DNA of 64,000 nt from assembly GCA_018239675.1 (NCBI GenBank), contig JAFEGX010000126.1:1-64000 (forward strand), in the 5' to 3' direction. Of this stretch, positions 1 to 64,000 are shown in pieces. Position numbers and translations under genes: made by a program. The notes under the pieces were generated by a model. That model was not told where the DNA came from. It made no database searches and saw only the letters and a list, made by a program, of their open reading frames with translations. Numbering within the stretch: position 1 is the first letter of the stretch; every line of letters begins with the position of its first letter. Source of the DNA: Verrucomicrobiota bacterium. Its GTDB lineage: Bacteria; Verrucomicrobiota; Verrucomicrobiia; Opitutales; Opitutaceae.

Positions 1-1
1 G

Positions 2-259
2 GCGTTCCAGAAGGTCCGCCAGTCCTCGCAGGACAAGGCGGTGCTCAACAACGCCCGTCAGCTCTCGGCCGCCGCCGACCAGTACTACCTCGAGAACGGT
101 GTCTCGACGGTGACGCTCGGTTCGCTCGTCGGTTCCGCGAACTACGTGAAGGCCCTCAACCTGGTCGCCAACGAGACCTATCCGAGCGCCTACACGCAGG
201 GTGAGACGATCACGATCTCCGGCATCGCCGGCGTTCGCACGATCACCTACGCCCCGTAA
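2..259 (+). CDS. type IV pilin / PulG-like pseudopilin, 3' end
   Basis: This is the C-terminal 85 residues of a gene that begins before the window. The open frame runs from base 2 to the TAA at 257-259. The first residues (AFQKVRQSSQDKAVLNNARQ) look like the part just after the hydrophobic N-terminal helix of prepilin-type proteins, where an IP.F....... segment leads into an amphipathic helix with L.AA.DQYYLENG. Such proteins assemble into type IV pili or type II secretion pseudopili in the periplasm. The cleavage/methylation motif is outside the window, so the family call rests on this helix and the small size. A strong terminator follows directly. Confidence 0.7.
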   Translation, partial: AFQKVRQSSQDKAVLNNARQLSAAADQYYLENGVSTVTLGSLVGSANYVKALNLVANETYPSAYTQGETITISGIAGVRTITYAP

Positions 260-287
260 TCGCGCGGTTGTAGCCATTCCTTGCCAA

Positions 288-316
288 GCCGCCCGCTCAC
301 CGCGGGCGGCTTTTTT
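288..316 (+). terminator. rho-independent terminator after the pilin gene
   Basis: Perfect 9-bp arms (288-296 gccgcccgc and 302-310 gcgggcggc) enclose a 5-nt loop and are followed by six T residues (311-316). It lies 28 bases after the pilin stop codon, so the pilin is probably an abundant separate transcript. Confidence 0.9.
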
Positions 317-382
317 GCGCCCGGGCGCGGCCGTGCCAACGGGCTTTCAATTCATGCGACAACCCCGCAAGCTCGCGCGCGC

Positions 383-2254
383 ATGACCCCGACCGCCCTC
401 TCGTTCCTGGTTTCGGACAAGCGCTTCTGGTTGTTCTGCCTCTCGGGGGCCCTCGCGGTGCTGCTCGGGTTCTTCGCGATCCCCGGTGTCATGGCCATCG
501 TGTTCGTGTCCGACACCGGCTACTGGTTCGAGCTCGTGGCCTTCATCATCTTCGCCTGGGCGCTCTGGCGCGCCTTCCGCGATGACCTGCGGGCGCTGCA
601 CTGGCGGACGGTCGACTGGCCGACCGTCGCGGTGGTCGGGCTCAGCGGGCTCGTGCTGCTCGTGCACGAGTCGTTCGGGTTCAAGATCGTGATGGACGAG
701 ATCATGCTGCTCGGCACCTCGATGAGCATGCACTTCGACCGGCTGGTGCTCACGCCGGTCCGGGGCAACGACATCCAGGGCGTGTTCGTCGTGCTCGACG
801 GCATCATGGACAAGCGCCCGCTGTTCTTCCCGTTCCTGCTCTCGCTGCTGCACGACCTCCTCGGTTACCGGCCGGAAAACGCCTTCCTGCTGAACGGCAT
901 CCTGACGTTCATCTTCCTCGGGCTGGTCAACCGCTGCGGCCAGCTCCTCGCGGGCCGCCGCGGGGGCTGGCTTGGCGTGCTGCTCTTCGCCGGCCTGCCG
1001 CTCCTCGGGCAGAACGCCACGGGCGGCGGCTTCGAGCTGCTGAACCTGGTGATGATCATCGCGACGCTCCTGCTCGGCGCACGGTTCATCGCGCGCCGCG
1101 ACGAGGCGTCGCTCACGGTTTTCTGCTACTGCACGCTGCTGCTCGGCCAGACGCGCTACGAGTCGCTGGTCTACGCGCTGCCCGTCGTCGTCATGGTCCT
1201 GTGGGTGTGGTTCCAGGAACGGCGCGTGATCCTGTCGTGGCCGGTGATCTTTGCCCCGCTGCTGCTCCTGCCGTATCCGCTGCAGAACCGGATCTTCGAG
1301 CTGCGCACGTCGGCGTGGCAGCTCGCCAGCAAGCCGGAGTACTCGAAGCCGTTCTCGCTGTCCTACATCACCGACAATCTCGCGCACGCCGAGAACTTCT
1401 TCTTCGCCGACGCCGCCAACCAGCCGGTTTCCCTCACGCTCTCGATCCTCGGCTGGCTCGCGGTCCCGTTCTTCCTCCTCTTCGTCGGGAAGAAGATCCG
1501 CACGCTCGCCAGCGAGTCGCCGATCGTGGTCGCGTCGGTGATCTTCTCCCTGGGCTTTGTCGCCCAGTTTCTCCTCATGATGTGCTATTTCTGGGGCAAG
1601 TTTGACGACCCGATCATCCGCCGCCTCAGCCTGCCGACCCAGCTCTGGCTCGTCGTGTCCGTCCTCACGGTCCTGCCGCAGTTCGCGTCCGCCGCCTTCC
1701 AGCGCCTGCTGCTGGGCGTGGCGGCCTTCGGGGCGCTGGTCAGCGGGATCCCGTCGATGGCGGCGCACGCGTACAACCAGGAGTACCTGCCGGGCCGCGA
1801 GACCGCGTGGCGGCGCCAGTTCATGGCCGACCAGCCCCGGCACGACTACCTGATGATCGACAACGACTCGATCCTCTGGGTCGCGCACCGGATCTCCGCG
1901 ACCCCGGTGGTGCAGGCGGTCCGCCGGAAGGACGCGATCGTGTTCCACATGCGGAACCACACGTTCTCGAACATCTATGTCTTTCAGCGCTACAACATCG
2001 ATCCGGCCACCGGGGCCATGACCCTGCGCGAGGGCGACGATCTCGGGCCGGCCTTCGTGCTCGAGCCGGTGCGGGAGGAGCGGCTGCAGACGCTGACCCT
2101 CGACCGCATCAGCCGCGTGAAGGAAATCCGCCAGGGTCCGGTCTCGCTGACGGCCCCGACCCACGAGCCGCCGCCGGTCGTCCCGCGCGACCGGGAGGAG
2201 ATCGAGAAGCGGCGGAAGGCCTACCTGGAAAATTTCCTGAAGCAGCTCCCGTAA
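383..2254 (+). CDS. GT-C fold membrane glycosyltransferase, copy 1 (GT39/ArnT-like)
   Basis: A 623-residue polytopic membrane protein. A DE pair (VMDEIML) lies in the first long extracytoplasmic loop, where GT39/ArnT/PMT enzymes carry their catalytic acid. It is followed by DKRPLFFPFLLSLLHDLLGYR, which resembles the ArnT-type KPPLYYWL....G segment. These enzymes use polyprenyl-phosphate sugars at the outer face of the membrane. Later motifs LLGQNAT and RYES are shared with the next gene, as is a soluble C-terminal tail, so the two are tandem paralogues. I chose ATG 383 because an upstream start would lie inside the terminator; no clear ribosome site is seen. The position behind a pilin gene recalls pilin glycosyltransferases, but the substrate is unknown. 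Confidence 0.75.
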   Translation: MTPTALSFLVSDKRFWLFCLSGALAVLLGFFAIPGVMAIVFVSDTGYWFELVAFIIFAWALWRAFRDDLRALHWRTVDWPTVAVVGLSGLVLLVHESFGFKIVMDEIMLLGTSMSMHFDRLVLTPVRGNDIQGVFVVLDGIMDKRPLFFPFLLSLLHDLLGYRPENAFLLNGILTFIFLGLVNRCGQLLAGRRGGWLGVLLFAGLPLLGQNATGGGFELLNLVMIIATLLLGARFIARRDEASLTVFCYCTLLLGQTRYESLVYALPVVVMVLWVWFQERRVILSWPVIFAPLLLLPYPLQNRIFELRTSAWQLASKPEYSKPFSLSYITDNLAHAENFFFADAANQPVSLTLSILGWLAVPFFLLFVGKKIRTLASESPIVVASVIFSLGFVAQFLLMMCYFWGKFDDPIIRRLSLPTQLWLVVSVLTVLPQFASAAFQRLLLGVAAFGALVSGIPSMAAHAYNQEYLPGRETAWRRQFMADQPRHDYLMIDNDSILWVAHRISATPVVQAVRRKDAIVFHMRNHTFSNIYVFQRYNIDPATGAMTLREGDDLGPAFVLEPVREERLQTLTLDRISRVKEIRQGPVSLTAPTHEPPPVVPRDREEIEKRRKAYLENFLKQLP

Positions 2255-2269
2255 GCCGCCCGCGGCCCG

Positions 2270-4063
2270 ATGACGCTGTTTTCCCGCATCACCCCCGACG
2301 CCGCGACGCGCCCGCGCCTCCTCTGGCTCGGCCTGAGCTCGGTTGCGGCGGTTGCGATCGGGTTTGTCCTGGTGCCGCCGAAGGTCGCCGAGGGCCTCAT
2401 CCGCCAGGGCGGGTACTATTACATGCTCGGGCTCTTCGGCGCGTTCGTGTATTACGCCCGGCAAGTGGCGCGGGCGCGCGAGGCCGTGTGGCGCGGGTGG
2501 CTGCGGTCGCCCGGCTGGGTCGGCGTCGCGCTGCTGGCGGCCACGGCCTTCACGCTCTGGTCCGACACCTACCAGCACAAGATCCTCTTCGACGAGTACG
2601 TGCTGCAGGCGACGGGCTTTCACATGCACGCGACGAAGGAGGTCGGCACCGTGATCCGGGCCTACAATCTCGACGGCACGTGGGTGCCAATCGACACGTT
2701 CCTCGACAAGCGGCCGTACTTTTTCACGTTCCTGCTCTCGCTGGCGCATGACCTGACCGGCTACCGGATCGCCAACGCCTTCATCCTGAACTCGGCGCTC
2801 GCCGCCGCGTTCCTCGCGCTCACCTACTGGTTCGGCCGCCAGCTCACCGACCGCACGGGCGGTCTGCTCGCCGTGGCGCTGCTCGCGTCAATGCCGCTGC
2901 TCGGCCAGAATGCGACCTGTGCGGGCATGGAGATGCACAATCTCACGATGCTGCTGCTCGTGATGTGCCTCGCGCTGCTGTACCTGCGGGCGCCGGACCC
3001 GGACCGCCTCGCGCTGCTGTGCCTCGGCGCCGTGCTGCTGGCGCAGAGCCGCTACGAGTCCGCCATCTACGTCGTGCCGGTCGCGATCGTCATCCTGCTG
3101 GGCTGGTGGCGGGCCGGCGCGGTGCTGCTGCCGTGGGCCACCGTCCTCACGCCGCTGCTCCTCGTCCCGTATGCCTGGCACAACCGGGTGCTTTCCGCCA
3201 CGCCGGTGCTGTGGCAGCTGCAGGAGGGCCAGACCTCGCGCTTCAGCACCGAGTACCTGGCGACGAACCTGCGCGGCGCCGTCCACTTCTTCTTCAATTT
3301 CGGCCCGACGCTCGCGAACTCCTGGTACCTGTCGGTCCTCGGCTTCGCCGGGCTCGTCTGGCTCGCCTTCGTCATCCTCCGCTGGTTCCGGTCGCGGCCG
3401 CCGGTCAGGGCGGCTGACGTCGTGGCCCTGGCCTTCGGCGCCGGGGTTGCCGGCAATTTCGTGTTGGTCCAGTTCTACTACTGGAGCCGGCTGGACGACA
3501 CCGTGACGTCGCGCTTCGCGCTCCCGGCCACCCTGATGCTCGCGCTCGCGGCCGCGGCCTTTGTCTGCCGAATGCGCACGACCTGGCCGGTCCGGCGGAT
3601 CGCCTTCGCCGGCGTCGCGGTCTTCGTGCTCGTCTCGGCGCTGCCCGACATCGCGACGCGCCTCTATACCGCGCAGAACCTCGCCATGAAGGAGATCGAC
3701 TGGGAGCGCGACTTCGTGCTGCGCCGGTCCGCCGGGCCGCGGCTCATTCTGTCAAACAAGTCCGCCATCCCGTGGATCCTCTGGCAGATCCCGTCGCTTG
3801 ACCTCGTGGCGGCGAAGAAGCGGGGCGACCAGATCCGCTACCATCTCGCGCAGGGCACCTTTCGCGAGGTGCTCGTGACCCAGGCGCTGCGCCCCACCAC
3901 GCCGGAGGGCCGCTTCGGGCTCGATCCCGATGATGAGCTGCCGCCGACGTTTCACCTCGAGACGCTCGCGATCAAGCGCTTCGGCGGCCGCATGGAGCGG
4001 TTGAGCCGCATCGTGTCGGTAGACCCCGCGCCTCCGGCCCCGCCCGCGAAGCCGGCCTCATGA
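2270..4063 (+). CDS. GT-C fold membrane glycosyltransferase, copy 2 (paralogue of upstream gene)
   Basis: A 597-residue membrane protein, 15 bases after its paralogue. It repeats the same landmarks in order: LFDEYVL in the first outer loop, DKRPYFFTFLLSLAHDLTGYR, LLGQNAT, a RYES motif, and a polar C-terminal domain with a similar ending (RLSRIVSV against RISRVKEI). The loop between DE and DKRP is of similar length. These features support a GT39/ArnT-like lipid-linked sugar transferase acting in the periplasm. Divergence is high, so the two copies probably have different donors or acceptors. Function beyond the fold is inference. Confidence 0.75.
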   Translation: MTLFSRITPDAATRPRLLWLGLSSVAAVAIGFVLVPPKVAEGLIRQGGYYYMLGLFGAFVYYARQVARAREAVWRGWLRSPGWVGVALLAATAFTLWSDTYQHKILFDEYVLQATGFHMHATKEVGTVIRAYNLDGTWVPIDTFLDKRPYFFTFLLSLAHDLTGYRIANAFILNSALAAAFLALTYWFGRQLTDRTGGLLAVALLASMPLLGQNATCAGMEMHNLTMLLLVMCLALLYLRAPDPDRLALLCLGAVLLAQSRYESAIYVVPVAIVILLGWWRAGAVLLPWATVLTPLLLVPYAWHNRVLSATPVLWQLQEGQTSRFSTEYLATNLRGAVHFFFNFGPTLANSWYLSVLGFAGLVWLAFVILRWFRSRPPVRAADVVALAFGAGVAGNFVLVQFYYWSRLDDTVTSRFALPATLMLALAAAAFVCRMRTTWPVRRIAFAGVAVFVLVSALPDIATRLYTAQNLAMKEIDWERDFVLRRSAGPRLILSNKSAIPWILWQIPSLDLVAAKKRGDQIRYHLAQGTFREVLVTQALRPTTPEGRFGLDPDDELPPTFHLETLAIKRFGGRMERLSRIVSVDPAPPAPPAKPAS

Positions 4064-4085
4064 GCGGGGCGGGCCGCATCCGCCC

Positions 4086-5309
4086 ATGACCGCCTCGCCG
4101 CGCAAGCTCGGATTCGGCCTGATTTTCCTGGTCGCGGCCTACTATGCGGCCTTCGCGCTTTTTCCGGGGCTGTTTTTCGTGCTCGGGATCAACCACTACA
4201 GCGCGTGGTTCATCGACACCTTTGCGCTGCTCGCGTCGAACGACGCCGTCTCCCGGGGCCTCAACCCGTACGCGCCGAACCCGCTCGACTATTTTGGCCG
4301 TCCGCACGTCTACCCGCACTGGTGGCTTCACCTGCGGGACGTGGGCCTGACCCGGGCCGATGCCTGGTGGCTCGGCCTGGCGCTGGTCGGGGTCTTTGCC
4401 GCGGCGGCCCTGGTGCGGCTCCGCCCGCGCTCGGCCGGGGAGATGTTCTGGTATGCGGCGGTCGCCTGCTCGTCGCCGATCCTGCTGGCGGTCGACCGCG
4501 CGAACAACGATCTCGTGATCTTCGTCCTGCTGGCCGGCCTGGTGCCCTGCGTTTGTGCCACGCGCCGCGAGGTGCGCTGGCTGGCCCCGCCCCTGGTGGC
4601 GGTGGCCGCCGCGCTCAAATACTATCCGGCCGCCGCGGCCCTCGTCCTGCTGGCCGGCACCGAGCGGCGGGAACTGCGGGCGCGCCTGGCCCTGGCCGTC
4701 CTGCTGCTCGGATTCGCGGGCGTCGGCGTGGCGGCCGACCTGCGGGATTTCGGCCCGCTGGCGCCGCGGCCCGAGGGGCTCCTGAGCTTCGGGGCCACCG
4801 CGTTCGCGCACGCGATGGGCTGGGAAGGGACGGCGCCCCGGGTGTTGACGCTTGGCGTGGCTGCGGCCCTGGTGATCCTCTGCTGGTGGCGGCGTCCGCT
4901 GGCCGACTGGGAACCGCCCGCGACCGCTCGCTCGGACTGGCTGCATTTTGTCCTCGGCGCGGTGCTCCTGACCGGCTGCTTCTTTGCCACTCTCAACTTC
5001 GGCTACCGCTGGATTTTCGCGCTGTGGCTGGCGCCCTGGCTGTGGCGGCTGCCCGGTGACGCGTCGGCGCCGGAGCCGGCGCGCCGGCTGGCCCGCTGGG
5101 CCCGCGGGCTGCTGCTGTTCGTGCTGTGGTGGGATCCGGTTGCCTGTGTGATCATCAACCGCTTTGTCGGCGTCGTCTCCGGCCCGACGATCGCGCGCCT
5201 GGCGGAGATCGCTTTCCTCGCCGAGCAGCCGTTCGACTGGGCGCTCTTCCTTTGCCTGCTGGTCTTCCTCGCGCACTTCACCCGCGTCTCGGCCCGCCGG
5301 CTCGCGTGA
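4086..5309 (+). CDS. GT87-family-like (DUF2029) membrane glycosyltransferase
   Basis: A 407-residue integral membrane protein with about ten hydrophobic segments. The segments RANNDLVIFVLLAG and AALKYYPAAAALVLL match the conserved NND and K.YP pattern of GT87/DUF2029 proteins, which are polyprenol-phosphate-mannose-dependent transferases in actinobacteria. The N-terminal outer loop carries NPYAPNPLDYFGRPHVYPHWW, with the aromatic-rich character of this family. It lies 22 bases after the GT-C pair on the same strand and is probably co-transcribed. The sugar is not predictable. Confidence 0.7.
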   Translation: MTASPRKLGFGLIFLVAAYYAAFALFPGLFFVLGINHYSAWFIDTFALLASNDAVSRGLNPYAPNPLDYFGRPHVYPHWWLHLRDVGLTRADAWWLGLALVGVFAAAALVRLRPRSAGEMFWYAAVACSSPILLAVDRANNDLVIFVLLAGLVPCVCATRREVRWLAPPLVAVAAALKYYPAAAALVLLAGTERRELRARLALAVLLLGFAGVGVAADLRDFGPLAPRPEGLLSFGATAFAHAMGWEGTAPRVLTLGVAAALVILCWWRRPLADWEPPATARSDWLHFVLGAVLLTGCFFATLNFGYRWIFALWLAPWLWRLPGDASAPEPARRLARWARGLLLFVLWWDPVACVIINRFVGVVSGPTIARLAEIAFLAEQPFDWALFLCLLVFLAHFTRVSARRLA

Positions 5310-5312
5310 CCG

Positions 5313-7346
5313 TCAGCGGCGCGGCTGCGCCTGTTCGATCACCCTCCGCCAGTCGTCGAGCGTGCCGGTGGTGGCGGCCGCGATCTCCTCGGCGGTGAGA
5401 CGGTAGATCAGGATGGAGTAGCCGATGTTGGCGTCCGGCTGGCGGGCGCGGAGATAGTGGCACAACCGGGCGAACCGGAGCAGGTCATGGCGCGTCCAGG
5501 CGCGTTTCCATTTCTCCGGGCTGCCGGCGCGGTCGAGCTCCGCGCGGCGCGCGGGATCACTGAAGTAGGCCAAGAAGGCCGGCTCGAAGCTGCGCATCCA
5601 TTGGTACTCCTTCTCCAGTTCGGGAGTCCACGGGCCCCGGATCGGGCTGTAGACGTGGTCGAGCATCGTGGCGCTGATGCAGTAGATTCCCGGCGTGAGC
5701 GGCACCCACGGCTGCGGGATCTTGAAGCCGTTCACGAAGGGCAGGCGCCGGGCCTGGATGTGGTAGTAGTCGGGTTCGCCCGAGCCGCAGTAGGAGAGGT
5801 ACACCGGCTCGCCGTGCGCGTTCCGGTCAAGCCACGCCTTCAGGCCCGGCAGGTCCTGTCCCCAGTCGAGCGAGCTGTCGACGAGGTGGCGGTAGCCTTC
5901 GGCGGGACCGCCGACCGCCGGGTTGAAATAGGCCAGGTAGTGCGGGTACGTCCGCACGCCCTCGGCCACCTGCCAGCCGACGAGCACGACAACGAGCGCG
6001 GCGGCGAGGCGGTGGCGGGCGAGCCAGGTGCCCATCGCGCCGAACAGGATGAACAGCACCGGGTAGGTCGGCAGGAGGTGCCGGTGGCCGATGTTCAGGT
6101 GGGAAGTGAGGGAGGCCGCCCAGTACACGCCGAACAGCACCAGCAGCGGGGTCACGCGGTAGAGGTCCGCGCGCCAGGCCGCCGCGGCCGGTCCTTTGCT
6201 CCAGCGGCGCGCCAGCGCGCCGAGGCCCGCGACGCACGCGAGCAGCACCGGCAGCGTCGACTTGTACAGGAACGCCAGCGGGAAGAATTTCGTCCAGCCA
6301 ACCACGCTGTAGGCGCCATCGAGGAAGCCCGAGCGGTACTGTGACATCTCGACGACAAACGAGAAGCCGTAGAGAAACGCCTCCGGCAGGAGATGCGCGG
6401 CCCGCAGCGCCTGCACGACGGGGGCGAATCCGCCGATGTGGTCGAGCGTGACGGCCCACGGGCGGATGAAATGGTCCGCCGGCGACACGGCCGGATTGAA
6501 CGCGGAGTAGCGGAAGCCGAAGAACGCCCAGATGATGATCCAGGCCACGACGCCCTGGCCGACGGTCGAGAGCGCGATCGCGCCGAGCTTGCGGCCCGGG
6601 GCGGTCCACCGGCGCCCGAGCCACTCCAGCGGCTCCGGGGCCCACGCGCGCACGACGGCCATCAGCACCATCATCGGCAGGATCAGCACGGCCGAGACCT
6701 TCGCGACGCAGGCCAGGCCGAAGCCGACGGCGCTGGCCCACCACCAGCGCCGGCGCGGGTCATGCAGTTCACGCCAGTACGCGCCGACCGACACCAGGAA
6801 AAACAGGACCATGCAGACGTCCGACGTCGCCAGCGCGCCGTGCGCGAGGAAATTCGGGCTGAAGGCATAGAATGCGAGCGATACCAGCCCGCCGGCGGTG
6901 CCGAAGAGCCGCCGCGACCACAGGAACACCAGCAGGCCCGTGGCCACGCTGAAGAGCGCGATCATCGCGCGCCCCGCCATGAGCCGCGGGAAATGATCCT
7001 CCCCGGTCTCGTAGAAAAACTGGTGCCCCAGCACCCAGGCGTCGGAGGTCCGCCAGTAGATGTTGTCCTTGATCGCCGGAAACTTGGCGCCCTCCAGCCA
7101 GGCAGGCAGGGCGGCCCAGCGCTGCGGCAGGTTGCCGTTCTCGGGCTGGATCCGGTAGTCGTTGAACTGCCAGTAGGTGAATCCGCCGGTCAGGTGCGCC
7201 AGCTCGTCGGCCGTCACGCTTTCGCGGGCCTTGCTCGCGACCGCCAGCAGCCAGTGCAGCGCCAGCAGCATCGCCACCACCGCGACCAGGACGGGGCGGG
7301 AGCGATGCCATGGCGTCTGGGGAGAACCCGCGGGAGTCACGAACAT
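5313..7346 (-). CDS. GT39-like membrane glycosyltransferase
   Basis: A 677-residue membrane protein. The first outer loop contains TADELAHLTGG, with the DE pair of GT39/PMT-like enzymes, followed by an ENGNLPQRWAALPAWL segment equivalent to the usual N.PPL motif. Many hydrophobic helices and a soluble C-terminal part follow; YSILIYRLTAEEI lies near the end. The role would be lipid-linked sugar transfer on the outer face of the membrane. ATG 7346 is preferred over a TTG at 7376. It is convergent with the GT87-like gene (3 bases apart) and divergent from the methyltransferase at 7460. Confidence 0.7.
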   Translation of the reverse strand: MFVTPAGSPQTPWHRSRPVLVAVVAMLLALHWLLAVASKARESVTADELAHLTGGFTYWQFNDYRIQPENGNLPQRWAALPAWLEGAKFPAIKDNIYWRTSDAWVLGHQFFYETGEDHFPRLMAGRAMIALFSVATGLLVFLWSRRLFGTAGGLVSLAFYAFSPNFLAHGALATSDVCMVLFFLVSVGAYWRELHDPRRRWWWASAVGFGLACVAKVSAVLILPMMVLMAVVRAWAPEPLEWLGRRWTAPGRKLGAIALSTVGQGVVAWIIIWAFFGFRYSAFNPAVSPADHFIRPWAVTLDHIGGFAPVVQALRAAHLLPEAFLYGFSFVVEMSQYRSGFLDGAYSVVGWTKFFPLAFLYKSTLPVLLACVAGLGALARRWSKGPAAAAWRADLYRVTPLLVLFGVYWAASLTSHLNIGHRHLLPTYPVLFILFGAMGTWLARHRLAAALVVVLVGWQVAEGVRTYPHYLAYFNPAVGGPAEGYRHLVDSSLDWGQDLPGLKAWLDRNAHGEPVYLSYCGSGEPDYYHIQARRLPFVNGFKIPQPWVPLTPGIYCISATMLDHVYSPIRGPWTPELEKEYQWMRSFEPAFLAYFSDPARRAELDRAGSPEKWKRAWTRHDLLRFARLCHYLRARQPDANIGYSILIYRLTAEEIAAATTGTLDDWRRVIEQAQPRR

Positions 7347-7459
7347 CGACGCAAGCGCGGCCCGGGTGGAACGCAACCGCGAACGACCGGGCCGGTCGGC
7401 GAAATCCCATTCGACTTTCCGGCGCGGGGCTTCGAGCCTCGGGCCGACCCGCCGCGCCG

Positions 7460-8203
7460 ATGAATGCCGAAGAGTACACGAACCTGGACCGAGTCGAGGG
7501 CGAGCACTGGTATTACTCGGGCAAGCGGCGTTTTGTCCGCGACTGGCTCTGCCGCGTGCGGCCGCCGCGGCCGTCCGACGTGCTGCTCGACTGCGGGGCC
7601 GGCACCGGGCGCTTCGCGCTGGAGATGCAGGCCCACTGTCGCGTCATGGTCCTCGACGACCACGAGGAGGCGCTCCGGCTGCTGCGCTCGCGGTTCCGGC
7701 CGGACCAGATCCTGAGCCTGTCCGGCGACACCGTGCCGCTGCCCGACGGCGCGCTGGAGTACGTCACCGCGCTCGACGTGCTTGAGCATGTCCCGGACGA
7801 CGCCGCGGTCGTGCGCGGGTTCCACCGGCTGCTCAAGCCCGGCGGCCTGGCCGCCGTCACCGTCCCTGCCAGCATGGCGCTGTGGAGCGACTGGGATGAG
7901 GCGCTGCACCATTTCCGACGCTATCACCGCCCCCAGCTCCGCGCGCTGTTCCCGGCGGACGCCTGGGAGATCGTCTACGTGAATTACACCAATGTCCTGG
8001 TCTATCCCGCCGTGTGGCTCGTCCGGAAGTGGCGGCGGCTGCGCCAGCGCCTCGGCCTGGGCGCCCCGGCGGCCCGCACCGAGGACCAGCTGCCGCCGCG
8101 CTGGCTCAATGCGCTGCTGCGGTCGGTCTTCGTGACGATGGCCGGGTGGCGCCTGCCGATGCCGTTCGGGGTCAGCCTGCTGCTGGTCGCCCGCCGAAAG
8201 TGA
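7460..8203 (+). CDS. class I SAM-dependent methyltransferase
   Basis: A 247-residue protein. The SAM-binding motif I is LLDCGAGTGRFALEM (about residues 34-48). Motif II/III features follow, with ALDVLEHVPDD and a post-motif LLKPGGLAAVTVP, typical of the Methyltransf_11 fold. The open frame extends further upstream, but homology-like sequence begins at MNAEEYTNLDRVEGEHWYY, so ATG 7460 is used. The C-terminal hydrophobic stretch and the neighbouring glycosyltransferases suggest modification of a glycan or lipid carrier; the substrate is unknown. Its stop lies one base before the convergent stop of the next gene. Confidence 0.75.
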   Translation: MNAEEYTNLDRVEGEHWYYSGKRRFVRDWLCRVRPPRPSDVLLDCGAGTGRFALEMQAHCRVMVLDDHEEALRLLRSRFRPDQILSLSGDTVPLPDGALEYVTALDVLEHVPDDAAVVRGFHRLLKPGGLAAVTVPASMALWSDWDEALHHFRRYHRPQLRALFPADAWEIVYVNYTNVLVYPAVWLVRKWRRLRQRLGLGAPAARTEDQLPPRWLNALLRSVFVTMAGWRLPMPFGVSLLLVARRK

Positions 8204-8204
8204 C

Positions 8205-10457
8205 TTACGGCCGCAGCCGGACTAGCGCGAGCTCGGCGCCGGCGGGATCGCGGATGACCAGGAAGGTCCGCGCCGTGGAAAATCCCGCCCCGGCGCGGTT
8301 GAAATAGAGCGAGATCTCGGCCGCGCCGCCGGGCGCAAACGGGAAGGCGGCCGCCATCGTCGGACCGCGCGGCTGCCCCGACAGGTCGATGGGGGTGACC
8401 TCCACCCGGGTGTTGGCCCGCGACAGCACGAGGGGCGCGGGCCGGGCCTCGTCCATCGCGGTCAGGGCGATGCTCCCGATCTCCTGCCCGGGCGCGAGAA
8501 GCACGTCGAGTTTCACCAGCGTGTCCGCCACCCCGGGGCCCGCGGCCTTCGAGCCGAAGATCTCGGCGGTGAACAGCGGCGCGATTCGGCGGCCCTTCGC
8601 GACGCGGAACTGGAAGCCGTCGATCTCGAACGCCGTTTCGTAGTGGCTCATCACGTAGTCGTAGAGCTTGCCGCCCGGCGTGAGGTGGCGCTGGCGCAGG
8701 AAGTCGAGGTGCCCCGCCTGCACGATCACGCACGCGCGCGGGTGCGCGGCCAGGCTCGCGATGATCGCGTCCTGCTGGTCGTCGTCGAGCAGCGAGAACC
8801 AGTGCGTGACATTCGCGAGCGTGGGCGTTGGCTGCTGGCTCCAAAGGTTGAAGCTGAACATGCCCGGCAGCGAAAACAGCATGTCGCCGTGCACGGTGGC
8901 GTTCAGCACCAGCAGGCGGTACAGGGCCGTGGTGCTGTCCGGCAGGCGCAGCGTCTCGGCGCCGGCCAGGTCGAGTGGACGGCTGTCGAAGTACCGCGAG
9001 CCGATGCGGGCCAGCCGGTCGCCGGTGAACACCGCCAGCGCCGCGAGCAGGAGCGTGAGCATCACGTCCATCCGCTGCAGCCGCCCGATCGTCGAGGGCT
9101 GCCCGTGCCGTCCGGCCAGCCAGCCCGTGGCCTGCCACGCCCCGATCGCCGCGAGCGGCAACGCGAGGAAGGTGCCCCAGGCGATCTGGCTGCCGGGCAC
9201 CGGGAAGGGATGGAGCCATTGCCCGAGGAACAGCAGGCCCAGCCATTGGCGCGCGTTCACGCCGGCCGCGTCCTCGCCCGCCAGCGGCCAGAGGAACAGC
9301 CACAGGCACGGCAGGGAGTACGCGAAGACGTCGTTGTCCGGGCTCACCTCCGGGAACCGCCAGATCGCCCACCCGAGCGCCGCGGCCGCCGCCAGCCGCA
9401 GCAGGCCGACGAGGGAATCGACCGACACCCGGCGCAGCCAGCCGAGGCGGAGCGACGCCTGCAGGAGCAGGAACCCGGCCAGCGAGATCGAGCCGACCGT
9501 CAGCGCCCCGGGGGGCCAGTGAAACTCCAGGCTGAAGTGCCCCGGATGGTGCAGCGGCCCGAGGATCATGCCCTCGACGAGCTCGGCCGGCGTCGTGCCC
9601 CGCAGCACCACAACCCCGAGCACGACGACGGTGACCGCGAGGCCGGCGGCGACCGCGACGAGCCAGGGTGAGTGGCGCGGCGCCGGTCCGGGCAGCGGGC
9701 CCGCGCCCGCGGCCAGCGCGAAGGCGACCGGAATGGCGGCAAAGGCGAAGATGAGCGCGTAGGTCTGCACCCAGGGCGCGCCCAGCAGCGGACGCATCAG
9801 GCCAAATGGCAGGACGACCAGCCCGGTGGCGACGATCCACGGCACCAGCCGGCGCCAGCGCTCCGTTCCCGTATGGTAAAGCAGCACCGCCACCGCCGAG
9901 AGCGTGGCAAACACCCCGACATTGATCTTGGCCAGGGCCAGCGCCGCCGCGCCCGCGCCGGCCAGGGCGGCCCAGCGGGTCCATTGCCCGGCCTCCAGCC
10001 AGCGATAGCCGTAGGCGGCGAGGATGGCGGTGAGCAGCGCGATCAGGCCGCCCGGATGGTTCGGCTCGCTCACCATCACCCACAGGTAGACGAACGCCCC
10101 GGCCAGCACCGCCAGCATCAGCGCGCTGTGCCGCGTCGCCCGCCAGACCAGCCAGGCAACCAGGGTCGCGGATCCGCTCCAGGCGAGCAGGGTCACGAGC
10201 CGCCCGGCCGTGTGGGTGAACGGCAGGCCGAGCAGGTGCAGCCCGTAGTAGAGCACATAGGGCAGCGGCCCGTACTGCGTGTAGACGTCGCGGTACAGCC
10301 GGCCGTGCTCGGCGAAGTTTCGCAGCGAGAGCAGCACGTAGCCCTCGTCGTCGTAGAGCATGAACGTGCTGAACAGCATCAGCCCGGCCGCCACCGTCAG
10401 CGCCGCCGCGCCGGCCAGCAGGATCAGGAAAGGCAGTCGGACCTTTGGGGCGTTCAT
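8205..10457 (-). CDS. polytopic membrane protein, GT-C superfamily
   Basis: A 750-residue membrane protein with an N-terminal signal anchor, then an outer loop LYDDEGYVLLSLRNFAEHG and YGPLPYVLYYGLHLLG. The acidic DDE cluster and the following P-rich helix entry resemble RgtB/GT-C type sugar transferases. After about ten helices there is a soluble region of roughly 250 residues, which may be a periplasmic domain. ATG 10457 (MNAPKVRL) is chosen because residues upstream in the open frame look non-coding. It lies downstream of the GT2 gene at 10531 on the same strand (73-base gap). Confidence 0.65.
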   Translation of the reverse strand: MNAPKVRLPFLILLAGAAALTVAAGLMLFSTFMLYDDEGYVLLSLRNFAEHGRLYRDVYTQYGPLPYVLYYGLHLLGLPFTHTAGRLVTLLAWSGSATLVAWLVWRATRHSALMLAVLAGAFVYLWVMVSEPNHPGGLIALLTAILAAYGYRWLEAGQWTRWAALAGAGAAALALAKINVGVFATLSAVAVLLYHTGTERWRRLVPWIVATGLVVLPFGLMRPLLGAPWVQTYALIFAFAAIPVAFALAAGAGPLPGPAPRHSPWLVAVAAGLAVTVVVLGVVVLRGTTPAELVEGMILGPLHHPGHFSLEFHWPPGALTVGSISLAGFLLLQASLRLGWLRRVSVDSLVGLLRLAAAAALGWAIWRFPEVSPDNDVFAYSLPCLWLFLWPLAGEDAAGVNARQWLGLLFLGQWLHPFPVPGSQIAWGTFLALPLAAIGAWQATGWLAGRHGQPSTIGRLQRMDVMLTLLLAALAVFTGDRLARIGSRYFDSRPLDLAGAETLRLPDSTTALYRLLVLNATVHGDMLFSLPGMFSFNLWSQQPTPTLANVTHWFSLLDDDQQDAIIASLAAHPRACVIVQAGHLDFLRQRHLTPGGKLYDYVMSHYETAFEIDGFQFRVAKGRRIAPLFTAEIFGSKAAGPGVADTLVKLDVLLAPGQEIGSIALTAMDEARPAPLVLSRANTRVEVTPIDLSGQPRGPTMAAAFPFAPGGAAEISLYFNRAGAGFSTARTFLVIRDPAGAELALVRLRP

Positions 10458-10530
10458 GCGATGCGGCGGGACGTCGCGGAGGAGGTTCGGCACGCCGGCG
10501 CGGGCAGGCAATGCTCAACCCTCGGCCCGG

Positions 10531-11469
10531 TCAGCCGCGCGGCGCGCGCTTCACGATGTACTGGGGCCGGTGCTTCACCTCGTCATAGATCCGGCCGAGG
10601 TATTCGCCGAGCACGCCGATGCCCACCAGCTGCACGCCGCCGAGGAAGAGCACGAGCGTGACCAGCGTGGTGAAGCCGGTCGCCGCGGTCTCGACGCCGA
10701 GGATCCGGCGGACCGCGAAGAACACGCCCACCGCAAAGCCCATCAGCGCGACGAAGAGTCCGCAGTACGTGACCAGCCGCAGCGGCAGGTACGAGAAGCT
10801 GAACAGCCCGTCCATCGCGTAGCGCGCGAGCCGCCGGAAGCTCTGCTGCGGCTTCCCCGCGGCGCGCTCCTGCCGGTCGTACGGGACGTCCGCCGCGGGA
10901 AAGCCGATCCACGCCCGCAGGCCCGGGAAGAAACGGTGGCGCTCGGGCAGGCCGTTGAACGCCTCGATCGCGGGACGGCCGAGGACGCCGAAGGTGCCCG
11001 TGTTCGGCTCGATCGGGTAGTCGGTCAGCCGGCCGTAGAGCAAGTGGAAGAGATCGAACCCAACGCGCCGCAGCCCGGTTTCGCTTCGCGACCGCCGCGT
11101 GGCCCGCACCACCTCGGCCCCCTCGCGCCACGCCGCCAGCAGTTCCGGGATCACCTCGGGGGGATCCTGCAGGTCGGCGTCCATCGTCACCGCCGCGTCC
11201 GCCTCCGCGGTCCGGGCGAGCCCGGCCGAGAGCGCGCTCTGGAAGCCGAAATTGCGCGACAGCTCCACCAGCTGGAACCGCGGATCCTTCGCCGCCTGCG
11301 CCCGGACCAGCGCCGCCGACCGGTCGCGGCTCCCGTCGTCGACCAGGATCGCCTGCCACGCGTAGCCGGTCTGCGCGGCAAACAGCGCACCGAGGCGCGC
11401 GAACAGCTCCGGCAGCACGGCCTCCTCGTTGAAGACAGGAATGACGATCGCGATCTTGGGGAGGGACAT
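10531..11469 (-). CDS. GT2 family polyprenyl-phosphate glycosyltransferase (ArnC/DPM-like)
   Basis: A 312-residue protein. The N-terminal GT-A domain starts IAIVIPVFNEE, with VDDGSRD and the metal-binding DADLQDPPE (DAD). The C-terminal part has two strong transmembrane helices (about 230-255 and 265-290), as in ArnC, GtrB and DPM1-like enzymes that charge undecaprenyl phosphate with a sugar. It probably supplies donors to the GT-C enzymes nearby. ATG 11469 lies 4 bases after the stop of the upstream gene, so the two are translationally close. The sugar is unknown. Confidence 0.85.
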   Translation of the reverse strand: MSLPKIAIVIPVFNEEAVLPELFARLGALFAAQTGYAWQAILVDDGSRDRSAALVRAQAAKDPRFQLVELSRNFGFQSALSAGLARTAEADAAVTMDADLQDPPEVIPELLAAWREGAEVVRATRRSRSETGLRRVGFDLFHLLYGRLTDYPIEPNTGTFGVLGRPAIEAFNGLPERHRFFPGLRAWIGFPAADVPYDRQERAAGKPQQSFRRLARYAMDGLFSFSYLPLRLVTYCGLFVALMGFAVGVFFAVRRILGVETAATGFTTLVTLVLFLGGVQLVGIGVLGEYLGRIYDEVKHRPQYIVKRAPRG

Positions 11470-11473
11470 GGGT

Positions 11474-13219
11474 TCAGTCGGCCCGGCGGGCGGCGCGCGC
11501 CGCCCGCGCCAGGGCCACGGCGAGAATGACAGCGAGGGCGCCGAGCACAAGCGCGGGGGTCACGGGCAGGACATCCGCCAGGAACACCAGCCGGTGGGTG
11601 ATTTTCCCGGCCAGGTTCATGAACGCCGAGTCGGAATAGCTTTGAAGCAGCTCCTGCGACGGGCGCCCGGCGGCCAACCAGCGGTCCAGCAGGTAGCCCT
11701 GCACGCCGAAGTTCAGCGCGATGCCCAGGACCAGGTCGACGCCGGCGCCGGCGACGAGGAGCACCCGCCAGGCTTTCCCCAGGTCGGTCCACCGCGCGGC
11801 CAGCGCCGCCAGCCCGAGCACCACCAGCGCCTGCAGGCAGATGTGGCCGAGGCCCCAGTGGTCGCGCGCCCCGTGGACCGCGACGCCGAGGAAGATCGTG
11901 CCAACGGCAAAGGCGGCCCAGAACCGCCGCGTCGCCGCGTCTGCCCGCGCCGCTCCCGCCGCGAGGCCCCGGGCGAGCCCGAGCCACCCCGCGCTGCCGA
12001 ACATGAGGAGCAGATTCACCTGGTAGAGCTGGAAGGTCCAGTCGCGCCAGTAACCCCACCGGCTGCGCTGCGCGATCATCGTGCCGTCCACGAGGCGGAG
12101 GCAGTGCGGGATGAAGGTGTCGCGGAGGTTCAGCGCGATCTTCACGAACTGGTTGCCGTGCTCGACCTCGGTCACGCTCGTGTTCGAGAGGAAAGTGGCC
12201 GCCGGACCGTAGGCGGCGATCGACCACCCGAACCAGGTGGCCAGCACCGCGGCGCCGATGGCGGCGAGCTGCAGCGTCTGGCGCCACCAGGCGGGATCCG
12301 TCAGCCGGGTCTTGCCCCGCCAGCCCCAGGCCAGCGCGAGCATCACGAGGTACGGACCGGCGGAGTAGTGGGCGAGAAACCCCGCGGCCAGGCTTGCCGC
12401 GCCCAGGGGCCCTGCGGCCGCCGGCGCCGCCGGGTCTTGCGCCCGCAGGAAGAAATACAATCCCGTGAGCACCAGCGCCGCGGCCACGAGCTTGGTCCAG
12501 GCAAAGGTCGCGTTCTCCACGAAGGACGGGTTCAGCATGAGCAGCACGGCCAGCAGCGCGATCACCGCCGCCGCGCCGGCCGGCCCGCGGAAGCGGCGGG
12601 CGAGCAGCGCCGCCGGCACGAACACCAGGCAGTTCAGGAGCGTCATTGCGGCCTGGTAGGTCGGGAAGTTTATGCCGGCGACGCCCACCAGGCCCGCGGT
12701 CGCGAGGTTCGCGAGCGGCGGCCGGGCCGGCAGCGGGGCGATGCCGAGGAATTTCGTGTCGAGCGGCCAGTGGCTGAGAAAAAACTGCGTGCGTTCCCAG
12801 TGCTCGTACCAGTCGGCCGCCCAGCCACCGCCGGAGTAGGAGGCGACCAGCGCCAGCCAGCCCACGCACCAGGCCGTGACCAAGCCGAGGCCGGCCAGCA
12901 TCGCGCGGGCCGCGGCGTCGGCGAACAGCGCGGGCAGGGCCCGCCGCCCAGCCAGGAGGCCGCCGGCGCCCAGGAAGGGGAGCGCCCACACCGCCAGGAC
13001 CGGCAGGCCCGCGAGGTAGATCGCGAACGTGAGCAGGTAGGCGCCGAGCAGCGAGAGCACCACGGTCGCGCCGAGCTGTTCCGCGGGGTCGAGCTTCAGC
13101 CGGCTGGCGAACGGCCAGCCCAGCCCGAAGGTCGTCAGCAGGAAGGTGAGGGTGACGGCGACGAGGAGCACGGCAGGGTCAGGCCCCGCAAGGCTGGGCC
13201 ACGCCGCGGCAAAGCCCAA
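11474..13219 (-). CDS. polytopic membrane protein, probable GT-C glycosyltransferase
   Basis: A 581-residue, strongly hydrophobic protein with at least ten helices. The first outer loop carries DWYEHWERTQFFLSHWPLD and then APLPARPPLANLATA, a layout like other GT-C proteins (acidic residue, then a PP motif before a helix), but the canonical DE is absent. The open frame starts with TTG 13219; GTG 13171 is an alternative, so the start is uncertain. It sits between two polyprenyl-phosphate GT2 genes on the same strand and is probably in one operon with them. Function is inferred from fold and neighbours. Confidence 0.55.
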   Translation of the reverse strand: MGFAAAWPSLAGPDPAVLLVAVTLTFLLTTFGLGWPFASRLKLDPAEQLGATVVLSLLGAYLLTFAIYLAGLPVLAVWALPFLGAGGLLAGRRALPALFADAAARAMLAGLGLVTAWCVGWLALVASYSGGGWAADWYEHWERTQFFLSHWPLDTKFLGIAPLPARPPLANLATAGLVGVAGINFPTYQAAMTLLNCLVFVPAALLARRFRGPAGAAAVIALLAVLLMLNPSFVENATFAWTKLVAAALVLTGLYFFLRAQDPAAPAAAGPLGAASLAAGFLAHYSAGPYLVMLALAWGWRGKTRLTDPAWWRQTLQLAAIGAAVLATWFGWSIAAYGPAATFLSNTSVTEVEHGNQFVKIALNLRDTFIPHCLRLVDGTMIAQRSRWGYWRDWTFQLYQVNLLLMFGSAGWLGLARGLAAGAARADAATRRFWAAFAVGTIFLGVAVHGARDHWGLGHICLQALVVLGLAALAARWTDLGKAWRVLLVAGAGVDLVLGIALNFGVQGYLLDRWLAAGRPSQELLQSYSDSAFMNLAGKITHRLVFLADVLPVTPALVLGALAVILAVALARAARAARRAD

Positions 13220-13237
13220 CCCGAAATTGCGGCGGAC

Positions 13238-13927
13238 TCAGCGGAACACGTTGTAGCGCACGATCGCCCACAGCGCCCGGAAGCCGTCGCGCCAGCCGAT
13301 CTTTTTTCCCTCGGCGTACGTGCGGCCGTAGTAGCTGATGCCGACCTCGTAGATCGCGCAGTCGAGCTTGGCGACCTTCGCGGTGATCTCCGGCTCGAAC
13401 CCGAAGCGGTTCTCCTCAATCGTGATCTTCTGGATGATCTCGCGGCGGAACATCTTGTAGCAGGTCTCCATGTCCGTGAGGTTGATCCCGGTGAACATGT
13501 TCGAGAGCAGCGTCAAAAGCTTGTTGCCCACCATGTGCCAGAAATAGACCACGCGGTGCGCCTCGCCGCCCATGAAGCGCGAGCCGAACACCACGTCGGC
13601 CTTCCCCTCGAGGATCGGCTTCAGCAGGCGCGGGTACTCCTGCGGATCGTACTCAAGGTCGGCGTCCTGCACGATCACCACGTCGCCCGTGGCCGCCGCG
13701 AACCCCGTCCGCAGCGCCGCGCCCTTGCCCTGGTTGTGCTCGTGGTAGATCACCCGGTCCACCAGCGGCGTCAGCTGGGTGCGAAGCAGGTCGCGGGTGC
13801 CGTCGCGCGAGCAGTCGTCGACGATGATGATCTCCTTGTTTGCCACCGGCGCGCTCCGCACCCGCTCGATGATCGCGCGGATGGTCTTGGCCTCGTTGTA
13901 GCACGGGATGACGATGGAAAGCTTCAT
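13238..13927 (-). CDS. GT2 family glycosyltransferase, DPM1-like without membrane tail
   Basis: A 229-residue soluble enzyme: [10 protein letters not shown] at the N-terminus, [30 protein letters not shown] with the DAD metal site, and a C-terminal [17 protein letters not shown] segment typical of dolichol-phosphate mannose synthase-like enzymes. It would transfer a nucleotide sugar to polyprenyl phosphate. Unlike the enzyme at 10531 it has no C-terminal transmembrane helices. It is first in a minus-strand operon with the membrane protein at 11474 (18-base gap) and is divergent from the flippase at 14031. Confidence 0.85.
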
Positions 13928-14030
13928 GCGGGCGGGGGCACGCTAGCCGAGGGCGGGGGAGACGGAAGATAATTTCGCCGCCGCGGCGGAACGTTGACCG
14001 CGTGGGACGGGTCCGGCAGCGTGGCCGGGC

Positions 14031-15359
14031 GTGCTCTCCACCTTGCGGACAATCTTGGCCCGGCCGGGCGTGCGGGGCATGGTGCAAAACTTCGGCTGGC
14101 TCGTGGCGGACAAGTTTGCGCGGCTGTTGTTGAGCGTGTGGATCGGCTTCGTCGTCGCCCGTTACCTTGGACCCGCGCAATTCGGCGCCTACAGTTACGC
14201 CCTGGCGGTCGTGACGATCGGCCTGCTGCTGGCCGAGGGCGGGCTCGAGGCGGTGGTAAAGCGGGAGATTTTGCGCGAGCCCGGACGCGAGGCCACGCTG
14301 CTGGCCGAGGCCGGGCTATTGCGGTTCGTGATCGGCGCCGTCCTCTATGGCGGACTGTGGCTGGCCCTGGCCGAAGGGTGGGGGCCGACGCCCGAGCGTG
14401 GCCTGCTGGCGGTGCTCGGGTTGATGTTCTTCCAACCGGCGCTGTTTGTGCCGGACCTGTGGTTTCAAGCCCGCCTGGAGTCCCGCGTTTCGGTGACCTC
14501 CCAGACCGCTGCTCTCGTGGTGGGGGCGACCGCCCGGCTGGGGTTGGTGGCATGGCGCGCGCCGCTGATCGCCTTTGCCTGGGCGGCGGTCATCGAGGTC
14601 GCACTGGCGGGCGGACTTCTGTGGTGGCGGGCCCGGCGGCGGGGCCTCGGCCTCGCGGTGGCGACAGGCCTGGCCGCGAATGTCCGGCGACTGTGGGGAG
14701 ATGCGTGGCCACTGCTCGCGTCGGGTCTGGCGGTCGCGATCTACATGCGCATCGATACCGTGATGCTGCGGCAGATGGCGGGTGAGGCGGCAGTCGGGCA
14801 GTATGCGGCGGCCGTCAAGTTCACCGAGGTCTGGCTGTTTGTGCCGGGCGCGCTGGCGGTAAGCGCCCTGCCGGAGTTGGTGCGTGCACGGGCGGCCGGG
14901 GCGGAAGCCTACGCCCGGCGGCTGGCGCAGTACTGCGACGTGAGCGCGCTCCTGGCGTATGCCTTGGCGGTGCCGACGGTGCTGCTGGCGCCTTGGCTGA
15001 TTCGCCTGGCTTATGGGCCGGCCTACGCGGAGGCGGTGCCCGTGCTTCTGGTCCACGCGTGGGTGCTGGTGTTCGCCGCCCTGGGGGTGGCGCGCGGGCT
15101 GTATTGTGTGAACGAGGGCCTGACGCGGTTTCACCTGTTGGCGACGGTCCTTGGCGCGGGTCTGAACGTGGTGCTGAATCTCTGGTTGATTCCGGCCCAC
15201 GGGCCGATGGGTGCAGCCATGGCAACGTTGGCGGCCCAGGCGCTCGCCGCGTGGCTCTCCACCTTTTTCATCGCGGCGACCCGCCACTTGGCTTGGATGC
15301 AGACCTGGTCCCTGATCAATCCCTTCCGCGCCCTTCGCCATGTCCGTTCCTCCGTCTGA
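14031..15359 (+). CDS. Wzx-like polysaccharide flippase (MOP superfamily)
   Basis: A 442-residue protein with about 12 to 14 hydrophobic helices. It shows the RfbX/Wzx signature near the N-terminus (FGWLVADKFARLLLSVWIGFVVARYLGPAQFGAYSYA) and a later conserved Y.R.D..ML block (YMRIDTVMLRQM). Members flip undecaprenyl-diphosphate-linked repeat units from cytoplasm to periplasm. The start is GTG 14031; ATG 14079 is an alternative. It opens the plus-strand run of methyltransferases and transferases and overlaps the next gene by 20 bases. With the ligase at 25949 it implies a Wzx-type export route. Confidence 0.85.
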   Translation: MLSTLRTILARPGVRGMVQNFGWLVADKFARLLLSVWIGFVVARYLGPAQFGAYSYALAVVTIGLLLAEGGLEAVVKREILREPGREATLLAEAGLLRFVIGAVLYGGLWLALAEGWGPTPERGLLAVLGLMFFQPALFVPDLWFQARLESRVSVTSQTAALVVGATARLGLVAWRAPLIAFAWAAVIEVALAGGLLWWRARRRGLGLAVATGLAANVRRLWGDAWPLLASGLAVAIYMRIDTVMLRQMAGEAAVGQYAAAVKFTEVWLFVPGALAVSALPELVRARAAGAEAYARRLAQYCDVSALLAYALAVPTVLLAPWLIRLAYGPAYAEAVPVLLVHAWVLVFAALGVARGLYCVNEGLTRFHLLATVLGAGLNVVLNLWLIPAHGPMGAAMATLAAQALAAWLSTFFIAATRHLAWMQTWSLINPFRALRHVRSSV

Positions 15360-16023
15360 CCCCGTGCCCCCGCGTCGCGCCCGGCTGCGGTGGCGATTTG
15401 TCCGGGCCTTGGCCAACCGGTCTTTTGCCCATCAGTTGGCCCGCCTCACCCTCGACGGCTACCTGACCGAAACCGGCTGGGTGCGCAGTGTCCGGGAGGG
15501 CGCGGTGGTCGCGGCGGATGGCACGCCGCTGCCGTGGACGACCTATCCCTTCATCGAGTTCATCGGGCCGCGGCTGCGGCCGGAGTGGCGGGTCTTCGAA
15601 TATGGTTCCGGGGCCTCGACCCTGTATTACGCCCAGCGGGTCCACACCGTGATGGCGGTGGAGCACGACCGGCCCTTTGCGGAGAGCCTGCGACCGAAAC
15701 TGCCGGCCAACGTCACGCTGCTGGTGCGAGAGCAGGGCAGCACGGAGTACGCTGAGGCCGTCACGGCGCTGGTGCCGCCGCCGCATTTGGTGATCGTGGA
15801 CGGACGGGACCGGGTGCGCTGCGTGGCCGCGGCGCACGGGCGGCTCGCGCCCGACGGGGTGCTCGTGCTGGATGATACGGACCGCCCGGAATACGCGCCC
15901 GCGGGGGCCCAGCTGGCGGCGGCGGGATTCCGTCGGCTCGATTTCTGGGGCTTTTCCCCGGGACTCGCGGAACGCCGGTGCACGACGATTTTCTACCGGC
16001 CGGGCAACCTATTGGGAATTTGA
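15340..16023 (+). CDS. SAM-dependent methyltransferase-like protein
   Basis: A 227-residue protein. RVFEYGSGASTLYYA is a SAM-binding loop of the class I type; VMAVEHDR carries the acidic residue after strand 2; HLVIVDGRDRV and GVLVLDDTDR follow. This resembles FkbM-like or glycan-associated methyltransferases of polysaccharide loci. Its start lies inside the flippase gene (20-base overlap), indicating coupled translation. The substrate is unknown. Confidence 0.65.
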   Translation: MSVPPSDPVPPRRARLRWRFVRALANRSFAHQLARLTLDGYLTETGWVRSVREGAVVAADGTPLPWTTYPFIEFIGPRLRPEWRVFEYGSGASTLYYAQRVHTVMAVEHDRPFAESLRPKLPANVTLLVREQGSTEYAEAVTALVPPPHLVIVDGRDRVRCVAAAHGRLAPDGVLVLDDTDRPEYAPAGAQLAAAGFRRLDFWGFSPGLAERRCTTIFYRPGNLLGI

Positions 16024-16034
16024 GCAGCGCCGCC

Positions 16035-16922
16035 ATGCCGCCGGAGCCTATTCCCGTCGTGCTCTTCACCTATGCGCGTCGGGCTCATCTCGCGCGGGTG
16101 CTGGCCGCCCTGGAGGCAAACGCCCCACCGCTGCTGTATGTCTTTGCCGACGGGTCCAAGGGGCCGGACGATGCCATGGCCGTGGGTCAGACCCGGGAGC
16201 TGATTCGGTCCATCAACTGGTGCGAAGTCCGACTCACGGAGCGGACCACCAACCTGGGTTTGGGGCGGAACGTGCTCGCCGGCGTGGGCGAAGTAGCGTC
16301 CCGGCACGACGCCTTTGTCGTTTGGGAAGACGATCTGGTGGCCGTGCCCGGGACCTACGCTTGGATCTGCGCCGCCCTGCGCCAGTATGCGGGCGATTCC
16401 CGCGTGATGAGCGTGACGGGTTGGACCCATCCGCGGGTCACGCCCGGTGATCTGGCCGGGCAACCGTATTTCGACGGCCGGGCCGAGTGCTGGGTCTGGG
16501 GCGCGTGGTCGCGCTCGTGGCGCGGCATGACGGAGCAATCGGCGCTGCAGAAACTCGCCGCCGCGCGCGCGCGCGGCCTCGATCCCGCGGCGTATGGCGC
16601 GGACCTGCCGGAGATGGCCGCGGCCGAGGAAAGGCAGAATACCTGGGCGGTGCGCTGGCTTTACCATCACCTGCAGCAGGGCGGGCTCTGTCTCCGGCCG
16701 CCGTGGTCGATGGTGGAGCACATCGGCTTCGACGCCTCGGCGACCAACGCGGCGTCCGCGGTGGCCTGGGCCAATCCGCCGTTGCGCGGCGCCCCCCCGG
16801 TGCCGGCCGCGTGGCCGGAGCCGGGAGAGCATCCCCGCTGCCGGGAATTGTGGCAGGACGCCAACCCGGGCGGCTGGCGCCGTCAATGGCGCCGGATCGC
16901 CCGGAGGCTGGGACGAGCATGA
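16035..16922 (+). CDS. glycosyltransferase (GT-A fold, sugar transferase-like)
   Basis: A 295-residue protein. The N-terminal PVVLFTYARRAHLARVLAAL strand-helix is that of HlpA/GNT-I-like transferases. NLGLGRNVLAG and WEDDLV follow, the latter a DxD-like metal site. WVWGAWSRSW and a C-terminal W-rich region are seen in similar proteins of LPS loci. I start at ATG 16035, 11 bases after the previous stop. Its TGA overlaps the next ATG (ATGA), so expression is coupled to the methyltransferase downstream. Confidence 0.65.
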   Translation: MPPEPIPVVLFTYARRAHLARVLAALEANAPPLLYVFADGSKGPDDAMAVGQTRELIRSINWCEVRLTERTTNLGLGRNVLAGVGEVASRHDAFVVWEDDLVAVPGTYAWICAALRQYAGDSRVMSVTGWTHPRVTPGDLAGQPYFDGRAECWVWGAWSRSWRGMTEQSALQKLAAARARGLDPAAYGADLPEMAAAEERQNTWAVRWLYHHLQQGGLCLRPPWSMVEHIGFDASATNAASAVAWANPPLRGAPPVPAAWPEPGEHPRCRELWQDANPGGWRRQWRRIARRLGRA

Positions 16923-17728
16923 GCGCGGCGTGGGCGCAGCGCGTGAAGGCGGCGGTGCCCGCCGCGTGGCGCCGCCAGGTGCGGCGCTGGGTGCGCGGGC
17001 CCGTGTACAGCGGAGATTACGCCACCTGGGCGGCGGCGGCGGCCGCGTCGCGGGGCTACGCGGATCCCGTCATCCTCGAGAAAACCATCGCCGCGGCGCG
17101 TGCCGTGCGCGACGGACGGGCGGCGTGGGAGCGGGACACCGTGCAGTTCCCGACGCCGGCGGCCAACGCGCCGCTGCTCGCGGCGCTGCGGCGCGCGGCG
17201 CAGGGTGGTCGACTCAACCTGGTCGACTTCGGCGGCTCGCTTGGGAGCACCTGGTGGCAGCACCGCGCCTGGCTGTCCGACCTGACCGAGGTGCGCTGGA
17301 GTGTGGTGGAGCAGCCCGCGCTCGTGGTCGCGGGCCGGCGGGAATTCACCACCGGCCCGCTGCGCTTCTATGACTCCCTAGCGGCGTGTGTGGCCGCGGA
17401 ACATCCGGACGTGGTGTTGTTGTCCAGTGTCCTGCCATATCTCGAGGCGCCGCATGCGCTCCTCGCGGAGATCCGCCGCGGGGACTTCCGCGTGGTGCTC
17501 ATCGACCGCACCGGCTTCGTGGCGCGGGGCCGGGACCGCCTGACGGTGCAGCGGGTGCCGCCGGCAATCTACGCCGCCAGCTATCCCTGCTGGTTTTTCG
17601 ATCGACCGGCGCTGATCGCCGCGTTCGGGCCCGGCTGGCGGGTGGCGGCGGAGTGGCTGACCGACGACGAAGTCGATATCGACGCCCAGCATGGCGGCCT
17701 CATGTTGGAGAACAGTTCCCTCCGATGA
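16919..17728 (+). CDS. methyltransferase, TIGR04325-like
   Basis: A 269-residue protein. LVDFGGSLGSTWWQHRAWL is a SAM-binding loop with the FGG.LGS pattern, and WSVVEQPALVVAGR matches the W.VVEQ...V..G feature I associate with the TIGR04325 methyltransferase family of O-antigen loci. ATGA overlaps at both ends (16919-16922 and 17725-17728) place it in a translationally coupled chain. The N-terminus is basic and may bind membrane or a partner. Family assignment is from memory of the motif and should be checked against the HMM. Confidence 0.6.
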   Translation: MSAAWAQRVKAAVPAAWRRQVRRWVRGPVYSGDYATWAAAAAASRGYADPVILEKTIAAARAVRDGRAAWERDTVQFPTPAANAPLLAALRRAAQGGRLNLVDFGGSLGSTWWQHRAWLSDLTEVRWSVVEQPALVVAGRREFTTGPLRFYDSLAACVAAEHPDVVLLSSVLPYLEAPHALLAEIRRGDFRVVLIDRTGFVARGRDRLTVQRVPPAIYAASYPCWFFDRPALIAAFGPGWRVAAEWLTDDEVDIDAQHGGLMLENSSLR

Positions 17729-18465
17729 AACCGTCGAAGCTGCGGGCCCGCTGGTGGCGCGAGCAATACGAGCCGACCTGGCTCGGGCTGCTGATCAATC
17801 CATTCTATTTTGCCCGCCGCGGATTGCGTCGCGAGCTCGGCCCGCTGCTCGCGCCGCTGACTGGTGACGTGCTGGATGTGGGATGCGGGTGCCAGCCCTA
17901 CCGGGCGCTCATGCCGGCGGCGCGGTACCGGGGGCTCGACGTCGACAATCCGTTCACGCGGGCGGTGGGAGTCGCCGACCTGTTCTACGACGGCACGACG
18001 TTCCCGGTGCCGGCCGCGAGCTGCGATGGGATCCTGTGCTCGCAGGTGCTCGAGCATGTGTTCACGCCCGAGGCGTTCCTGCAGGAGATTCACCGGGTGC
18101 TGCGACCGGGCGGATGCCTGGTGCTGACGGTGCCGCTGGCGTGGGACGAGCACGAGCAGCCGCACGACTTCGCCCGCTACACTTCATTCGGCCTGCGCGC
18201 GCTGCTGGAGCGGAACGGCTTCGAAGTCACGGTGCAGCACAAGAGCGTGGCTGGCCCGCTGGCCGTGGTCCAGCTGGCGTCCGGCTGCCTCTACAAGCTC
18301 GTGGTGACGCGCAGCAAATGGTGCAACCTCGTCACGCAGGTCGCACTCATCGCGCCAGTGAACCTGCTCGGCGGGTTCGTGGCGCTGCTGCTGCCGCGCC
18401 AGGGTGATTTCTACCTCGACAACGTGGTGCTTGCCAGAAAGCGCGCCGAGAGACCGCCATCATGA
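17725..18465 (+). CDS. class I SAM-dependent methyltransferase (Methyltransf_11)
   Basis: A 246-residue protein. VLDVGCGCQPYRALMP is motif I, YRGLDVDNPF carries the ribose-binding acid, SCDGILCSQVLEHVFTPEAFLQEIHRVLRPGG is the classic motif II/III stretch, and LVLTVPLAWDEHEQPHDF follows. The C-terminal third has two hydrophobic segments, which suggests membrane attachment near lipid-linked glycans. ATG 17725 overlaps the previous stop. The substrate is unknown. Confidence 0.8.
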   Translation: MKPSKLRARWWREQYEPTWLGLLINPFYFARRGLRRELGPLLAPLTGDVLDVGCGCQPYRALMPAARYRGLDVDNPFTRAVGVADLFYDGTTFPVPAASCDGILCSQVLEHVFTPEAFLQEIHRVLRPGGCLVLTVPLAWDEHEQPHDFARYTSFGLRALLERNGFEVTVQHKSVAGPLAVVQLASGCLYKLVVTRSKWCNLVTQVALIAPVNLLGGFVALLLPRQGDFYLDNVVLARKRAERPPS

Positions 18466-18550
18466 GGACCCTGCTCCGCACTCGGACCGGGCTGGGCCGG
18501 CCATCCCGCCCAGCCGTGAGGTGGGGCGGCCGACCGGTGTAGGTCCAGCC

Positions 18551-19576
18551 ATGAATCATTACTGCACTTACTTCGACCGCGGCTACCTGGCCCAGGGCCT
18601 GGCGATGTGGGGCTCGCTTGTCCGGCACGATCCGGCGGCGGTCCTGTGGGTGCTCGCACTCGACGGCGAGACGGCCGCCGTGCTGCGCGCGCAGCCGGAG
18701 ACCGGGTTGCGGGTGCTTGAGCTGGCGGAATTGGTGGCGGTCGACCCGGACTTGGCGGCCGTGCAGGCGGTGCGACCGCGCTCGGAGTTCATCTTTACGC
18801 TTACGCCCTGCCTGGTCCGGCACCTGCTCCGTACCCATCCGGCAATGGGGTCGCTTGCGTACGTTGACGCCGACCTGTTCTTTTTCTCCGACCCGGCGCC
18901 GTGCTGGCGGGCGCTCGCCGCGGGCTCCGTGCTCGTGGTGGCGCACCGCTATCCGCCGTGGCACGATGACGGGGAAAAGTACGGCCACTACAACGTGGGC
19001 CTGCTGATCTTCCGCGACGACGAGAACGGCCGGGCGTGCGTCGAGTGGTGGCGGTCACGCTGCCTGGAGTCGTGCGCGCTGTCCGGCGACGGCACGCACT
19101 ACGGCGACCAGAAATATCTCGATGAGTGGCCGCGGCGGTTTGCGGGGGTGGTGGAGTGCCGCCATCCAGGGGTGAATGTGGCGCCCTGGAACTGGGCGCG
19201 GCACCATTTTTCCCTGCTTCCGGACGGCGGGGTGCGGGTGGACGGCGAGCCGCTCGTTGTCTTTCACTTCGCGCAATTTCGCCGGGTGCGCGGCCAATGG
19301 TATGATTCGGGTCAGCTGGAGTACGGCATCATGCCGCTCCGCCTGCGGTCGCGAATCTACGGGGCGTATGCCGCGGCGTTGCCGGCGGCGTTCCCGCTGC
19401 CCGCGCGCGGCTGGCGGGCGGCGCTGGGCGCCTGGCACCTGGCCGCGCTGCGCCTGGCCTGGGGACAATTCTGGTGGCGGTGTGGACCGTGGTGGCTGGC
19501 CGGGCGGTGCGGTCTTGGACAGTTTTCCGGCCGGGCGATGGCGATCTACCGGCGCTTCCAGCGCGGTCGTCCATGA
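18551..19576 (+). CDS. nucleotide-diphospho-sugar transferase-like protein (GT8-like)
   Basis: A 341-residue protein beginning NHYCTYFDRGYLAQGLAMW. YVDADLFFFSDP (DAD at residues 106-108) is a metal and nucleotide-sugar binding site as in GT8-like and nucleotid_trans families. GHYNVGLLIFR and GDQKYLDEWP match the N.G...F and DQ.YLD patterns of these enzymes. The C-terminus is rich in Trp and Arg and may be membrane-proximal. The frame is open upstream, but ATG 18551 is where family-like sequence starts. Its stop overlaps the next start (ATGA). Confidence 0.75.
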   Translation: MNHYCTYFDRGYLAQGLAMWGSLVRHDPAAVLWVLALDGETAAVLRAQPETGLRVLELAELVAVDPDLAAVQAVRPRSEFIFTLTPCLVRHLLRTHPAMGSLAYVDADLFFFSDPAPCWRALAAGSVLVVAHRYPPWHDDGEKYGHYNVGLLIFRDDENGRACVEWWRSRCLESCALSGDGTHYGDQKYLDEWPRRFAGVVECRHPGVNVAPWNWARHHFSLLPDGGVRVDGEPLVVFHFAQFRRVRGQWYDSGQLEYGIMPLRLRSRIYGAYAAALPAAFPLPARGWRAALGAWHLAALRLAWGQFWWRCGPWWLAGRCGLGQFSGRAMAIYRRFQRGRP

Positions 19577-20382
19577 AAATCCTGGTTGTCACTCCCACGC
19601 TGGGCGAGTCGCCCTGGCTCGGCGAGACCGTGGCCAGCGTGGCGGCGTTGCCGTGCGCGTGCGCGCACGTGCTGGTGGTGCCCGGTCCGGCGGTGCCGGC
19701 CGTCGCCGCCAAGTTTCCGGGAACGACGGTGGTAGCCGAGCCCGGGGAAGGGCGGGGGATGTATGCGGCCATCAATGCCGGACTGGCCGCGGTGGCGGAT
19801 TGGGAGGCCTTCACGTATATCAACGACGACGACCGGCTGCTGCCACGATTCGCGCGGGCCGCGGACGTGCTCGCCCGCGCCGGCCGCAAGCCACAGCTGG
19901 CCTATGGATCGGTGCGGCTGATCGATGCCCGTGGTCGGCGCCTGGGGACCATCCCGACCTCGCCGGATCCGACCCTGAACCGGGCGCTCTATGCCGAGCG
20001 GCTCGAACCCGTGTACCAGCATGGCACCCTGGTCAACCGCGCGGCCCTGGCACTCCTGGGCGGATTCGACGAATCGTTCCGGTACTGTGGCGATTCCGAG
20101 TTCCTCGCGCGCGCCTGCGTGTCCGGAATCACCTTTCTGCGGATAAGGGGTGGTCCGGTGGCCGCGTTTCGTCTCCGGTCGGGCCAGCTGACGAAGAACC
20201 GCGCCGCCATGGTCGCCGAGCGGGCGCAGGTGGACGAGAAGTTGGGATTGCTCGCCGGCCAGTCGGCATTCCGCCGGCGGTGGGCCCGGCTCAGGTTTCG
20301 GATCGCGAACTTGCCGGCGTACGTGGAGCGGGTGGTCCGATTTGGGCCGGTGTCATTCGATGCGCTGCTGACTCAGTCGTAG
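19573..20382 (+). CDS. GT2 family glycosyltransferase
   Basis: A 269-residue protein. ILVVTPTLGESPWLGETVASV is the GT-A start, GRGMYAAINAGLAA is the conserved G.Y.A.N.G element, YINDDDRLLP supplies the DDD metal site, and GGFDESFRYCGDSEFLARA is the acceptor-side motif. The layout matches short inverting GT2 enzymes of polysaccharide loci. It is coupled to the upstream GT8-like gene by ATGA. The stop overlaps the convergent FkbM gene by 10 bases. Donor and acceptor are not predictable. Confidence 0.8.
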   Translation: MKILVVTPTLGESPWLGETVASVAALPCACAHVLVVPGPAVPAVAAKFPGTTVVAEPGEGRGMYAAINAGLAAVADWEAFTYINDDDRLLPRFARAADVLARAGRKPQLAYGSVRLIDARGRRLGTIPTSPDPTLNRALYAERLEPVYQHGTLVNRAALALLGGFDESFRYCGDSEFLARACVSGITFLRIRGGPVAAFRLRSGQLTKNRAAMVAERAQVDEKLGLLAGQSAFRRRWARLRFRIANLPAYVERVVRFGPVSFDALLTQS

Positions 20383-21107
20383 CTTTGGCGCGAAAACAGC
20401 GGGCTGCTGGCGGGCACGAAGGCGAGATCCATCTGCCAGAGCACGCCGTCGCCCGGGCGGCGCAAGGGGTCGGCCAGGTCGCAACAGCGGAACCCGCGGG
20501 CCTCCAGCCAGGCGCACAGCTCATGGAACCGCACGCTGCCAGGGATGAGGGTGAAGTTGTAGGCTTCGATCACCAGCAGATTGGCCTGGGTCAGCGTGCG
20601 GGCGGCGCCCTCCAGCACCTGCAGTTCATAGCCGTGGGTGTCGAGTTTCAGCGCATACGGCCCGGGCAGCCCGCGCTCGGCGACGGCGCGGTCGATGGTT
20701 TCAACTTTCACGGAGCGGGTGGCGGCCGTGCCGGCCCCGGCCACCCCGCTGCCGTCGAGATCAGCCGCGATGACAAACTCCACGGCGCCCGGCTCGGCGC
20801 CGGCGGCGGCGGCCACGTGGTCGAATCCGTGGCTGGCCCGCAGGCGCTCGAGGGCCGCGATCCTCTCCTCCAGGGGCTCGAATAGCAGAAACTTCGCCGC
20901 GGGAAAATGCCGGTGGGCCCGCCGCGCCCAGGAGCCATCCGAGGCCCCGACGTCGATCCACGTGCGTGGAGAGACACCGCGTGCGGCGGCGCGCGCGAGC
21001 ATTCCGTCCATGTCAAAGACCCGATCCGGCCGTGACAGGTGGGCGCCGAGCGGGTGCAGGAGCCGGTTGATCGTGTGGCGGGCGCGCGCCAGAAGGGAGT
21101 CAGCCAT
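20373..21107 (-). CDS. FkbM family methyltransferase
   Basis: A 244-residue protein. WIDVGASDGSWARRA is motif I, KFLLFEPLEERIAAL has the conserved FEP, SVKVETIDRAV and YALKLDTHGYELQVLEGA is the FkbM hallmark (K.D..G.E..VL.GA), and VIEAYNF follows. FkbM enzymes O-methylate sugars and other natural products. It starts inside the last codons of the upstream GT2 gene (8-base overlap), so the pair forms a minus-strand operon. Confidence 0.85.
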   Translation of the reverse strand: MADSLLARARHTINRLLHPLGAHLSRPDRVFDMDGMLARAAARGVSPRTWIDVGASDGSWARRAHRHFPAAKFLLFEPLEERIAALERLRASHGFDHVAAAAGAEPGAVEFVIAADLDGSGVAGAGTAATRSVKVETIDRAVAERGLPGPYALKLDTHGYELQVLEGAARTLTQANLLVIEAYNFTLIPGSVRFHELCAWLEARGFRCCDLADPLRRPGDGVLWQMDLAFVPASSPLFSRQSYD

Positions 21108-21870
21108 GACGGGGGGAGACGCTCACGATTAGTTTCTTGCGGACAAAGCGCACCACGGAAATTGCATCCCAGAGCCAGCATTGGTGGGCGGGATAGTGGC
21201 GGTGGCGCACGCGAATTTCCTCGCGGTAGCCACGCCAGTTGCCGCGGTCACTCAAGCCGCCCGTCCCGCAGCGGCAGACGCGCAGTGACGATGCCTTGAA
21301 GTGCACGTGGTTCTTCCACAGCCGGAGGTTGAAATCGTAGTCGGCCATCACGCGCAGCGATGAGTCGAAAGGACCGTGCTCCGCGAAAAGGCTCCGACGA
21401 TAGAAGGCCCCTTGGTGATGCACGAAGTTCCGCGCCCGGGGGTGGGGCGAGGCGGCAAGGCGGTAGACCCGTCCGTCCGCGTAGGCCACCTCACCGGCCA
21501 CGACCCCGCCACTGGTGTGCCGCAACTGGACGCAGGCCTCGGCCAGTGTGATGTCGGAGTCGAGCTCGTCGTCGGCGCCCAGGAACAGCACCCACTCGCC
21601 GCAGGCGGCGGCGAGGCCCTTGTTCATCGCGTCGTACACGCCGTCGTCGGGCGCGCTGATCAGGACCTGGATCCGGTCGCGCTGCCGCTCGAGCCACTCC
21701 GCCGTGCCGTCCGTCGAGGCGCCGTCGACCACCACGAGCTCGGGCGCGAGGTCGCGCTGGGCCCACACGCTCTCCAGGGCATTTGCCAGCCGCGGGCCGG
21801 GGTTCCGGCAGGCCACGATGACGCTGAGGGGCGGCGGCGAAACGGGAGGCATTGCGTTCGCCGGGAGCAT
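21100..21870 (-). CDS. GT2 family glycosyltransferase
   Basis: About 256 residues. SVIVACRNPG, ALESVWAQ, VVVDGASTDGTAEWL and ISAPDDGVYDAMNKGLAAA are typical of the WcaA/WbbL-like GT2 subgroup, with LGADDEL as the metal site. MADYDFNLRLW is the conserved acceptor motif. Two ATG starts are possible: 21870, which has GGGA about 9 bases before it, and 21852. It is divergent from the GT2 gene at 21887 with almost no spacer, so the two promoters must overlap the coding regions. Confidence 0.8.
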   Translation of the reverse strand: MLPANAMPPVSPPPLSVIVACRNPGPRLANALESVWAQRDLAPELVVVDGASTDGTAEWLERQRDRIQVLISAPDDGVYDAMNKGLAAACGEWVLFLGADDELDSDITLAEACVQLRHTSGGVVAGEVAYADGRVYRLAASPHPRARNFVHHQGAFYRRSLFAEHGPFDSSLRVMADYDFNLRLWKNHVHFKASSLRVCRCGTGGLSDRGNWRGYREEIRVRHRHYPAHQCWLWDAISVVRFVRKKLIVSVSPRHG

Positions 21871-21886
21871 CACACAGCGTCCCGGC

Positions 21887-22798
21887 GTGTCCACGCCGAA
21901 CGCGCCGCTGCTCTCCATCGTGATCGTGGCCTACCGGTCGCAGGCGGAAATCGCGGGCTGTCTTGGCTCCCTGCCGCGCACGCTGTTGGGCCGCGCCGTC
22001 GAAGTGATCGTGGTGGACAACTCTCCCGGCGATGGCACGGGCGAAGTGGTGCGCACGCAATTTTCCTGGGTCTCGTATGTCGCGCCCGGCGAGAATCTCG
22101 GGTTCGGCCGCGCCAACAATCTGGGCTACGCCCGGACGCAGGGCGACTGCGTGCTGTTTCTCAATCCCGACACGATCTGCAATGAGGCCGCGCTGCTGCG
22201 GTGCCTGACGCGGCTGCAGACGGAGGCCGGCATCGGGCTGATCACCCCTCGCCTCGAGCTGGCGGACGGCAGCATGGACCTCGCCTGCCGGCGCGGGATT
22301 CCGACGTTGTGGGACGGATTCTGCCGCGCCAGCGGGCTAGCCGCGCTGTTTCCCCGGGTGGGCTGGTTCGCCGGTTACAACCTCACTCACCTCCCGGTCG
22401 ACGGGACCTACGAGGTCGGCGCCATCAACGGCGCGTTCCTGCTCGCGCCGCGACCGGTCCTGGCGGCAGTGGCGCCGGACGGGCGCGTGTTTGACGAGCG
22501 GTTTTTCATGTACGGTGACGACCTTGACCTCTGCATTCGCGTGGCGCGCGCCGGCAGGAAGATCATCTATGACGGCTCGGTGCGGATCACGCACCTCAAG
22601 GGCCTGAGCGTCGCGAAGGAATACGAGGCGATGTCGCGGGCGATCTTCGACGCGAACCGCGAGGTTTACCTGAAGCACTTCAACCCGCGGGGCTCGGCGT
22701 GGGTGCGCTGGAAATACACCGCGGCCTTCGGGGCGTGGAAAACGGTGGCCCGGTGGCGGGCCGCGTGGCGGGGCCGGAGCCAGGTGCGGCCGCCATGA
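21887..22798 (+). CDS. GT2 family glycosyltransferase, rhamnosyltransferase-like
   Basis: A 303-residue protein with GTG start. LSIVIVAYRS, VIVVDNSPGDGT, NLGFGRANNLG and LFLNPDT are the hallmarks of the WbbL/rhamnosyltransferase group; NPD is the metal site. EVGAINGAFLLAPR and FFMYGDDLDLCIR (the ED-like catalytic motif) are in the expected order. It would add one sugar to a lipid-linked chain in the cytoplasm. The stop overlaps the next ATG. Confidence 0.8.
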   Translation: MSTPNAPLLSIVIVAYRSQAEIAGCLGSLPRTLLGRAVEVIVVDNSPGDGTGEVVRTQFSWVSYVAPGENLGFGRANNLGYARTQGDCVLFLNPDTICNEAALLRCLTRLQTEAGIGLITPRLELADGSMDLACRRGIPTLWDGFCRASGLAALFPRVGWFAGYNLTHLPVDGTYEVGAINGAFLLAPRPVLAAVAPDGRVFDERFFMYGDDLDLCIRVARAGRKIIYDGSVRITHLKGLSVAKEYEAMSRAIFDANREVYLKHFNPRGSAWVRWKYTAAFGAWKTVARWRAAWRGRSQVRPP

Positions 22799-24177
22799 GC
22801 CGGATTTCCCGCTGGCCGGTCGTCGTGGTGTTTCTCGTGGTGCTGGCGGTGCAGCTCGCGCTCGTCGGTGGCGCCGGGACCGACATTCCGTACCAGGACC
22901 AGTGGGATGCCGAGGGCCGCGGGCTGTATCCGGCCTGGCTCCGCGGCACCTGGCACGTCGCCGACCTCGTCGCCCCGTACAATGAGCACCGGATCGCCTG
23001 GACCCGGGCGCTCGACCTTGTGCTGTTTGCCGCGAATGGCGCATGGGATCCGCTGGTGGAGCTGACCGCCAACGCCGTCGTGCGGGCGCTGGCCGCGGCC
23101 GGACTGTTGGCTGCGCTGCTGCGGTGGACGAATGAACGGGCGCGATGGGCACTGGCGGCGGGAGTCACTGTCGCCTTCCTGCCGCATCTCGCCTGGCAGA
23201 ATGCGCTTTGGGGCTTCCAGTCCCACGTCTACTTCGCGCTCCTCTTCGGCATCGCGGCCCTCGCGTGGCTGGCCGACGAGCATCCTTCAGCCGCAAGGCT
23301 GGCCGGCGGCATCATTGCCGGCGTGGCGGCGCAGCTGGCGATGGGCGCCGGCCTCCTGGTGCCGGTGGCGCTGGCGGGACTTCTCGTTCTGCGCGGACTC
23401 GAACGGCGACGTTTGGGCGCGGTCCGCGGCCGGGAACTCGCGGCGGCGGCAATCTTGCTCGGATGCGCCGGGCTGCTGCGTCACGTTAGCCCGGCCCACG
23501 CGGCGCTGCGGCCCAGCGGCTTGGCCGAGGCGTTCAAGGCGTTCGCGCAGGCGGTGGCCTGGCCGCATGTCTGGACGCCGGTGGCTGCGCTGGGCATGAA
23601 CCTGCCGGTCCTGCTGGCGGTGGGCCTGCGGCTGGCGCGACGTCGCCCGGCGGCGCCGGGCGAGGATTTCGTGCTTCTCCTCTGGGGCTGGGCGGTGGCG
23701 CTGGCCGCCGCGATGGCATGGACGCGGGGTGGTGGCGGGGAATTTGACGGCGGAGTGCCGTCGCGGTATGCGGACTTCCTCGTGCTGCTGCCGATCGCGA
23801 ACGCCTGGTGCGCCGTGGCCCTCCTGCGCGAATGCGCCGCGCCGCGCCGCCGCGCCGGCCGGTTGCTGGTCGCCGCCTGGGCCGGGCTGCTGCTGTTCGG
23901 CTGGGTTGCGCTGTCCGGCGAGGTCATGCGCCGCCTGATCCTGCCGCGCTTGCGGGACCGCGATGCGCCGGTGCGGGTGATGGTGGAGTATCAGCGGACC
24001 CGCGATGACTCCCGGTGGGCCTGGCTCCCGCGCCTCTACGCGCCGCATCCCGACTCGCGGTCGGTGGCCGCCGTCCTCTCCGATCCGACCATGGCCGGTC
24101 ACCTGCCGCCGTCGCTGCAGCCCAATCAGCCGTCTGGGCCGCTTTCGCGCGCCGTGCGAATCCTGCTCCGCCGCTAG
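22795..24177 (+). CDS. polytopic membrane protein of the glycan cluster
   Basis: A 460-residue, very hydrophobic protein of about ten helices. The first outer loop has YQDQWDAEGRGLYPAWL and then APYNEHRIAWTRALDLVLF; the acidic D/E residues and NEHR motif are shared with putative GT-C proteins that carry N(E)HR before helix 2. No family is certain. It is coupled to the GT2 gene by ATGA and is the last plus-strand gene of the cluster. A polymerase (Wzy) or GT-C transferase role is possible. Confidence 0.55.
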   Translation: MSRISRWPVVVVFLVVLAVQLALVGGAGTDIPYQDQWDAEGRGLYPAWLRGTWHVADLVAPYNEHRIAWTRALDLVLFAANGAWDPLVELTANAVVRALAAAGLLAALLRWTNERARWALAAGVTVAFLPHLAWQNALWGFQSHVYFALLFGIAALAWLADEHPSAARLAGGIIAGVAAQLAMGAGLLVPVALAGLLVLRGLERRRLGAVRGRELAAAAILLGCAGLLRHVSPAHAALRPSGLAEAFKAFAQAVAWPHVWTPVAALGMNLPVLLAVGLRLARRRPAAPGEDFVLLLWGWAVALAAAMAWTRGGGGEFDGGVPSRYADFLVLLPIANAWCAVALLRECAAPRRRAGRLLVAAWAGLLLFGWVALSGEVMRRLILPRLRDRDAPVRVMVEYQRTRDDSRWAWLPRLYAPHPDSRSVAAVLSDPTMAGHLPPSLQPNQPSGPLSRAVRILLRR

Positions 24178-24493
24178 CCGATGCTCGCGTCCGCGGACGG
24201 GTGAGTGCTCCGCCCGGTTAGCGTGACGTGACCTGATCAACCGCGCTGTCGCCGTCATGTCTGAATGCGGACGGATCGTGCGGAACCCCCTCCTGTCATG
24301 GCCGCGGAGTATCCAGGCGAGGACGGATTCCACGTCCGGAAAAGGGAATTTCGCCCGCCGTCGTGTCACTGATTGAGTGACACGACGGCAGCCATTGCGC
24401 CCTGGGGCGAAGGCGTTCAAGAGTTGCTCAAAGGCCGCGCAAGAGGCGCATCAGAGCCGAGCAAGAGCTGCGCAAGGGACGAGGAAGAGGCGC
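24178..24493. other. intergenic region between convergent genes
   Basis: A 316-base gap between the 3' ends of the membrane protein and the glycosylphosphotransferase. It contains a strong hairpin (24357-24389) and then, at about 24415-24490, a low-complexity stretch with degenerate repeats of gcaagag and gcgc. No open frame with coding character was seen. Confidence 0.6.
24357..24389. terminator. 14-bp perfect hairpin, likely bidirectional terminator
   Basis: Arms 24357-24370 (gccgtcgtgtcact) and 24376-24389 are exact reverse complements around a 5-nt loop. It stands between two converging genes. There is no T-tract on the plus strand and only a weak T-containing run on the minus strand, so termination is inferred from position. 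Confidence 0.5.
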
Positions 24494-25936
24494 TCAATAG
24501 GCGCTCGGGTGGCGCCAGCGGACAAAGGTCAGCAGGATGATCTGGGCGTCGAGCCACAGGGACCAGTTCTCGATGTAGAAGATGTCGTGCTGCACCCGCA
24601 GCGTGAGGTCGCTGTCACCGCGCAGGCCGTTGACCTGGGCCCAGCCGGTGAGGCCAGGCTTCACCAGGTGGCGCGGCAGGTAGTGCGGGATCGTGCCGGC
24701 GAGCTGGTCGACGTGGTACGGGCGCTCGGGCCGGGGTCCGACCAGGCTCATGTCGCCGCGCAGGATGTTCCAGAACTGCGGCAGCTCGTCGAGGTTCCAA
24801 CGCCGCATGAACGCGCCGATGCGCAGCAGGCGCGGGTCGTCCCGGGCCGTGCTCTGCTGCGCCGCATCCGCCGCGTCGGCGTCCGGCGCCATGCTCCGGA
24901 GCTTCCACAGGGTGAACGGCCGGTGCCCGGCGCCGACGCGGGTCTGGCGGAACAGCACGGCGCCGCCGGGCGACTCGCGCTTGATGAGCGCGGCCAGGAC
25001 CAGCCCCACGGGAAGGCTGAGGACCAGGCCGACGACGGCGCCGCTGAGGTCGAGCACGCGCTTCAGGCCGCGGTTGAAGAGCCGGTTGATCGCGAGTTCC
25101 TCGACGCCGAGGACGGGCACGCGGCCGATGGTCTGGAGCCGGAGGCCGCTGAGGAAGATGTCGAAGGCGCCGGGCACGATCTTCCACTCGACGTAGGCCT
25201 GCTCGCAGGTCTCGACGATGCGCCGGATCTCCTCGCGGGGCAGGTCGAGGCGCGTGGCGATGAGGAGGTCGGGCGACTCGCGCGCGAGGATCGCGCCGAG
25301 CTCGCCGGCGGAGCCAAGCTCCGGCGGCCGGTCGGGCCGCGCCGCCGCAAAGGCGGACGTGTCGCCCCGCACGGTGACGACGCCGACCAGCACAAACGGG
25401 TGGGCCGGGTCGCGCGCGACCTCCTGGGCGAGCGCCCGGGCGTCGTCATTCCAGCCCAGCAGCACGGCGCGGCGGCGCAGCCGGCCCAGCAGCGCGCTGT
25501 GGGTCAGGACCGCGTAGGCCAGCTGGCGCCACGCCGCCAGAAGCACGATCACGCAGACAAACGCCTCGATGACGAAGAGGCGCGAGATCGGCGGGTCGAA
25601 CTTCAGCACAAGGGACACACCGAGGTAGGCCACGAGCCAGAAGGCGGCGCCCTTGAGGATGGCGTTGAGGCTGAGGTAGCGCCGCAGCAGCAGGCGGGAG
25701 TCGTAGAGCCCGAACTGCGCGAACGCGCCGACGAGCAGGGCCACGCCGACCAGCAGCAGCGGCAGGTAGCGGCGGAAGGTGGCGTCCGGCACGTCGATGC
25801 CCAGCCGCGCCAGCGGCGAGGCATAGCGCAGCCACCAGCCGAAGGCGAGGCCCGCGAACGTGAGGGCCGTGTCGCCCGCCAGCAGGACCAGGGGCACCAC
25901 CGTCTCGCGGAGGGAATGGGTCGAGGCGCGGGGCAT
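24494..25936 (-). CDS. polyprenyl glycosylphosphotransferase (WbaP/WcaJ-like initiating enzyme)
   Basis: A 480-residue protein. Four N-terminal helices (about 12-130) are followed by a cytoplasmic CoA-binding-like domain with LLGWNDDARALAQEV, then one helix (about 290-315) and the catalytic domain. That domain has KRESPGGAVLFRQTRVG, FTLWKLRSM, RRWNLDELPQFWNILRGDMS and VGPRPERP, and near the end PGLTGWAQVNGLRG. These are the complete PHPT motifs. The enzyme transfers a sugar-1-phosphate to undecaprenyl phosphate and so starts the repeat unit. It lies 12 bases downstream of the ligase-like gene in the same operon. Confidence 0.92.
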   Translation of the reverse strand: MPRASTHSLRETVVPLVLLAGDTALTFAGLAFGWWLRYASPLARLGIDVPDATFRRYLPLLLVGVALLVGAFAQFGLYDSRLLLRRYLSLNAILKGAAFWLVAYLGVSLVLKFDPPISRLFVIEAFVCVIVLLAAWRQLAYAVLTHSALLGRLRRRAVLLGWNDDARALAQEVARDPAHPFVLVGVVTVRGDTSAFAAARPDRPPELGSAGELGAILARESPDLLIATRLDLPREEIRRIVETCEQAYVEWKIVPGAFDIFLSGLRLQTIGRVPVLGVEELAINRLFNRGLKRVLDLSGAVVGLVLSLPVGLVLAALIKRESPGGAVLFRQTRVGAGHRPFTLWKLRSMAPDADAADAAQQSTARDDPRLLRIGAFMRRWNLDELPQFWNILRGDMSLVGPRPERPYHVDQLAGTIPHYLPRHLVKPGLTGWAQVNGLRGDSDLTLRVQHDIFYIENWSLWLDAQIILLTFVRWRHPSAY

Positions 25937-25948
25937 GGCGGGTCGGGC

Positions 25949-28021
25949 TCAGTCGGTAGCGCGACCGCCGCCGGCGAGCAAGTTCAGCAGCGAAGTCGGC
26001 AGCCAGCCCTTGTGGGGAAAGAGGAAATGGAGCTCGCCGGCGGCGAGGGCGTTTTCCTGCACCTCGAACAGGTCCACGGGCACGGGCAGGTCGAGGTTGC
26101 GCATCAGGACCGGGTAGCCGGGGCGCTCGCGGCGGGACCACAGCACGGGTGCGGCGGCGAAGTCCGGCCGGGCCGGCCGCCGGGCGAAATACCCCGCCCG
26201 CTCCGGGGTGTTGGCCGCCGCGAGGATCTCGCCCGGCGCCGCCTGGTCGTCGAGCCAGCGGAGGAGCGCGAGGAGATACTGCGCCTCGCGGGCGTCCGGC
26301 CGGGACGCGAGGCGGCGGCGCGTCAGGGCGTCATCCAGAAACTCCCGCACCCGGCCTAGCGTCGCCGGCCGGAGCGGGCCCAGGGCCGGCGTCCGCCACC
26401 AGGGCGAAACGACAAAGATCGGATCGTTGAGGCACTCCGCGGCGAGGGCCTGGACGGCCTCGTCGCGCCGCCCCTGGTTGAGTTGGGCCAGCGCGAGCCC
26501 GAAGTAGACGCCGCCCTTGTCGGGCACCAGGCGCGCGGCCGCCCGAAAATGGCGCGCGGCGGCGTCGGGCTGGGACACGACCTGCAGCCAGCCGAGGTTG
26601 AAATGCGCGATCTCCTGGTCGGGGTTGAGCTGGAGCGAGGTCTCGAACTGCTGGACCGCCTCGGCGGCCTTGGCGGGATCACGTGCCAACCGCAGGGCGC
26701 GGGTGTTCATGGCGGGCGTCGGATCGGGCCGGCCAAAGCAGGCGAGCATGAGGAGCGCCAGACGGAAGACCCAGTCGAGCGCCCGCGGCGGCACCAGCAC
26801 CGGCGGATCGGCCGGCGGCGCCAGGCAGGCGGCCAGCGCGGCCACAACTCCGCCGAACACCGGCACGTCCAGCTGGTAGTCGGTCAGCGCGAAGGCCAGG
26901 TAGCCCGCCAGCGCGACCGCGGCGGCCGGATCCCGCCCGCCGTGGCGCGCGACCAGGATGAGCAGCAGCAGGAAGCCCGCGAGCCCCGCGCCGCCCAGCT
27001 CGGCCCACAGCTGGACCGGCAGGCTGTGCAGCTGGAGGACGTTCTCGGTGCCGCCATCGAGGAAGCGCCGGAAGAGCGGATAGGCCAGCGGCACGGAGCC
27101 GGCGCCCCAGCCGAGGACCGGACGCTGGGCTCCCATGGCCAGGCCGGCCTCCAGCATGGCGGTGCGCTGGACGTCGCTGACCTTGAGCTCACTCGCCGTC
27201 GCCCGCTGGAACATCGCGCGGGTGCGGGGATGGATGAAGGCGACGGCGGCGGTCACCACCACCGCCGCGAGGGCGATGAGCGTGGTGCGCTTCCAGCCAA
27301 GCCGCGCGACCAAGAGGGCCGCGCCGAACAGCGCCGCGAGCCCGACGAGGCCGCCGCGGCTGCCACTCGTAACGAGCATCGTCAGCGCCAGCACCAGCGC
27401 GCCGATCCAGCCGGCGCGCGGCGCCCCGACGGCCCGGTGCGCGAGGCGGGCGAAAACCGGCAGCATCAGCAGGGCGAGCCCGGCCGTGTAGTTGGTGTGG
27501 CCCAGCGGGTGCGGGTTGCGCGCGTCCGCGATCTCGCGCAGTGACCGGTGCGGAAGGTCGAGCGCCCAGCTGGCCAGGCTTGCGACGACCACCAGCGCCA
27601 GCAGTCCACCCAGGATCCGCCACAGGGCGTCACGCCGGGCAGCCACGGCGCCAGGCTCCGCATGCAGCCAGTCGAAGACCACGAGAAACAAGGCGACGGC
27701 CGCCAGCAGCGGCGCGCCATGCAGCAGGCTTGGGCCGCGGTAGCGGCTGAACATGGCCGAGAACACCGGCACCGCGAGGCCGGCGAGCGCGGACCACCAC
27801 CAGAGCGGCGCAGGCACCGCGAGCGGACGCCCGCCGCCGTAGAGGCGGAGTGCCAGCAGGGCGGCGGGGACGGCCAGGGTGGCGGCGTAGGCGATGGTCC
27901 AGGGCCACGCATACATGCGGGTTGCGCCGGGATCGGACAACGTGATGACGCCGAGCGCCGCGAAGCCGAGCAGTCCCAGGAGCTGGGCCGGGCGCGGGGC
28001 GGAAACGGCGGGACGCGTCAT
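25949..28021 (-). CDS. O-antigen ligase-like protein with C-terminal TPR region
   Basis: A 690-residue protein. About the first 420 residues form 10 to 12 helices with HPLGHTNYTAGLALL and TSGSRGGLVGLAALFGAALL, the latter typical of the Wzy_C/WaaL family, and a large outer loop with RPVLGWGAGS. After the last helix there is a TPR-like region (about 440-560: AAEAVQQFETSLQLNPDQ, AARHFRAAARLVPDKGG). Such ligases move glycans from undecaprenyl diphosphate to lipid A or proteins; some Wzy_C proteins with TPRs are protein O-glycosyltransferases or polymerases. It heads the operon with the initiating transferase. Confidence 0.8.
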   Translation of the reverse strand: MTRPAVSAPRPAQLLGLLGFAALGVITLSDPGATRMYAWPWTIAYAATLAVPAALLALRLYGGGRPLAVPAPLWWWSALAGLAVPVFSAMFSRYRGPSLLHGAPLLAAVALFLVVFDWLHAEPGAVAARRDALWRILGGLLALVVVASLASWALDLPHRSLREIADARNPHPLGHTNYTAGLALLMLPVFARLAHRAVGAPRAGWIGALVLALTMLVTSGSRGGLVGLAALFGAALLVARLGWKRTTLIALAAVVVTAAVAFIHPRTRAMFQRATASELKVSDVQRTAMLEAGLAMGAQRPVLGWGAGSVPLAYPLFRRFLDGGTENVLQLHSLPVQLWAELGGAGLAGFLLLLILVARHGGRDPAAAVALAGYLAFALTDYQLDVPVFGGVVAALAACLAPPADPPVLVPPRALDWVFRLALLMLACFGRPDPTPAMNTRALRLARDPAKAAEAVQQFETSLQLNPDQEIAHFNLGWLQVVSQPDAAARHFRAAARLVPDKGGVYFGLALAQLNQGRRDEAVQALAAECLNDPIFVVSPWWRTPALGPLRPATLGRVREFLDDALTRRRLASRPDAREAQYLLALLRWLDDQAAPGEILAAANTPERAGYFARRPARPDFAAAPVLWSRRERPGYPVLMRNLDLPVPVDLFEVQENALAAGELHFLFPHKGWLPTSLLNLLAGGGRATD

Positions 28022-28220
28022 CGGGCGCCATCACAGCGGCGGGCCGAGGGCCGGGCAAGCCGGGACGACGGGGCGTAGGTCGGGCATTGAACGCCGAACC
28101 TCGACGTTCGAAGAGTTGGGGGGAAGGACCTTGGCACTTGGTTCCCGGAACCTGGTACCTGCCGGCCCTGGCGTAGCCCCATGCTTGACGGTGGCGCGCG
28201 GGGGTGGACAGGCTCGGCCC
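28022..28220. other. intergenic region with repeat-like text
   Basis: Between the divergent ligase-like gene and the VTT gene. It contains gaacgccgaacctcgacgttcg, related to the palindrome at 42507, and ttggcacttggttcccggaacctggtacc, a low-complexity motif. No promoter could be fixed. Confidence 0.5.
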
Positions 28221-28892
28221 ATGTCGTCCCCCGCGCCTGCCGCGAAGAAGCTCCCGGTCGTCAAGCTCGCCATCGTGGCGGTGATCGGCCTGGCCGGCGT
28301 GGTGCTGGTGCTCCGGGGCGTGAACCTCCGCGATCTGGTCGAGCAGGGCCTGGGGCTGATCCGGAGTGCGGGACCGTGGGTATATTTCTCGGCCATGGCC
28401 GTCCTTCCCGCGCTTGGGGTGCCAATGATGGCGTTCACCATCCCGGCCGGCGAGGCGTTCGCGTCGCAGATGGGCTTGGGCGGGGTGATCGCAGCCACCC
28501 TCGCCGCAATCGCCGTCAACCTGGTCCTGACCTACTGGATGGCGCGGTACGCCTTGCGCCCGGTGCTGACGGGCCTGCTGAAGCGGTACGGCTACAGCGT
28601 GCCGAAGGTGACCCCGGAGAACCGGCTCATGATCGCCCTCGTGGTGCGCCTGACCCCGGGCACGCCGTTCCCCCTGCAGGGCTACATTCTCGGACTGGCG
28701 GAGGTGCCGTTCCGGCTGTTCATGATCGTGTCGTGGCTGGCGGTGCTGCCCTGGGCGGTGGGGGCGGTCGTGCTCGGACGGGGCGTGCTCAACGGCAACT
28801 TCAAGACCGTGGTGATCGGCGTCGGCGTGATCGTTGCCGCGATGGCCGCGGTGCATTTCGTGCGGAAGCGTTACCTCAAGCGTGAAGGCTGA
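28221..28892 (+). CDS. VTT-domain membrane protein (TVP38/TMEM64, DedA-like)
   Basis: A 223-residue membrane protein with an N-terminal helix, then MAFTIPAGEAFASQMG and a central block of re-entrant and transmembrane helices. RLTPGTPFPLQGYILGLAEVPFRLF matches the conserved R..PG.P...G...G pattern of VTT proteins, which include lipid scramblases and undecaprenyl-phosphate carriers. I chose ATG 28221 over longer open frame starts that would run through repeat-like sequence. The stop overlaps the start of xseA. Confidence 0.75.
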   Translation: MSSPAPAAKKLPVVKLAIVAVIGLAGVVLVLRGVNLRDLVEQGLGLIRSAGPWVYFSAMAVLPALGVPMMAFTIPAGEAFASQMGLGGVIAATLAAIAVNLVLTYWMARYALRPVLTGLLKRYGYSVPKVTPENRLMIALVVRLTPGTPFPLQGYILGLAEVPFRLFMIVSWLAVLPWAVGAVVLGRGVLNGNFKTVVIGVGVIVAAMAAVHFVRKRYLKREG

Positions 28893-30165
28893 ACTCGAAC
28901 TCGGGGACCAGGGGGCGCGCGCCGAGAGCGTGACGGAATTCACGCGGCGCGTGAAGACGCTGCTGGAAACCGGCATCCGTCCGGGCTGGGTGCGCGGCGA
29001 AGTCTCCAATCTCCGGGCGCAGCCCAGCGGCCATGTTTATTTCTCGCTGAAGGATGCCGGGGCGCAGCTGAGCGCCGTGCTCTTCCGCGGCGATGCCATG
29101 CGGCAGTCGGTGAAGCTGCGCGACGGCCTGCAGATCCTCGCGTACGGGCAGGTCAGCGTCTACGAGGCGCGCGGCAACTACCAGCTGATCGTGCGCGCGG
29201 TCGTCGAGGACGGCGTGGGGCGGCTCCAGCAGGAATTCGAGCGCCTGAAGCAGCGCCTTGCGGCCGAGGGGCTGTTCGATCCCGCGAACAAGCGGGCGAT
29301 TCCCGCGATGCCGGCCACGGTCGGATTCATCACTTCGTCCACCGGCGCGGCGGTGCAGGACTTCGTGCGGATCCTGACCCGGCGCGGGTGGCGCGGACGG
29401 CTGGTGGTGCTGCCGGCCAAGGTGCAAGGCGAGGGCGCGGCGGCGGAGATGGTGGAGATGCTGACGGCGGCCCAGAATCTGGGGATCTTCGACCTGCTCG
29501 TGATCGGGCGGGGCGGCGGCAGTCTGGAGGACCTCTGGGCCTTCAACGAGGAGCAGTTGGTGCGGGCCGTGGCGGCGAGCGCCGTGCCGATCATCTCGGC
29601 GGTGGGTCATGAGATCGATTTCACCCTCTGCGACTTCGCGGCGGACGTCCGGGCCGAGACGCCCAGCGGCGCGGCTGAGCTGATTTCCAGCCGGTTCGTC
29701 GAGTGCGCCGAGCGCGCGACGCGCGCGGGCGAGGCGGCGACGGCGGCGGTGGCGCAGGCGATGGCGCGGGCGACGGAACGCCTGGACCACGCCCGCTCGC
29801 GCCTGCGGCTCCTGACTCCGGCGGCGCAGATCGAGCAGGGTTTCCTGCGGCTGGACGATCTTTCGAACCGCCTGGCGGCGGCGCTGCGGGCGACGGTGCA
29901 GCACCGGCGGCAGGCCCTCGGCGAAGCCCGGGTGCGCCTCGCCCACGCCTCGCCCGAGACCCGCGTGCAGCAGGAATCGCAGCGGCTGCTCTCGCTCTTC
30001 AAACGCCTGCAGGCGGCCAGCCCGGCGTCGGTGCTCAACCGCGGCTTTGCGATCGTGCGCGACGAGACCGGCCGGCCGGTGACGCGACGGGCGGCGGTCA
30101 AGCCGGGCCAGCGCCTGGTCAACGAGTTCAGCGACGGCCCGGTGAAGGTGCGGGCAGAGGAGTGA
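28882..30165 (+). CDS. xseA: exodeoxyribonuclease VII large subunit
   Basis: A 427-residue protein with GTG start. The N-terminal OB-fold carries RPGWVRGEVSNLRAQPSGHVYFSLKD. The catalytic domain has GFITSSTGAAVQDF, LLVIGRGGGSLEDLWAFNEE and IISAVGHEIDFTLCDFAADVRAETPSGAAEL, all diagnostic. A coiled-coil region (about 285-385) and the C-terminal SVLNRGFAIV complete the family layout. With XseB it degrades single-stranded DNA. The start overlaps the VTT gene by 11 bases. No xseB was found directly downstream, where it is often located. Confidence 0.93.
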   Translation: MKAELELGDQGARAESVTEFTRRVKTLLETGIRPGWVRGEVSNLRAQPSGHVYFSLKDAGAQLSAVLFRGDAMRQSVKLRDGLQILAYGQVSVYEARGNYQLIVRAVVEDGVGRLQQEFERLKQRLAAEGLFDPANKRAIPAMPATVGFITSSTGAAVQDFVRILTRRGWRGRLVVLPAKVQGEGAAAEMVEMLTAAQNLGIFDLLVIGRGGGSLEDLWAFNEEQLVRAVAASAVPIISAVGHEIDFTLCDFAADVRAETPSGAAELISSRFVECAERATRAGEAATAAVAQAMARATERLDHARSRLRLLTPAAQIEQGFLRLDDLSNRLAAALRATVQHRRQALGEARVRLAHASPETRVQQESQRLLSLFKRLQAASPASVLNRGFAIVRDETGRPVTRRAAVKPGQRLVNEFSDGPVKVRAEE

Positions 30166-30362
30166 GTCACGTCGGAGCGAAAGCCGGGGACGAGGGCGAT
30201 CAGCGGTCAGCCATCAGTCTCCAACCCAGGCGCCTGGCTGGTGGATCAAGTCGCACCCGCAGGAATCACCTGCCACCAAAGATCTCCTAGCTACTGTCTA
30301 CCAGCTGCCAACAACCTCCGGCGAATCCTCCGCTGGAATATTGCCGCCGTCTGAATCCTCGT
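30166..30362. other. intergenic region
   Basis: Contains text of the class seen at 32251 (ctagctactgtctaccagctgcc, about 30288-30310) and gcgcctggctggtgg. It probably carries the msrB promoter, but no clear -35/-10 pair was found. Confidence 0.4.
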
Positions 30363-30965
30363 ATGGGCATGTTGCGATTCCGCCTGATTCCACTCCTTTC
30401 TGCGCTGGCCCTCTCGGCCTGCGCCCAATCCGAAATGAAATCCACCTCGACCCCCAAGGACGCCCTGTTGTGCAAGCCCGACGAGATTTCGGCCTGCGGC
30501 CTGCCGTCGCACGTCGTGATCGACATGAGCAAGACGACGGTGCAGCGCACCGACGACGAGTGGCGCCGGCTGCTTAATCCGCGCCAGTTCCAGGTCGCGC
30601 GCAAGCAGGGCACGGAGCCGCCGTTCCAGAACGAGTACTGGGACAACCACGCGGACGGCGTCTATTTCTCGATCTGCAGCGACACCCCGCTCTTCGACAG
30701 CCGTGACAAGTTCGACAGCGGGACGGGCTGGCCGAGCTTCACGAAGCCGATCGAGAAGGCGTTTATCGGCGAGACCGTGGACTACAGCTACGGCATGGCC
30801 CGCACCGAGGTGCACTGCAACGTGGACGGCGCCCACCTCGGCCATGTGTTCGACGACGGCCCCTTCCCGACGCACCTGCGCTATTGCATCAACAGCGCCT
30901 CCCTCCGCTTCATGCCGCGCCAGGAGTATGAGGCGTGGGTGAAGGCGCACCGGCCGTCATCCTGA
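30363..30965 (+). CDS. msrB: peptide methionine-(R)-S-oxide reductase, lipoprotein form
   Basis: A 200-residue protein. The first 20 residues are a lipoprotein signal ending LALSAC, so it should be anchored in the periplasm or outer membrane. The MsrB fold is complete: FDSGTGWPSF, a GAHLGHVFDDGP block and RYCINSASLRF with the resolving/catalytic Cys. Most MsrB proteins bind zinc through two CxxC pairs. Here the first pair region reads YFSICSDTPLF and the second VHCNVDGAHLGH, so both CxxC pairs are broken and zinc binding is unlikely. An exported repair enzyme for oxidised Met is the likely role. Confidence 0.9.
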   Translation: MGMLRFRLIPLLSALALSACAQSEMKSTSTPKDALLCKPDEISACGLPSHVVIDMSKTTVQRTDDEWRRLLNPRQFQVARKQGTEPPFQNEYWDNHADGVYFSICSDTPLFDSRDKFDSGTGWPSFTKPIEKAFIGETVDYSYGMARTEVHCNVDGAHLGHVFDDGPFPTHLRYCINSASLRFMPRQEYEAWVKAHRPSS

Positions 30966-30975
30966 CGGCGGGTTT

Positions 30976-31064
30976 TCGGAGATCGGAGTTCGGAGATCGG
31001 AGTTCGTCAACCAAGCCGGTTTGGCTGACCGTCCCGATCTCCGAGCTGCGAACTGCGATCTCCG
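30976..31064. repeat. extragenic palindrome, GATCGGAG class
   Basis: The left arm has two tandem units of cggagatcggagtt (30976-31005) and the right arm (31033-31064) has gatctccgagctgcgaactgcgatctccg. The arms are imperfect reverse complements. Related text is at 50068-50244 and 46409-46425. Confidence 0.7.
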
Positions 31065-31096
31065 AAGTTTCCGAAAGCTACGCTTTCGGAAACTTC
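31064..31096 (-). terminator. 15-bp hairpin spanning the stop codon of the Gfo/Idh gene
   Basis: Arms 31064-31078 and 31082-31096 are perfect reverse complements with a 3-nt loop. The TAG of the minus-strand gene (31078-31080) sits at the loop, so the last five codons form one arm. No T-tract follows; it may act as an mRNA 3' end stabiliser rather than a terminator. Confidence 0.5.
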
Positions 31097-32235
31097 AGCC
31101 ACTTGGCCCCGAGCTTGGAGCTCTTCACCACGGTCTCGATGAAGGCCATGCCCTCGACGCCGTCGTCGATGGTCGGGAAGTCGAGGTCCGCCGGCTGCGG
31201 CCGGCCGTCGACCTCGGCGGCGATCGCGCGGAAGGCCTCGAGGTAGAGGTTGGCGAACGCCTCGAGGTAGCCCTCGGGATGGCCGAACGGGATGCGGGTG
31301 AATTTCTTGCCCTGGTCGCAGATGTAGCCGTTGCCGCGGCGCCAGATCTGGCGGGGCTGGTCGGCGAACTTCACCACGAGCTCGTTCGGGAATTCCTGGC
31401 GCCACTCGAGGCCGGCCTTCGTGCCGTAGACCCGGATGTTGAGCATGTTCTCGTCGCCGATGCTGATCTGCGAGGAGTGCAGCACGCCCTTCGCGCCGCC
31501 GCGGTAGCGAACGAGCACATTGCCGTCGTCGTCGAGCTTGCGGCCCTTCACGAAGGTCGTGAGGTCGGCGCAGAGCGAGTCGATGTGCAGCCCGGTGATG
31601 TAGCGCGCCAGATTCTCGGCGTGCGTGCCGATGTCGCCCATGCAGCCGGCGGCGCCGCTGCGCTTTGGGTCGGTGCGCCAGTCGGCCTGCTTCTGGCCGG
31701 TGCTCTCGAGGAACGAGCTGAGCCAGCCCTGCGGGTACTCGACGACCACCTTGCGGATGTCGCCGACGGTGCCGTTGCGCACCAGCTCGCGGGCCTGCTT
31801 TACCATCACGTTGCCCGTGTAGTTGTGGGTAAGGACGAGGACCTTCCCCGACTTCCTCACGATGGCGCGCAGGCGCTTGGCCTGGGCGAGGTCGAAGGTC
31901 GCGGGCTTGTCGAGCACCACGTTGAACCCGGCCTCGAGGAAAAGCTTCGCGGGCGGGAAGTGCTCGTGGTTCGGCGTGACGATGACGACGAAGTCGAGCC
32001 GGTCGGCGGCGGGGCGCTTGGCCTCGGCGCGCGCCATCTCGGCGTAGCTGCCGTAGACGCGGGCGGGGTCGAGGAACAGGTCGGCGCCGGAGGCCCGGGA
32101 GCGCTCCGCGTCGGCGGAGAACGCGCCGGCCACGAGCTCGGCCTTGCCATCCATGATGGCGGCAATGCGGTGGACCGCGCCGATGAAGGCGCCGCGGCCG
32201 CCGCCAATCATGCCAAATCGGAGTTTACGGTTCAT
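31078..32235 (-). CDS. Gfo/Idh/MocA family oxidoreductase
   Basis: A 385-residue protein. [17 protein letters not shown] is the NAD(P)-binding GxGGxG-like loop, [20 protein letters not shown] and [14 protein letters not shown] hold the conserved DKP (EKP-like) catalytic Lys, and [11 protein letters not shown] contributes the conserved D..TH. Members oxidise or reduce sugars and cyclitols. Its neighbours, an xylose-isomerase-like protein on the same strand and another nearby, suggest a catabolic route for a sugar or inositol. The gap to the upstream gene (115 bases) carries a palindrome. Confidence 0.88.
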
Positions 32236-32250
32236 TTGGGGGAGGGTGAC

Positions 32251-32356
32251 GGGTAGCTAGTAGCTGGTAGTTGGTAGGGATCTAGCGGACGTAGGAGGGA
32301 TGGGTCGCGAGCAGATCGGTGTATGCTCACCACTCACTACCCGCTACCCACTACTT
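32251..32356. repeat. extragenic palindrome, TAGTTGGTAG class
   Basis: The left arm 32251-32280 (gtagctagtagctggtagtt core) and right arm 32328-32356 (cactacccgctacccactac) are imperfect reverse complements. The right arm includes the TAG stop of the next minus-strand gene (32351-32353). The same class occurs twice at 59391-59665. Confidence 0.65.
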
Positions 32357-33388
32357 CCGCTCAAACGCTGCGTCGAAGGCGACGGCGCTGGAGGGGAAGT
32401 CGACCTTGCGGACGAAGGCGGCGGCCTCGGTGGCGCCGTGGACGCGGTCCATGCGGATGTCCTCCCACTCGACAGAGAGGGGGCCGCGGTAGCCGACGTC
32501 GTTCAGCGCAACGATGATGTCCTCGAACTTGATGTCACCGTGGCCGAGCGAGCGGAAGTCCCACGCGCGGCGCGCGTCGCCGAAGCTGACGTGCCCGCCG
32601 AACGTGCCGACGGTGCCGTCGCCATGGCCCCACCACACGTCCTTCATGTGGACGTGGTAGATCCGGTCCGCGAAGGTCCGGATGAACTTCACGTAGTCGA
32701 CGCCCTGGTAGCCGAGATGCGACGGGTCGTAGTTGAAGCCGAAGCGCTTGTGGCCCTTGACGGCCGCGACGGCGCGCTGGGCGGAGGCGAGGTCGAACGC
32801 GATCTCGGTCGGGTGCACCTCGAGCCCGAAGTTCACGTTGGCCTTGTCGAAGGCGTCGAGGATCGGGCCGAAGCGCTTGGCGAAATCGGCGAAGCCGGCG
32901 TCCCAGTAGGCCTGCGAGGTCGGTGGGAACGCGTAGATCGAGTGCCAGATGCTCGAGCCGGTGAAGCCGTTGACCACGGCGGGGAAGTCGTCGCCGCCCT
33001 TGCGGCCTGGCTTGGCGTCGAAGAAGGCGCGCGCCGCCTTTGCCGTGGCGGCGAGCTTCTTCGCGGCGCGGGTGCGCACGCCCTCGGGGTCGCCGTTGCC
33101 CCAGACATCCGGGGGCAGGATCGCCTGGTGGCGCTCGTCGATGCGGTCGCAGACGGCCTGGCCGACGAGATGGCTGGAGACGGCGAAGCAGGAGAGGCCG
33201 TGGTCCTTCAGCAGCGCCCACTTCTCGGCGACGTACTTCTTCGAGCCCGCGGCCTGGTCGGGGTCGAAGTGGTCGCCCCAGCAGGCGAGTTCGACGCCAT
33301 CGTAGCCCATCTGCTTGACGAGCGGGGCGAGCTTTTCGAGGGGCAGGTCGGCCCATTGGCCGGTGAACAGGGTGACAGGTCTCGGCAT
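32351..33388 (-). CDS. sugar phosphate isomerase/epimerase (AP endonuclease 2-like TIM barrel)
   Basis: A 345-residue protein. [54 protein letters not shown] and LSVEWED are the strand-end motifs of xylose-isomerase-like TIM barrels, with the Glu, Asp, His and Glu metal ligands in the expected order. Close relatives act on inositol derivatives, keto-sugars or hydroxypyruvate. ATG 33388 is chosen because the longer frame enters non-conserved sequence. It precedes the Gfo/Idh gene and is probably co-transcribed with it. Confidence 0.88.
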
Positions 33389-33564
33389 GGTGTGCAGCGG
33401 TTGGGGTGGCGGGGCGGGGTGTGCCGCGGTCGCGGCGACCGGTCCGAGATTTCGCGCCGCGCGCCCGGAGCGGCAAGGGAAAACCTGTGGACTGCCTGAT
33501 TGTTCGGCCCCCAGGGCCCGCACTCCGGGCTTCGCAAGCCGCGGCCGCCACCCATACTCGCGCC
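33389..33564. promoter_or_regulatory. divergent promoter region between two isomerase-like genes
   Basis: 176 bases between divergent starts at 33388 and 33565. The region is GC-rich with no clear -35/-10 or operator. A shared regulator is possible because both genes encode TIM-barrel isomerase/epimerases. Confidence 0.3.
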
Positions 33565-34356
33565 ATGGAACGCTGTTTTTCGAGCCTGGGCTGCCCGGAG
33601 TGCACGCTCGAAGAGGTGCTGGCCCTTGCCCGGACCGAGGGGCTGCCAGCCGTCGAGCTGCGGGCCCTCGGCGGCTCCCTCGACCTCCCGGAATACTTTG
33701 CCCGGCACTACGGCACCCCGCCCGCGCTCGCGGCGCGCCTTGACCGCGAGACGGTCCGCGTCGCGGCCTTCGACACCTCGCTGAAACTGGTCGGCTCGAC
33801 GGAGGCGGAGTGGGAGGCCGCAATCGCGGCGTTCCTGCCGTGGGCCGAGGGTCTGGGCGGCGTGCGGCTGCGGGTATTTGACGGCGGCACGGGGGCCGAC
33901 GGCGAGATCGCGCAGATGGCCGGGCGGCTGGCGTGGTGGCGGCAGCGGCGCCAGGTGCGCGGCTGGCGCACCGAGGTCATGGTCGAGACCCACGACAGCC
34001 TGTTCACGGCGGCCGCGGTGCGGACGCTGATCGACGCGGTGCCCGGCATCGGCGTGCTTTGGGATTCGCACCACACCTGGAAACGCGGCGGCGAGGATCC
34101 GCTCGTGACCTGGCGCGCGCTCCGGAGCCACGTCGTTCACATTCACGTGAAGGACAGCGTGAGCCGGCCGTCGGCGAATCTGCCCTACACCTATGTGCGT
34201 CCCGGCGAGGGCGAGTTTCCCGCCGGCCCGCTGATGCAGGCGCTGGCGCTGGAATACGCGGGCGTGATCAGCCTCGAATGGGAGAAACTCTGGCACCCCT
34301 ACCTCGGCCCGGTCGCGGAGGCCTTGCAGGTCGCGGGCCGGCGGCACTGGTGGTAG
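33565..34356 (+). CDS. sugar phosphate isomerase/epimerase, second copy
   Basis: A 263-residue protein. [49 protein letters not shown] and [11 protein letters not shown] are the Glu, Asp/His, His and Glu ligand motifs of the same TIM-barrel superfamily. It is about 80 residues shorter than the divergent neighbour. Substrate unknown. Confidence 0.85.
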
Positions 34357-34373
34357 CACCCCGCCCGGTGCGC

Positions 34374-35378
34374 TCAAGTTGAGTGGTCGTAGGTCTCCGG
34401 CGTGATCACGGCCTCGAGCGGCTGGCCGGCCGCGTAGGCCCGGAGATTGCGCAGCGCGAACGCCGTGGCGTCGCCGTAGCGGTCGAGGGTGGGACCGGCG
34501 ATATGCGGGGAGAGCGAGACGTTCGGCAGGCCGCGGAAACCGCTGTTGGGCGGGAGGGGTTCCTCCACGAAGACGTCGAGCCCGACGGTGATCCGGCCCT
34601 CCCGGGCGACGCGCAGCAGCGCGGCCTCGTCGACGATCGCGGCACGGCCGACGTTCACGAACACGCCGCCCGGGCGAATGAGCCGCAGGTGGCGCTCGGT
34701 GACGGTGCCGATCGTGGCCGGGATCAGCGGGGCCAGCTCGACGATCACGTCGTTCTGCCCGAACAGCTCGTCAAGCGAGGTGGAGCGGCGGATGCCGTGC
34801 AGCGCGGCGACGGCGTCCGTGACATCGGGAGCGAAGACCGAGATTTGGCAGCGGAACGGGCGGAGCAGCTCAACGAGCGCGCGGGCGACCGGACCGAAGC
34901 CATGGATGCCGACGCGCCGCTCATACAGCGAGCCGACCTCCTCCCACCGGTCACGCCAGCCGCGCTCGCGGTGGATGAGGAAGGTGTAGCGCGTGGCGTG
35001 GCGCAGGCAGCACAGCGTGTGGAACAGGGCGCACTCCGCGACGATCCGGCTGATGGCGCCGCCCCAGTTGGTCACGCGGAGCCCGGCCTCGAGCTGGGCG
35101 CGCGTGACGAGGTGCTTCACCGAGCCGGTCAGGTAGCAGACGTACCGCAGGCGCGGTGGCAGGGCGGCGGGCAGGCGCGGCGTGCGCCAGCAGGCGAGGA
35201 TCACCTCCGGGTTCGCGTCGGCGACAATGGCGGCGAAGACGGCGGGCTCGAGGCCGGTGGGGTCGACCTGCCGGTACTCCGGCGCGTAGGCCCGCAGTTC
35301 CGCCAGCACCGGCCCGGAAGTGAACTTGGTCACCTCATCGGGGGTCAGGACGGCGAGGAGCGACGCGGGCCGGGGCAT
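34374..35378 (-). CDS. D-2-hydroxyacid dehydrogenase
   Basis: A 334-residue protein. VGIHGFGPVARALVELL is the GxGxxA-type NAD loop. GGVFVNVGRAAIVDEAAL supplies the catalytic Arg, GLDVFVEEPLPP the Glu and SLSPHIAG the His. This is the D-isomer family that includes phosphoglycerate dehydrogenase and hydroxypyruvate/glyoxylate reductase. It is 3 bases downstream of namZ, with glycerate kinase just above, which would fit hydroxypyruvate reduction to glycerate. That link is inference from context. Confidence 0.85.
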   Translation of the reverse strand: MPRPASLLAVLTPDEVTKFTSGPVLAELRAYAPEYRQVDPTGLEPAVFAAIVADANPEVILACWRTPRLPAALPPRLRYVCYLTGSVKHLVTRAQLEAGLRVTNWGGAISRIVAECALFHTLCCLRHATRYTFLIHRERGWRDRWEEVGSLYERRVGIHGFGPVARALVELLRPFRCQISVFAPDVTDAVAALHGIRRSTSLDELFGQNDVIVELAPLIPATIGTVTERHLRLIRPGGVFVNVGRAAIVDEAALLRVAREGRITVGLDVFVEEPLPPNSGFRGLPNVSLSPHIAGPTLDRYGDATAFALRNLRAYAAGQPLEAVITPETYDHST

Positions 35379-35381
35379 GGG

Positions 35382-36815
35382 TCACCGGTACAGCCAGTAT
35401 TTCCGGCTTTGCTCCTGGTAGATCTTGTCGCGCGCGGCCCACTCGGCGAGGAACTTGGGCACGTCGACCTTGGCGCCGTCGCGCTGGAGCGCGCGGAGAA
35501 ACTCCTCGGAGCCCATGTGCCGCAGAAACCCGCTGAAATCGCGTCCCGGCGCGGGCGTGAAGGGATTGCCCTTCGGGTCAAACTTGCAGGCCAGGCGGAG
35601 CAGGTAGAAGTTCAGCTCAGTCGGCCGCCAGTCGTCGTAGTCGGTGATCTCGATGAAGAGCCCGACGGCCGGCCGGCCGTCGCGGTCCGGCGCGCTGACG
35701 CGGCGGAACTGCAGGCCGGGCAGCCCGAGCGCCCGCAGCTCCTTCTCGACCTGGTCGATCTTGGCGGTGCGGTGGGAGATGCCGCGGAACGGGTAGGACT
35801 TGCCGATGCCGTGGCGGAAGCCGGTGTCGATCTTCGGGGGATTCCAGAACGCGCCGAGGCCGACCATGGGGTAGCCGAGCACGGCGGCGAAGTCCTGGAT
35901 GTAGGCCGAGGTCGGCACCCAGGTCAGGCCCGTCTCGGTCCAGCGCATCGAGCGCCGCCAGCCGCGCATCGGGATGATCGTGAGCCGGCCGCGCTGGCGC
36001 ACGGCGTCGGGCACCGCCAGGACGCCGGGCGCCTCCTTGGCCATCTTGGCAAGCTCGCCGATCGTCAGGCCGTGGACGTACGGCACGCGGAAGGCGCCGA
36101 CATAACTGGTCCACTTGGCGTCGAGCGGCGGACCGTCGACCTTGAGGCCGCCCAGCGGATTGGGCCGGTCGAGGACGATCACCTCGATGTTGTTCTCGAA
36201 GCAGGCCTCCATCGTGTAGCGCATCGCGCTGATGAAGGTGTACGAGCGCGAGCCGATGTCCTGGAGGTCGATCACCATGGCATCGATGCCCTTCAGCTGG
36301 CCCTTGGTCGGGCGCTGGTACTTGCCGTAGATCGAGAAGACCGGGAGGCCGGTGCGCTTGTCCCGCCGGTCGGCGATGTGCACCTCGGCGGCCTCGTCCC
36401 CGTAGATGCCGTGCTCGGGACCGTACAGCGCCACCAGCTTCACGCCGGGCGCGCGGCGGAGGACGTCGATCGTGCTCTCGCCGCGGCGGTTCACGCCTGC
36501 CGGATGGGTGAGTAGGCCGATGCGCTTGCCCTTCACGGCGGCGAAGCCCTGCGCCTCGAGCACGTCGATGCCGAGCATGACCGGATAAACCGGCGAGGAG
36601 GGCGCGGTGTCGACGGTCACGACGGGCGCGGACGCCGCGTGGCCGTTCGTCCCGGACGGCGCCGTGGGCGGGAAAACAGCCGGGGCGGTGGGGGCCGCGA
36701 GGCTGGCGGTCGGCCGGGTCGGGGGACGCGCGGCGCTGCAGCCGAACAGGCCCAGCAGCAGGAGCAGGGAGGCGCTAAGGTGCTTCAGCGAGAACGAACG
36801 GGAACGACCGGGCAT
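35382..36815 (-). CDS. namZ: NamZ-like exo-beta-N-acetylmuramidase (DUF1343), lipoprotein
   Basis: A 477-residue protein. An N-terminal lipoprotein signal (LLLLGLFGCSAA) is followed by a Pro/Thr-rich linker (about 30-75) and then DUF1343: GKRIGLLTHPAGVNRRG, YGPEHGIYG, VIDLQDIGSRSYTFISAM, VLDRPNPLGG and VPYVHGLTIGELA. DUF1343 proteins of the NamZ type (GH171) release MurNAc from the non-reducing end of muropeptides, so peptidoglycan turnover in the periplasm is the likely role. ATG 36815 is preferred over a TTG at 36824. Confidence 0.88.
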   Translation of the reverse strand: MPGRSRSFSLKHLSASLLLLLGLFGCSAARPPTRPTASLAAPTAPAVFPPTAPSGTNGHAASAPVVTVDTAPSSPVYPVMLGIDVLEAQGFAAVKGKRIGLLTHPAGVNRRGESTIDVLRRAPGVKLVALYGPEHGIYGDEAAEVHIADRRDKRTGLPVFSIYGKYQRPTKGQLKGIDAMVIDLQDIGSRSYTFISAMRYTMEACFENNIEVIVLDRPNPLGGLKVDGPPLDAKWTSYVGAFRVPYVHGLTIGELAKMAKEAPGVLAVPDAVRQRGRLTIIPMRGWRRSMRWTETGLTWVPTSAYIQDFAAVLGYPMVGLGAFWNPPKIDTGFRHGIGKSYPFRGISHRTAKIDQVEKELRALGLPGLQFRRVSAPDRDGRPAVGLFIEITDYDDWRPTELNFYLLRLACKFDPKGNPFTPAPGRDFSGFLRHMGSEEFLRALQRDGAKVDVPKFLAEWAARDKIYQEQSRKYWLYR

Positions 36816-36891
36816 GTGCGCCAAAAACTTGGCGCGGCAACGGACGGCGTCGAGGATTAGTTTCCCGGAAAAAATCCCGGGTGCCGCGCCT

Positions 36892-38052
36892 TCACAGTGC
36901 GCGACCCACCGCCGCGGTCAGATTCTCGCCGGCCAGGCGGAGCGCCTCAGCCAGCGGCTGGCCGGCGGGCGTGATCGCATGCAGCGTCAGCCCGGCGGGT
37001 GCGCGGGTGGCGGTCACCTGGCCGGCAAAGACCTGCACGGGCTTGCCCAGCTCGAGCGCGCGGGCGGCGACGGCGCCGGGGCCCTTGCCGCTGAGGGAGC
37101 TGTCGTCGAACCGGCCCTCGCCGGTGATCACGATGTCGGCGGCGGCGAGCTTCGCCTCGAGGTCGAGCCAGGCGGACACCAGGTCGAATCCCGGCAACAG
37201 CCGCGCGCCGGCCGCCGCGACGAGGCCAAACGCGATGCCGCCCGCGGCGCCGGCGCCCGGCTGATCCATCAGCGAATCCGGCTGGGCGCAGTGCTGGCAG
37301 AGCATCATCGCGATCCGCGCGCTGGCATGGTCGAGCTTGGCGACGTCGTCGGCGCTGAGGCCCTTCTGCGGCCCGTAGATGGCGGCCGCACCGCGCGGCC
37401 CGAGCAGCGGATTCGAGACGTCACAGGCGATGCGGATCGGCGGGAGCTCCTCCGGGACGGAGCCGACGATGCGGTCGATCCATTCCCACCACGTCGGGTA
37501 GGGTGGCCGCACCGTGTCGTCGGTTGGCGACCGGAACTCCAGGCCGAGCGCGGCGAGCGCGCCGAGCCCGAGATCGTTGGTGGCGCTGCCGCCGACGCCG
37601 AGGACAATGGCGGCGACCTCGGCCTGGGCCGCCGCCAGCAGGAGCTGGCCGGTGCCGAGGGTGGTGGTGTTCCAGGGATCGCGCAGGTCCGGGGGCAGCA
37701 GCGCGAGGCCGCTGGCCGAGGCCATCTCGATGACCGCGACCTCGGCCTCGGCGGACGGGGCCGCGGGCAGCTCCAGCCGGGCGCGCGCCGCCGGCGGGAT
37801 GCGCGCCCAGGGCACGAGCCCGAACGACGCGTCAATCGGCTGGCCGCGCGGGCCCGTGACCGTCAGCGAGGCGAGCGTGCCGCCCGCCGCCGCCGTGAGA
37901 ATCTCGGCAAAGCCCTCGCCGCCGTCGGCCAAGGGACAGACGTCGAGTTGCCAGTCGGCATGGCGCGCGCCCAGGCCGGCCGCGGCGGCGGCGCAGGCCT
38001 GGCGCGCCGTCAGGGCGTCCTTGAACTTGTCGAAGGCCAGCAGCGCGCGCAT
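36892..38052 (-). CDS. glycerate kinase (GlxK/GarK type)
   Basis: A 386-residue protein. ALLAFDKFKDALTA at the N-terminus, CPLADGGEGF, GVGGSATNDLGLGAL, GPRGAAAIYGPQKGLS and GAGAAGGIAFGL are the conserved blocks of glycerate kinase type 1. DIVITGEGRFDDSSLSGKGP is the nucleotide and glycerate site. The product is 2-phosphoglycerate. It is 76 bases upstream of namZ on the same strand, and a hydroxyacid dehydrogenase follows; together they could channel glycerate into glycolysis. ATG 38052 is chosen over GTG 38061. Confidence 0.92.
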   Translation of the reverse strand: MRALLAFDKFKDALTARQACAAAAAGLGARHADWQLDVCPLADGGEGFAEILTAAAGGTLASLTVTGPRGQPIDASFGLVPWARIPPAARARLELPAAPSAEAEVAVIEMASASGLALLPPDLRDPWNTTTLGTGQLLLAAAQAEVAAIVLGVGGSATNDLGLGALAALGLEFRSPTDDTVRPPYPTWWEWIDRIVGSVPEELPPIRIACDVSNPLLGPRGAAAIYGPQKGLSADDVAKLDHASARIAMMLCQHCAQPDSLMDQPGAGAAGGIAFGLVAAAGARLLPGFDLVSAWLDLEAKLAAADIVITGEGRFDDSSLSGKGPGAVAARALELGKPVQVFAGQVTATRAPAGLTLHAITPAGQPLAEALRLAGENLTAAVGRAL

Positions 38053-38169
38053 GGGGGTCACTGGGCGACAAGTACGCCGCCCGGCGGTCGGTCAAAAGCC
38101 GAAAATCTCGGTCCGCTTCGGCCGAGACGGCGGTTGGGTGAGAGCAGGAGGGCGGAATTTGGAGGAACC

Positions 38170-38256
38170 GCCTCCCTAAGTCGGCGGCTACCCGGTCCGG
38201 CGGGTGAGCAGGTCGCGGGTACCGGACGTATCGTAGCAGCCGACGTGAGGAGGCTG
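38170..38256. repeat. hairpin with the GTAGCAGCCGACGTGAGG repeat
   Basis: 38233-38256 is an exact 24-base copy of the element at 56659-56682, whose reverse complement is at 56905-56928. A degenerate inverted partner (18 of 22 bases) lies at 38170-38191, giving a hairpin of about 87 bases between glxK and the DUF1653 gene. Confidence 0.75.
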
Positions 38257-38315
38257 GGATCGAGGACCCACGGCAGCGCCGGCAAACGGTTGCTCGCCGA
38301 AGGCGCCACGCCCAT

Positions 38316-38552
38316 TCAGTCCCCGATCCGAGCGAAGCGCGGGCGGACTTGGCCGTCTATCGTGACCGACTCGACAAACATTCCCGCTGGTCGCACCCAG
38401 ATGCCGCGCTCGCCGTAGAGCGCCTGGTAAACCACCAGCGGCTCGAGCGTCTCGGAATGGCGGGCGAGTGACAGCACACGGTATTCATTGCCCTTGTAAT
38501 GGCGGAAGAGCCCAGGACGGGGCTCCGCAGGAAGCGGCGGTAACGGATGCAT
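38316..38552 (-). CDS. DUF1653 domain protein
   Basis: A 78-residue protein. GLFRHYKGNEYRVL, ETLEPLVVYQALYG and GIWVRPAGMF match the small, mainly beta DUF1653 family, in which the phrase R.YKG..Y.V is conserved. Function of the family is unknown. ATG 38552 is used; a longer frame adds a low-complexity N-terminus. Confidence 0.85.
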   Translation of the reverse strand: MHPLPPLPAEPRPGLFRHYKGNEYRVLSLARHSETLEPLVVYQALYGERGIWVRPAGMFVESVTIDGQVRPRFARIGD

Positions 38553-38603
38553 GGCTGAGGATCCTGAGCCAAGCGACGTCGCTCCGGCACGCAAGCACCG
38601 GCC

Positions 38604-39254
38604 TCAGCCCACGCCATAAGGCGGGAAGACCTGCTCCGGCTTTTTCTGCAGGTCCTCGAACAGCTTTTCCGCGATGAGGCGCAGTGGCTCGTCGGGCTGC
38701 AGGGGCAGGTTGGGTCCGAAATGGTGCGAATTGAAGAGGCGGCAGTAGGCAATCTGGCCCTTGCCATCCAGCACGTAGACCTGGATGGCTCCGACCTTGC
38801 CGCCATGGCCCCAGACCTCCGCGCACAGCAGGTAGTCGTCGGATGGCGGCGCCGCCCGGCGCCAGGCGGCGTACTGGGCGCCCCGCTCCCAGAGATACCG
38901 CAGCTGGTTGCGGCGGAACTCCGCGGGCGGCACGTCCGGCTTCCCGGGTGCCTCCCGGACTGGTGCCGTCGTGTGCGGACGCATTTCACGGACGAGCGCG
39001 TCGGCGACGGGCCGTTTCCAGATGTGCTTGGGGCCGTCCACCCACAGCACCGGCGCCACCCGGATGGGACGGGTCCCCAGCGTGGCCTTGAACTCGGCGA
39101 AAGCCTCGCGGCACTTGACGAGCTCGGACTCGGGCAGCGAGCCGAACAGGCGCGCGAACGGGTAGAGCAGCACGTTGCCGCCCGCGTGGAGGGGAGCGTA
39201 GGCCGGGCCCGCGAGGAGCAGGATGGCCAGAATGCGGGGAAGGTTTCTTTTCAT
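38604..39254 (-). CDS. exported hypothetical protein
   Basis: A 216-residue protein with a signal peptide (ILAILLLAGPAYAPLHAGG). The mature part has charged blocks, VAPVLWVDGPKHIWKR and YLLCAEVWGHGGKVGAIQVYVLDGKG, suggesting an alpha/beta periplasmic domain. I do not recognise the family. It is 23 bases downstream of the lipoprotein gene on the same strand, so co-expression is likely. Confidence 0.6.
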   Translation of the reverse strand: MKRNLPRILAILLLAGPAYAPLHAGGNVLLYPFARLFGSLPESELVKCREAFAEFKATLGTRPIRVAPVLWVDGPKHIWKRPVADALVREMRPHTTAPVREAPGKPDVPPAEFRRNQLRYLWERGAQYAAWRRAAPPSDDYLLCAEVWGHGGKVGAIQVYVLDGKGQIAYCRLFNSHHFGPNLPLQPDEPLRLIAEKLFEDLQKKPEQVFPPYGVG

Positions 39255-39277
39255 GGCAACGGGAACGTCCGACGCCG

Positions 39278-39685
39278 TCACATCACCGGCCCGCCGGGCA
39301 TGAAGGCGATGCCGCCGGACGCGGCGGCGGCGATGATGACGACGAGAGCCACGCCGCTCACGACGAGGATCGTCGTGCCGACCGGCTCGATCTTCTTCAC
39401 CTCGAGCTGGGTGATGGCCTCAAAACTCACCTTCTCGTGCTCGCCGACAAAGGCGGTGGGCTCGATGGCGGTGACCTTGAAGGCGTGCGCCTGGCCGTCG
39501 CGGGTGTGAGCGACAATATGGCTGCCGACCTTGATCGCGGGCTTCTCGCCGGCCTGGCCGGACGGCACGGAGGTGGTCCGCAGGGTCGTGCAGCCGGCAA
39601 GCAGCAGGCTGAGGCTGAGCAGAGCGGCGAGCGTGCCGCGCAGGAGGGAGAGGGCCCGGTTGCGGGCGGAATGGGGCGGGTTCAT
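39278..39685 (-). CDS. small lipoprotein with C-terminal membrane helix
   Basis: A 135-residue protein with lipoprotein signal LSLSLLLAGC, a beta-rich middle (KVGSHIVAHTRDGQAHAFKVTAIE, VSFEAITQLEVKKIE) resembling an SH3-like fold, and one hydrophobic helix (TTILVVSGVALVVIIAAAA). No known function. ATG 39685. Confidence 0.6.
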   Translation of the reverse strand: MNPPHSARNRALSLLRGTLAALLSLSLLLAGCTTLRTTSVPSGQAGEKPAIKVGSHIVAHTRDGQAHAFKVTAIEPTAFVGEHEKVSFEAITQLEVKKIEPVGTTILVVSGVALVVIIAAAASGGIAFMPGGPVM

Positions 39686-39832
39686 GGGGCTGGTGGTTCT
39701 GGGGGCTTGGCGGACGGGAATCGCCGCCGATCGCGACCAGCATATCAGCTCCCGCGGCCGGGGGTGTAATTGATAATCCCGATGCGGGACATTGCCGCGA
39801 GCGATGGCGGCGCGGCGGCGCCGGATCGGGTC

Positions 39833-39868
39833 AAAAAAAACAGCGGAGCCCCGCAAAGGGCTCCGCTG
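39833..39868 (-). terminator. rho-independent terminator of the fucose-isomerase-like gene
   Basis: On the minus strand an 11-bp perfect stem (39858-39868 and 39841-39851) with a 6-nt loop is followed by eight T residues (39833-39840 as A on the plus strand). It begins 27 bases after the stop at 39896. Confidence 0.93.
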
Positions 39869-39895
39869 CACCGGAGGTGGTGGTATCGTTGCGGG

Positions 39896-41518
39896 CTAAA
39901 ACCGGGTGCCGTCGGCCTTGGTGCCGCAGAGCGCGACCTGCAGGCCCAGCTCGGCGGCCAGCGCAGCCTTCGTGTACATCGCGAGGTCGGCCTCGGCGGC
40001 GGAGTTGGCGTAGGCCACGTGGATGTGGTTGGCCTTGTGGCGGGCCATCATCTGGTCGCGGGTCACGCCGTATGTGACCGCGTGCATGATGGGCCACTGG
40101 AGGGTGGTCTCCTTCCAGCGCCGCTCGGTCTCGGCGCGCGGGAGGGTGATGACCTTGGCGCGGCCGAGGTCCATCTTGAGCTTGCCGCCCTCGACGAAGA
40201 CGCGGCTCCAGACGATCTCGCCGGGCTTGGCGATGCCGCGGAGGGTGCCGCCGCCGAGTCGGAAGTACATGTACGGCTGGCGCAGCGAGTCGGAGCCGCG
40301 GTAACCGTCGACATGGTGGGCCGGCGGGGCGCTGCCGGAGATGAGAAACACCCAGACATAGTCCTTGGTGGTGCCGCTGCGGTCGAAGTCACCCCAGCGC
40401 AGGTCGTGGAGTGTGTTCTCCACCGGCTGGCCGAGCGCGGAGTGCACGCGGTTGGTCAGCAGGCCGTCGAGTCCGGCGCACTCGTCCACCTCGTTGAAGT
40501 GCGTGAGCGGCTGGCCGTCGCGGATGATCTCGCCGCGGGAGTTGGCCACCGGCGGCCGGTCCGAGTTGTTGAGCAGGCCCTCGACGAGATCGGACGCCGG
40601 CAGCAGGTCCTTGAGGCCCTGCTGGTACTGGATGCCGATGGTCTCGCAGCCGAACTCGTCGGCGATGCGGAGGGCGGCGACGTACATCTTGCACTGCCAG
40701 AGCACCTGGCCCTCGGTGAGGTCCGAGTCCTCGTTGGTCCCAAGGTGGAACTTCATACCCTTCGCCTTGAGCCAGTTGTAGACCCCGCGCGCCTCGAGGT
40801 CGCTGACCTGGGTGGCGCCGTAGTAAAGGGCGGACTGGGAGAGCCGCTCCTTGTAGACGCCGGTGGGGAAGAGGAGCTCGTCGGGGATGATGGCGTTGAA
40901 CATGCCCATGCAGCCCTCGTCGAAGATGCCCATGATGGACTTCCGGCGGCGGAGATCGTCGGCGATCTTCTTGGCCGCCGCCTTGGCCTTCGCGGGCACC
41001 TGGGCGCGGGCGAGCGGGCGCACGTGGCTCACCGCGTGCTTGATCACGCCTGACTTCAGCCAGCCGGCGAGGTGACGGAGGAAGAACTCGTCGGTGAAGT
41101 CGGCGCTCCAGAGCGTGGAGTACTTGACGCCGGCCTTCGTGAGCGAACCGTTGAGATTGAGCATGCCGACGAGGCCCGGGGCGGATCCGGACCAGTTGGC
41201 GACGGTGAGGATCGGGCCCTGATGCGAGATGAGCCCGTGCAGGATATGGTGCGAATACTGCCAGACCGCCTCGGCGACGATGATCGGCTGCTTCGGGTTG
41301 ATCGTGGCAAACACGGCCATGCCCTCCTTCTGGGAGGCGATGAAGCCGTGCCCGAGGTCGGCCTTGTACGGGTGGGCGCGCACCAGCTGGTAGCCGAGCT
41401 TGGCGACGGCGGTGGTGAGCTGCCGCTCCATCGCTTCCTGGAATGGCCAGGTTTTTTCGTTCGCCGACTGGCGGAGGTCGCCGTTCGCGACCAGGAGGAT
41501 CGTCTTGGATTTGGCCAT
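39896..41518 (-). CDS. L-fucose isomerase-like protein
   Basis: A 540-residue protein. It has the three-domain look of FucI/AraA-type ketol isomerases: [18 protein letters not shown] in the first part, [21 protein letters not shown] and [23 protein letters not shown] in the middle, and a C-terminal metal region including HHVDGYRG and IMHAVTYG. Such enzymes convert L-fucose or related aldoses to ketoses. It has its own terminator and is divergent from an AraC regulator, which probably controls it. Confidence 0.8.
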
Positions 41519-41615
41519 GGGAGAGAGTCTTGGGTTTCCTAGTTAAAATTGACCGAGCAAGGGACCAGAATGCACTCGATCTGGCGGGGCCGGAATGGAT
41601 AGAAAAGGTATTCCC
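41519..41615. promoter_or_regulatory. divergent control region with repeated TAAAATTGACCG
   Basis: The 12-base word taaaattgaccg occurs at 41544-41555, 26 bases before the isomerase start, and again at 41621-41632 just inside the AraC gene (77 bases apart). atggata is repeated at 41595 and 41616. The words are AT-rich against a GC-rich background, so they may be binding half-sites for the AraC protein. Confidence 0.4.
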
Positions 41616-42497
41616 ATGGATAAAATTGACCGCCCGCTGCCGTCCGGCCTGCTCTCCCAGCAGGTCAGCCGGGCGCGCTATTTCTTCCACCATCTCGCCC
41701 CGCGGGCGGCCGGACCGGCGGGGCTCGTGCTGGGTGGGCGGGAGCACTGCAATCCCGACTATGCGATCCGGCGGGCGAGCTTTCCGTTCTACGGCCTGGA
41801 GTTTGTCGCGTCGGGCCGCGGCACGGTGCGGCTGGACGACTGGGAGCATGCGCTTGGTCCCGGCATGGTGTTTGCCTACGCGCCGGCCACGCGGTGCGAG
41901 ATCCGCACGGACCCGGGCGACCCGATGGTGAAGTATTTCCTGTCGCTGTCGGGCTCCGACACGCCGCGGCGCCTGCGACGGTGCGGCGTGGCGATCGGGC
42001 GGGCCCGCCAGCTGGCGGCGCATGCCGAGGTGACGAGCGTGCTGGAGGACCTGCTGCGCGAGGGCCAGCGGTCCGGGGCGCTGGCGGAGCGGATCAGCGC
42101 CACCCTGTTCGAGCTGCTGCTGCTGAAGATCCAGGATACCGCGACCCTCGCGCCGCACGCGAGCGAGCCGGCCCGCGAGGCTTTCCTGCGCTGCAAGGCC
42201 CTGATCGACTCGCAGGCGGAGCGGCTCGGGACGCTGCAGGAAATCGCGGCGGCGGCGGGCGTCGAAACCTCGAGCGTCTGCCGCTGGTTCCGTCGCTACC
42301 AGGGCACGAGCCCGTATCAGTACCTGTTGCGGCGGAAGATGAACCTCGCGGCCGAGCACCTGGTGGAGAATGGCGGACTCGTGAAGGAGGCGGCGCAGCG
42401 AATCGGGTTTGCCGATCCCTACCACTTTTCGCGGGCGTTCAAGTCCGTGCACGGGGTCGCGCCCCAGGCGCTGCTGCGATATCGGCGAGCGGAGTAG
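41616..42497 (+). CDS. AraC family transcriptional regulator
   Basis: A 293-residue protein. An N-terminal cupin-like ligand domain (about 1-130, with the RG.G.V.....G.....P pattern) is followed by a linker and the double [46 protein letters not shown] and [36 protein letters not shown] 41616 is preferred over 41595 because AAAAGG lies 7 bases before it. Divergent from the fucose-isomerase-like gene, so local sugar control is the likely role. Confidence 0.9.
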
Positions 42498-42506
42498 GGC
42501 GGGAAG

Positions 42507-42618
42507 CGACCGACGAACGCCGGACGTCGGACGTCCAATGCCGAAGGAGCGTGTGCGGCCACGGCCGCGACGGGCTGGCCTTCAATGTTCGGCGTCCGGC
42601 GTTGGACGTTCGTTCGGT
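42507..42618. repeat. extragenic palindrome, GACGTCGGACGTCC class
   Basis: Arms of about 38 bases (42507-42545 and 42581-42618) are imperfect reverse complements; the core is gccggacgtcggacgtcc. Related text at 28088-28106. Confidence 0.65.
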
Positions 42619-42670
42619 CCCCCAGAATCAAACATTGCCGGACGCCGACCCTGCCGTTTCGCTCCGGGCC

Positions 42671-43453
42671 ATGGCTCAGAAAACCGCACTTGTCACCGGC
42701 GCGTCGCGCGGCATCGGCCGCGGCATCGCAATCGAACTCGCCCGCGCGGGCTGCCGCGTGGCCATCAATTACGCCGGCAACGCCGAGGCCGCCGCCGAGG
42801 CGCTCGCGCTCGTCAAGGCGGCGGGCGGCGAGGGTTTCATCGTGCAGGGCGACGTCGCCGTGGCGGCGGACCGCGCGCGCCTGGTGGCCGAGACGGCCAG
42901 GCAGTTCGGCCGGATCGACCTCCTCGTGAACAACGCCGGCGTGGCGCCCAAGGTGCGCGCCGACCTGCTCGACGCGGGCGAGGAGAGCTTCGACCGCCTT
43001 TACGCGATCAACCTCAAGGGCCCGTATTTCCTCACGCAGCTCGTCGCGAAGCAGATGCTCCGGCAGGCGCCCGACGCCGAGGGCTTCCGCGGCCGCATCG
43101 TCAACATCACCTCGATCTCCGTCTACACCGCGTCGATCAACCGCGGCGACTACTGCATGGTGAAGGCCGGGCTCGCGATGATGACGAAGCTCTTCGCCGA
43201 CCGCCTCGCGAACGACGGGATCAATGTCTACGAGCTGCGGCCGGGCGTGATCGCGACCGACATGACCGGCGGGGTGAAGGAGAAGTACGACAAGCTTATC
43301 CTTCAGGACGAGCGCGGCATCACGCCGATCCGGCGCTGGGGCCAGCCGGCCGACATCGGCCGCGCCGTGCGTGCGATTGCCGAGGACCGTTTCCCGTTCT
43401 CGACCGGCGCGGTGTTCGACATCGACGGCGGCTTCCACCTGCACCGGCTCTAG
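42671..43453 (+). CDS. short-chain dehydrogenase/reductase (FabG-like)
   Basis: A 260-residue protein. [13 protein letters not shown] is the NAD(P) loop, LVNNAGVAP the NNAG motif, [24 protein letters not shown] has the catalytic Ser, Tyr and Lys (YxxxK) and [10 protein letters not shown] the PG motif. A 3-ketoacyl-ACP reductase label is common for such proteins, but the context (isomerase, AraC) suggests sugar oxidation. ATG 42671 is used; the frame is open far upstream through the AraC gene. Confidence 0.88.
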
Positions 43454-43740
43454 CGCCTGATTTCGGTCGGATTCACGTCACGGAGTGCACAGAGGCGATC
43501 CGGAGGACACGGAGCCCGGCAGGCGAATTTGCTTTCCCGTCGAGGCTGAAGGTCTGGTCTCGCTGATCTCAGTGCATCCTCTGTGACATCCGCAGGTCGC
43601 CCATTTCGAAAACGCCAGCCAGGTCGTGGTGTGCATATCTTGCCACCGCCAGAATTGCCCTGGTGAAAAAAGACGGTCGTCAGAGTAGAAAGTGTTAGCG
43701 TTGGGCGTGAATTGCTATCACGCGGGTTTATATCGCGTTG
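43454..43740. other. upstream part of the nrdJ leader region
   Basis: 287 bases. It contains a repeat-like stretch (cacggagtgcacagagg... and ctcagtgcatcctctgtgac, about 43482-43590) and an inverted repeat gcgtga-N7-tcacgc at 43705-43723. No coding frame. Confidence 0.5.
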
Positions 43741-43756
43741 CCACTACCGGCGGTGG
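43741..43756. promoter_or_regulatory. NrdR box 1 (upstream, weaker)
   Basis: ccactaccggcggtgg. The outer bases CACTA...GTG agree with the NrdR consensus CACTATATATAGTG, but the centre does not. It ends one base before the -35-like TTGACG (43758-43763) and is exactly 32 bases upstream of box 2, the spacing of tandem NrdR boxes. Confidence 0.55.
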
Positions 43757-43757
43757 A

Positions 43758-43786
43758 TTGACGACCTGGGGACCACTACAGATAGT
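43758..43786 (+). promoter_or_regulatory. sigma70-like promoter of nrdJ
   Basis: TTGACG at 43758-43763 and GATAGT at 43781-43786, 17 bases apart. The -10-like hexamer lies inside NrdR box 2. The match is 5 of 6 and 4 of 6. Confidence 0.5.
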
Positions 43787-43793
43787 GGTCCCC
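43768..43793. promoter_or_regulatory. NrdR box 2 within an 11-bp perfect palindrome
   Basis: 43774-43787 reads cactacagatagtg, which matches 12 of 14 bases of the NrdR consensus CACTATATATAGTG. The palindrome extends to 11-bp perfect arms (43768-43778, 43783-43793). It overlaps the predicted -10, as expected for repression when dATP/ATP is high. Confidence 0.75.
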
Positions 43794-43854
43794 CCGCTCG
43801 AGTCCTAGGCGCATTCCGCCGGCTCCGAGAGGGACTTTTCTTCCCCTAATTTTC

Positions 43855-46380
43855 ATGAGCCCACTCTCCGCTCCCCTGACCGCCACCGACAACAACCCCG
43901 CCACGGCCGCCGCGCGGAAGGGTTCGCATCTGTTGAACCGCGCCATTGCGGCCGAGGCGCGCATGGTGGTGAAGCGCGACGGCACGCGCGTGCGCTTCGA
44001 CCTCGGCAAGATCACGCGCGCCATCGCGCTCGCTTTCCACGAGGTGCGCACGGACAACGCGCCGAATCCGTTCCGCGACGACGCGCTGGCGTGCTACGGG
44101 CTCGAGGCCGAGCCGTACCGCGAGGTCACGCGCATCGCGGGCGGGGTTTCACTGATGCTCGAACTTCATTACCGCGAGGGCCGGCACCCGACGATCGAGC
44201 AGGTGCAGGACGCGGTAGAGAAGGCGATCGCGGCGGGCGGGCACTGGGAGGTCGCCCGTTCCTACATGCTGTACCGGGCGCGCCACGCCGAGCGGCGGCT
44301 GACCTCGTATGCCTACAACGGGCTCTCCGACTACATCGCGATGGCGAAGTACGCGCGGTATCGTCCGGAGCTGGGCCGCCGCGAGGTGTTCATCGAGGGT
44401 GTCGAGCGCGTGCGCGACATGCACCTCGGGTTCTTTGCCGCGAAGCTGGAGCGCACGGTGCCGGCGGAGCTGCCGGCCGACGTGCGTGAGCTTGCGGGCG
44501 GGCAGGCGGCGATGCTGACGCACGCGTGGGCGGGGAAGACGCTGAAGGAGATCATCGCCGACACCTTTGCCCAGGTGGCCGCGAAGAAGGTGCTCCCGAG
44601 CATGCGCTCGATGCAGTTCGGCGGGGAGGCGATCCTCCGCAACCACAGCCGGATGTTCAACTGCAGCTTCTCGAACGTCGACCGGCTGGAGTTCTTCCGC
44701 GAGTATTTCTTCCTGCTGCTCAGCGGCTGCGGCGTGGGCTTCTCGGTGCAGCAGCACCACATCGCCATGTTGCCGCCGCTGCCGGCCCGCGCGCCGGAGA
44801 ACGACCTCCCGGTCTGGCACTATCGCATCGCCGACACGATCGAGGGCTGGTCGGACGCGCTGCACGCGCTGCTGCTGTCCCATTACGAGGGCAAGCTGAT
44901 CGAATTCGACTACTCCGCCATCCGCCCGCGCGGCGCCCAGCTGCGCACCTCGGGCGGCAAGGCCCCGGGCCACCTGCCGCTGCGTCGCGCGCTCAACCGC
45001 GTCGCCGAGATCCTCACCCAGGCGGCCGGCCGCGCGCTGCGGCCGATCGAGGTCTACGACATCAACATGTACGTCGCGAAGGCCGTGCTGGCCGGCGGGA
45101 TCCGCCGGTCCGCGACGATCTGCCTGTTCTCGCCGGACGACGAGGAGATGATGAACGCCAAGACCGGGAACTGGTTCGAGACCAACCCGCAGCGGTCGGC
45201 GTCCAACAATTCCGCGGTCCTCTCGCGCAGCGACCGCAACGCCGAGCACTTCCGCCGGCTGTTCAAGGCCCAGAAGGAATTCGGCGAGCCCGGCTTCTAT
45301 TTCTGCGACCACCCGGACGCGGGCTGCAACCCGTGCGCCGAGATCAGCCTGCTGCCGGTCGTCGACTGGGACCTCTCGCCGTCGGAGCTCGAGCAGCTAT
45401 ACCGTCACGGCTACAAGGGTGACCTGCCCGGCACGACGCGCCTGGCCGGCTTCCAGCACTGCAACCTCACCACGATCAACGGGCACGCCGCGGTCAACGA
45501 GTCGGCCTTCTACAAGGCCTGCCTCGCCGCCACCGCCATCGGCACGATCCAGGCCGCCTACACCGACATGCCGTACCTCGGCCCGGTCACGCGGCTGATC
45601 AACGAGCACGACGCGCTGCTGGGCGTGTCGATCTGCGGGTTCATGGACAATCCGTCGGTGCTGTTCGACCAGGAGATCCTCGCCCAGGGCGCGCGACTCT
45701 GCCGGGCGGCCAACCGGGTCATCGCGGACCTGATCGGGATCCGTCCCGCCGCCAAGCTCGCGACCTGCAAGCCCGAGGGCACCGCCTCGCTGATCCTGAA
45801 CGCGGCGTCGGGCATCCACCCGCACCACGCGCGACGCTATTTCCGCCGCGTGCAGGCCAACCGCAAGGAGCCCGTGTACGCGTTCTTCAAGACGGCGAAC
45901 CCGCAGATGACTGAGCCGTCGGTCTACAACCCGGATACCGACGACGTGATCTGCTTCCCGGTCGAGGCGCCGAAGAAGGCGATTCTCCGCAAGGATCTCA
46001 CCGCCGTGCAGTTCCTCGAGCTCGTGAAGCTCGTGCAGCAGAACTGGGTGATCCCCGGCGGCAACCCGGCGTCGCGCTCGCCGAGCCTCCACCACAACGT
46101 CTCGAACACCTGCACGGTGCGGCCCGACGAGTGGGACGAGGTGGCCGATTTCATCTGGGCGAACCGCGCGTACTTCACCGGGATCTCGCTGCTCCAGGAC
46201 GCGGGCGACAAGGCCTACCTCCAGGCGCCGCGCGAGGAAGTGGCGACCGAGTCGGACGTCCAGCGCTGGAACGCGCTCAAGCCGAACCGCGTCGACTACA
46301 CCGAGATGCGCGAGCAGTCCGACGAGACCGAACTCAAGCAAGTGATCGCCTGCGCCGGCGGCGCATGTGAACTGACCTGA
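43855..46380 (+). CDS. nrdJ: adenosylcobalamin-dependent (class II) ribonucleotide reductase
   Basis: An 841-residue protein. The N-terminal ATP-cone region includes VVKRDGTRVRFDLGKITRAI (about 38-57). The catalytic barrel has FNCSF (Cys270), NPCAE (Asn492, Cys494, Glu496: thiyl radical and proton relay) and QHCNL (Cys536). The C-terminus ends CAGGACELT, with the redox Cys pair 833/838 that re-reduces the active site. GGNPASRSPSLHHNVSNT is near the end, as in class II enzymes. It makes deoxyribonucleotides using B12 without oxygen. No partner subunit is encoded next to it. Two NrdR-like boxes lie in its promoter. Confidence 0.92.
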   Translation: MSPLSAPLTATDNNPATAAARKGSHLLNRAIAAEARMVVKRDGTRVRFDLGKITRAIALAFHEVRTDNAPNPFRDDALACYGLEAEPYREVTRIAGGVSLMLELHYREGRHPTIEQVQDAVEKAIAAGGHWEVARSYMLYRARHAERRLTSYAYNGLSDYIAMAKYARYRPELGRREVFIEGVERVRDMHLGFFAAKLERTVPAELPADVRELAGGQAAMLTHAWAGKTLKEIIADTFAQVAAKKVLPSMRSMQFGGEAILRNHSRMFNCSFSNVDRLEFFREYFFLLLSGCGVGFSVQQHHIAMLPPLPARAPENDLPVWHYRIADTIEGWSDALHALLLSHYEGKLIEFDYSAIRPRGAQLRTSGGKAPGHLPLRRALNRVAEILTQAAGRALRPIEVYDINMYVAKAVLAGGIRRSATICLFSPDDEEMMNAKTGNWFETNPQRSASNNSAVLSRSDRNAEHFRRLFKAQKEFGEPGFYFCDHPDAGCNPCAEISLLPVVDWDLSPSELEQLYRHGYKGDLPGTTRLAGFQHCNLTTINGHAAVNESAFYKACLAATAIGTIQAAYTDMPYLGPVTRLINEHDALLGVSICGFMDNPSVLFDQEILAQGARLCRAANRVIADLIGIRPAAKLATCKPEGTASLILNAASGIHPHHARRYFRRVQANRKEPVYAFFKTANPQMTEPSVYNPDTDDVICFPVEAPKKAILRKDLTAVQFLELVKLVQQNWVIPGGNPASRSPSLHHNVSNTCTVRPDEWDEVADFIWANRAYFTGISLLQDAGDKAYLQAPREEVATESDVQRWNALKPNRVDYTEMREQSDETELKQVIACAGGACELT

Positions 46381-46683
46381 CTAGCGGCGGGCGCCTGCGC
46401 CCACCGCGGAGATTGGAGATCGGAGCTGGGCGATCGAAGGCCTAGAGGCTTCGATTGGCTCGCTTTGTCCACCACCAAGAACACGAAGCGCACGAAAACC
46501 AGACCGTCTGATCTTCGCGTTCCTAGCGGCCTTGGCGGTGAAACGGATTGAGCACCAAACCTGGTTCACCGCGAAGACCGCCAAGGCCGCAAAGGTAAGG
46601 CTTGGGCTTCGTGAGCTTCGTGCCCTTCGTGGCAAAAAAAATTTCCGCTCGCGACTGACCGCCCGGCGCGCAGCGTCGGCGGC
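46381..46683. other. intergenic region filled by repeats
   Basis: 303 bases between nrdJ and rlmM. It starts with gattggagatcggagctg (GATCGGAG class) and then holds the nested palindrome at 46469-46638. No coding frame; promoter of rlmM not identified. Confidence 0.6.
46469..46638. repeat. nested extragenic palindrome, CACGAAG/CTTGGCGGT class
   Basis: Outer arms: 46469-46500 (caccaagaacacgaagcgcacgaa) and 46604-46638 (gcttcgtgagcttcgtgcccttcgtgg). Inner arms: 46513-46544 (cttcgcg...gcggccttggcggtg) and 46565-46595 (caccgcgaagaccgccaagg). The same outer-inner-inner-outer order is seen at 62314-62479. Confidence 0.75.
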
Positions 46684-47694
46684 ATGTTGCTGACCTGCCA
46701 GGCCGGGTTCGAGTCGCTGCTCGAGCGTGAGCTCACCGCCGCGGGCGCCGCCGTGCTGGAAAAGGGGCCGGGCTGGGTCCGGACCGGCGAGGCCGCTTTC
46801 CGGGAGTCGCTGGCCTTTGCGCACCTCGAGCTGAAATCGCCCATGGAAGTCCGCGGCGAGTCAGTGAACGCCTTGGCCCAGCGCATCGCGGATTTTCTGC
46901 TCGCGAGCCTGAAGGGTGAACGCATCGAGGCGGCCTGGCCGAATCTTTGGCTGGGACCCGCGGAACTCGTCGGGCTCGGTCGGCGCATGGGGAGCGTCCA
47001 GGACGCGTGCGGCGAGATCCTGCGGAAGCGGCTGTCGCGCGTGGCGAAGCTCGCGGTGCCGGATCTGCCGCGCGGCGCCGGGGCGGCGCGGGGATTGTTT
47101 GTGTTCTTCGCCGACTTCGGGCGCGCATGGGTAACCCGCGATGCCTGGGTGCACGGGCCGCGACGCATGGCCGACGACGACCTGGCGCCGTCCCGCTCGT
47201 ACCTGAAGGTGGAGGAGGCGTACGTGGTGCTGGGACGCGAGCCCGCCCCCAACGAGACCGTCTGCGACCTCGGCGCCGCGCCCGGCGGCTGGAGCTACAG
47301 CGCGGCGAAGCGGGGCGCGCGGGTGGTGGCGATGGACAACGGGCCGCTGAAGGGTGGGGCGCTCGACCACCCGCAGATCGAGCATCGGCGCGAGGACGCG
47401 TTTCGGTTCGCGCCGGCCGCAGGCGCAAGCTTCGACTGGCTGTTCTGCGACATGGTCGAGGAGCCGCACCACGTGTTGCAGCACATCGTGGACCCCTGGC
47501 TGGCGCGCGGCTGGTGCCGTCACTTTGTCGTGAATCTCAAGTTCGGCCGCGTCGACCCCGTGGCTCTCCTGGCCGAACTGCGCGCCCCGGAATCACCGCT
47601 GGTGCGCCACGCGGCCAACGTCCGCATCGTGCACCTGTACCACGACCGCGAAGAGTTTACCGTGGTGGGTGATGTGATGGTGGAAAACCGCTGA
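46684..47694 (+). CDS. rlmM: 23S rRNA C2498 ribose 2'-O-methyltransferase, RlmM-like
   Basis: A 336-residue protein. The N-terminal THUMP-like region (CQAGFESLLEREL) is followed by a Rossmann methyltransferase with VCDLGAAPGGWSYSAAKRGARVVAMDNGPLKG, the RlmM form of the SAM loop. FCDMVEEP, VVNLKFGR and HDREEFTVVG supply the D, K and E of the K-D-K-E catalytic tetrad. In E. coli RlmM is 366 residues. It is a stand-alone gene flanked by repeats. Confidence 0.85.
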   Translation: MLLTCQAGFESLLERELTAAGAAVLEKGPGWVRTGEAAFRESLAFAHLELKSPMEVRGESVNALAQRIADFLLASLKGERIEAAWPNLWLGPAELVGLGRRMGSVQDACGEILRKRLSRVAKLAVPDLPRGAGAARGLFVFFADFGRAWVTRDAWVHGPRRMADDDLAPSRSYLKVEEAYVVLGREPAPNETVCDLGAAPGGWSYSAAKRGARVVAMDNGPLKGGALDHPQIEHRREDAFRFAPAAGASFDWLFCDMVEEPHHVLQHIVDPWLARGWCRHFVVNLKFGRVDPVALLAELRAPESPLVRHAANVRIVHLYHDREEFTVVGDVMVENR

Positions 47695-47871
47695 TTCTCG
47701 CTGGTCTCCACTAATGGTTCTGTGACAGCGCCCTGGCTGGGTCGCCGGGAATAGCGGAGATTTGCGCGAATTCGCGGTTTCCCTACTCCGCGTCCGAACA
47801 TTCACCGTATGCCGTTTTCCGGGCTAGTAATTCGGTGGCGGCGGGTGCTTGATTGGGCTTCTTTTCCTCCC

Positions 47872-48405
47872 ATGAAACGCACGCTCCTGCACCTGTTCCT
47901 GGCCGCGTGGCTGCTCCCGCTGGCCGTGTTTGCCGCCGATCCGGCGTTCAATGGCCGGTGGCGCCTCGATACCGAGCGCAGCACCGCGCTCGACGGCTGG
48001 TCGACCCTTGATCTCGTGATCACGGTCGACGGCCCCAAGGTCACGCTCTTCCACGACCTGACCTGGCACGCCACCAAGGTCACCGCGACCAATGTCGTGG
48101 ACACGGCGCAGGCGACCACGGCGAAGGATTTCTTCCGCCTGGACCAGCGCCACATGGCGGTCTATGCGCGGCCGGGCGAGGAGACGCCGGTCACCGCCGG
48201 CTGGCTCGACGCCGGCCGCACGCTGCGGGTCGAGGCGCAGGTGCCGCTCGAGACCTCGCAGGGCAACACCACGATGCGGCTGTACCAGGAGTACCGCCTC
48301 ATCGAGGGCGACAATGAACTCGTGCTGATCGAGCTGCACAACACGCGCAGCCGACCGCTCGTTTATCTCTTCACGCGGGTGCCGGCGGAGGCGGCCAAGA
48401 AATAA
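47872..48405 (+). CDS. secreted hypothetical protein
   Basis: A 177-residue protein with an N-terminal signal peptide (LFLAAWLLPLAVFAAD). The mature part is beta-rich: FNGRWRLDTERST, LVITVDGPKVTLFHDL and MRLYQEYRLIEGDNELVLIE, suggesting a lipocalin-like or immunoglobulin-like fold. Its stop lies 4 bases before the GxGYxYP gene, so the two form an operon. No family recognised. Confidence 0.65.
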   Translation: MKRTLLHLFLAAWLLPLAVFAADPAFNGRWRLDTERSTALDGWSTLDLVITVDGPKVTLFHDLTWHATKVTATNVVDTAQATTAKDFFRLDQRHMAVYARPGEETPVTAGWLDAGRTLRVEAQVPLETSQGNTTMRLYQEYRLIEGDNELVLIELHNTRSRPLVYLFTRVPAEAAKK

Positions 48406-48409
48406 TCCC

Positions 48410-50047
48410 ATGAAAAAGCTCCTTTCCATCCTGATCCTCGCGGCCGTTGCCGCGCTCCCGCTCCGCGCCAGCGTGGCCGCCCCGGCCCGCGAGTCGTACG
48501 TGATGCACTTCGACTCCGACTGGAAGATCGTCTCGGGCCTGCCCGAGAAGGCGATGCTGATCGGCCTGCAGGGCCTGGCCAACCGCACGGCGCCGCGCCT
48601 CTACATCGTCCACGCCGCCGACTTCCCGTGGGAGATCACCGGCCCGCTCAAGGACTTCTACGAGCGGAAGCACGGCGTGCACTTCACCGAGCTGAAGACC
48701 GCCGACGAGGCCCTCGCGCACCTCGCGCAGTACGCCAAGGGATACATCGTGTGGGACCCGGCGGTGATGCCGACGATGAACGTCGCGTACACGATCGCCG
48801 GCCTCGAGGACGGCATCATCGTGACCCCGGCGCTGATCCCGCTGGCGGAGCGTCACGGTCTCAAGCTCATCGATGACCTCCGCGGCCGGTACGACGACAA
48901 GACCGACGCGCAGATCTACACCGACGCCAAGGCCCGCTACTGGGCGCGCTGCAGCCACGACAAGCTCATGCTCTTGGGCGGCCACCGCGGCGACATCCGC
49001 ATCCCGGGCATCGCCGACTGGGGCGTGCGCGAGAAGATGTTCTTCCACGATCTTTCGGCCAACCCGATCCACGCCGACGAGCTGGCGCTGGAAAAGCAGT
49101 TCTTCTCCGAGCTGAACCCCGGCGGCACGATCTTCGGCTGGCACGTCTACGGCAAGGACACCGAGGAGCAGCACACCACGCTGATCTCCACCTACGGCCT
49201 GAAGATGGAGGGCCTGCAGAGCCTCCCGAACCTCTCCTACAACTGCCAGTTCACCTTCACGCCCGGCTTCAAGTTCACGAACAACCACAACGTGGCCCGC
49301 GACGCCAAGCTCACGGCGCAGGGGAAGGTTTACATCTCGTTCGTCCAGTCGGACGGCATTGGCATCGGCGTCTGGACCAAGCCCGGCCGCGGCCGCATCC
49401 CGCTCGCCTGGGGCGCGATCATGGGCTGGGTGAAGTTCTCGCCCGCCGCGCTCGAGTATTTCCACGAGTCGGCCACGCCGATGGACTACTTCATCGGCGG
49501 CCTGTCGGGCCCGTCGTACATGTACCCGAACCACATCCCGGCGAACCGCTTCGGCCTGCTGATGAAGGAAGCGAATGACCTGATGGCGGCGCTTGACGAG
49601 CGGATCTTCGAGATCATGGACAACTCGGCAGCCGACGGAAACGTGGGCAACGCGGACCTCACGAAGGAGACGGTTGACCGCTACTACGCCGCGTTCCCGA
49701 ACGTGATGGGCTTCATCAACGGCTACGGTCCAGCCCGCACCCGCGACCTGCGCGACAGCCGCCCGCTGATCTCGTACGACTACTACATCGACCCGCGCCG
49801 CCCGCGCGAGGAGGTCACCGCCGACATGAACGAGCTCATCGCGCTCAATCCGAAGCGGCCGTATTTCCTTCTGGTCCACGTCCGCGAGTCGAACGACGTG
49901 AACAGCCTCGTCGGCGTGATCAAGCAGCTGCAGGGCCCGGTCGAGGTCGTGCCGCTCGACGTGTTCATGAAGTACGCGGCCGACAAGAAGACTTACACGA
50001 CCCGCTACCAGCTGCCGACGGATCCGAAGCACTTCAAAGGATATTGA
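48410..50047 (+). CDS. GxGYxYP putative glycoside hydrolase family protein
   Basis: A 545-residue exported protein (signal ILILAAVAALPLRA). MLIGLQGLANRTAPRLYIVH is the N-terminal domain start seen in the GxGYxYP family. VYISFVQSDGIGIGVWTK and GGLSGPSYMYPN (the G.SGPSYMYP block) are the family signature, and LVHVRESNDVNSLVGVIKQL lies near the end. Proposed to be a TIM-barrel-like polysaccharide enzyme; activity is not established for the family. Operon with the small secreted protein upstream. Confidence 0.8.
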   Translation: MKKLLSILILAAVAALPLRASVAAPARESYVMHFDSDWKIVSGLPEKAMLIGLQGLANRTAPRLYIVHAADFPWEITGPLKDFYERKHGVHFTELKTADEALAHLAQYAKGYIVWDPAVMPTMNVAYTIAGLEDGIIVTPALIPLAERHGLKLIDDLRGRYDDKTDAQIYTDAKARYWARCSHDKLMLLGGHRGDIRIPGIADWGVREKMFFHDLSANPIHADELALEKQFFSELNPGGTIFGWHVYGKDTEEQHTTLISTYGLKMEGLQSLPNLSYNCQFTFTPGFKFTNNHNVARDAKLTAQGKVYISFVQSDGIGIGVWTKPGRGRIPLAWGAIMGWVKFSPAALEYFHESATPMDYFIGGLSGPSYMYPNHIPANRFGLLMKEANDLMAALDERIFEIMDNSAADGNVGNADLTKETVDRYYAAFPNVMGFINGYGPARTRDLRDSRPLISYDYYIDPRRPREEVTADMNELIALNPKRPYFLLVHVRESNDVNSLVGVIKQLQGPVEVVPLDVFMKYAADKKTYTTRYQLPTDPKHFKGY

Positions 50048-50310
50048 GGCCGCGACAGGCCGCGGCCGGAGTTCAGAGATCGCAGTTCGGAGTTCGTTTT
50101 TAACATCCGAATGCGGGCCGAGCGCCTTGTCCCCAAGGCGCTGATTGCGTTTGCTCGCGCCAATAGTCGTGCGGACGTGCCCAGCGCCTTAAGGACAAGG
50201 CGCTCCACCCGAATCGAACTCCGAACTGCGATCTCCGATCTCCGGCGCCGGCGGCAAGCCGCCGGCGCTTCCTTCTTCCCACCAACCCTTTTCGGTCTTC
50301 AACTGAGACC
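50048..50310. repeat. nested extragenic palindrome, GATCGGAG class, plus GC hairpin
   Basis: Outer arms 50068-50096 and 50214-50244 (gttcagagatcgcagttcgg and reverse complement, imperfect). Inner perfect 13-base arms gagcgccttgtcc 50120-50132 and its reverse complement 50193-50205. A 10-bp perfect hairpin gcgccggcgg/caag at 50245-50268 follows, before the trmH-like gene; it may terminate transcription. Confidence 0.7.
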
Positions 50311-51150
50311 ATGGCAACCACACCGCCGGCGGGATCGCGGGAATCTGACGCGAAGGAGCTGCGCGCCGACTCGCCGCGGTCCGGCGAGTTGCGGCTTTGC
50401 GGTTTGACCGCGGTGCGGGCGCGGTTCGCGCGCGATCCGGGCTCGATCAAGCGGTTGTATTTTGATCAGGAGACGGGACGGAGGATCGGCGTCATTTGCC
50501 GCGTGCTGGCCCGCGACCGGAAGATCTACCGTCAGGTCGAATCCGCCGAGCTGGAGAAGATCGCGGGTTCGGTGCACCACGGCGGCGTCGTGGCCGTGAC
50601 CACGCTCCCGGCCCTGAAGCAGCCCTCGTCCGCGGACGTGGCCGCGTGGGCGCGGCGCGGCGAGTCACTGCTTGTGCTCGATCGGATCGGCAACGCCCAC
50701 AATCTCGGCGCCATCGCGCGCACCGCCGCGTTTTTCGGCGTGCCGCGGATCGTGATTCCCGACGACCCGTCGGCGGCGCGACCCAACGACGCGGCTTATC
50801 GCGTGGCCGAGGGCGGATTCGAGTCGCTCGAGGTCTGGCGGGTGGCTCGCCTGGCGGAATTCCTCCCCGCGCTGGCGGAGGCCGGCTACGAGGTGATCGG
50901 GGCCGCCACCCGCGGCGGCGCGCTCGGGGGACGGGCCGCGGGCGGCGCGGGTGCGCGCCCGAAGCCGGTGACCCTCGTGCTCGGCAATGAGGAAGAGGGA
51001 CTTTCCCAGGAAGCCGCCAAGGCCTGCACGCGCCTGGTGACCATTCCCGGCAGCGGACTCGTGGAATCGCTCAACGTCTCCGTCGCCGGCGCCGTGCTGA
51101 TGTGGGAGCTGCTCCGCCGCGGTCGCAGCGCCGGAGGCGCTGCGGGTTGA
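50311..51150 (+). CDS. SpoU/TrmH family rRNA 2'-O-methyltransferase
   Basis: A 279-residue protein. An N-terminal L30e-like substrate-binding domain (about 25-105) precedes the SPOUT domain with LVLDRIGNAHNLGAIARTAAFFGV (motif 1), LVLGNEEEGLS (motif 2) and IPGSGLVESLNVSVAGAVLMWEL (motif 3). These knotted methyltransferases include RlmB, which methylates 23S rRNA G2251; the precise target is not fixed here. Confidence 0.9.
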   Translation: MATTPPAGSRESDAKELRADSPRSGELRLCGLTAVRARFARDPGSIKRLYFDQETGRRIGVICRVLARDRKIYRQVESAELEKIAGSVHHGGVVAVTTLPALKQPSSADVAAWARRGESLLVLDRIGNAHNLGAIARTAAFFGVPRIVIPDDPSAARPNDAAYRVAEGGFESLEVWRVARLAEFLPALAEAGYEVIGAATRGGALGGRAAGGAGARPKPVTLVLGNEEEGLSQEAAKACTRLVTIPGSGLVESLNVSVAGAVLMWELLRRGRSAGGAAG

Positions 51151-51364
51151 AAGTCGTCGGTTGAAGGTTGAAGGAGCAGGCGCTTGGCGGTGGTGGGGTA
51201 TTCTCACCCCAGAGGGTTTAGCCGCAAGAATGCGCAAAAGGCTCAGAGATTGGCTGACTGCTGATCGCTGAATGCCGACAGCTCGTTTTGCGCCTCATGC
51301 TCTCTTTTGCGGCCAATCCCCGAGCAGAGGCGACCGCGCCGGGCGCTTTCAACCTTCAACTCCC
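51144..51364. repeat. extragenic bracket, GGTTGAAGG class
   Basis: The left arm 51144-51173 has gggttgaaag and ggttgaaggttgaag; the right arm 51346-51364 is ctttcaaccttcaactccc. Between the arms gcgcaaaag and cttttgcgg form an inner inverted pair (51231-51240, 51304-51312). Confidence 0.55.
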
Positions 51365-51381
51365 CAACGGCGCTCCCCGCC

Positions 51382-51852
51382 CTAATAGTCATCCATGATA
51401 AACCACATGATCCACGTCAGCCCGATGGTGATGAGGATTATCCCGGAAAACGTGTAGACGGCGGTGACGACGTTCAGCCCGATCACGAACGCGAAGGCGA
51501 CGAGGAGCGCATTCAAGCCGATCAGGAGCGCCCAGTAGTCCCGTTTGCGCCGCGACGGCCGGCGCTTTCCCATCGCCACCTCGTACAGGCCGCGCTCCCT
51601 CTCGCGCTCCAGGTTGGCGCGGAGGATGGCGTGCACGTCGTTCGTCGCCGGCGGAGCGATGGAAGGCGGCAGCGGCGAGTCGGCGGGCGGCGCTTTCGGC
51701 GCCTTGTTCGCGAGCTCGAGCAGGTCGCGCACGTCGAACGCCGGGGCGGCATCAACTCCCTGGACCGGCGGATTGTCGCGCTCGAACTCGCGGTCCTTGA
51801 AACGGACTTCGCGACGCGGGGCCTCCGGGGCGGGGTCGGTCGGGTCGGGCAC
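51382..51852 (-). CDS. small membrane protein, unknown family
   Basis: A 156-residue protein (GTG start). The N-terminal two thirds are soluble, Pro- and charge-rich (DREFERDNP, VRDLLELANKAPKAPP, ILRANLERERERGL). Two transmembrane helices are at the C-terminus (about 107-150). No known domain. Divergent from the DUF1338-like gene with a 310-base spacer. Confidence 0.6.
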   Translation of the reverse strand: MPDPTDPAPEAPRREVRFKDREFERDNPPVQGVDAAPAFDVRDLLELANKAPKAPPADSPLPPSIAPPATNDVHAILRANLERERERGLYEVAMGKRRPSRRKRDYWALLIGLNALLVAFAFVIGLNVVTAVYTFSGIILITIGLTWIMWFIMDDY

Positions 51853-52162
51853 GCCGGGAGGAAACTCCTTTCGCTCAGGCCGGCCAAGCGCAAAGCGGAC
51901 CGGCCGGCCGTTTTCGGAAGCGGGTCGGTGGAGCGCATTGTCCCAATGCGCTGAAGTGTGTCTTCATTCTCAACCTCCACCTTTTGTCGTCATCCCTCGG
52001 CTTCGCTCGGGATGACGGTCATGGGAATGGGTTGGGTTTGAAGGCACTGCTCAATGCCATTCTTCGGCCCACCGGCATAATGACCCGCTACCCGCTTTTC
52101 CGCTTCCCACCGCCCGGTTCCGGGGCATTGGTGATGGCAACAAGGATTCAACCCCAATCCCC
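51853..52162. other. divergent intergenic region with hairpin
   Basis: 310 bases. 51988-52017 contains cgtcatccc...gggatgacg, 9-bp perfect arms around a 12-base loop. Further text (aaggcactgctcaatgcc) has no clear partner. No promoter fixed. Confidence 0.45.
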
Positions 52163-53569
52163 ATGGTTTCCCCTGTCTCTCCACCTCGCACGCCGGCGGC
52201 GCAGTTTGACTGGCCGCTGGCCTATGAGGCCGAGCGCCTGCTCGGCCGCTACATCGACGCCTTCCTCGTCCGCAATGCCTTCGCCCGCCGACTGGCGGAG
52301 CGGATGCGCGACGAGACGGGCACGGATTTCTACGAATGGGTCGACCACCTCGTGCTGTCGCCCGACCACGCCGACGAACTCCGCGCCGTCGGTCTCGTCG
52401 AGGAGGCGGTGCCGGCACCGCCCGGCCTGACCGTCTTCCATCATCCGCGGGCGATGATGCCCCGCGTGTTGCTGGGCGCGGCGGGTGGCGTCAACGGCAC
52501 GCCGTCCGTGCTGGCGTTGCGCCCCGAGTCGCTCGTCGATTTCCTGTCGCACCACGGTCTCGCCGTCCCGATCGAGGGTGAGTTCGGTGCCCGCCTGCGC
52601 CGGGCCTTGATCGCCACAGAGCAGGGCACGCGGCTCGAGGCGGTTGAGCGCCTCGGCTGGCGCGGCTTCACGACCGAGCCGCCCACGCCCACCGGTGGCG
52701 CCGCGGTGGTCAAGGCCCGTGAGCTTTTCCGGATGCGACGGCGGCAATTCGCCGACGACGCCGACGGTGTGAAGCAAGCATTCCAGGTGCTCGACCAGGT
52801 GCTGGCTCTCGTGCCCCGCGATGTGGCGTGCGAGCTCTTTTTCGCCGAGGAGCGCGCCTTCTGGGAGTTCCGCAACCGGGCCGGCCGTGTCCAGCGCCGC
52901 CGGCAGGACGCGCTCGGGCTGGGGTGGGGCAATCACGACCATCACACCTTCCGCTGCTCGCGTCGCCTGTTCCCGGACCTGGTCCAGTTCCTCACCCGGC
53001 TCGGCCTCGAGAAACGGGAGCGGTTCTATGCCGGCGACGAGGCCGGCTGGGGTGCGCAAGTCATGGAGACTCCTGCCGTGGGCATCGTCGTCTTTGCCGA
53101 CGTGGATCTGAAACCGGGCGAGATCGACATCGACTTCGCGACCCAGCGACTGCCGGAACTGCCGGCGCTGCGCACGGTCGGGTTGTGGTGCGCGCTGCAT
53201 GGCGACAGTTTTCTCCAGGCCGGCATGCATCACCTCGAGGCCCGCTTCGACTTCGTGCGGCTCCGCGACCAGCTCGCTGGCGAGGGCGTCACCACCATGA
53301 AGCCGTTCTCTGACTTCGCGTTCCTCCGGCAGGCCTTTACCGAGGGCGAGCGCTGGACCGTGCGACCCGAGCGGGTGGCCGCGCTGCAGCGAAGCGGGCT
53401 CATCACGTCCTCCCAGGCGGAGGGCTTCCTGCGCGACGGCGCCATCGGCAGCCATCTCGAGAATCTCCAGCGCAAGGGCGGCTTCAAGGGCTTCAACCAG
53501 AAGGCCGTCAGCGCCATCATCGCCGCCACGGACCCGCGCAAGGTCCAGCAGGCTCATTCGCCTGCCTGA
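52163..53569 (+). CDS. DUF1338 / 2-oxoadipate dioxygenase-like protein (tentative)
   Basis: A 468-residue protein. Around residues 258-264, NHDHHTFR gives an HxxxR pattern (His260, Arg264), followed by a helix and GLEKRERFYAGDEAGWGAQVMETP. This order resembles DHxAFR...FxxxGY...F.G of DUF1338/HglS proteins (Fe-dependent 2-oxoadipate dioxygenase). A second His pair (356/357, MHHLEARFDF) and an acid (Glu394, AFTEGERW) follow as possible metal ligands. P. putida HglS has 464 residues. Genes for saccharopine and AASA metabolism follow, which would fit 2-oxoadipate as substrate. The match is my reading, not an alignment. Confidence 0.45.
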   Translation: MVSPVSPPRTPAAQFDWPLAYEAERLLGRYIDAFLVRNAFARRLAERMRDETGTDFYEWVDHLVLSPDHADELRAVGLVEEAVPAPPGLTVFHHPRAMMPRVLLGAAGGVNGTPSVLALRPESLVDFLSHHGLAVPIEGEFGARLRRALIATEQGTRLEAVERLGWRGFTTEPPTPTGGAAVVKARELFRMRRRQFADDADGVKQAFQVLDQVLALVPRDVACELFFAEERAFWEFRNRAGRVQRRRQDALGLGWGNHDHHTFRCSRRLFPDLVQFLTRLGLEKRERFYAGDEAGWGAQVMETPAVGIVVFADVDLKPGEIDIDFATQRLPELPALRTVGLWCALHGDSFLQAGMHHLEARFDFVRLRDQLAGEGVTTMKPFSDFAFLRQAFTEGERWTVRPERVAALQRSGLITSSQAEGFLRDGAIGSHLENLQRKGGFKGFNQKAVSAIIAATDPRKVQQAHSPA

Positions 53570-53684
53570 CGGACGTTCACTTTTCCCCGCGGATCACGCG
53601 GATGGACGCCCTTGGCTGAATGCTATTCGCGTCGATCCGCGTCGCCCGCGGGAAAACCTTCAACCCAGTTTCTCACCCATTCCC
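53570..53684. repeat. extragenic repeat, GCGGATCACGCGGAT
   Basis: ttttccccgcggatcacgcgg (about 53581-53601) and its partner ccgcgtcgcccgcgggaaaa (about 53637-53656) form an imperfect hairpin between the DUF1338-like gene and the saccharopine dehydrogenase gene. Confidence 0.5.
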
Positions 53685-54761
53685 ATGAAGATCGGAATCA
53701 TCGGTGCCGGCAAAGTCGGTGCCACCATCGCCACCCTGCTTGAAACCTGCCGGTTCTGCCGGAGCGTCGTGCTCGCGGACGCCCGCACCGACGTGAACAT
53801 CCGCGGGCTGCGCAAGGCTCGCCTGCGTCAGGTGGACGTCACCAAGCGCGCGGAGCTCGTGACATTCGTCCGCGGCGTCGACGCCATCGTCAGCGCCGCC
53901 CCCTACTTCCTCAACAAGCCCATCGCCGAGGCCTGCGCGTCGGCCGGGGTGTCGTATTTCGACCTGACGGAGGACGTCGACACCACGAACTTCGTCCGCC
54001 GCCTCGCCGCGAAGAAGGGTCGCGCGACCTTCATGCCGCAGTGCGGTCTCGCCCCCGGCGCGATCAACATTGTCGGCGGCTCCCTGGCGTCGTCGCTGTC
54101 CTTCGTGCGCCACTGCGAGATGCGCGTCGGCGCGCTGCCGCTGAACGCGAGCAACCAGATGAAGTACTACCTGAGCTGGAGCACGGCGGGACTCATCAAC
54201 GAATACTGCCAGGTCGGCGAGGCACTCTACGCGGGCCGGCGCGTGACCACCATGCCGCTCGACGGCATCGAGCGCATCACAATCGACGGCACCGAGTACG
54301 AGGCGTTCAACACCTCCGGCGGCGTCGCCACGATGTGCGAGACCTTCGAGGGCAAGGTCCAGGAGCTGAACTACAAGACGATGCGGTATCCCGGGCACCG
54401 CGACCTGATGAAGTTTCTGCTGCACGACCTTAACCTCGCGCCGCGGCAGGATCTCGTGACCCAGATCTTCGACCAGGAAGTGCCGCTCACGGAGTCCGAT
54501 GTCGTGGTCTTCTACGTCAGCGTCGTCGGCAACGACAAGGGCGGCAGTCTCAAGCAGCGGAGCTTCATCAAGAAAATGCGCGGCGACACCGTCCGCGGCC
54601 GCCGGCTCAACGCCATCCAGCTTACCACGGCCGCCGGCGTCGTCGCCGTCCTCGAGCTTTACGCGCGCGGCCGGCTCGGTCCCGGCTTCGTGAAGCAGGA
54701 GTCCGTCGCCCTGAAGGATTTCCTCGGCACCCAGTGGGGAGGCAAGGTCTACGGCGGCTGA
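53685..54761 (+). CDS. saccharopine dehydrogenase family protein
   Basis: A 358-residue protein. GIIGAGKVGATIATLL is the GxGxxG NAD(P) loop, AIVSAAPYFLNKPIAEAC a conserved SAAPYF block, YFDLTEDVDTTNFVR and MPQCGLAPGAINIVGG are family-typical, and NYKTMRYPGHRDLM the RYPGH motif of saccharopine reductase-like enzymes. It could make or cleave saccharopine, or be a lysine 6-dehydrogenase. Its neighbours (ALDH7 downstream, DUF1338-like upstream) favour lysine catabolism. Confidence 0.85.
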   Translation: MKIGIIGAGKVGATIATLLETCRFCRSVVLADARTDVNIRGLRKARLRQVDVTKRAELVTFVRGVDAIVSAAPYFLNKPIAEACASAGVSYFDLTEDVDTTNFVRRLAAKKGRATFMPQCGLAPGAINIVGGSLASSLSFVRHCEMRVGALPLNASNQMKYYLSWSTAGLINEYCQVGEALYAGRRVTTMPLDGIERITIDGTEYEAFNTSGGVATMCETFEGKVQELNYKTMRYPGHRDLMKFLLHDLNLAPRQDLVTQIFDQEVPLTESDVVVFYVSVVGNDKGGSLKQRSFIKKMRGDTVRGRRLNAIQLTTAAGVVAVLELYARGRLGPGFVKQESVALKDFLGTQWGGKVYGG

Positions 54762-54886
54762 CGCCGGAAAATCACCTCGCCCGTTGACCCGTCTCCCCGC
54801 CCGCGCAGGTTGTGGGGAAAGCCACTTCTCGAGACACCATTCTGGGACAAAGGATGTGTTTCCAACCCCGTACCCCTGATGCTGAT

Positions 54887-54956
54887 CTACCACGAAGGCC
54901 ACGAAGAGCACGAAGTCCAGGCCGTACCGTCCGGGCTTCGTGTTCTTCGTGGTGAA
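54887..54956. repeat. short extragenic hairpin, CACGAAG class
   Basis: ccacgaaggccacgaagagcacgaag (54890-54915) and cttcgtgttcttcgtggtgaa (54936-54956). The minimal form of the outer arms of the nested elements at 46469 and 62314. Confidence 0.7.
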
Positions 54957-55020
54957 CATGGACCTGTTGCACCTCCTGTAGTCTAGCGTCACACTCTCGA
55001 CCTCGAAACCCGCTCCAACC

Positions 55021-56568
55021 ATGGCCACCACCGTCAAGAAAACCGTCGCCGAGATCTTTCCCCGCCTTGGCCTGAAGGTCCACAACCGCGGGGTGTTCGC
55101 CGGCGAGTGGTTTGGCTCGGGCGCCCCGATCGAGAAACACTCGCCGGTCGACGGGAGCCTACTGGGCTACGTCTCGACCGCCACTCATCCCGACTACGAC
55201 CGCGCCGCCGCCACCGCCCAGCGGGCCTTCCGGGCCTGGCGCGACGTCCCGGCGCCCAAGCGCGGCGAGGTGGTGCGGAAGTTCGGCGAGACGCTCCGGG
55301 TGCATAAGCGTGACCTCGGGCGACTCGTAACTTTGGAGGCCGGCAAGATCTTGGCCGAGGGCGAGGGCGAGGTGCAGGAGATGATCGACATCTGCGACTT
55401 TGCGACCGGCCTCTCGCGCCAGCTCCACGGCCTGACCATCGCGACGGAACGCCCGGGTCACCGCATGATGGAGCAGTGGCACCCGCTCGGCGTGGTTGGC
55501 ATCATCTCGGCGTTCAATTTTCCGGTGGCGGTCTGGGCGTGGAACAGCGCACTCGCCGCGGTGTGCGGTGACGCGACCCTGTGGAAACCCTCTGAGAAGA
55601 CCCCGCTGACGGCGGTCGCCTGCGTGAAGCTGGCCGAACGGGTCTGTCGCGATTGCGGGGTGGACCCGGCGGTATTCTCGCTCGTCTCGGGCGACGGCGC
55701 CAATGTCGGCGAACTGATGGCCGCCGACCCGCGGGTGCCGCTGGTGTCCGCGACCGGCTCGACCCGGATGGGTCGTCGCGTCGGGGAAATCGTGGCCAAG
55801 CGCTTCGGCCGCTCGCTGCTCGAGCTCGGCGGCAACAACGCGATCATCGTGACGCCCTCAGCCGACCTGAAGCTGGCGGTGCGGGCGATCCTCTTTGGCG
55901 CGGTCGGCACGGCCGGGCAGCGCTGCACGACGACCCGGCGCTTGATTGTCCATGAATCGATCGAGACCAAGCTGCTGCGGGCGTTGGTTGACGCCTATGG
56001 CCAGGTGCGGATCGGCAATCCGCTCGACCCGCGAACCCTGATGGGCCCCCTGATCGACGTCGACGCAGTGGAGCATTACGCGGACGCGATCTCGGCCGCG
56101 AAAAAGCACGGCGGACGCGTGCTTTTCGGCGGCAAGCGCCTGACCGGCGGCGCGTACGCCAACGGCCGGTATGTGACCCCCTGCATTATCGAGGCGGAGA
56201 ACAACTGGGGCATCGTGCAGCACGAGACCTTTGCCCCGATCCTGTACGTGATGACCTACCATCAGTTCGACGACGCCCTCGCGCTCCAGAACGGCGTGCC
56301 GCAGGGCCTGAGCTCGGCGATCTTCACAAACGACGTGCGCGAGGCCGAGGCGTTCCTCGCGGCCCGCGGCAGTGACTGCGGCATCGCAAACGTCAACCTC
56401 GGCACCAGTGGCGCCGAAATCGGCGGCGCCTTCGGCGGCGAAAAGGAAACCGGCGGCGGCCGCGAGAGCGGCAGCGACGCCTGGAAGACCTACATGCGCC
56501 GCCAGACCGCGACCATCAATTACTCCAAAGAACTTCCCCTGGCTCAGGGCATCCAGTTCGGCGGCTGA
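55021..56568 (+). CDS. alpha-aminoadipic semialdehyde dehydrogenase (ALDH7 family)
   Basis: A 515-residue protein. AFNFPVAVWAWN includes Asn166, WKPSEKTPL has Lys189, LLELGGNNAI carries the general base Glu268, and GTAGQRCTTTRRL the catalytic Cys302. The C-terminal NLGTSGAEIGGAFGGEKETGGGRESGSDAWK...MRRQT is diagnostic for ALDH7 (antiquitin/AmaB). ALDH7 oxidises 2-aminoadipate 6-semialdehyde (or piperideine-6-carboxylate) to 2-aminoadipate. It follows the saccharopine dehydrogenase gene on the same strand, 259 bases away with a repeat between. Confidence 0.92.
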   Translation: MATTVKKTVAEIFPRLGLKVHNRGVFAGEWFGSGAPIEKHSPVDGSLLGYVSTATHPDYDRAAATAQRAFRAWRDVPAPKRGEVVRKFGETLRVHKRDLGRLVTLEAGKILAEGEGEVQEMIDICDFATGLSRQLHGLTIATERPGHRMMEQWHPLGVVGIISAFNFPVAVWAWNSALAAVCGDATLWKPSEKTPLTAVACVKLAERVCRDCGVDPAVFSLVSGDGANVGELMAADPRVPLVSATGSTRMGRRVGEIVAKRFGRSLLELGGNNAIIVTPSADLKLAVRAILFGAVGTAGQRCTTTRRLIVHESIETKLLRALVDAYGQVRIGNPLDPRTLMGPLIDVDAVEHYADAISAAKKHGGRVLFGGKRLTGGAYANGRYVTPCIIEAENNWGIVQHETFAPILYVMTYHQFDDALALQNGVPQGLSSAIFTNDVREAEAFLAARGSDCGIANVNLGTSGAEIGGAFGGEKETGGGRESGSDAWKTYMRRQTATINYSKELPLAQGIQFGG

Positions 56569-57017
56569 CTTCGAGGAGACCCAATCCGTCCAAGCCTCGC
56601 ACAGGAGGTAACGGAGGAGGGGAACCGCTGATCTGCGCCAATTGGACCTGGCTTGGTTGTAGCAGCCGACGTGAGGAGGCTGCCACCTGGCATATCATTT
56701 GGCAGAACTCCTCCTTGTCCGTCAGCTTTTGGAAAAAGGATTTCCCCTCCACCGGTCGCGGCATCGCGTGGAACCGCGTCGCACGCTCGCTGGAGGAAAT
56801 TCTTGCGCACGGCTGTCGGATCGGACCGCACCCGGGCCTTCCATGCGAGGCAAGTCAAAGCCAGGCCCGTCCATTCGTCTGAGTCGCGATCAGAAATTCC
56901 GAGACAGCCTCCTCACGTCGGCTGCTACGGGCGGAGGTGGTCGCGGTTGGCCTGGGAAAATCAGCAGCTTCGGACGGCCTTGGCCTCTCCGTTGCCTCCT
57001 ACGCCGATCTTGACCGT
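56569..57017. other. intergenic region holding a 270-bp element with 24-bp inverted repeats
   Basis: 449 bases between the ALDH7 gene and the 3' end of recD2. Most of it is the element listed at 56659-56928. The open frames inside have no coding character. Confidence 0.6.
56659..56928. repeat. 270-bp element with perfect 24-bp terminal inverted repeats
   Basis: 56659-56682 (gtagcagccgacgtgaggag..) and 56905-56928 are exact reverse complements over 24 bases. The interior (222 bases) is unique in the window. A single further copy of the arm is at 38233-38256. There is no target duplication at the edges and no transposase gene. Confidence 0.8.
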
Positions 57018-59375
57018 TCATTGCCTGCACCGTGCCAGGACTTCCTGGCGCAGGTGGGTGATGCGCTGCTTGGACTCGCTGTTGCGGACGGCCATGCCGT
57101 AGGCGGCGGGCTCGCCGACCACGATGACCTTCTTCCGGCCGCGGGTGATCGCGGTGTAGAGCAGGTTGCGCTGCAGCATCATGAAATGGCCCTTCAACAG
57201 CGGGATGATCACCACCGGGTACTCGCTACCCTGCGACTTGTGGATGCTGATCGCGTACGCCAGCGCGAGGTCGTTGAACTCGCCGCGCTGAAAGGTGTGC
57301 CGCTCGCCGTCGAAGTCGGCGTCGAGCGTGCCGTTCACGCCGTCCACGGATTTGACGGTGCCAATGTCGCCGTTGAAGAGGTTCTTGTCGTAGTTGTTCC
57401 GGAGCTGGATGACCTTGTCGCCAGGCTTCAGCTCGCCCGCCGGACCCCGCAGGCCGCGGCCATGCGGATTCAGCGCGGCCTGCAGCGTGGCATTGAGGTT
57501 GGCGACGCCTGCGACGCCCTTGTGCATTGGTGCGAGCACCTGAATGTCGTCGACCGGATGGAACCATTTCCACATCCGCGGCACGAATTCCGTGCATAGT
57601 GCCAGCACCTTTTGCAGGCAGTCGTCGGGGTCCTTCGCGATGACGAACGTGAGGTCGCTCCACGCCTGGATCGCCGCGAGGTCCGTCACCGCCGGAGGCA
57701 GGCCCGCATCGCCCGCGTTGATGGCGTGCGCGGTCGTCACGATGCCGCTCTGCTCTTTTTGGCGGTAGATGACGGACAACCGCGTCACGGGTAGGCGCGG
57801 TTGGGAGATAGGAGATGGGAGGTGGGAGATGGAAGACGGGAGCTGGCGGACGGGCTGAGCCGAAGGCTGTATGCGACTAGGTTTTCCATCTCCGATCTCC
57901 GAGCTTCCATCTTCCAGCTTCTCGCTGGCGGCGATGAGGTCCTTTAGCACGTTGCCCGCACCGACGCTGGGGAGCTGGTCGATGTCGCCGACGAGGAGGA
58001 GGTGGGCCTTGGACGGGACGGCCTGCAGGAGCGCGGCGGCGAGGCGGGCGTCGAGCATCGACGCCTCGTCGACAACCAGGAAATCGGTCGCGAGCGGATG
58101 CGACTCGTTGCTCGTGAACCCGCCGTTGGCCGGGTCGTATTTCAGCAGCCGGTGGATGGTCGACGCAAACCCGCCGGTGGTCTCGGCCAGGCGCTGCGCC
58201 GCGCGGCCGGTCGGGGCGGCGAGGTGCACCCGGACCTTCTTGGCCTTCAGGATCTCGACCAGCGCGCGCAGGATGGTCGTCTTGCCCGTGCCCGGACCGC
58301 CGGTGAGAATCGTGAACTTGTGGGTGAGGGCGAGCCGCACCGCCGTCCGCTGCAGGTCGTGAAACTCGAATCCCGCCTTCTGCTCGGCCCATTGCACCGC
58401 CGCGTCCGCCTTGATCGGCGGCAGGCCACTCGGCACCCGGTTCAGGCGCGCCACGACTTCCGCGATCTTCTGCTCGGCCCGGGCGTTGACGGGAAGCTGG
58501 AGCAGCGACTGCGGATCGCGGATTGCGGATTGCGGATTTTCCAGGGCCTGACGAATGACGGCTTTGGACTCGACCAGGGCCTGGATCCGGGCGGTGACCA
58601 GGTCGGTGGAGGACTCGAGCTGCTGGGCGGAGTATTCGATCAGGTCGCCCTCGCGGAACGCGGTGTGGCCCTCCTCCTGCAGCGTCTCGAGCGCGAAGAT
58701 GATGCCGGCGTCGAGACGCGGCGGCGCGTCGTTCGCGAAGCCGAGGTTGATGGCGATGCGGTCCGCGGTCTTGAACCCGATGCCGTCGATCTCACGGGCG
58801 ACGCGGTAGGGCTCGTTCATCAGGATCTGCTTCGCCGCCGGGCCGAAATGGTTGACCAGTTTCACGCACTGCGAAGGCGTCACGCCGTAGGTCTGGAGAA
58901 AGATGTAGAGCTCGCGCTCCGTGCGCTTCTCGTCCCACGCCCGCTTGATCGACGTGGCGCGCTTCGGGCCGATGCCCTCGACGTCGCGGAGCTTGCCTGA
59001 CTCCTCGCTCAGCACGCGGAACGTGTCGGTACCGAAGGCGTCGACGATCTTGTTTGCGTAGACCTTGCCGATGCCCGGCACGAGGCCGCTGCCGAGGTAC
59101 TTGCGGATGCCGTAGACGGAGGACGGCAGCTCGGACTTGAAGGCCGCGATCTTGAACTGCGCGCCGTGCTGCGCGTGGCGCGTCCACTCACCCTCGAGGT
59201 GCAGGGTCTCGCCGCACTCCACGCCCGGCAGCGCGCCGACGATGGTGACCTTGGCTTCCGGATCCTTCGGGTTGGCCGAGTCCGGCCGGAACTCCGCGAT
59301 GGTGTAATGGTTCTCCTCGTTGAAGAAGATGATGCGTTCGAGGACGCCGGTCAGGGAAATCGAGGAGGGAGGCAC
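57018..59375 (-). CDS. recD2: RecD2-like DNA helicase (YrrC family)
   Basis: A 785-residue protein with GTG start. The N-terminal OB-like domain (1-80) is followed by two helix-hairpin-helix blocks (LVPGIGKVYANKIVDAFG, VEGIGPKRATSI, and IDGIGFKTADRIA). Walker A GGPGTGKT is at 359-366, DEAS at 436-439 and GDIDQLPSVGAGNVLKDL at 463-480. Near the C-terminus NGDIGTV, LAYAISIHKSQGSEYPVVI and LLYTAITRGRKKV are motifs IV-VI. Two insertions (about 279-290 and 486-527) have the composition of extragenic repeats and are absent from my memory of RecD2 families. Superfamily 1B 5'-3' helicase. Confidence 0.92.
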   Translation of the reverse strand: MPPSSISLTGVLERIIFFNEENHYTIAEFRPDSANPKDPEAKVTIVGALPGVECGETLHLEGEWTRHAQHGAQFKIAAFKSELPSSVYGIRKYLGSGLVPGIGKVYANKIVDAFGTDTFRVLSEESGKLRDVEGIGPKRATSIKRAWDEKRTERELYIFLQTYGVTPSQCVKLVNHFGPAAKQILMNEPYRVAREIDGIGFKTADRIAINLGFANDAPPRLDAGIIFALETLQEEGHTAFREGDLIEYSAQQLESSTDLVTARIQALVESKAVIRQALENPQSAIRDPQSLLQLPVNARAEQKIAEVVARLNRVPSGLPPIKADAAVQWAEQKAGFEFHDLQRTAVRLALTHKFTILTGGPGTGKTTILRALVEILKAKKVRVHLAAPTGRAAQRLAETTGGFASTIHRLLKYDPANGGFTSNESHPLATDFLVVDEASMLDARLAAALLQAVPSKAHLLLVGDIDQLPSVGAGNVLKDLIAASEKLEDGSSEIGDGKPSRIQPSAQPVRQLPSSISHLPSPISQPRLPVTRLSVIYRQKEQSGIVTTAHAINAGDAGLPPAVTDLAAIQAWSDLTFVIAKDPDDCLQKVLALCTEFVPRMWKWFHPVDDIQVLAPMHKGVAGVANLNATLQAALNPHGRGLRGPAGELKPGDKVIQLRNNYDKNLFNGDIGTVKSVDGVNGTLDADFDGERHTFQRGEFNDLALAYAISIHKSQGSEYPVVIIPLLKGHFMMLQRNLLYTAITRGRKKVIVVGEPAAYGMAVRNSESKQRITHLRQEVLARCRQ
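57795..57920. repeat. palindromic insertion inside recD2
   Basis: Encodes about residues 486-527. Left arm 57801-57835 (gggagataggagatgggag) and right arm 57884-57915 (ccatctccgatctccgag) are imperfect reverse complements. The residues read SSEIGDG and SSISHLPSPIS, which are translations of GAGAT/ATCTC repeats. Confidence 0.7.
58506..58541. repeat. GGATTGCGGATT repeat inside recD2
   Basis: cggatcgcggattgcggattgcgga on the plus strand; encodes ENPQSAIRDPQS (residues 279-290) on the minus strand. Three tandem units of about 8 bases. Confidence 0.6.
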
Positions 59376-59390
59376 GGGCGCTGGACGAGA

Positions 59391-59665
59391 AGTTGGTGGC
59401 TAGCAGCTGGTAGTTAGCAGTCGGCCACGCGCATCGGCAAGCTGGTCGTGGACCACCAGGCAAAACGGCGCACGAATCCCGCCGCCCGGCAGCGCCGGAA
59501 TCCTACCAACTACGGGCTACCGCGGTAGTTGGTAGCGAGTAGCTGGTAGTTAGTAACCGGCCGCGGTTATCGGCAGGTTGATCGTGCACCATCAGCTATA
59601 ACGGTGGACCAATCTCGCCGCCCGGCAGCGCTGGAATCCTACCAATTACCAGCTACTAACTGCCA
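59391..59665. repeat. two diverged tandem copies of a palindromic repeat, TAGTTGGTAG class
   Basis: Copy 1 (59391-59521) and copy 2 (59527-59665) are offset by 136 bases. Each starts with agttggt..agctggtagttag and ends with cgccgcccggcagcg.tggaatcctacca. The arms are inverted relative to each other within each copy. They lie between recD2 and the symporter operon, with the distal end next to the stop of the small gene. Confidence 0.75.
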
Positions 59666-59666
59666 A

Positions 59667-59837
59667 CTACTTCCTCCCCGCCTCGTCCTCCGACGCCTCG
59701 TGGACCGTCTTCAGCGTCGCGATGAGCGACTTGAGTTCCTTGCCGGCCTTGGCGCCGACGTAGAAGACGAGGAAGCCATACCACGCGATCGAGGTGTAGA
59801 GAAGGATGGCCCAGACCAGGACGTAGGGGTCTTTCAT
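59667..59837 (-). CDS. small membrane protein of symporter operon (56 aa)
   Basis: A 56-residue protein: MKDPYVLVWAILLYTSIAWY..., one transmembrane helix (about 6-28) and a charged C-terminus (KTVHEASEDEAGRK). It starts one base after the symporter stop. The sequence resembles the short accessory proteins found beside sodium:solute symporters in many bacteria. It may stabilise or gate the transporter. Confidence 0.75.
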   Translation of the reverse strand: MKDPYVLVWAILLYTSIAWYGFLVFYVGAKAGKELKSLIATLKTVHEASEDEAGRK

Positions 59838-59838
59838 G

Positions 59839-61338
59839 TCAGGAGGCGGGTTGGGAACTTACGACGGTGGACGGCGCGGGCGTGAGGAGGGAGCCGACAA
59901 TCATGCCGAGAAAGGCGAGGCCGAACGACGAGCCGCCGGCGATCTCGGCCGGGATCTGCCGGTCGGGCCAGACCTGTGCCACGACAAGGAAGGTCAGGGG
60001 TCCGATCGCGCCAAGCACGAGCGCGGCGTAGGCGCCGACCGAGTTGGCCCGCGGCCAGTAGAGTCCGGCGATCAGCAGCGTGAACACGCTCGCGAGGTAG
60101 ATGTTGCCCGTGACCGCAAGGAAGGTCCACGCGTCGCCGGGCAGCTGGTACCAGAGGCCGAAGAACAGGAGGAAGATCGCAATGCCGAGCAGGATCACGC
60201 GCGTGAGCAGGATTCGGCCCGAGTTGGACAGCGGCGTCTTCAGGATCGGCGTGATGATGTCGTTGTAGATCACCGTCGCCCACGTGAGCATGTAGCCGCT
60301 GATCGTGGACATTTCCGCCGCGATCATGGCCGCGACCAGGATGCCCATCAGGCCGACCGGCAGCACCACGCTGAGGTAGCGCGGCATCGCCGTCATGGAG
60401 TTCAGCCCCGCGGGCAGGCCGCCGTGCTGCTGGAAATAGACGAACGCCGCGATGCCCCACATGCCTGGCAGCAGGAATCGGCCGACAAAGTAGTACGAAA
60501 CGCGCCGGTACATCTTGGTGGCCGTCTTGGCGTCCTTGGTCGCGAGCACGCGGCTGATCGTGGTCTGCCACGTCGTGACCACCGCCAGCTGGAAGATGAA
60601 CATCCAGATCAGGTAACCCCAGCCGAAGCTCGAGGGATGCGCGGGATTGAACGGATGCGGCGCGGTGCCGCCGCTTGCCTCCCATGTCTTCTGCAGGGTC
60701 GTGATCAGATTCGACCAGCCGATATTGATCAGGACCATGATCGAGGTGGTCACGATGCCGATGCCGACGAGGAGGAACTGCAGGTAGTCGGTCACGAGCA
60801 CCGAGAGCATGCCGCCGAGCACGGTGTAGAGCAGCACGAGGATCAGCAACACGGTCATCACGCTCTCGAGCCAGCTCGCCGGCATGCCGGTGGCGTGGAC
60901 GAGGAAATCGCCGCCGAGGCGGAGGAAAATGCCCATGTTGAGCAAACCGCCCAGCGCGACGAACACGCCGGCCAGCCAGCGGACCTTGTGGCCGAAGCGC
61001 TTCTCGAACAGCTCGGGAATCGTCATCACGCCGGCGTCGCGCAGCGGCTTGATCACGAAGCCGGTCAGGCCGACGCACAGGAAAGCGACCGCCATGATCA
61101 CGCCGATGATCTCGCCGGAGAAGCCCTTCTCGAAGCCGAGCTGCGCCGTGTACATCACGGTCACGAGCCCCATCTCGGTCGCCGCGAGCGACGCGATGCC
61201 GAGGTTCACGTGGACCTCCCGGCCCGCGATCGTGAAGTCTTCGACTCCCCGGATGAAGCGTCTCATCCAGAGACCGGCGGAGAGGCAGCCAACGACGTAA
61301 ACGACAACGATGATCCAGTCGATCAGGGCAAGCGTCAT
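59839..61338 (-). CDS. sodium:solute symporter family protein (SSS)
   Basis: A 499-residue protein with 13 to 14 helices. FTIAGREVHVNLGIASLAATEMGLVTVMY, then GFSGEIIGVIMAVAFLCVGL and VLLYTVLGGMLSVLVTDYLQFLLVGIG, match the LeuT-fold SSS pattern (G.....TD..Q). MIAAEMSTISGYMLTWATVIYNDI is the conserved sodium-site helix 8 region. Likely substrate is a sugar, organic acid or similar solute. It is followed at once by a small membrane protein gene. Upstream is a repeat-filled gap. Confidence 0.9.
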   Translation of the reverse strand: MTLALIDWIIVVVYVVGCLSAGLWMRRFIRGVEDFTIAGREVHVNLGIASLAATEMGLVTVMYTAQLGFEKGFSGEIIGVIMAVAFLCVGLTGFVIKPLRDAGVMTIPELFEKRFGHKVRWLAGVFVALGGLLNMGIFLRLGGDFLVHATGMPASWLESVMTVLLILVLLYTVLGGMLSVLVTDYLQFLLVGIGIVTTSIMVLINIGWSNLITTLQKTWEASGGTAPHPFNPAHPSSFGWGYLIWMFIFQLAVVTTWQTTISRVLATKDAKTATKMYRRVSYYFVGRFLLPGMWGIAAFVYFQQHGGLPAGLNSMTAMPRYLSVVLPVGLMGILVAAMIAAEMSTISGYMLTWATVIYNDIITPILKTPLSNSGRILLTRVILLGIAIFLLFFGLWYQLPGDAWTFLAVTGNIYLASVFTLLIAGLYWPRANSVGAYAALVLGAIGPLTFLVVAQVWPDRQIPAEIAGGSSFGLAFLGMIVGSLLTPAPSTVVSSQPAS

Positions 61339-61449
61339 GGGAGAAAGTTAAGCCTGGACGCGGCTGGAAGGGGTGGGCCGCCCCGCCACCTTGCCGCATG
61401 CCCGCCCGGAGTGAAGCGGATTCGCGCGGAATATTCGATGGGGCGGGAG

Positions 61450-61610
61450 GCGATAAGCGGTAGGCTGTAAGCTTTAGGCTGTAGGCTTTAAACTAGGCGC
61501 TAGGCACTGGGCGCTGCTTGAGGATGCAGCCAAGTGCCGTGCTCGCCGGGCACCGCCTCCTGCTTATCGCCTGCAGCCTAGAGCCTACCGCTTAAAGCTT
61601 AGCGCCTAGA
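61450..61610. repeat. extragenic palindrome, TAGGCTGTAAGC class
   Basis: Left arm 61450-61506 (gcgataagcggtaggctg.. and taggctttaaactaggcgc) and right arm 61561-61610 (tgcttatcgcctgcagcctagagcctaccgc..) are imperfect reverse complements of about 50 bases. The right arm includes the TAG stop of the phosphatase gene (61606-61608). Confidence 0.7.
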
Positions 61611-62247
61611 GCAGCTCTGCCCCGAGCGCAGCGAGGCTCGCAAAGATCGCGTCGGCGCCGGCGGAGCGGAGCTGGGCTTCGTCGTGGGTGCCGGTGGTGA
61701 CGGCCCAGCAGGGGAAGCCGGCGTTGTGGGCGGTCTTCACGTCGAAGGGCGAGTCCCCAATCAGCAACGCGGACGCGGCCTCGGCGCCGAGCGCCTGCAG
61801 CGCGTGCGCGGTGAACTCCGGCTGCGGCTTGAGCCAGGGGGTGTCGCCCGCGCCGAAGACGCCGTCGAGCAGGGGGGCCACGCCGAGGTGCCCGCAAATC
61901 CGCCGGGAGGCTTCGGCCTGCTTGTTCGTGAGGACCCCCAGCTTCACGCCGCGGGCATGCAGCGCACGCAGGAGGTCCAGCCCGCCGGGCATCAGTTTCA
62001 CATCCTCGAGCAGGATCTGCCGGGTGTAGTCCGAATGGACCTTGATCGCGGCGGCAATCAGGTCCGGAGGCAGGAAATGCCCCATGGCGTTCGCCAGCCC
62101 GCCGCCGACGGCCCGCCGGACTTGGTCCATCGTGGGCGCCGGTCGCCCGAACTGCGGCAGGGTGTGCACGTAGGCGCGGTGGATCGTGGTGAAGGCGTCC
62201 ACCAGGGTGCCGTCGAGGTCGATCAGGATCGTCGCAAAGCGGGCCAT
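61606..62247 (-). CDS. gph: HAD phosphatase, phosphoglycolate phosphatase-like
   Basis: A 213-residue protein. ILIDLDGTLVDAF is HAD motif I, GVLTNKQ motif II, KPQPEF motif III and IGDSPFDVKTAHNAG motif IV. The cap is of the Gph/PGP type. It would dephosphorylate 2-phosphoglycolate or similar. I use ATG 62247; the longer frame has a non-conserved N-terminus. Stop overlaps the palindrome at 61450-61610. Confidence 0.85.
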   Translation of the reverse strand: MARFATILIDLDGTLVDAFTTIHRAYVHTLPQFGRPAPTMDQVRRAVGGGLANAMGHFLPPDLIAAAIKVHSDYTRQILLEDVKLMPGGLDLLRALHARGVKLGVLTNKQAEASRRICGHLGVAPLLDGVFGAGDTPWLKPQPEFTAHALQALGAEAASALLIGDSPFDVKTAHNAGFPCWAVTTGTHDEAQLRSAGADAIFASLAALGAELL

Positions 62248-62527
62248 GGAACCCCACTGCATGCGCGGACCCGGCGGGCATGGCAACACCGCGCGCTCGG
62301 CGATGGCGGTTGAACCACAAATATCACCAAGGGCACGAAGACATCGCATCCTCCTTGGCGGTCTTCGCGTCCCTGGCGGTGAACCAGATCGGGAGCTGGG
62401 GGTGATTTACCGCCAAGCACGCCAAGACCGCGAAGCAACGGACTTGGGCTGCGGGTTCTTCGCGCCCTTCGTGGCGAACTCAAAATTGGGTTGGCCCGGG
62501 GGCCGAAGGCGCGTGAACTGTGGGGCC
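62248..62527. other. divergent intergenic region with nested palindrome
   Basis: 280 bases between gph and the mlaE-like gene. Most of it is the repeat at 62314-62479. Promoters not resolved. Confidence 0.5.
62314..62479. repeat. nested extragenic palindrome, CACGAAG/CTTGGCGGT class, second copy
   Basis: Outer arms 62314-62340 (accacaaatatcaccaagggcacgaag) and 62458-62479 (cttcgcgcccttcgtggcgaac). Inner arms 62352-62382 (ccttggcggtcttcgcg...ggcggtgaa) and 62408-62436 (accgccaagcacgccaagaccgcgaag). Same order as 46469-46638. Confidence 0.75.
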
Positions 62528-63655
62528 ATGCCCGACTCGCCCGCCACGTCCCGCGCCCTGGTCTCGGCGCTTGCCGAGGGGGACGTGCTGGAGGTCGAGT
62601 TGTCCGGCACCTGGCTCATCACCGAGCCGCGACCGTCCTGGGACGAGGTCCGCGGCGCACTCAACCCGGCGCGGGTGAAGCTCGCGGTCGACGGGGTGGA
62701 GAAATGGGACAGCTCGCTGCTGCTCTTCCTGTTCGGCGTGCAGCAGTGGTGCCGCGCCACCGGAGCGTACTGCGATGCCGACAGCCTGCCGGAGAAGATC
62801 CGGACGCTGCTCGCGCAGCTGTCGGTCTCACACGAGACGAGCGTGCCGTTCGACCGGACGGAAAACTTCCTCGTGACCGTCGGGCTGGCCACGATGGACG
62901 TGCTCCACAAGGCGCGGGAAATCTCGCGCTTTGTCGGCGAATGCACGTTGAGCGCGGTGCGCTTCATGAGCGTTCCGCACCGCTTCCGGTGGCGCGACTG
63001 CTTCCTCGAGATGCAGCAGTGCGGCGCGATGGCGCTGCCGATCGTGGGGCTCATCAGTTTCCTGGTCGGCGTGACGCTGGCCTACACCGGCGCGATCGTG
63101 CTGCGGCAGTATGGCGGTGACATCTTTGTGGCCGACCTGATCGGCCTCGCGATGGTGCGCGAGATGGGGGCGCTGATGACCGGCGTGGTGCTGGCGGGGC
63201 GGACGGGCGCCGCGTTTGCCGCCACGCTGGGCAACATGAAGGCCAACGAGGAGATCGACGCGCTGGAGACGCTGGGCATCCCGGCGGTGAGCTTCCTGGT
63301 GCTGCCGCGCCTGCTGGCGCTCGGCGTCATGATGCCGCTGCTGGCGCTGTACTCGAACGCCCTCGGCATCCTGGGCGGCATGGCGGTGTCGAAGGGCCTG
63401 CTCTCGATCTCGCCGACGGCCTACTTTGTCGAGATGCAGACCATCGTGAGCCTCCCGGACATCATGGTCGGGCTGATCAAGTCGGTGTGTTTCGGCCTGA
63501 TCGTCGGCCTGGCCGGCTGCCTGCGCGGCCTGCAGGCGGAGCGGAGTGCGGTGGGCGTCGGCCGCGCGGCCACCTCGGCGGTCGTGACCGCCATCCTGTT
63601 CATCATCGTGGCCGACGCCATCTTCGCGGTGGTGTTCAACATCATCGGACTCTGA
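62528..63655 (+). CDS. MlaE-family ABC permease with N-terminal STAS-like domain
   Basis: A 375-residue protein. Residues about 1-115 form a soluble alpha/beta domain (LEVELSGTWLIT, VKLAVDGVEKWDSSLLLFL) like a STAS domain. The rest is the MlaE/YrbE permease: FLVGVTLAYTGAIVL, EMGALMTGVVLAGRTGAAFAATLGNMKANEEIDALETLGI and the final helices. It moves phospholipids across the envelope with an MlaF-like ATPase, encoded next (start 3 bases after this stop). A fused STAS, equal to MlaB, is known from some MlaE proteins. Confidence 0.88.
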   Translation: MPDSPATSRALVSALAEGDVLEVELSGTWLITEPRPSWDEVRGALNPARVKLAVDGVEKWDSSLLLFLFGVQQWCRATGAYCDADSLPEKIRTLLAQLSVSHETSVPFDRTENFLVTVGLATMDVLHKAREISRFVGECTLSAVRFMSVPHRFRWRDCFLEMQQCGAMALPIVGLISFLVGVTLAYTGAIVLRQYGGDIFVADLIGLAMVREMGALMTGVVLAGRTGAAFAATLGNMKANEEIDALETLGIPAVSFLVLPRLLALGVMMPLLALYSNALGILGGMAVSKGLLSISPTAYFVEMQTIVSLPDIMVGLIKSVCFGLIVGLAGCLRGLQAERSAVGVGRAATSAVVTAILFIIVADAIFAVVFNIIGL

Positions 63656-63658
63656 GCC

Positions 63659-64000
63659 ATGTCCACCCCCGTCCCGCCCGAACCGACTCCCGCGATCGAC
63701 GTCCGCGGGCTGAGCTGCGGCTACGACGGGCGGGTCGTGCTGAAGGACATCACGTTCTCGGTTCGGTCCGGCGAGATCTTCTTCGTCATCGGCGGCTCGG
63801 GCTGCGGCAAGAGCACGCTGCTGCGGAACCTGATCGGGATCTCGACGCCGCTCGCCGGCGACGTGCGCTTCTTCGGCCAGCCGGTCTCGGAGCATGACGC
63901 CGCCGCGCGACGGGCGCTGCTCAAGACCTTCGGCGTGCTGTACCAGAGCGGCGCGCTGTGGAGCTCGCTCACGCTGCGGCAGAACGTGGCGCTGCCCTTG
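63659..64000 (+). CDS. MlaF-like ABC transporter ATPase, 5' part
   Basis: The first 114 residues of an ATPase running past the window. LKDITFSVRSGEIFFVIGGSGCGKSTLLRNLIGI is the Walker A region with GGSGCGKST, and FGVLYQSGALWSSLTLRQNVALPL is the Q-loop region with the FQ/YQSGAL form typical of MlaF. ATG 63659 begins 3 bases after the permease stop. It would drive retrograde or anterograde phospholipid transport. Confidence 0.9.
   Translation, partial: MSTPVPPEPTPAIDVRGLSCGYDGRVVLKDITFSVRSGEIFFVIGGSGCGKSTLLRNLIGISTPLAGDVRFFGQPVSEHDAAARRALLKTFGVLYQSGALWSSLTLRQNVALPL

Follow-up and report, generated by a model that had tools for sequence, protein, structure and literature searches.

A heptamer palindrome lies in frame within a variable loop of the RecD2 helicase of an Opitutaceae bacterium

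The recD2 gene described here raises the question of whether palindromic repeat DNA of the kind found between genes can become part of a protein, and how it is tolerated there. The best-known palindromes that code for protein are those of Rickettsia; the present gene belongs to an Opitutaceae bacterium (assembly GCA_018239675.1, a draft genome of 148 contigs) and lies in the window analysed in this study, the 64,000 nucleotides at positions 1-64,000 of contig JAFEGX010000126.1. A preliminary description of this DNA had proposed that an extragenic palindrome, absent from relatives, was captured in frame at 57795-57920. The comparisons presented below support that proposal and make it probable that the insert is a member of a genome-wide class of heptamer palindromes, one that preserves the frame within a permissive RecD2 loop and is presumably translated into a disordered insertion of 42 residues.

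The recD2 gene and its insert

The open reading frame at 57018-59375 (minus strand) encodes an SF1B helicase of 785 amino acids, assigned from the list of open reading frames, Pfam, and structural matches. The HHH_RecD2, OB_YrrC, AAA_30, SH3_13, and UvrD_C_2 domains all score above the Pfam cut-offs, and the top structural matches are the Deinococcus radiodurans RecD2 entries 3e1s and 3gp8 (Z 30-32). The product is a RecD2, with the OB, HHH_RecD2, RecA-like, and SH3 domains together with UvrD_C_2. Alignments with relatives and with D. radiodurans RecD2 place an in-frame insert of 126 nt at 57795-57920 (minus strand; ends accurate to within a few codons), which adds 42 residues to the six-residue loop of relatives that lack it: the motifs KDLI and VTRLSVIYRQ are separated by 48 residues, AASEKLEDGSSEIGDGKPSRIQPSAQPVRQLPSSISHLPSPISQPRLP, in this protein and by six in relatives. 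No stop interrupts the frame, and all RecD2 domains are recognized to either side of the insert, so the intact frame and flanking helicase motifs reported in the preliminary description stand, as does its length as a multiple of three, the 126 nt being the same length as the interval noted there. The description had also called for the segment to be placed within the RecA-like domains: it follows motif III of the first such domain, and this part of the chain is predicted to be disordered.

The arms of the palindrome are degenerate heptamer arrays, GGAGATG at 57802-57837 and CATCTCC at 57881-57916 (both as read on the plus strand), of 36 nt each, 78% complementary, and spaced by 43 nt. Between 57790 and 57930 the inverted-repeat score is 18.4 (shuffle mean 7.0) and the period-7 matching is 0.54 (shuffle mean 0.27), and neither value is reached by any of 500 dinucleotide shuffles, in agreement with the imperfect palindrome originally described. 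Folded as RNA, the insert is mildly more stable than its shuffles (z -1.8); single-stranded DNA of the same sequence has no clear extra stability over shuffles (z -0.8). The palindrome is thus a symmetry of sequence and not an exceptionally stable fold. The exact pattern CCATCTCC-6N-GGAGATGG has zero matches, as the units and their spacing vary too much to be captured in a single fixed form.

Beyond what was previously noted, the insert has a strict period of 7 nt, close relatives carry an empty site, and the gene contains a second array. This array, ATTGCGG/CCGCAAT at 58500-58546 (minus strand), was located by a period-7 scan, encodes NPQSAIRDPQS, and sits at about residues 276-292 in a loop whose length varies and which corresponds to variable region 2 of the relatives. 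The predicted structure of RecD2 is confident save mainly at residues 492-523 and 281-287, where pLDDT falls below 50; these are the two repeat-bearing loops. Immediately downstream of recD2, at 56659-56928, there is also a perfect 24-nt inverted pair, GTAGCAGCCGACGTGAGGAGGCTG, which is GTAG-REP-like and has near copies at two loci (L043 and L195).

Empty and filled loops among relatives

The comparison set comprised 29 family members that were aligned first, extended with named relatives from GTDB genomes to 85 distinct RecD2 sequences. The loop is short in 55 of these, usually with six residues, and long in 30; among the first 29 members, six residues of the ATERVP type are the commonest form. 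A short loop is likewise the rule outside the family, since two matches abut at this point in most genomes of the order, and in the solved D. radiodurans protein, which is without the insert, query residues 483 and 528 match adjacent residues. On the RecD2 tree the state of the loop changes about 20 times, at least 14 of these changes being forced by well-supported branches, with the qualification that gains and losses were counted on a quick tree and are approximate. The outcome that had been named as counting against an insertion, namely a segment with conserved residues in all relatives, is not what these sequences contain: the long loops vary in both sequence and length.

The closest contrast is between the sister sequences L007, which is empty (ATERVA), and L127, which is filled by a palindrome of 47 residues, on branches of 0.014 and 0.019 (total distance 0.033 substitutions per site). 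Divergence between these two peaks at the insert only, with 14 differences per 60 nt (vs. about 4 elsewhere), and in the pair L009 and L003 it reaches 16 and 11 (vs. about 2). No target-site duplication was seen at filled/empty pairs, where the flanks differ by haplotype. Inserts of the GGAGATG type occur in L001, L002, L003, and L127 and are of equal or near-equal length (47-48 residues), while the identity of the insert residues across species is 38-53%, in comparison with 83-99% for the neighboring protein on either side. The filled GGAGATG alleles are flanked by GTGACG and then a TTR leucine codon, and the empty alleles by GTCAC and CTN. The sharing of this insert by four congeneric species, with linked flanking bases, implies that it is older than the source species and that the tree count overstates the number of independent gains; losses and recombination contribute to the changes in loop state. 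The sharp, site-limited divergence fits either short-tract recombination of filled and empty alleles or one old gain followed by local losses. Separately, the L127 RecD2 (genome G008; open reading frame 5956-9435) is extended by about 350 residues at its Walker A motif; this segment includes a LAGLIDADG domain and is probably an intein. The RecD2 of G036 and, judged by match positions, of G035 is likewise interrupted there by a long insertion.

Different repeats occupy the same RecD2 loop in other species: GCAGTTC arms in L004, AATTCCA arrays in L027, CTCAACT-type arrays in L024, L092, L104, and others, and a GTAG-tagged REP pair in L016 and L084. Several separate captures are still needed to account for these different words. 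REPs of the GTAG type are characterized by a GTAG tag at the foot of the stem, a short stem, and many near-identical copies. The genome that holds L016 (G033) has two REP copies that are 98% identical within RecD2, one in the insert loop and one in the second loop, and both are read in the same frame (AGVADPGRPGSTSPA); this REP has 28 matches in the genome, and the insert begins with GTAG. Together with the heptamer arrays, these copies indicate that two kinds of extragenic palindrome entered the same two RecD2 loops. Among the in-gene arrays of the named relatives, 24 of 28 are in RecD2 (one further array, in the RecD2 of L060, was missed by the script); this excess comes from loci that were chosen for holding recD2. 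The share is larger than a plain permissive loop might predict.

Heptamer arrays across the genome

Period-7 arrays number 121 in 1.02 Mb of the source genome, a sample that was in part picked for matching the insert, so that the density may be somewhat high, and 2-7 arrays were found for each control period (multiples of neither 3 nor 7: 4, 5, 8, 10, 11, 13, 16, 17, 19, and 20). An earlier sample of 0.33 Mb that was not selected by matches, consisting of the window and the first parts of contigs C1-C20, agrees with this result. Period 7 is in clear excess over other periods, and the arrays are therefore a heptameric repeat class. Only 21 of the 121 lie in called genes, though coding sequence makes up 80% of the DNA, and 69 lie in palindromes with a score of at least 14 (vs. 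14 of 400 random positions), which amount to 50 palindromes. Samples from other genomes of the family contain 0-20 arrays per 100 kb, and small samples (62-80 kb each) from three genomes of other families of the order contain none.

The preliminary description held that the words of the insert are of the same kind as those between genes, and this is borne out: GGAGATG pairs occur at about a dozen loci of the source genome (control pattern, 0), and the window has several intergenic heptamer palindromes. These include TCGGAGA/TCGGAGT at 30975-31066 (32-nt arms, 88% complementary), 42507-42612 (36-nt arms), 50059-50252 (41-nt arms, 88% complementary), GTAGTTG/GTAGCGA at 59525-59670, just outside the recD2 start, and GGCTGTA/AGCGGTA at 61448-61607 (44-nt arms). 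The arms at 50059-50252 surround a REP-like palindrome (50111-50143 / 50182-50214), such that two repeat classes are nested. The ATTGCGG word occurs in 20 arrays of the genome. With the insert itself excluded, matches to it in its own genome cover arm-length stretches only, of about 14-53 bases, and no shared core was found among the 50 elements: the loops between their arms are unrelated, with the exception of overlapping elements at one locus, the likeness of that locus to a single further element, and a match of 17 nt. The elements favor none of the convergent, divergent, or tandem arrangements of flanking genes. Mirror units across the arms match better than neighboring units within an arm (0.80 vs. 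0.69), which hints that one arm was copied from the other, in elements that were themselves selected for symmetry. A purine-rich 5' arm was observed in 45 of the 50 heptamer palindromes and in 30 of 48 other inverted repeats in the same 1.02 Mb.

Because 7 and 3 have no common factor, a pure heptamer array encodes the same cyclic heptapeptide in all three frames, and it consequently has a stop in every frame or in none; for a palindrome within a gene, the heptamer must be stop-free on both strands. Words stop-free on both strands make up 19 of 21 in-gene cases and 37 of 74 intergenic ones (p 0.0008), a comparison which is weakened by called open reading frames being stop-free by definition and by possible wrong starts, and which describes a filter and is no proof of selection. 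The other firm internal case in the 1.02 Mb is mutL (L035:4106-4344, in contig C5), where an ATTGCGG heptamer palindrome with 39-nt arms covers most of the linker joining the N- and C-terminal halves of the protein; arrays occur in the same MutL linker in several relatives. Several other in-gene arrays are N-terminal and may reflect misassigned starts. Those in shikimate dehydrogenase, TGT, a NuoE-like protein, and a symporter lie upstream of the recognizable domain and were left aside, as the start calls are probably wrong. Among further observations, heptamer arrays at L067:192-233, L083:1200-1250, and L090:1104-1165 code for N-terminal hydrophobic, signal-peptide-like stretches, in a small lipoprotein-like gene, and a period-7 array at L102:1859-1958 codes for a heptapeptide-like repeat, AETGNRRPETGDGKAETGDRRPETGERR, in a 361-aa open reading frame.

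Origin of the insert and relation to known repeats

The insert is lineage-specific and a multiple of three in length, its words are dispersed in the genome, its loop is predicted to be disordered, and its protein sequence evolves rapidly. In other species, this loop and one further loop hold repeats of other kinds. The most likely explanation of these features is that an extragenic palindrome was captured, with near-neutral effect, in a loop that tolerates insertions. The array may have come from intergenic arrays, or grown as they do, by spread, slippage, or copying across a hairpin, and could have persisted since, without stops, a heptamer array can be read in all three frames and only its net length must fit. 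The insertion would be close to neutral for helicase function, a protein segment would be made from it, and filled and empty alleles may have been swapped between species via short-tract recombination.

Other explanations of the same features can be weighed against this one. MITEs have terminal inverted repeats, a shared core, and a target-site duplication, and a non-autonomous element of this sort (MITE- or RPE-like), with a defined sequence and a transposase acting in trans, would account for the palindromic shape, for the same words at many loci, and for the GTAG-REP pair in the RecD2 of G033, which is a real dispersed family. We regard this as unlikely for the insert, given that words alone are shared among the 50 elements apart from the few loop exceptions, that no target duplication was seen at filled/empty pairs, and that no Y1 transposase (PF01797) was found in the source genome, a search which speaks to the Y1 type alone. 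Retention for function, whether by a loop that tunes RecD2 activity or by an mRNA hairpin that tunes translation, has a smaller chance of being correct. The 24 of 28 in-gene arrays found in RecD2, the repair role of MutL as the other firm case, and the length of 47-48 residues in the four GGAGATG alleles are in its favor, but the RecD2 excess stems from recD2-selected loci, the residues fall to 38-53% identity between species, sister species are without the insert, and RNA folding exceeds shuffles only mildly.

More improbable still is an ancestral origin, with the loop as a disordered RecD2 domain that was lost many times and that looks palindromic only secondarily. The single insert haplotype in four congeners amid empty species would fit presence and losses within the genus, yet the loop is short beyond the family, both in most genomes of the order and in the solved D. 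radiodurans protein, and from species to species the inserts are made of unrelated heptamer words or of a REP, which a single ancestral domain would not produce. An artefact of assembly or gene prediction is hardly credible: although the draft genome consists of 148 contigs and repeats are easily misassembled, the frame is open, the flanking protein is intact, and similar inserts occupy this position both in genomes that other studies produced and in the record of Ereboglobus sp. PH5-10 (L085). Capture into a permissive loop may also be part of a broader pattern, in which heptamer palindromes would be a distinct class copied from arm to arm, would enter genes readily through being frame-neutral, and would repeatedly enter loops of repair proteins (RecD2, MutL), perhaps as those genes or proteins help to make the repeats; we consider this extension doubtful.

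Families of Rickettsia palindromic elements (RPE) code for a conserved peptide. The insert resembles these elements, being in frame within a functional gene and empty in orthologues, and having a comparable size (126 nt with 36-nt arms; RPE, about 100-150 bp palindromic), but it is not one of them: a full-length family sequence and a conserved peptide are not found here, loops and peptides being unrelated while heptamer words recur, and its arms are tandem arrays. Many RPE, of about 150 bp, lie in frame within unrelated functional genes (PMC10969869). REPs tagged with GTAG/CGTC, which are dispersed extragenic palindromes, have been reported in Opitutus terrae, sometimes within genes (PMC3733652), and a REP-like pair shares the RecD2 landing loop in G033; in contrast, the insert in the window is without the GTAG tag and is built of heptamer arrays, in a genome where no Y1 transposase was found. 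The heptameric simple sequence repeats of Xanthomonas and Nostoc share the seven-base unit, and such repeats are over-represented in bacteria, mostly intergenic, and sometimes inverted (PMC4692102), whereas here many words per genome form degenerate arrays and in-register palindromic pairs that are captured in protein loops. In Borgs, nucleotide repeats within genes yield disordered protein segments (PMC9879509); those in-gene repeats are perfect and have units divisible by three, while the heptamer is not divisible by three and the whole element keeps the frame. Heptameric repeats (PMC4692102), intragenic REPs (PMC3733652), and disorder arising from repeats (PMC9879509) are thus each already known, and published REPs in coding regions and GTAG repeats in O. 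terrae (PMC3733652) limit the novelty of the present case, while no report of the combination of heptameric repeats, intragenic palindromes, and disorder was found in the part of the literature that was searched.

The heptamer palindromic pairs are good material for studying the source of the abundant heptamer arrays of bacteria, and the frame-neutral coding of seven-base repeats offers a simple reason for their tolerance in genes. Repeat DNA from between genes can thus probably serve as a source of new protein sequence. Within this one family the same two loops of a repair helicase have been entered many times and empty and filled sister species are at hand, so that the way in which repeat DNA gives rise to new disordered segments of protein can be tested directly.
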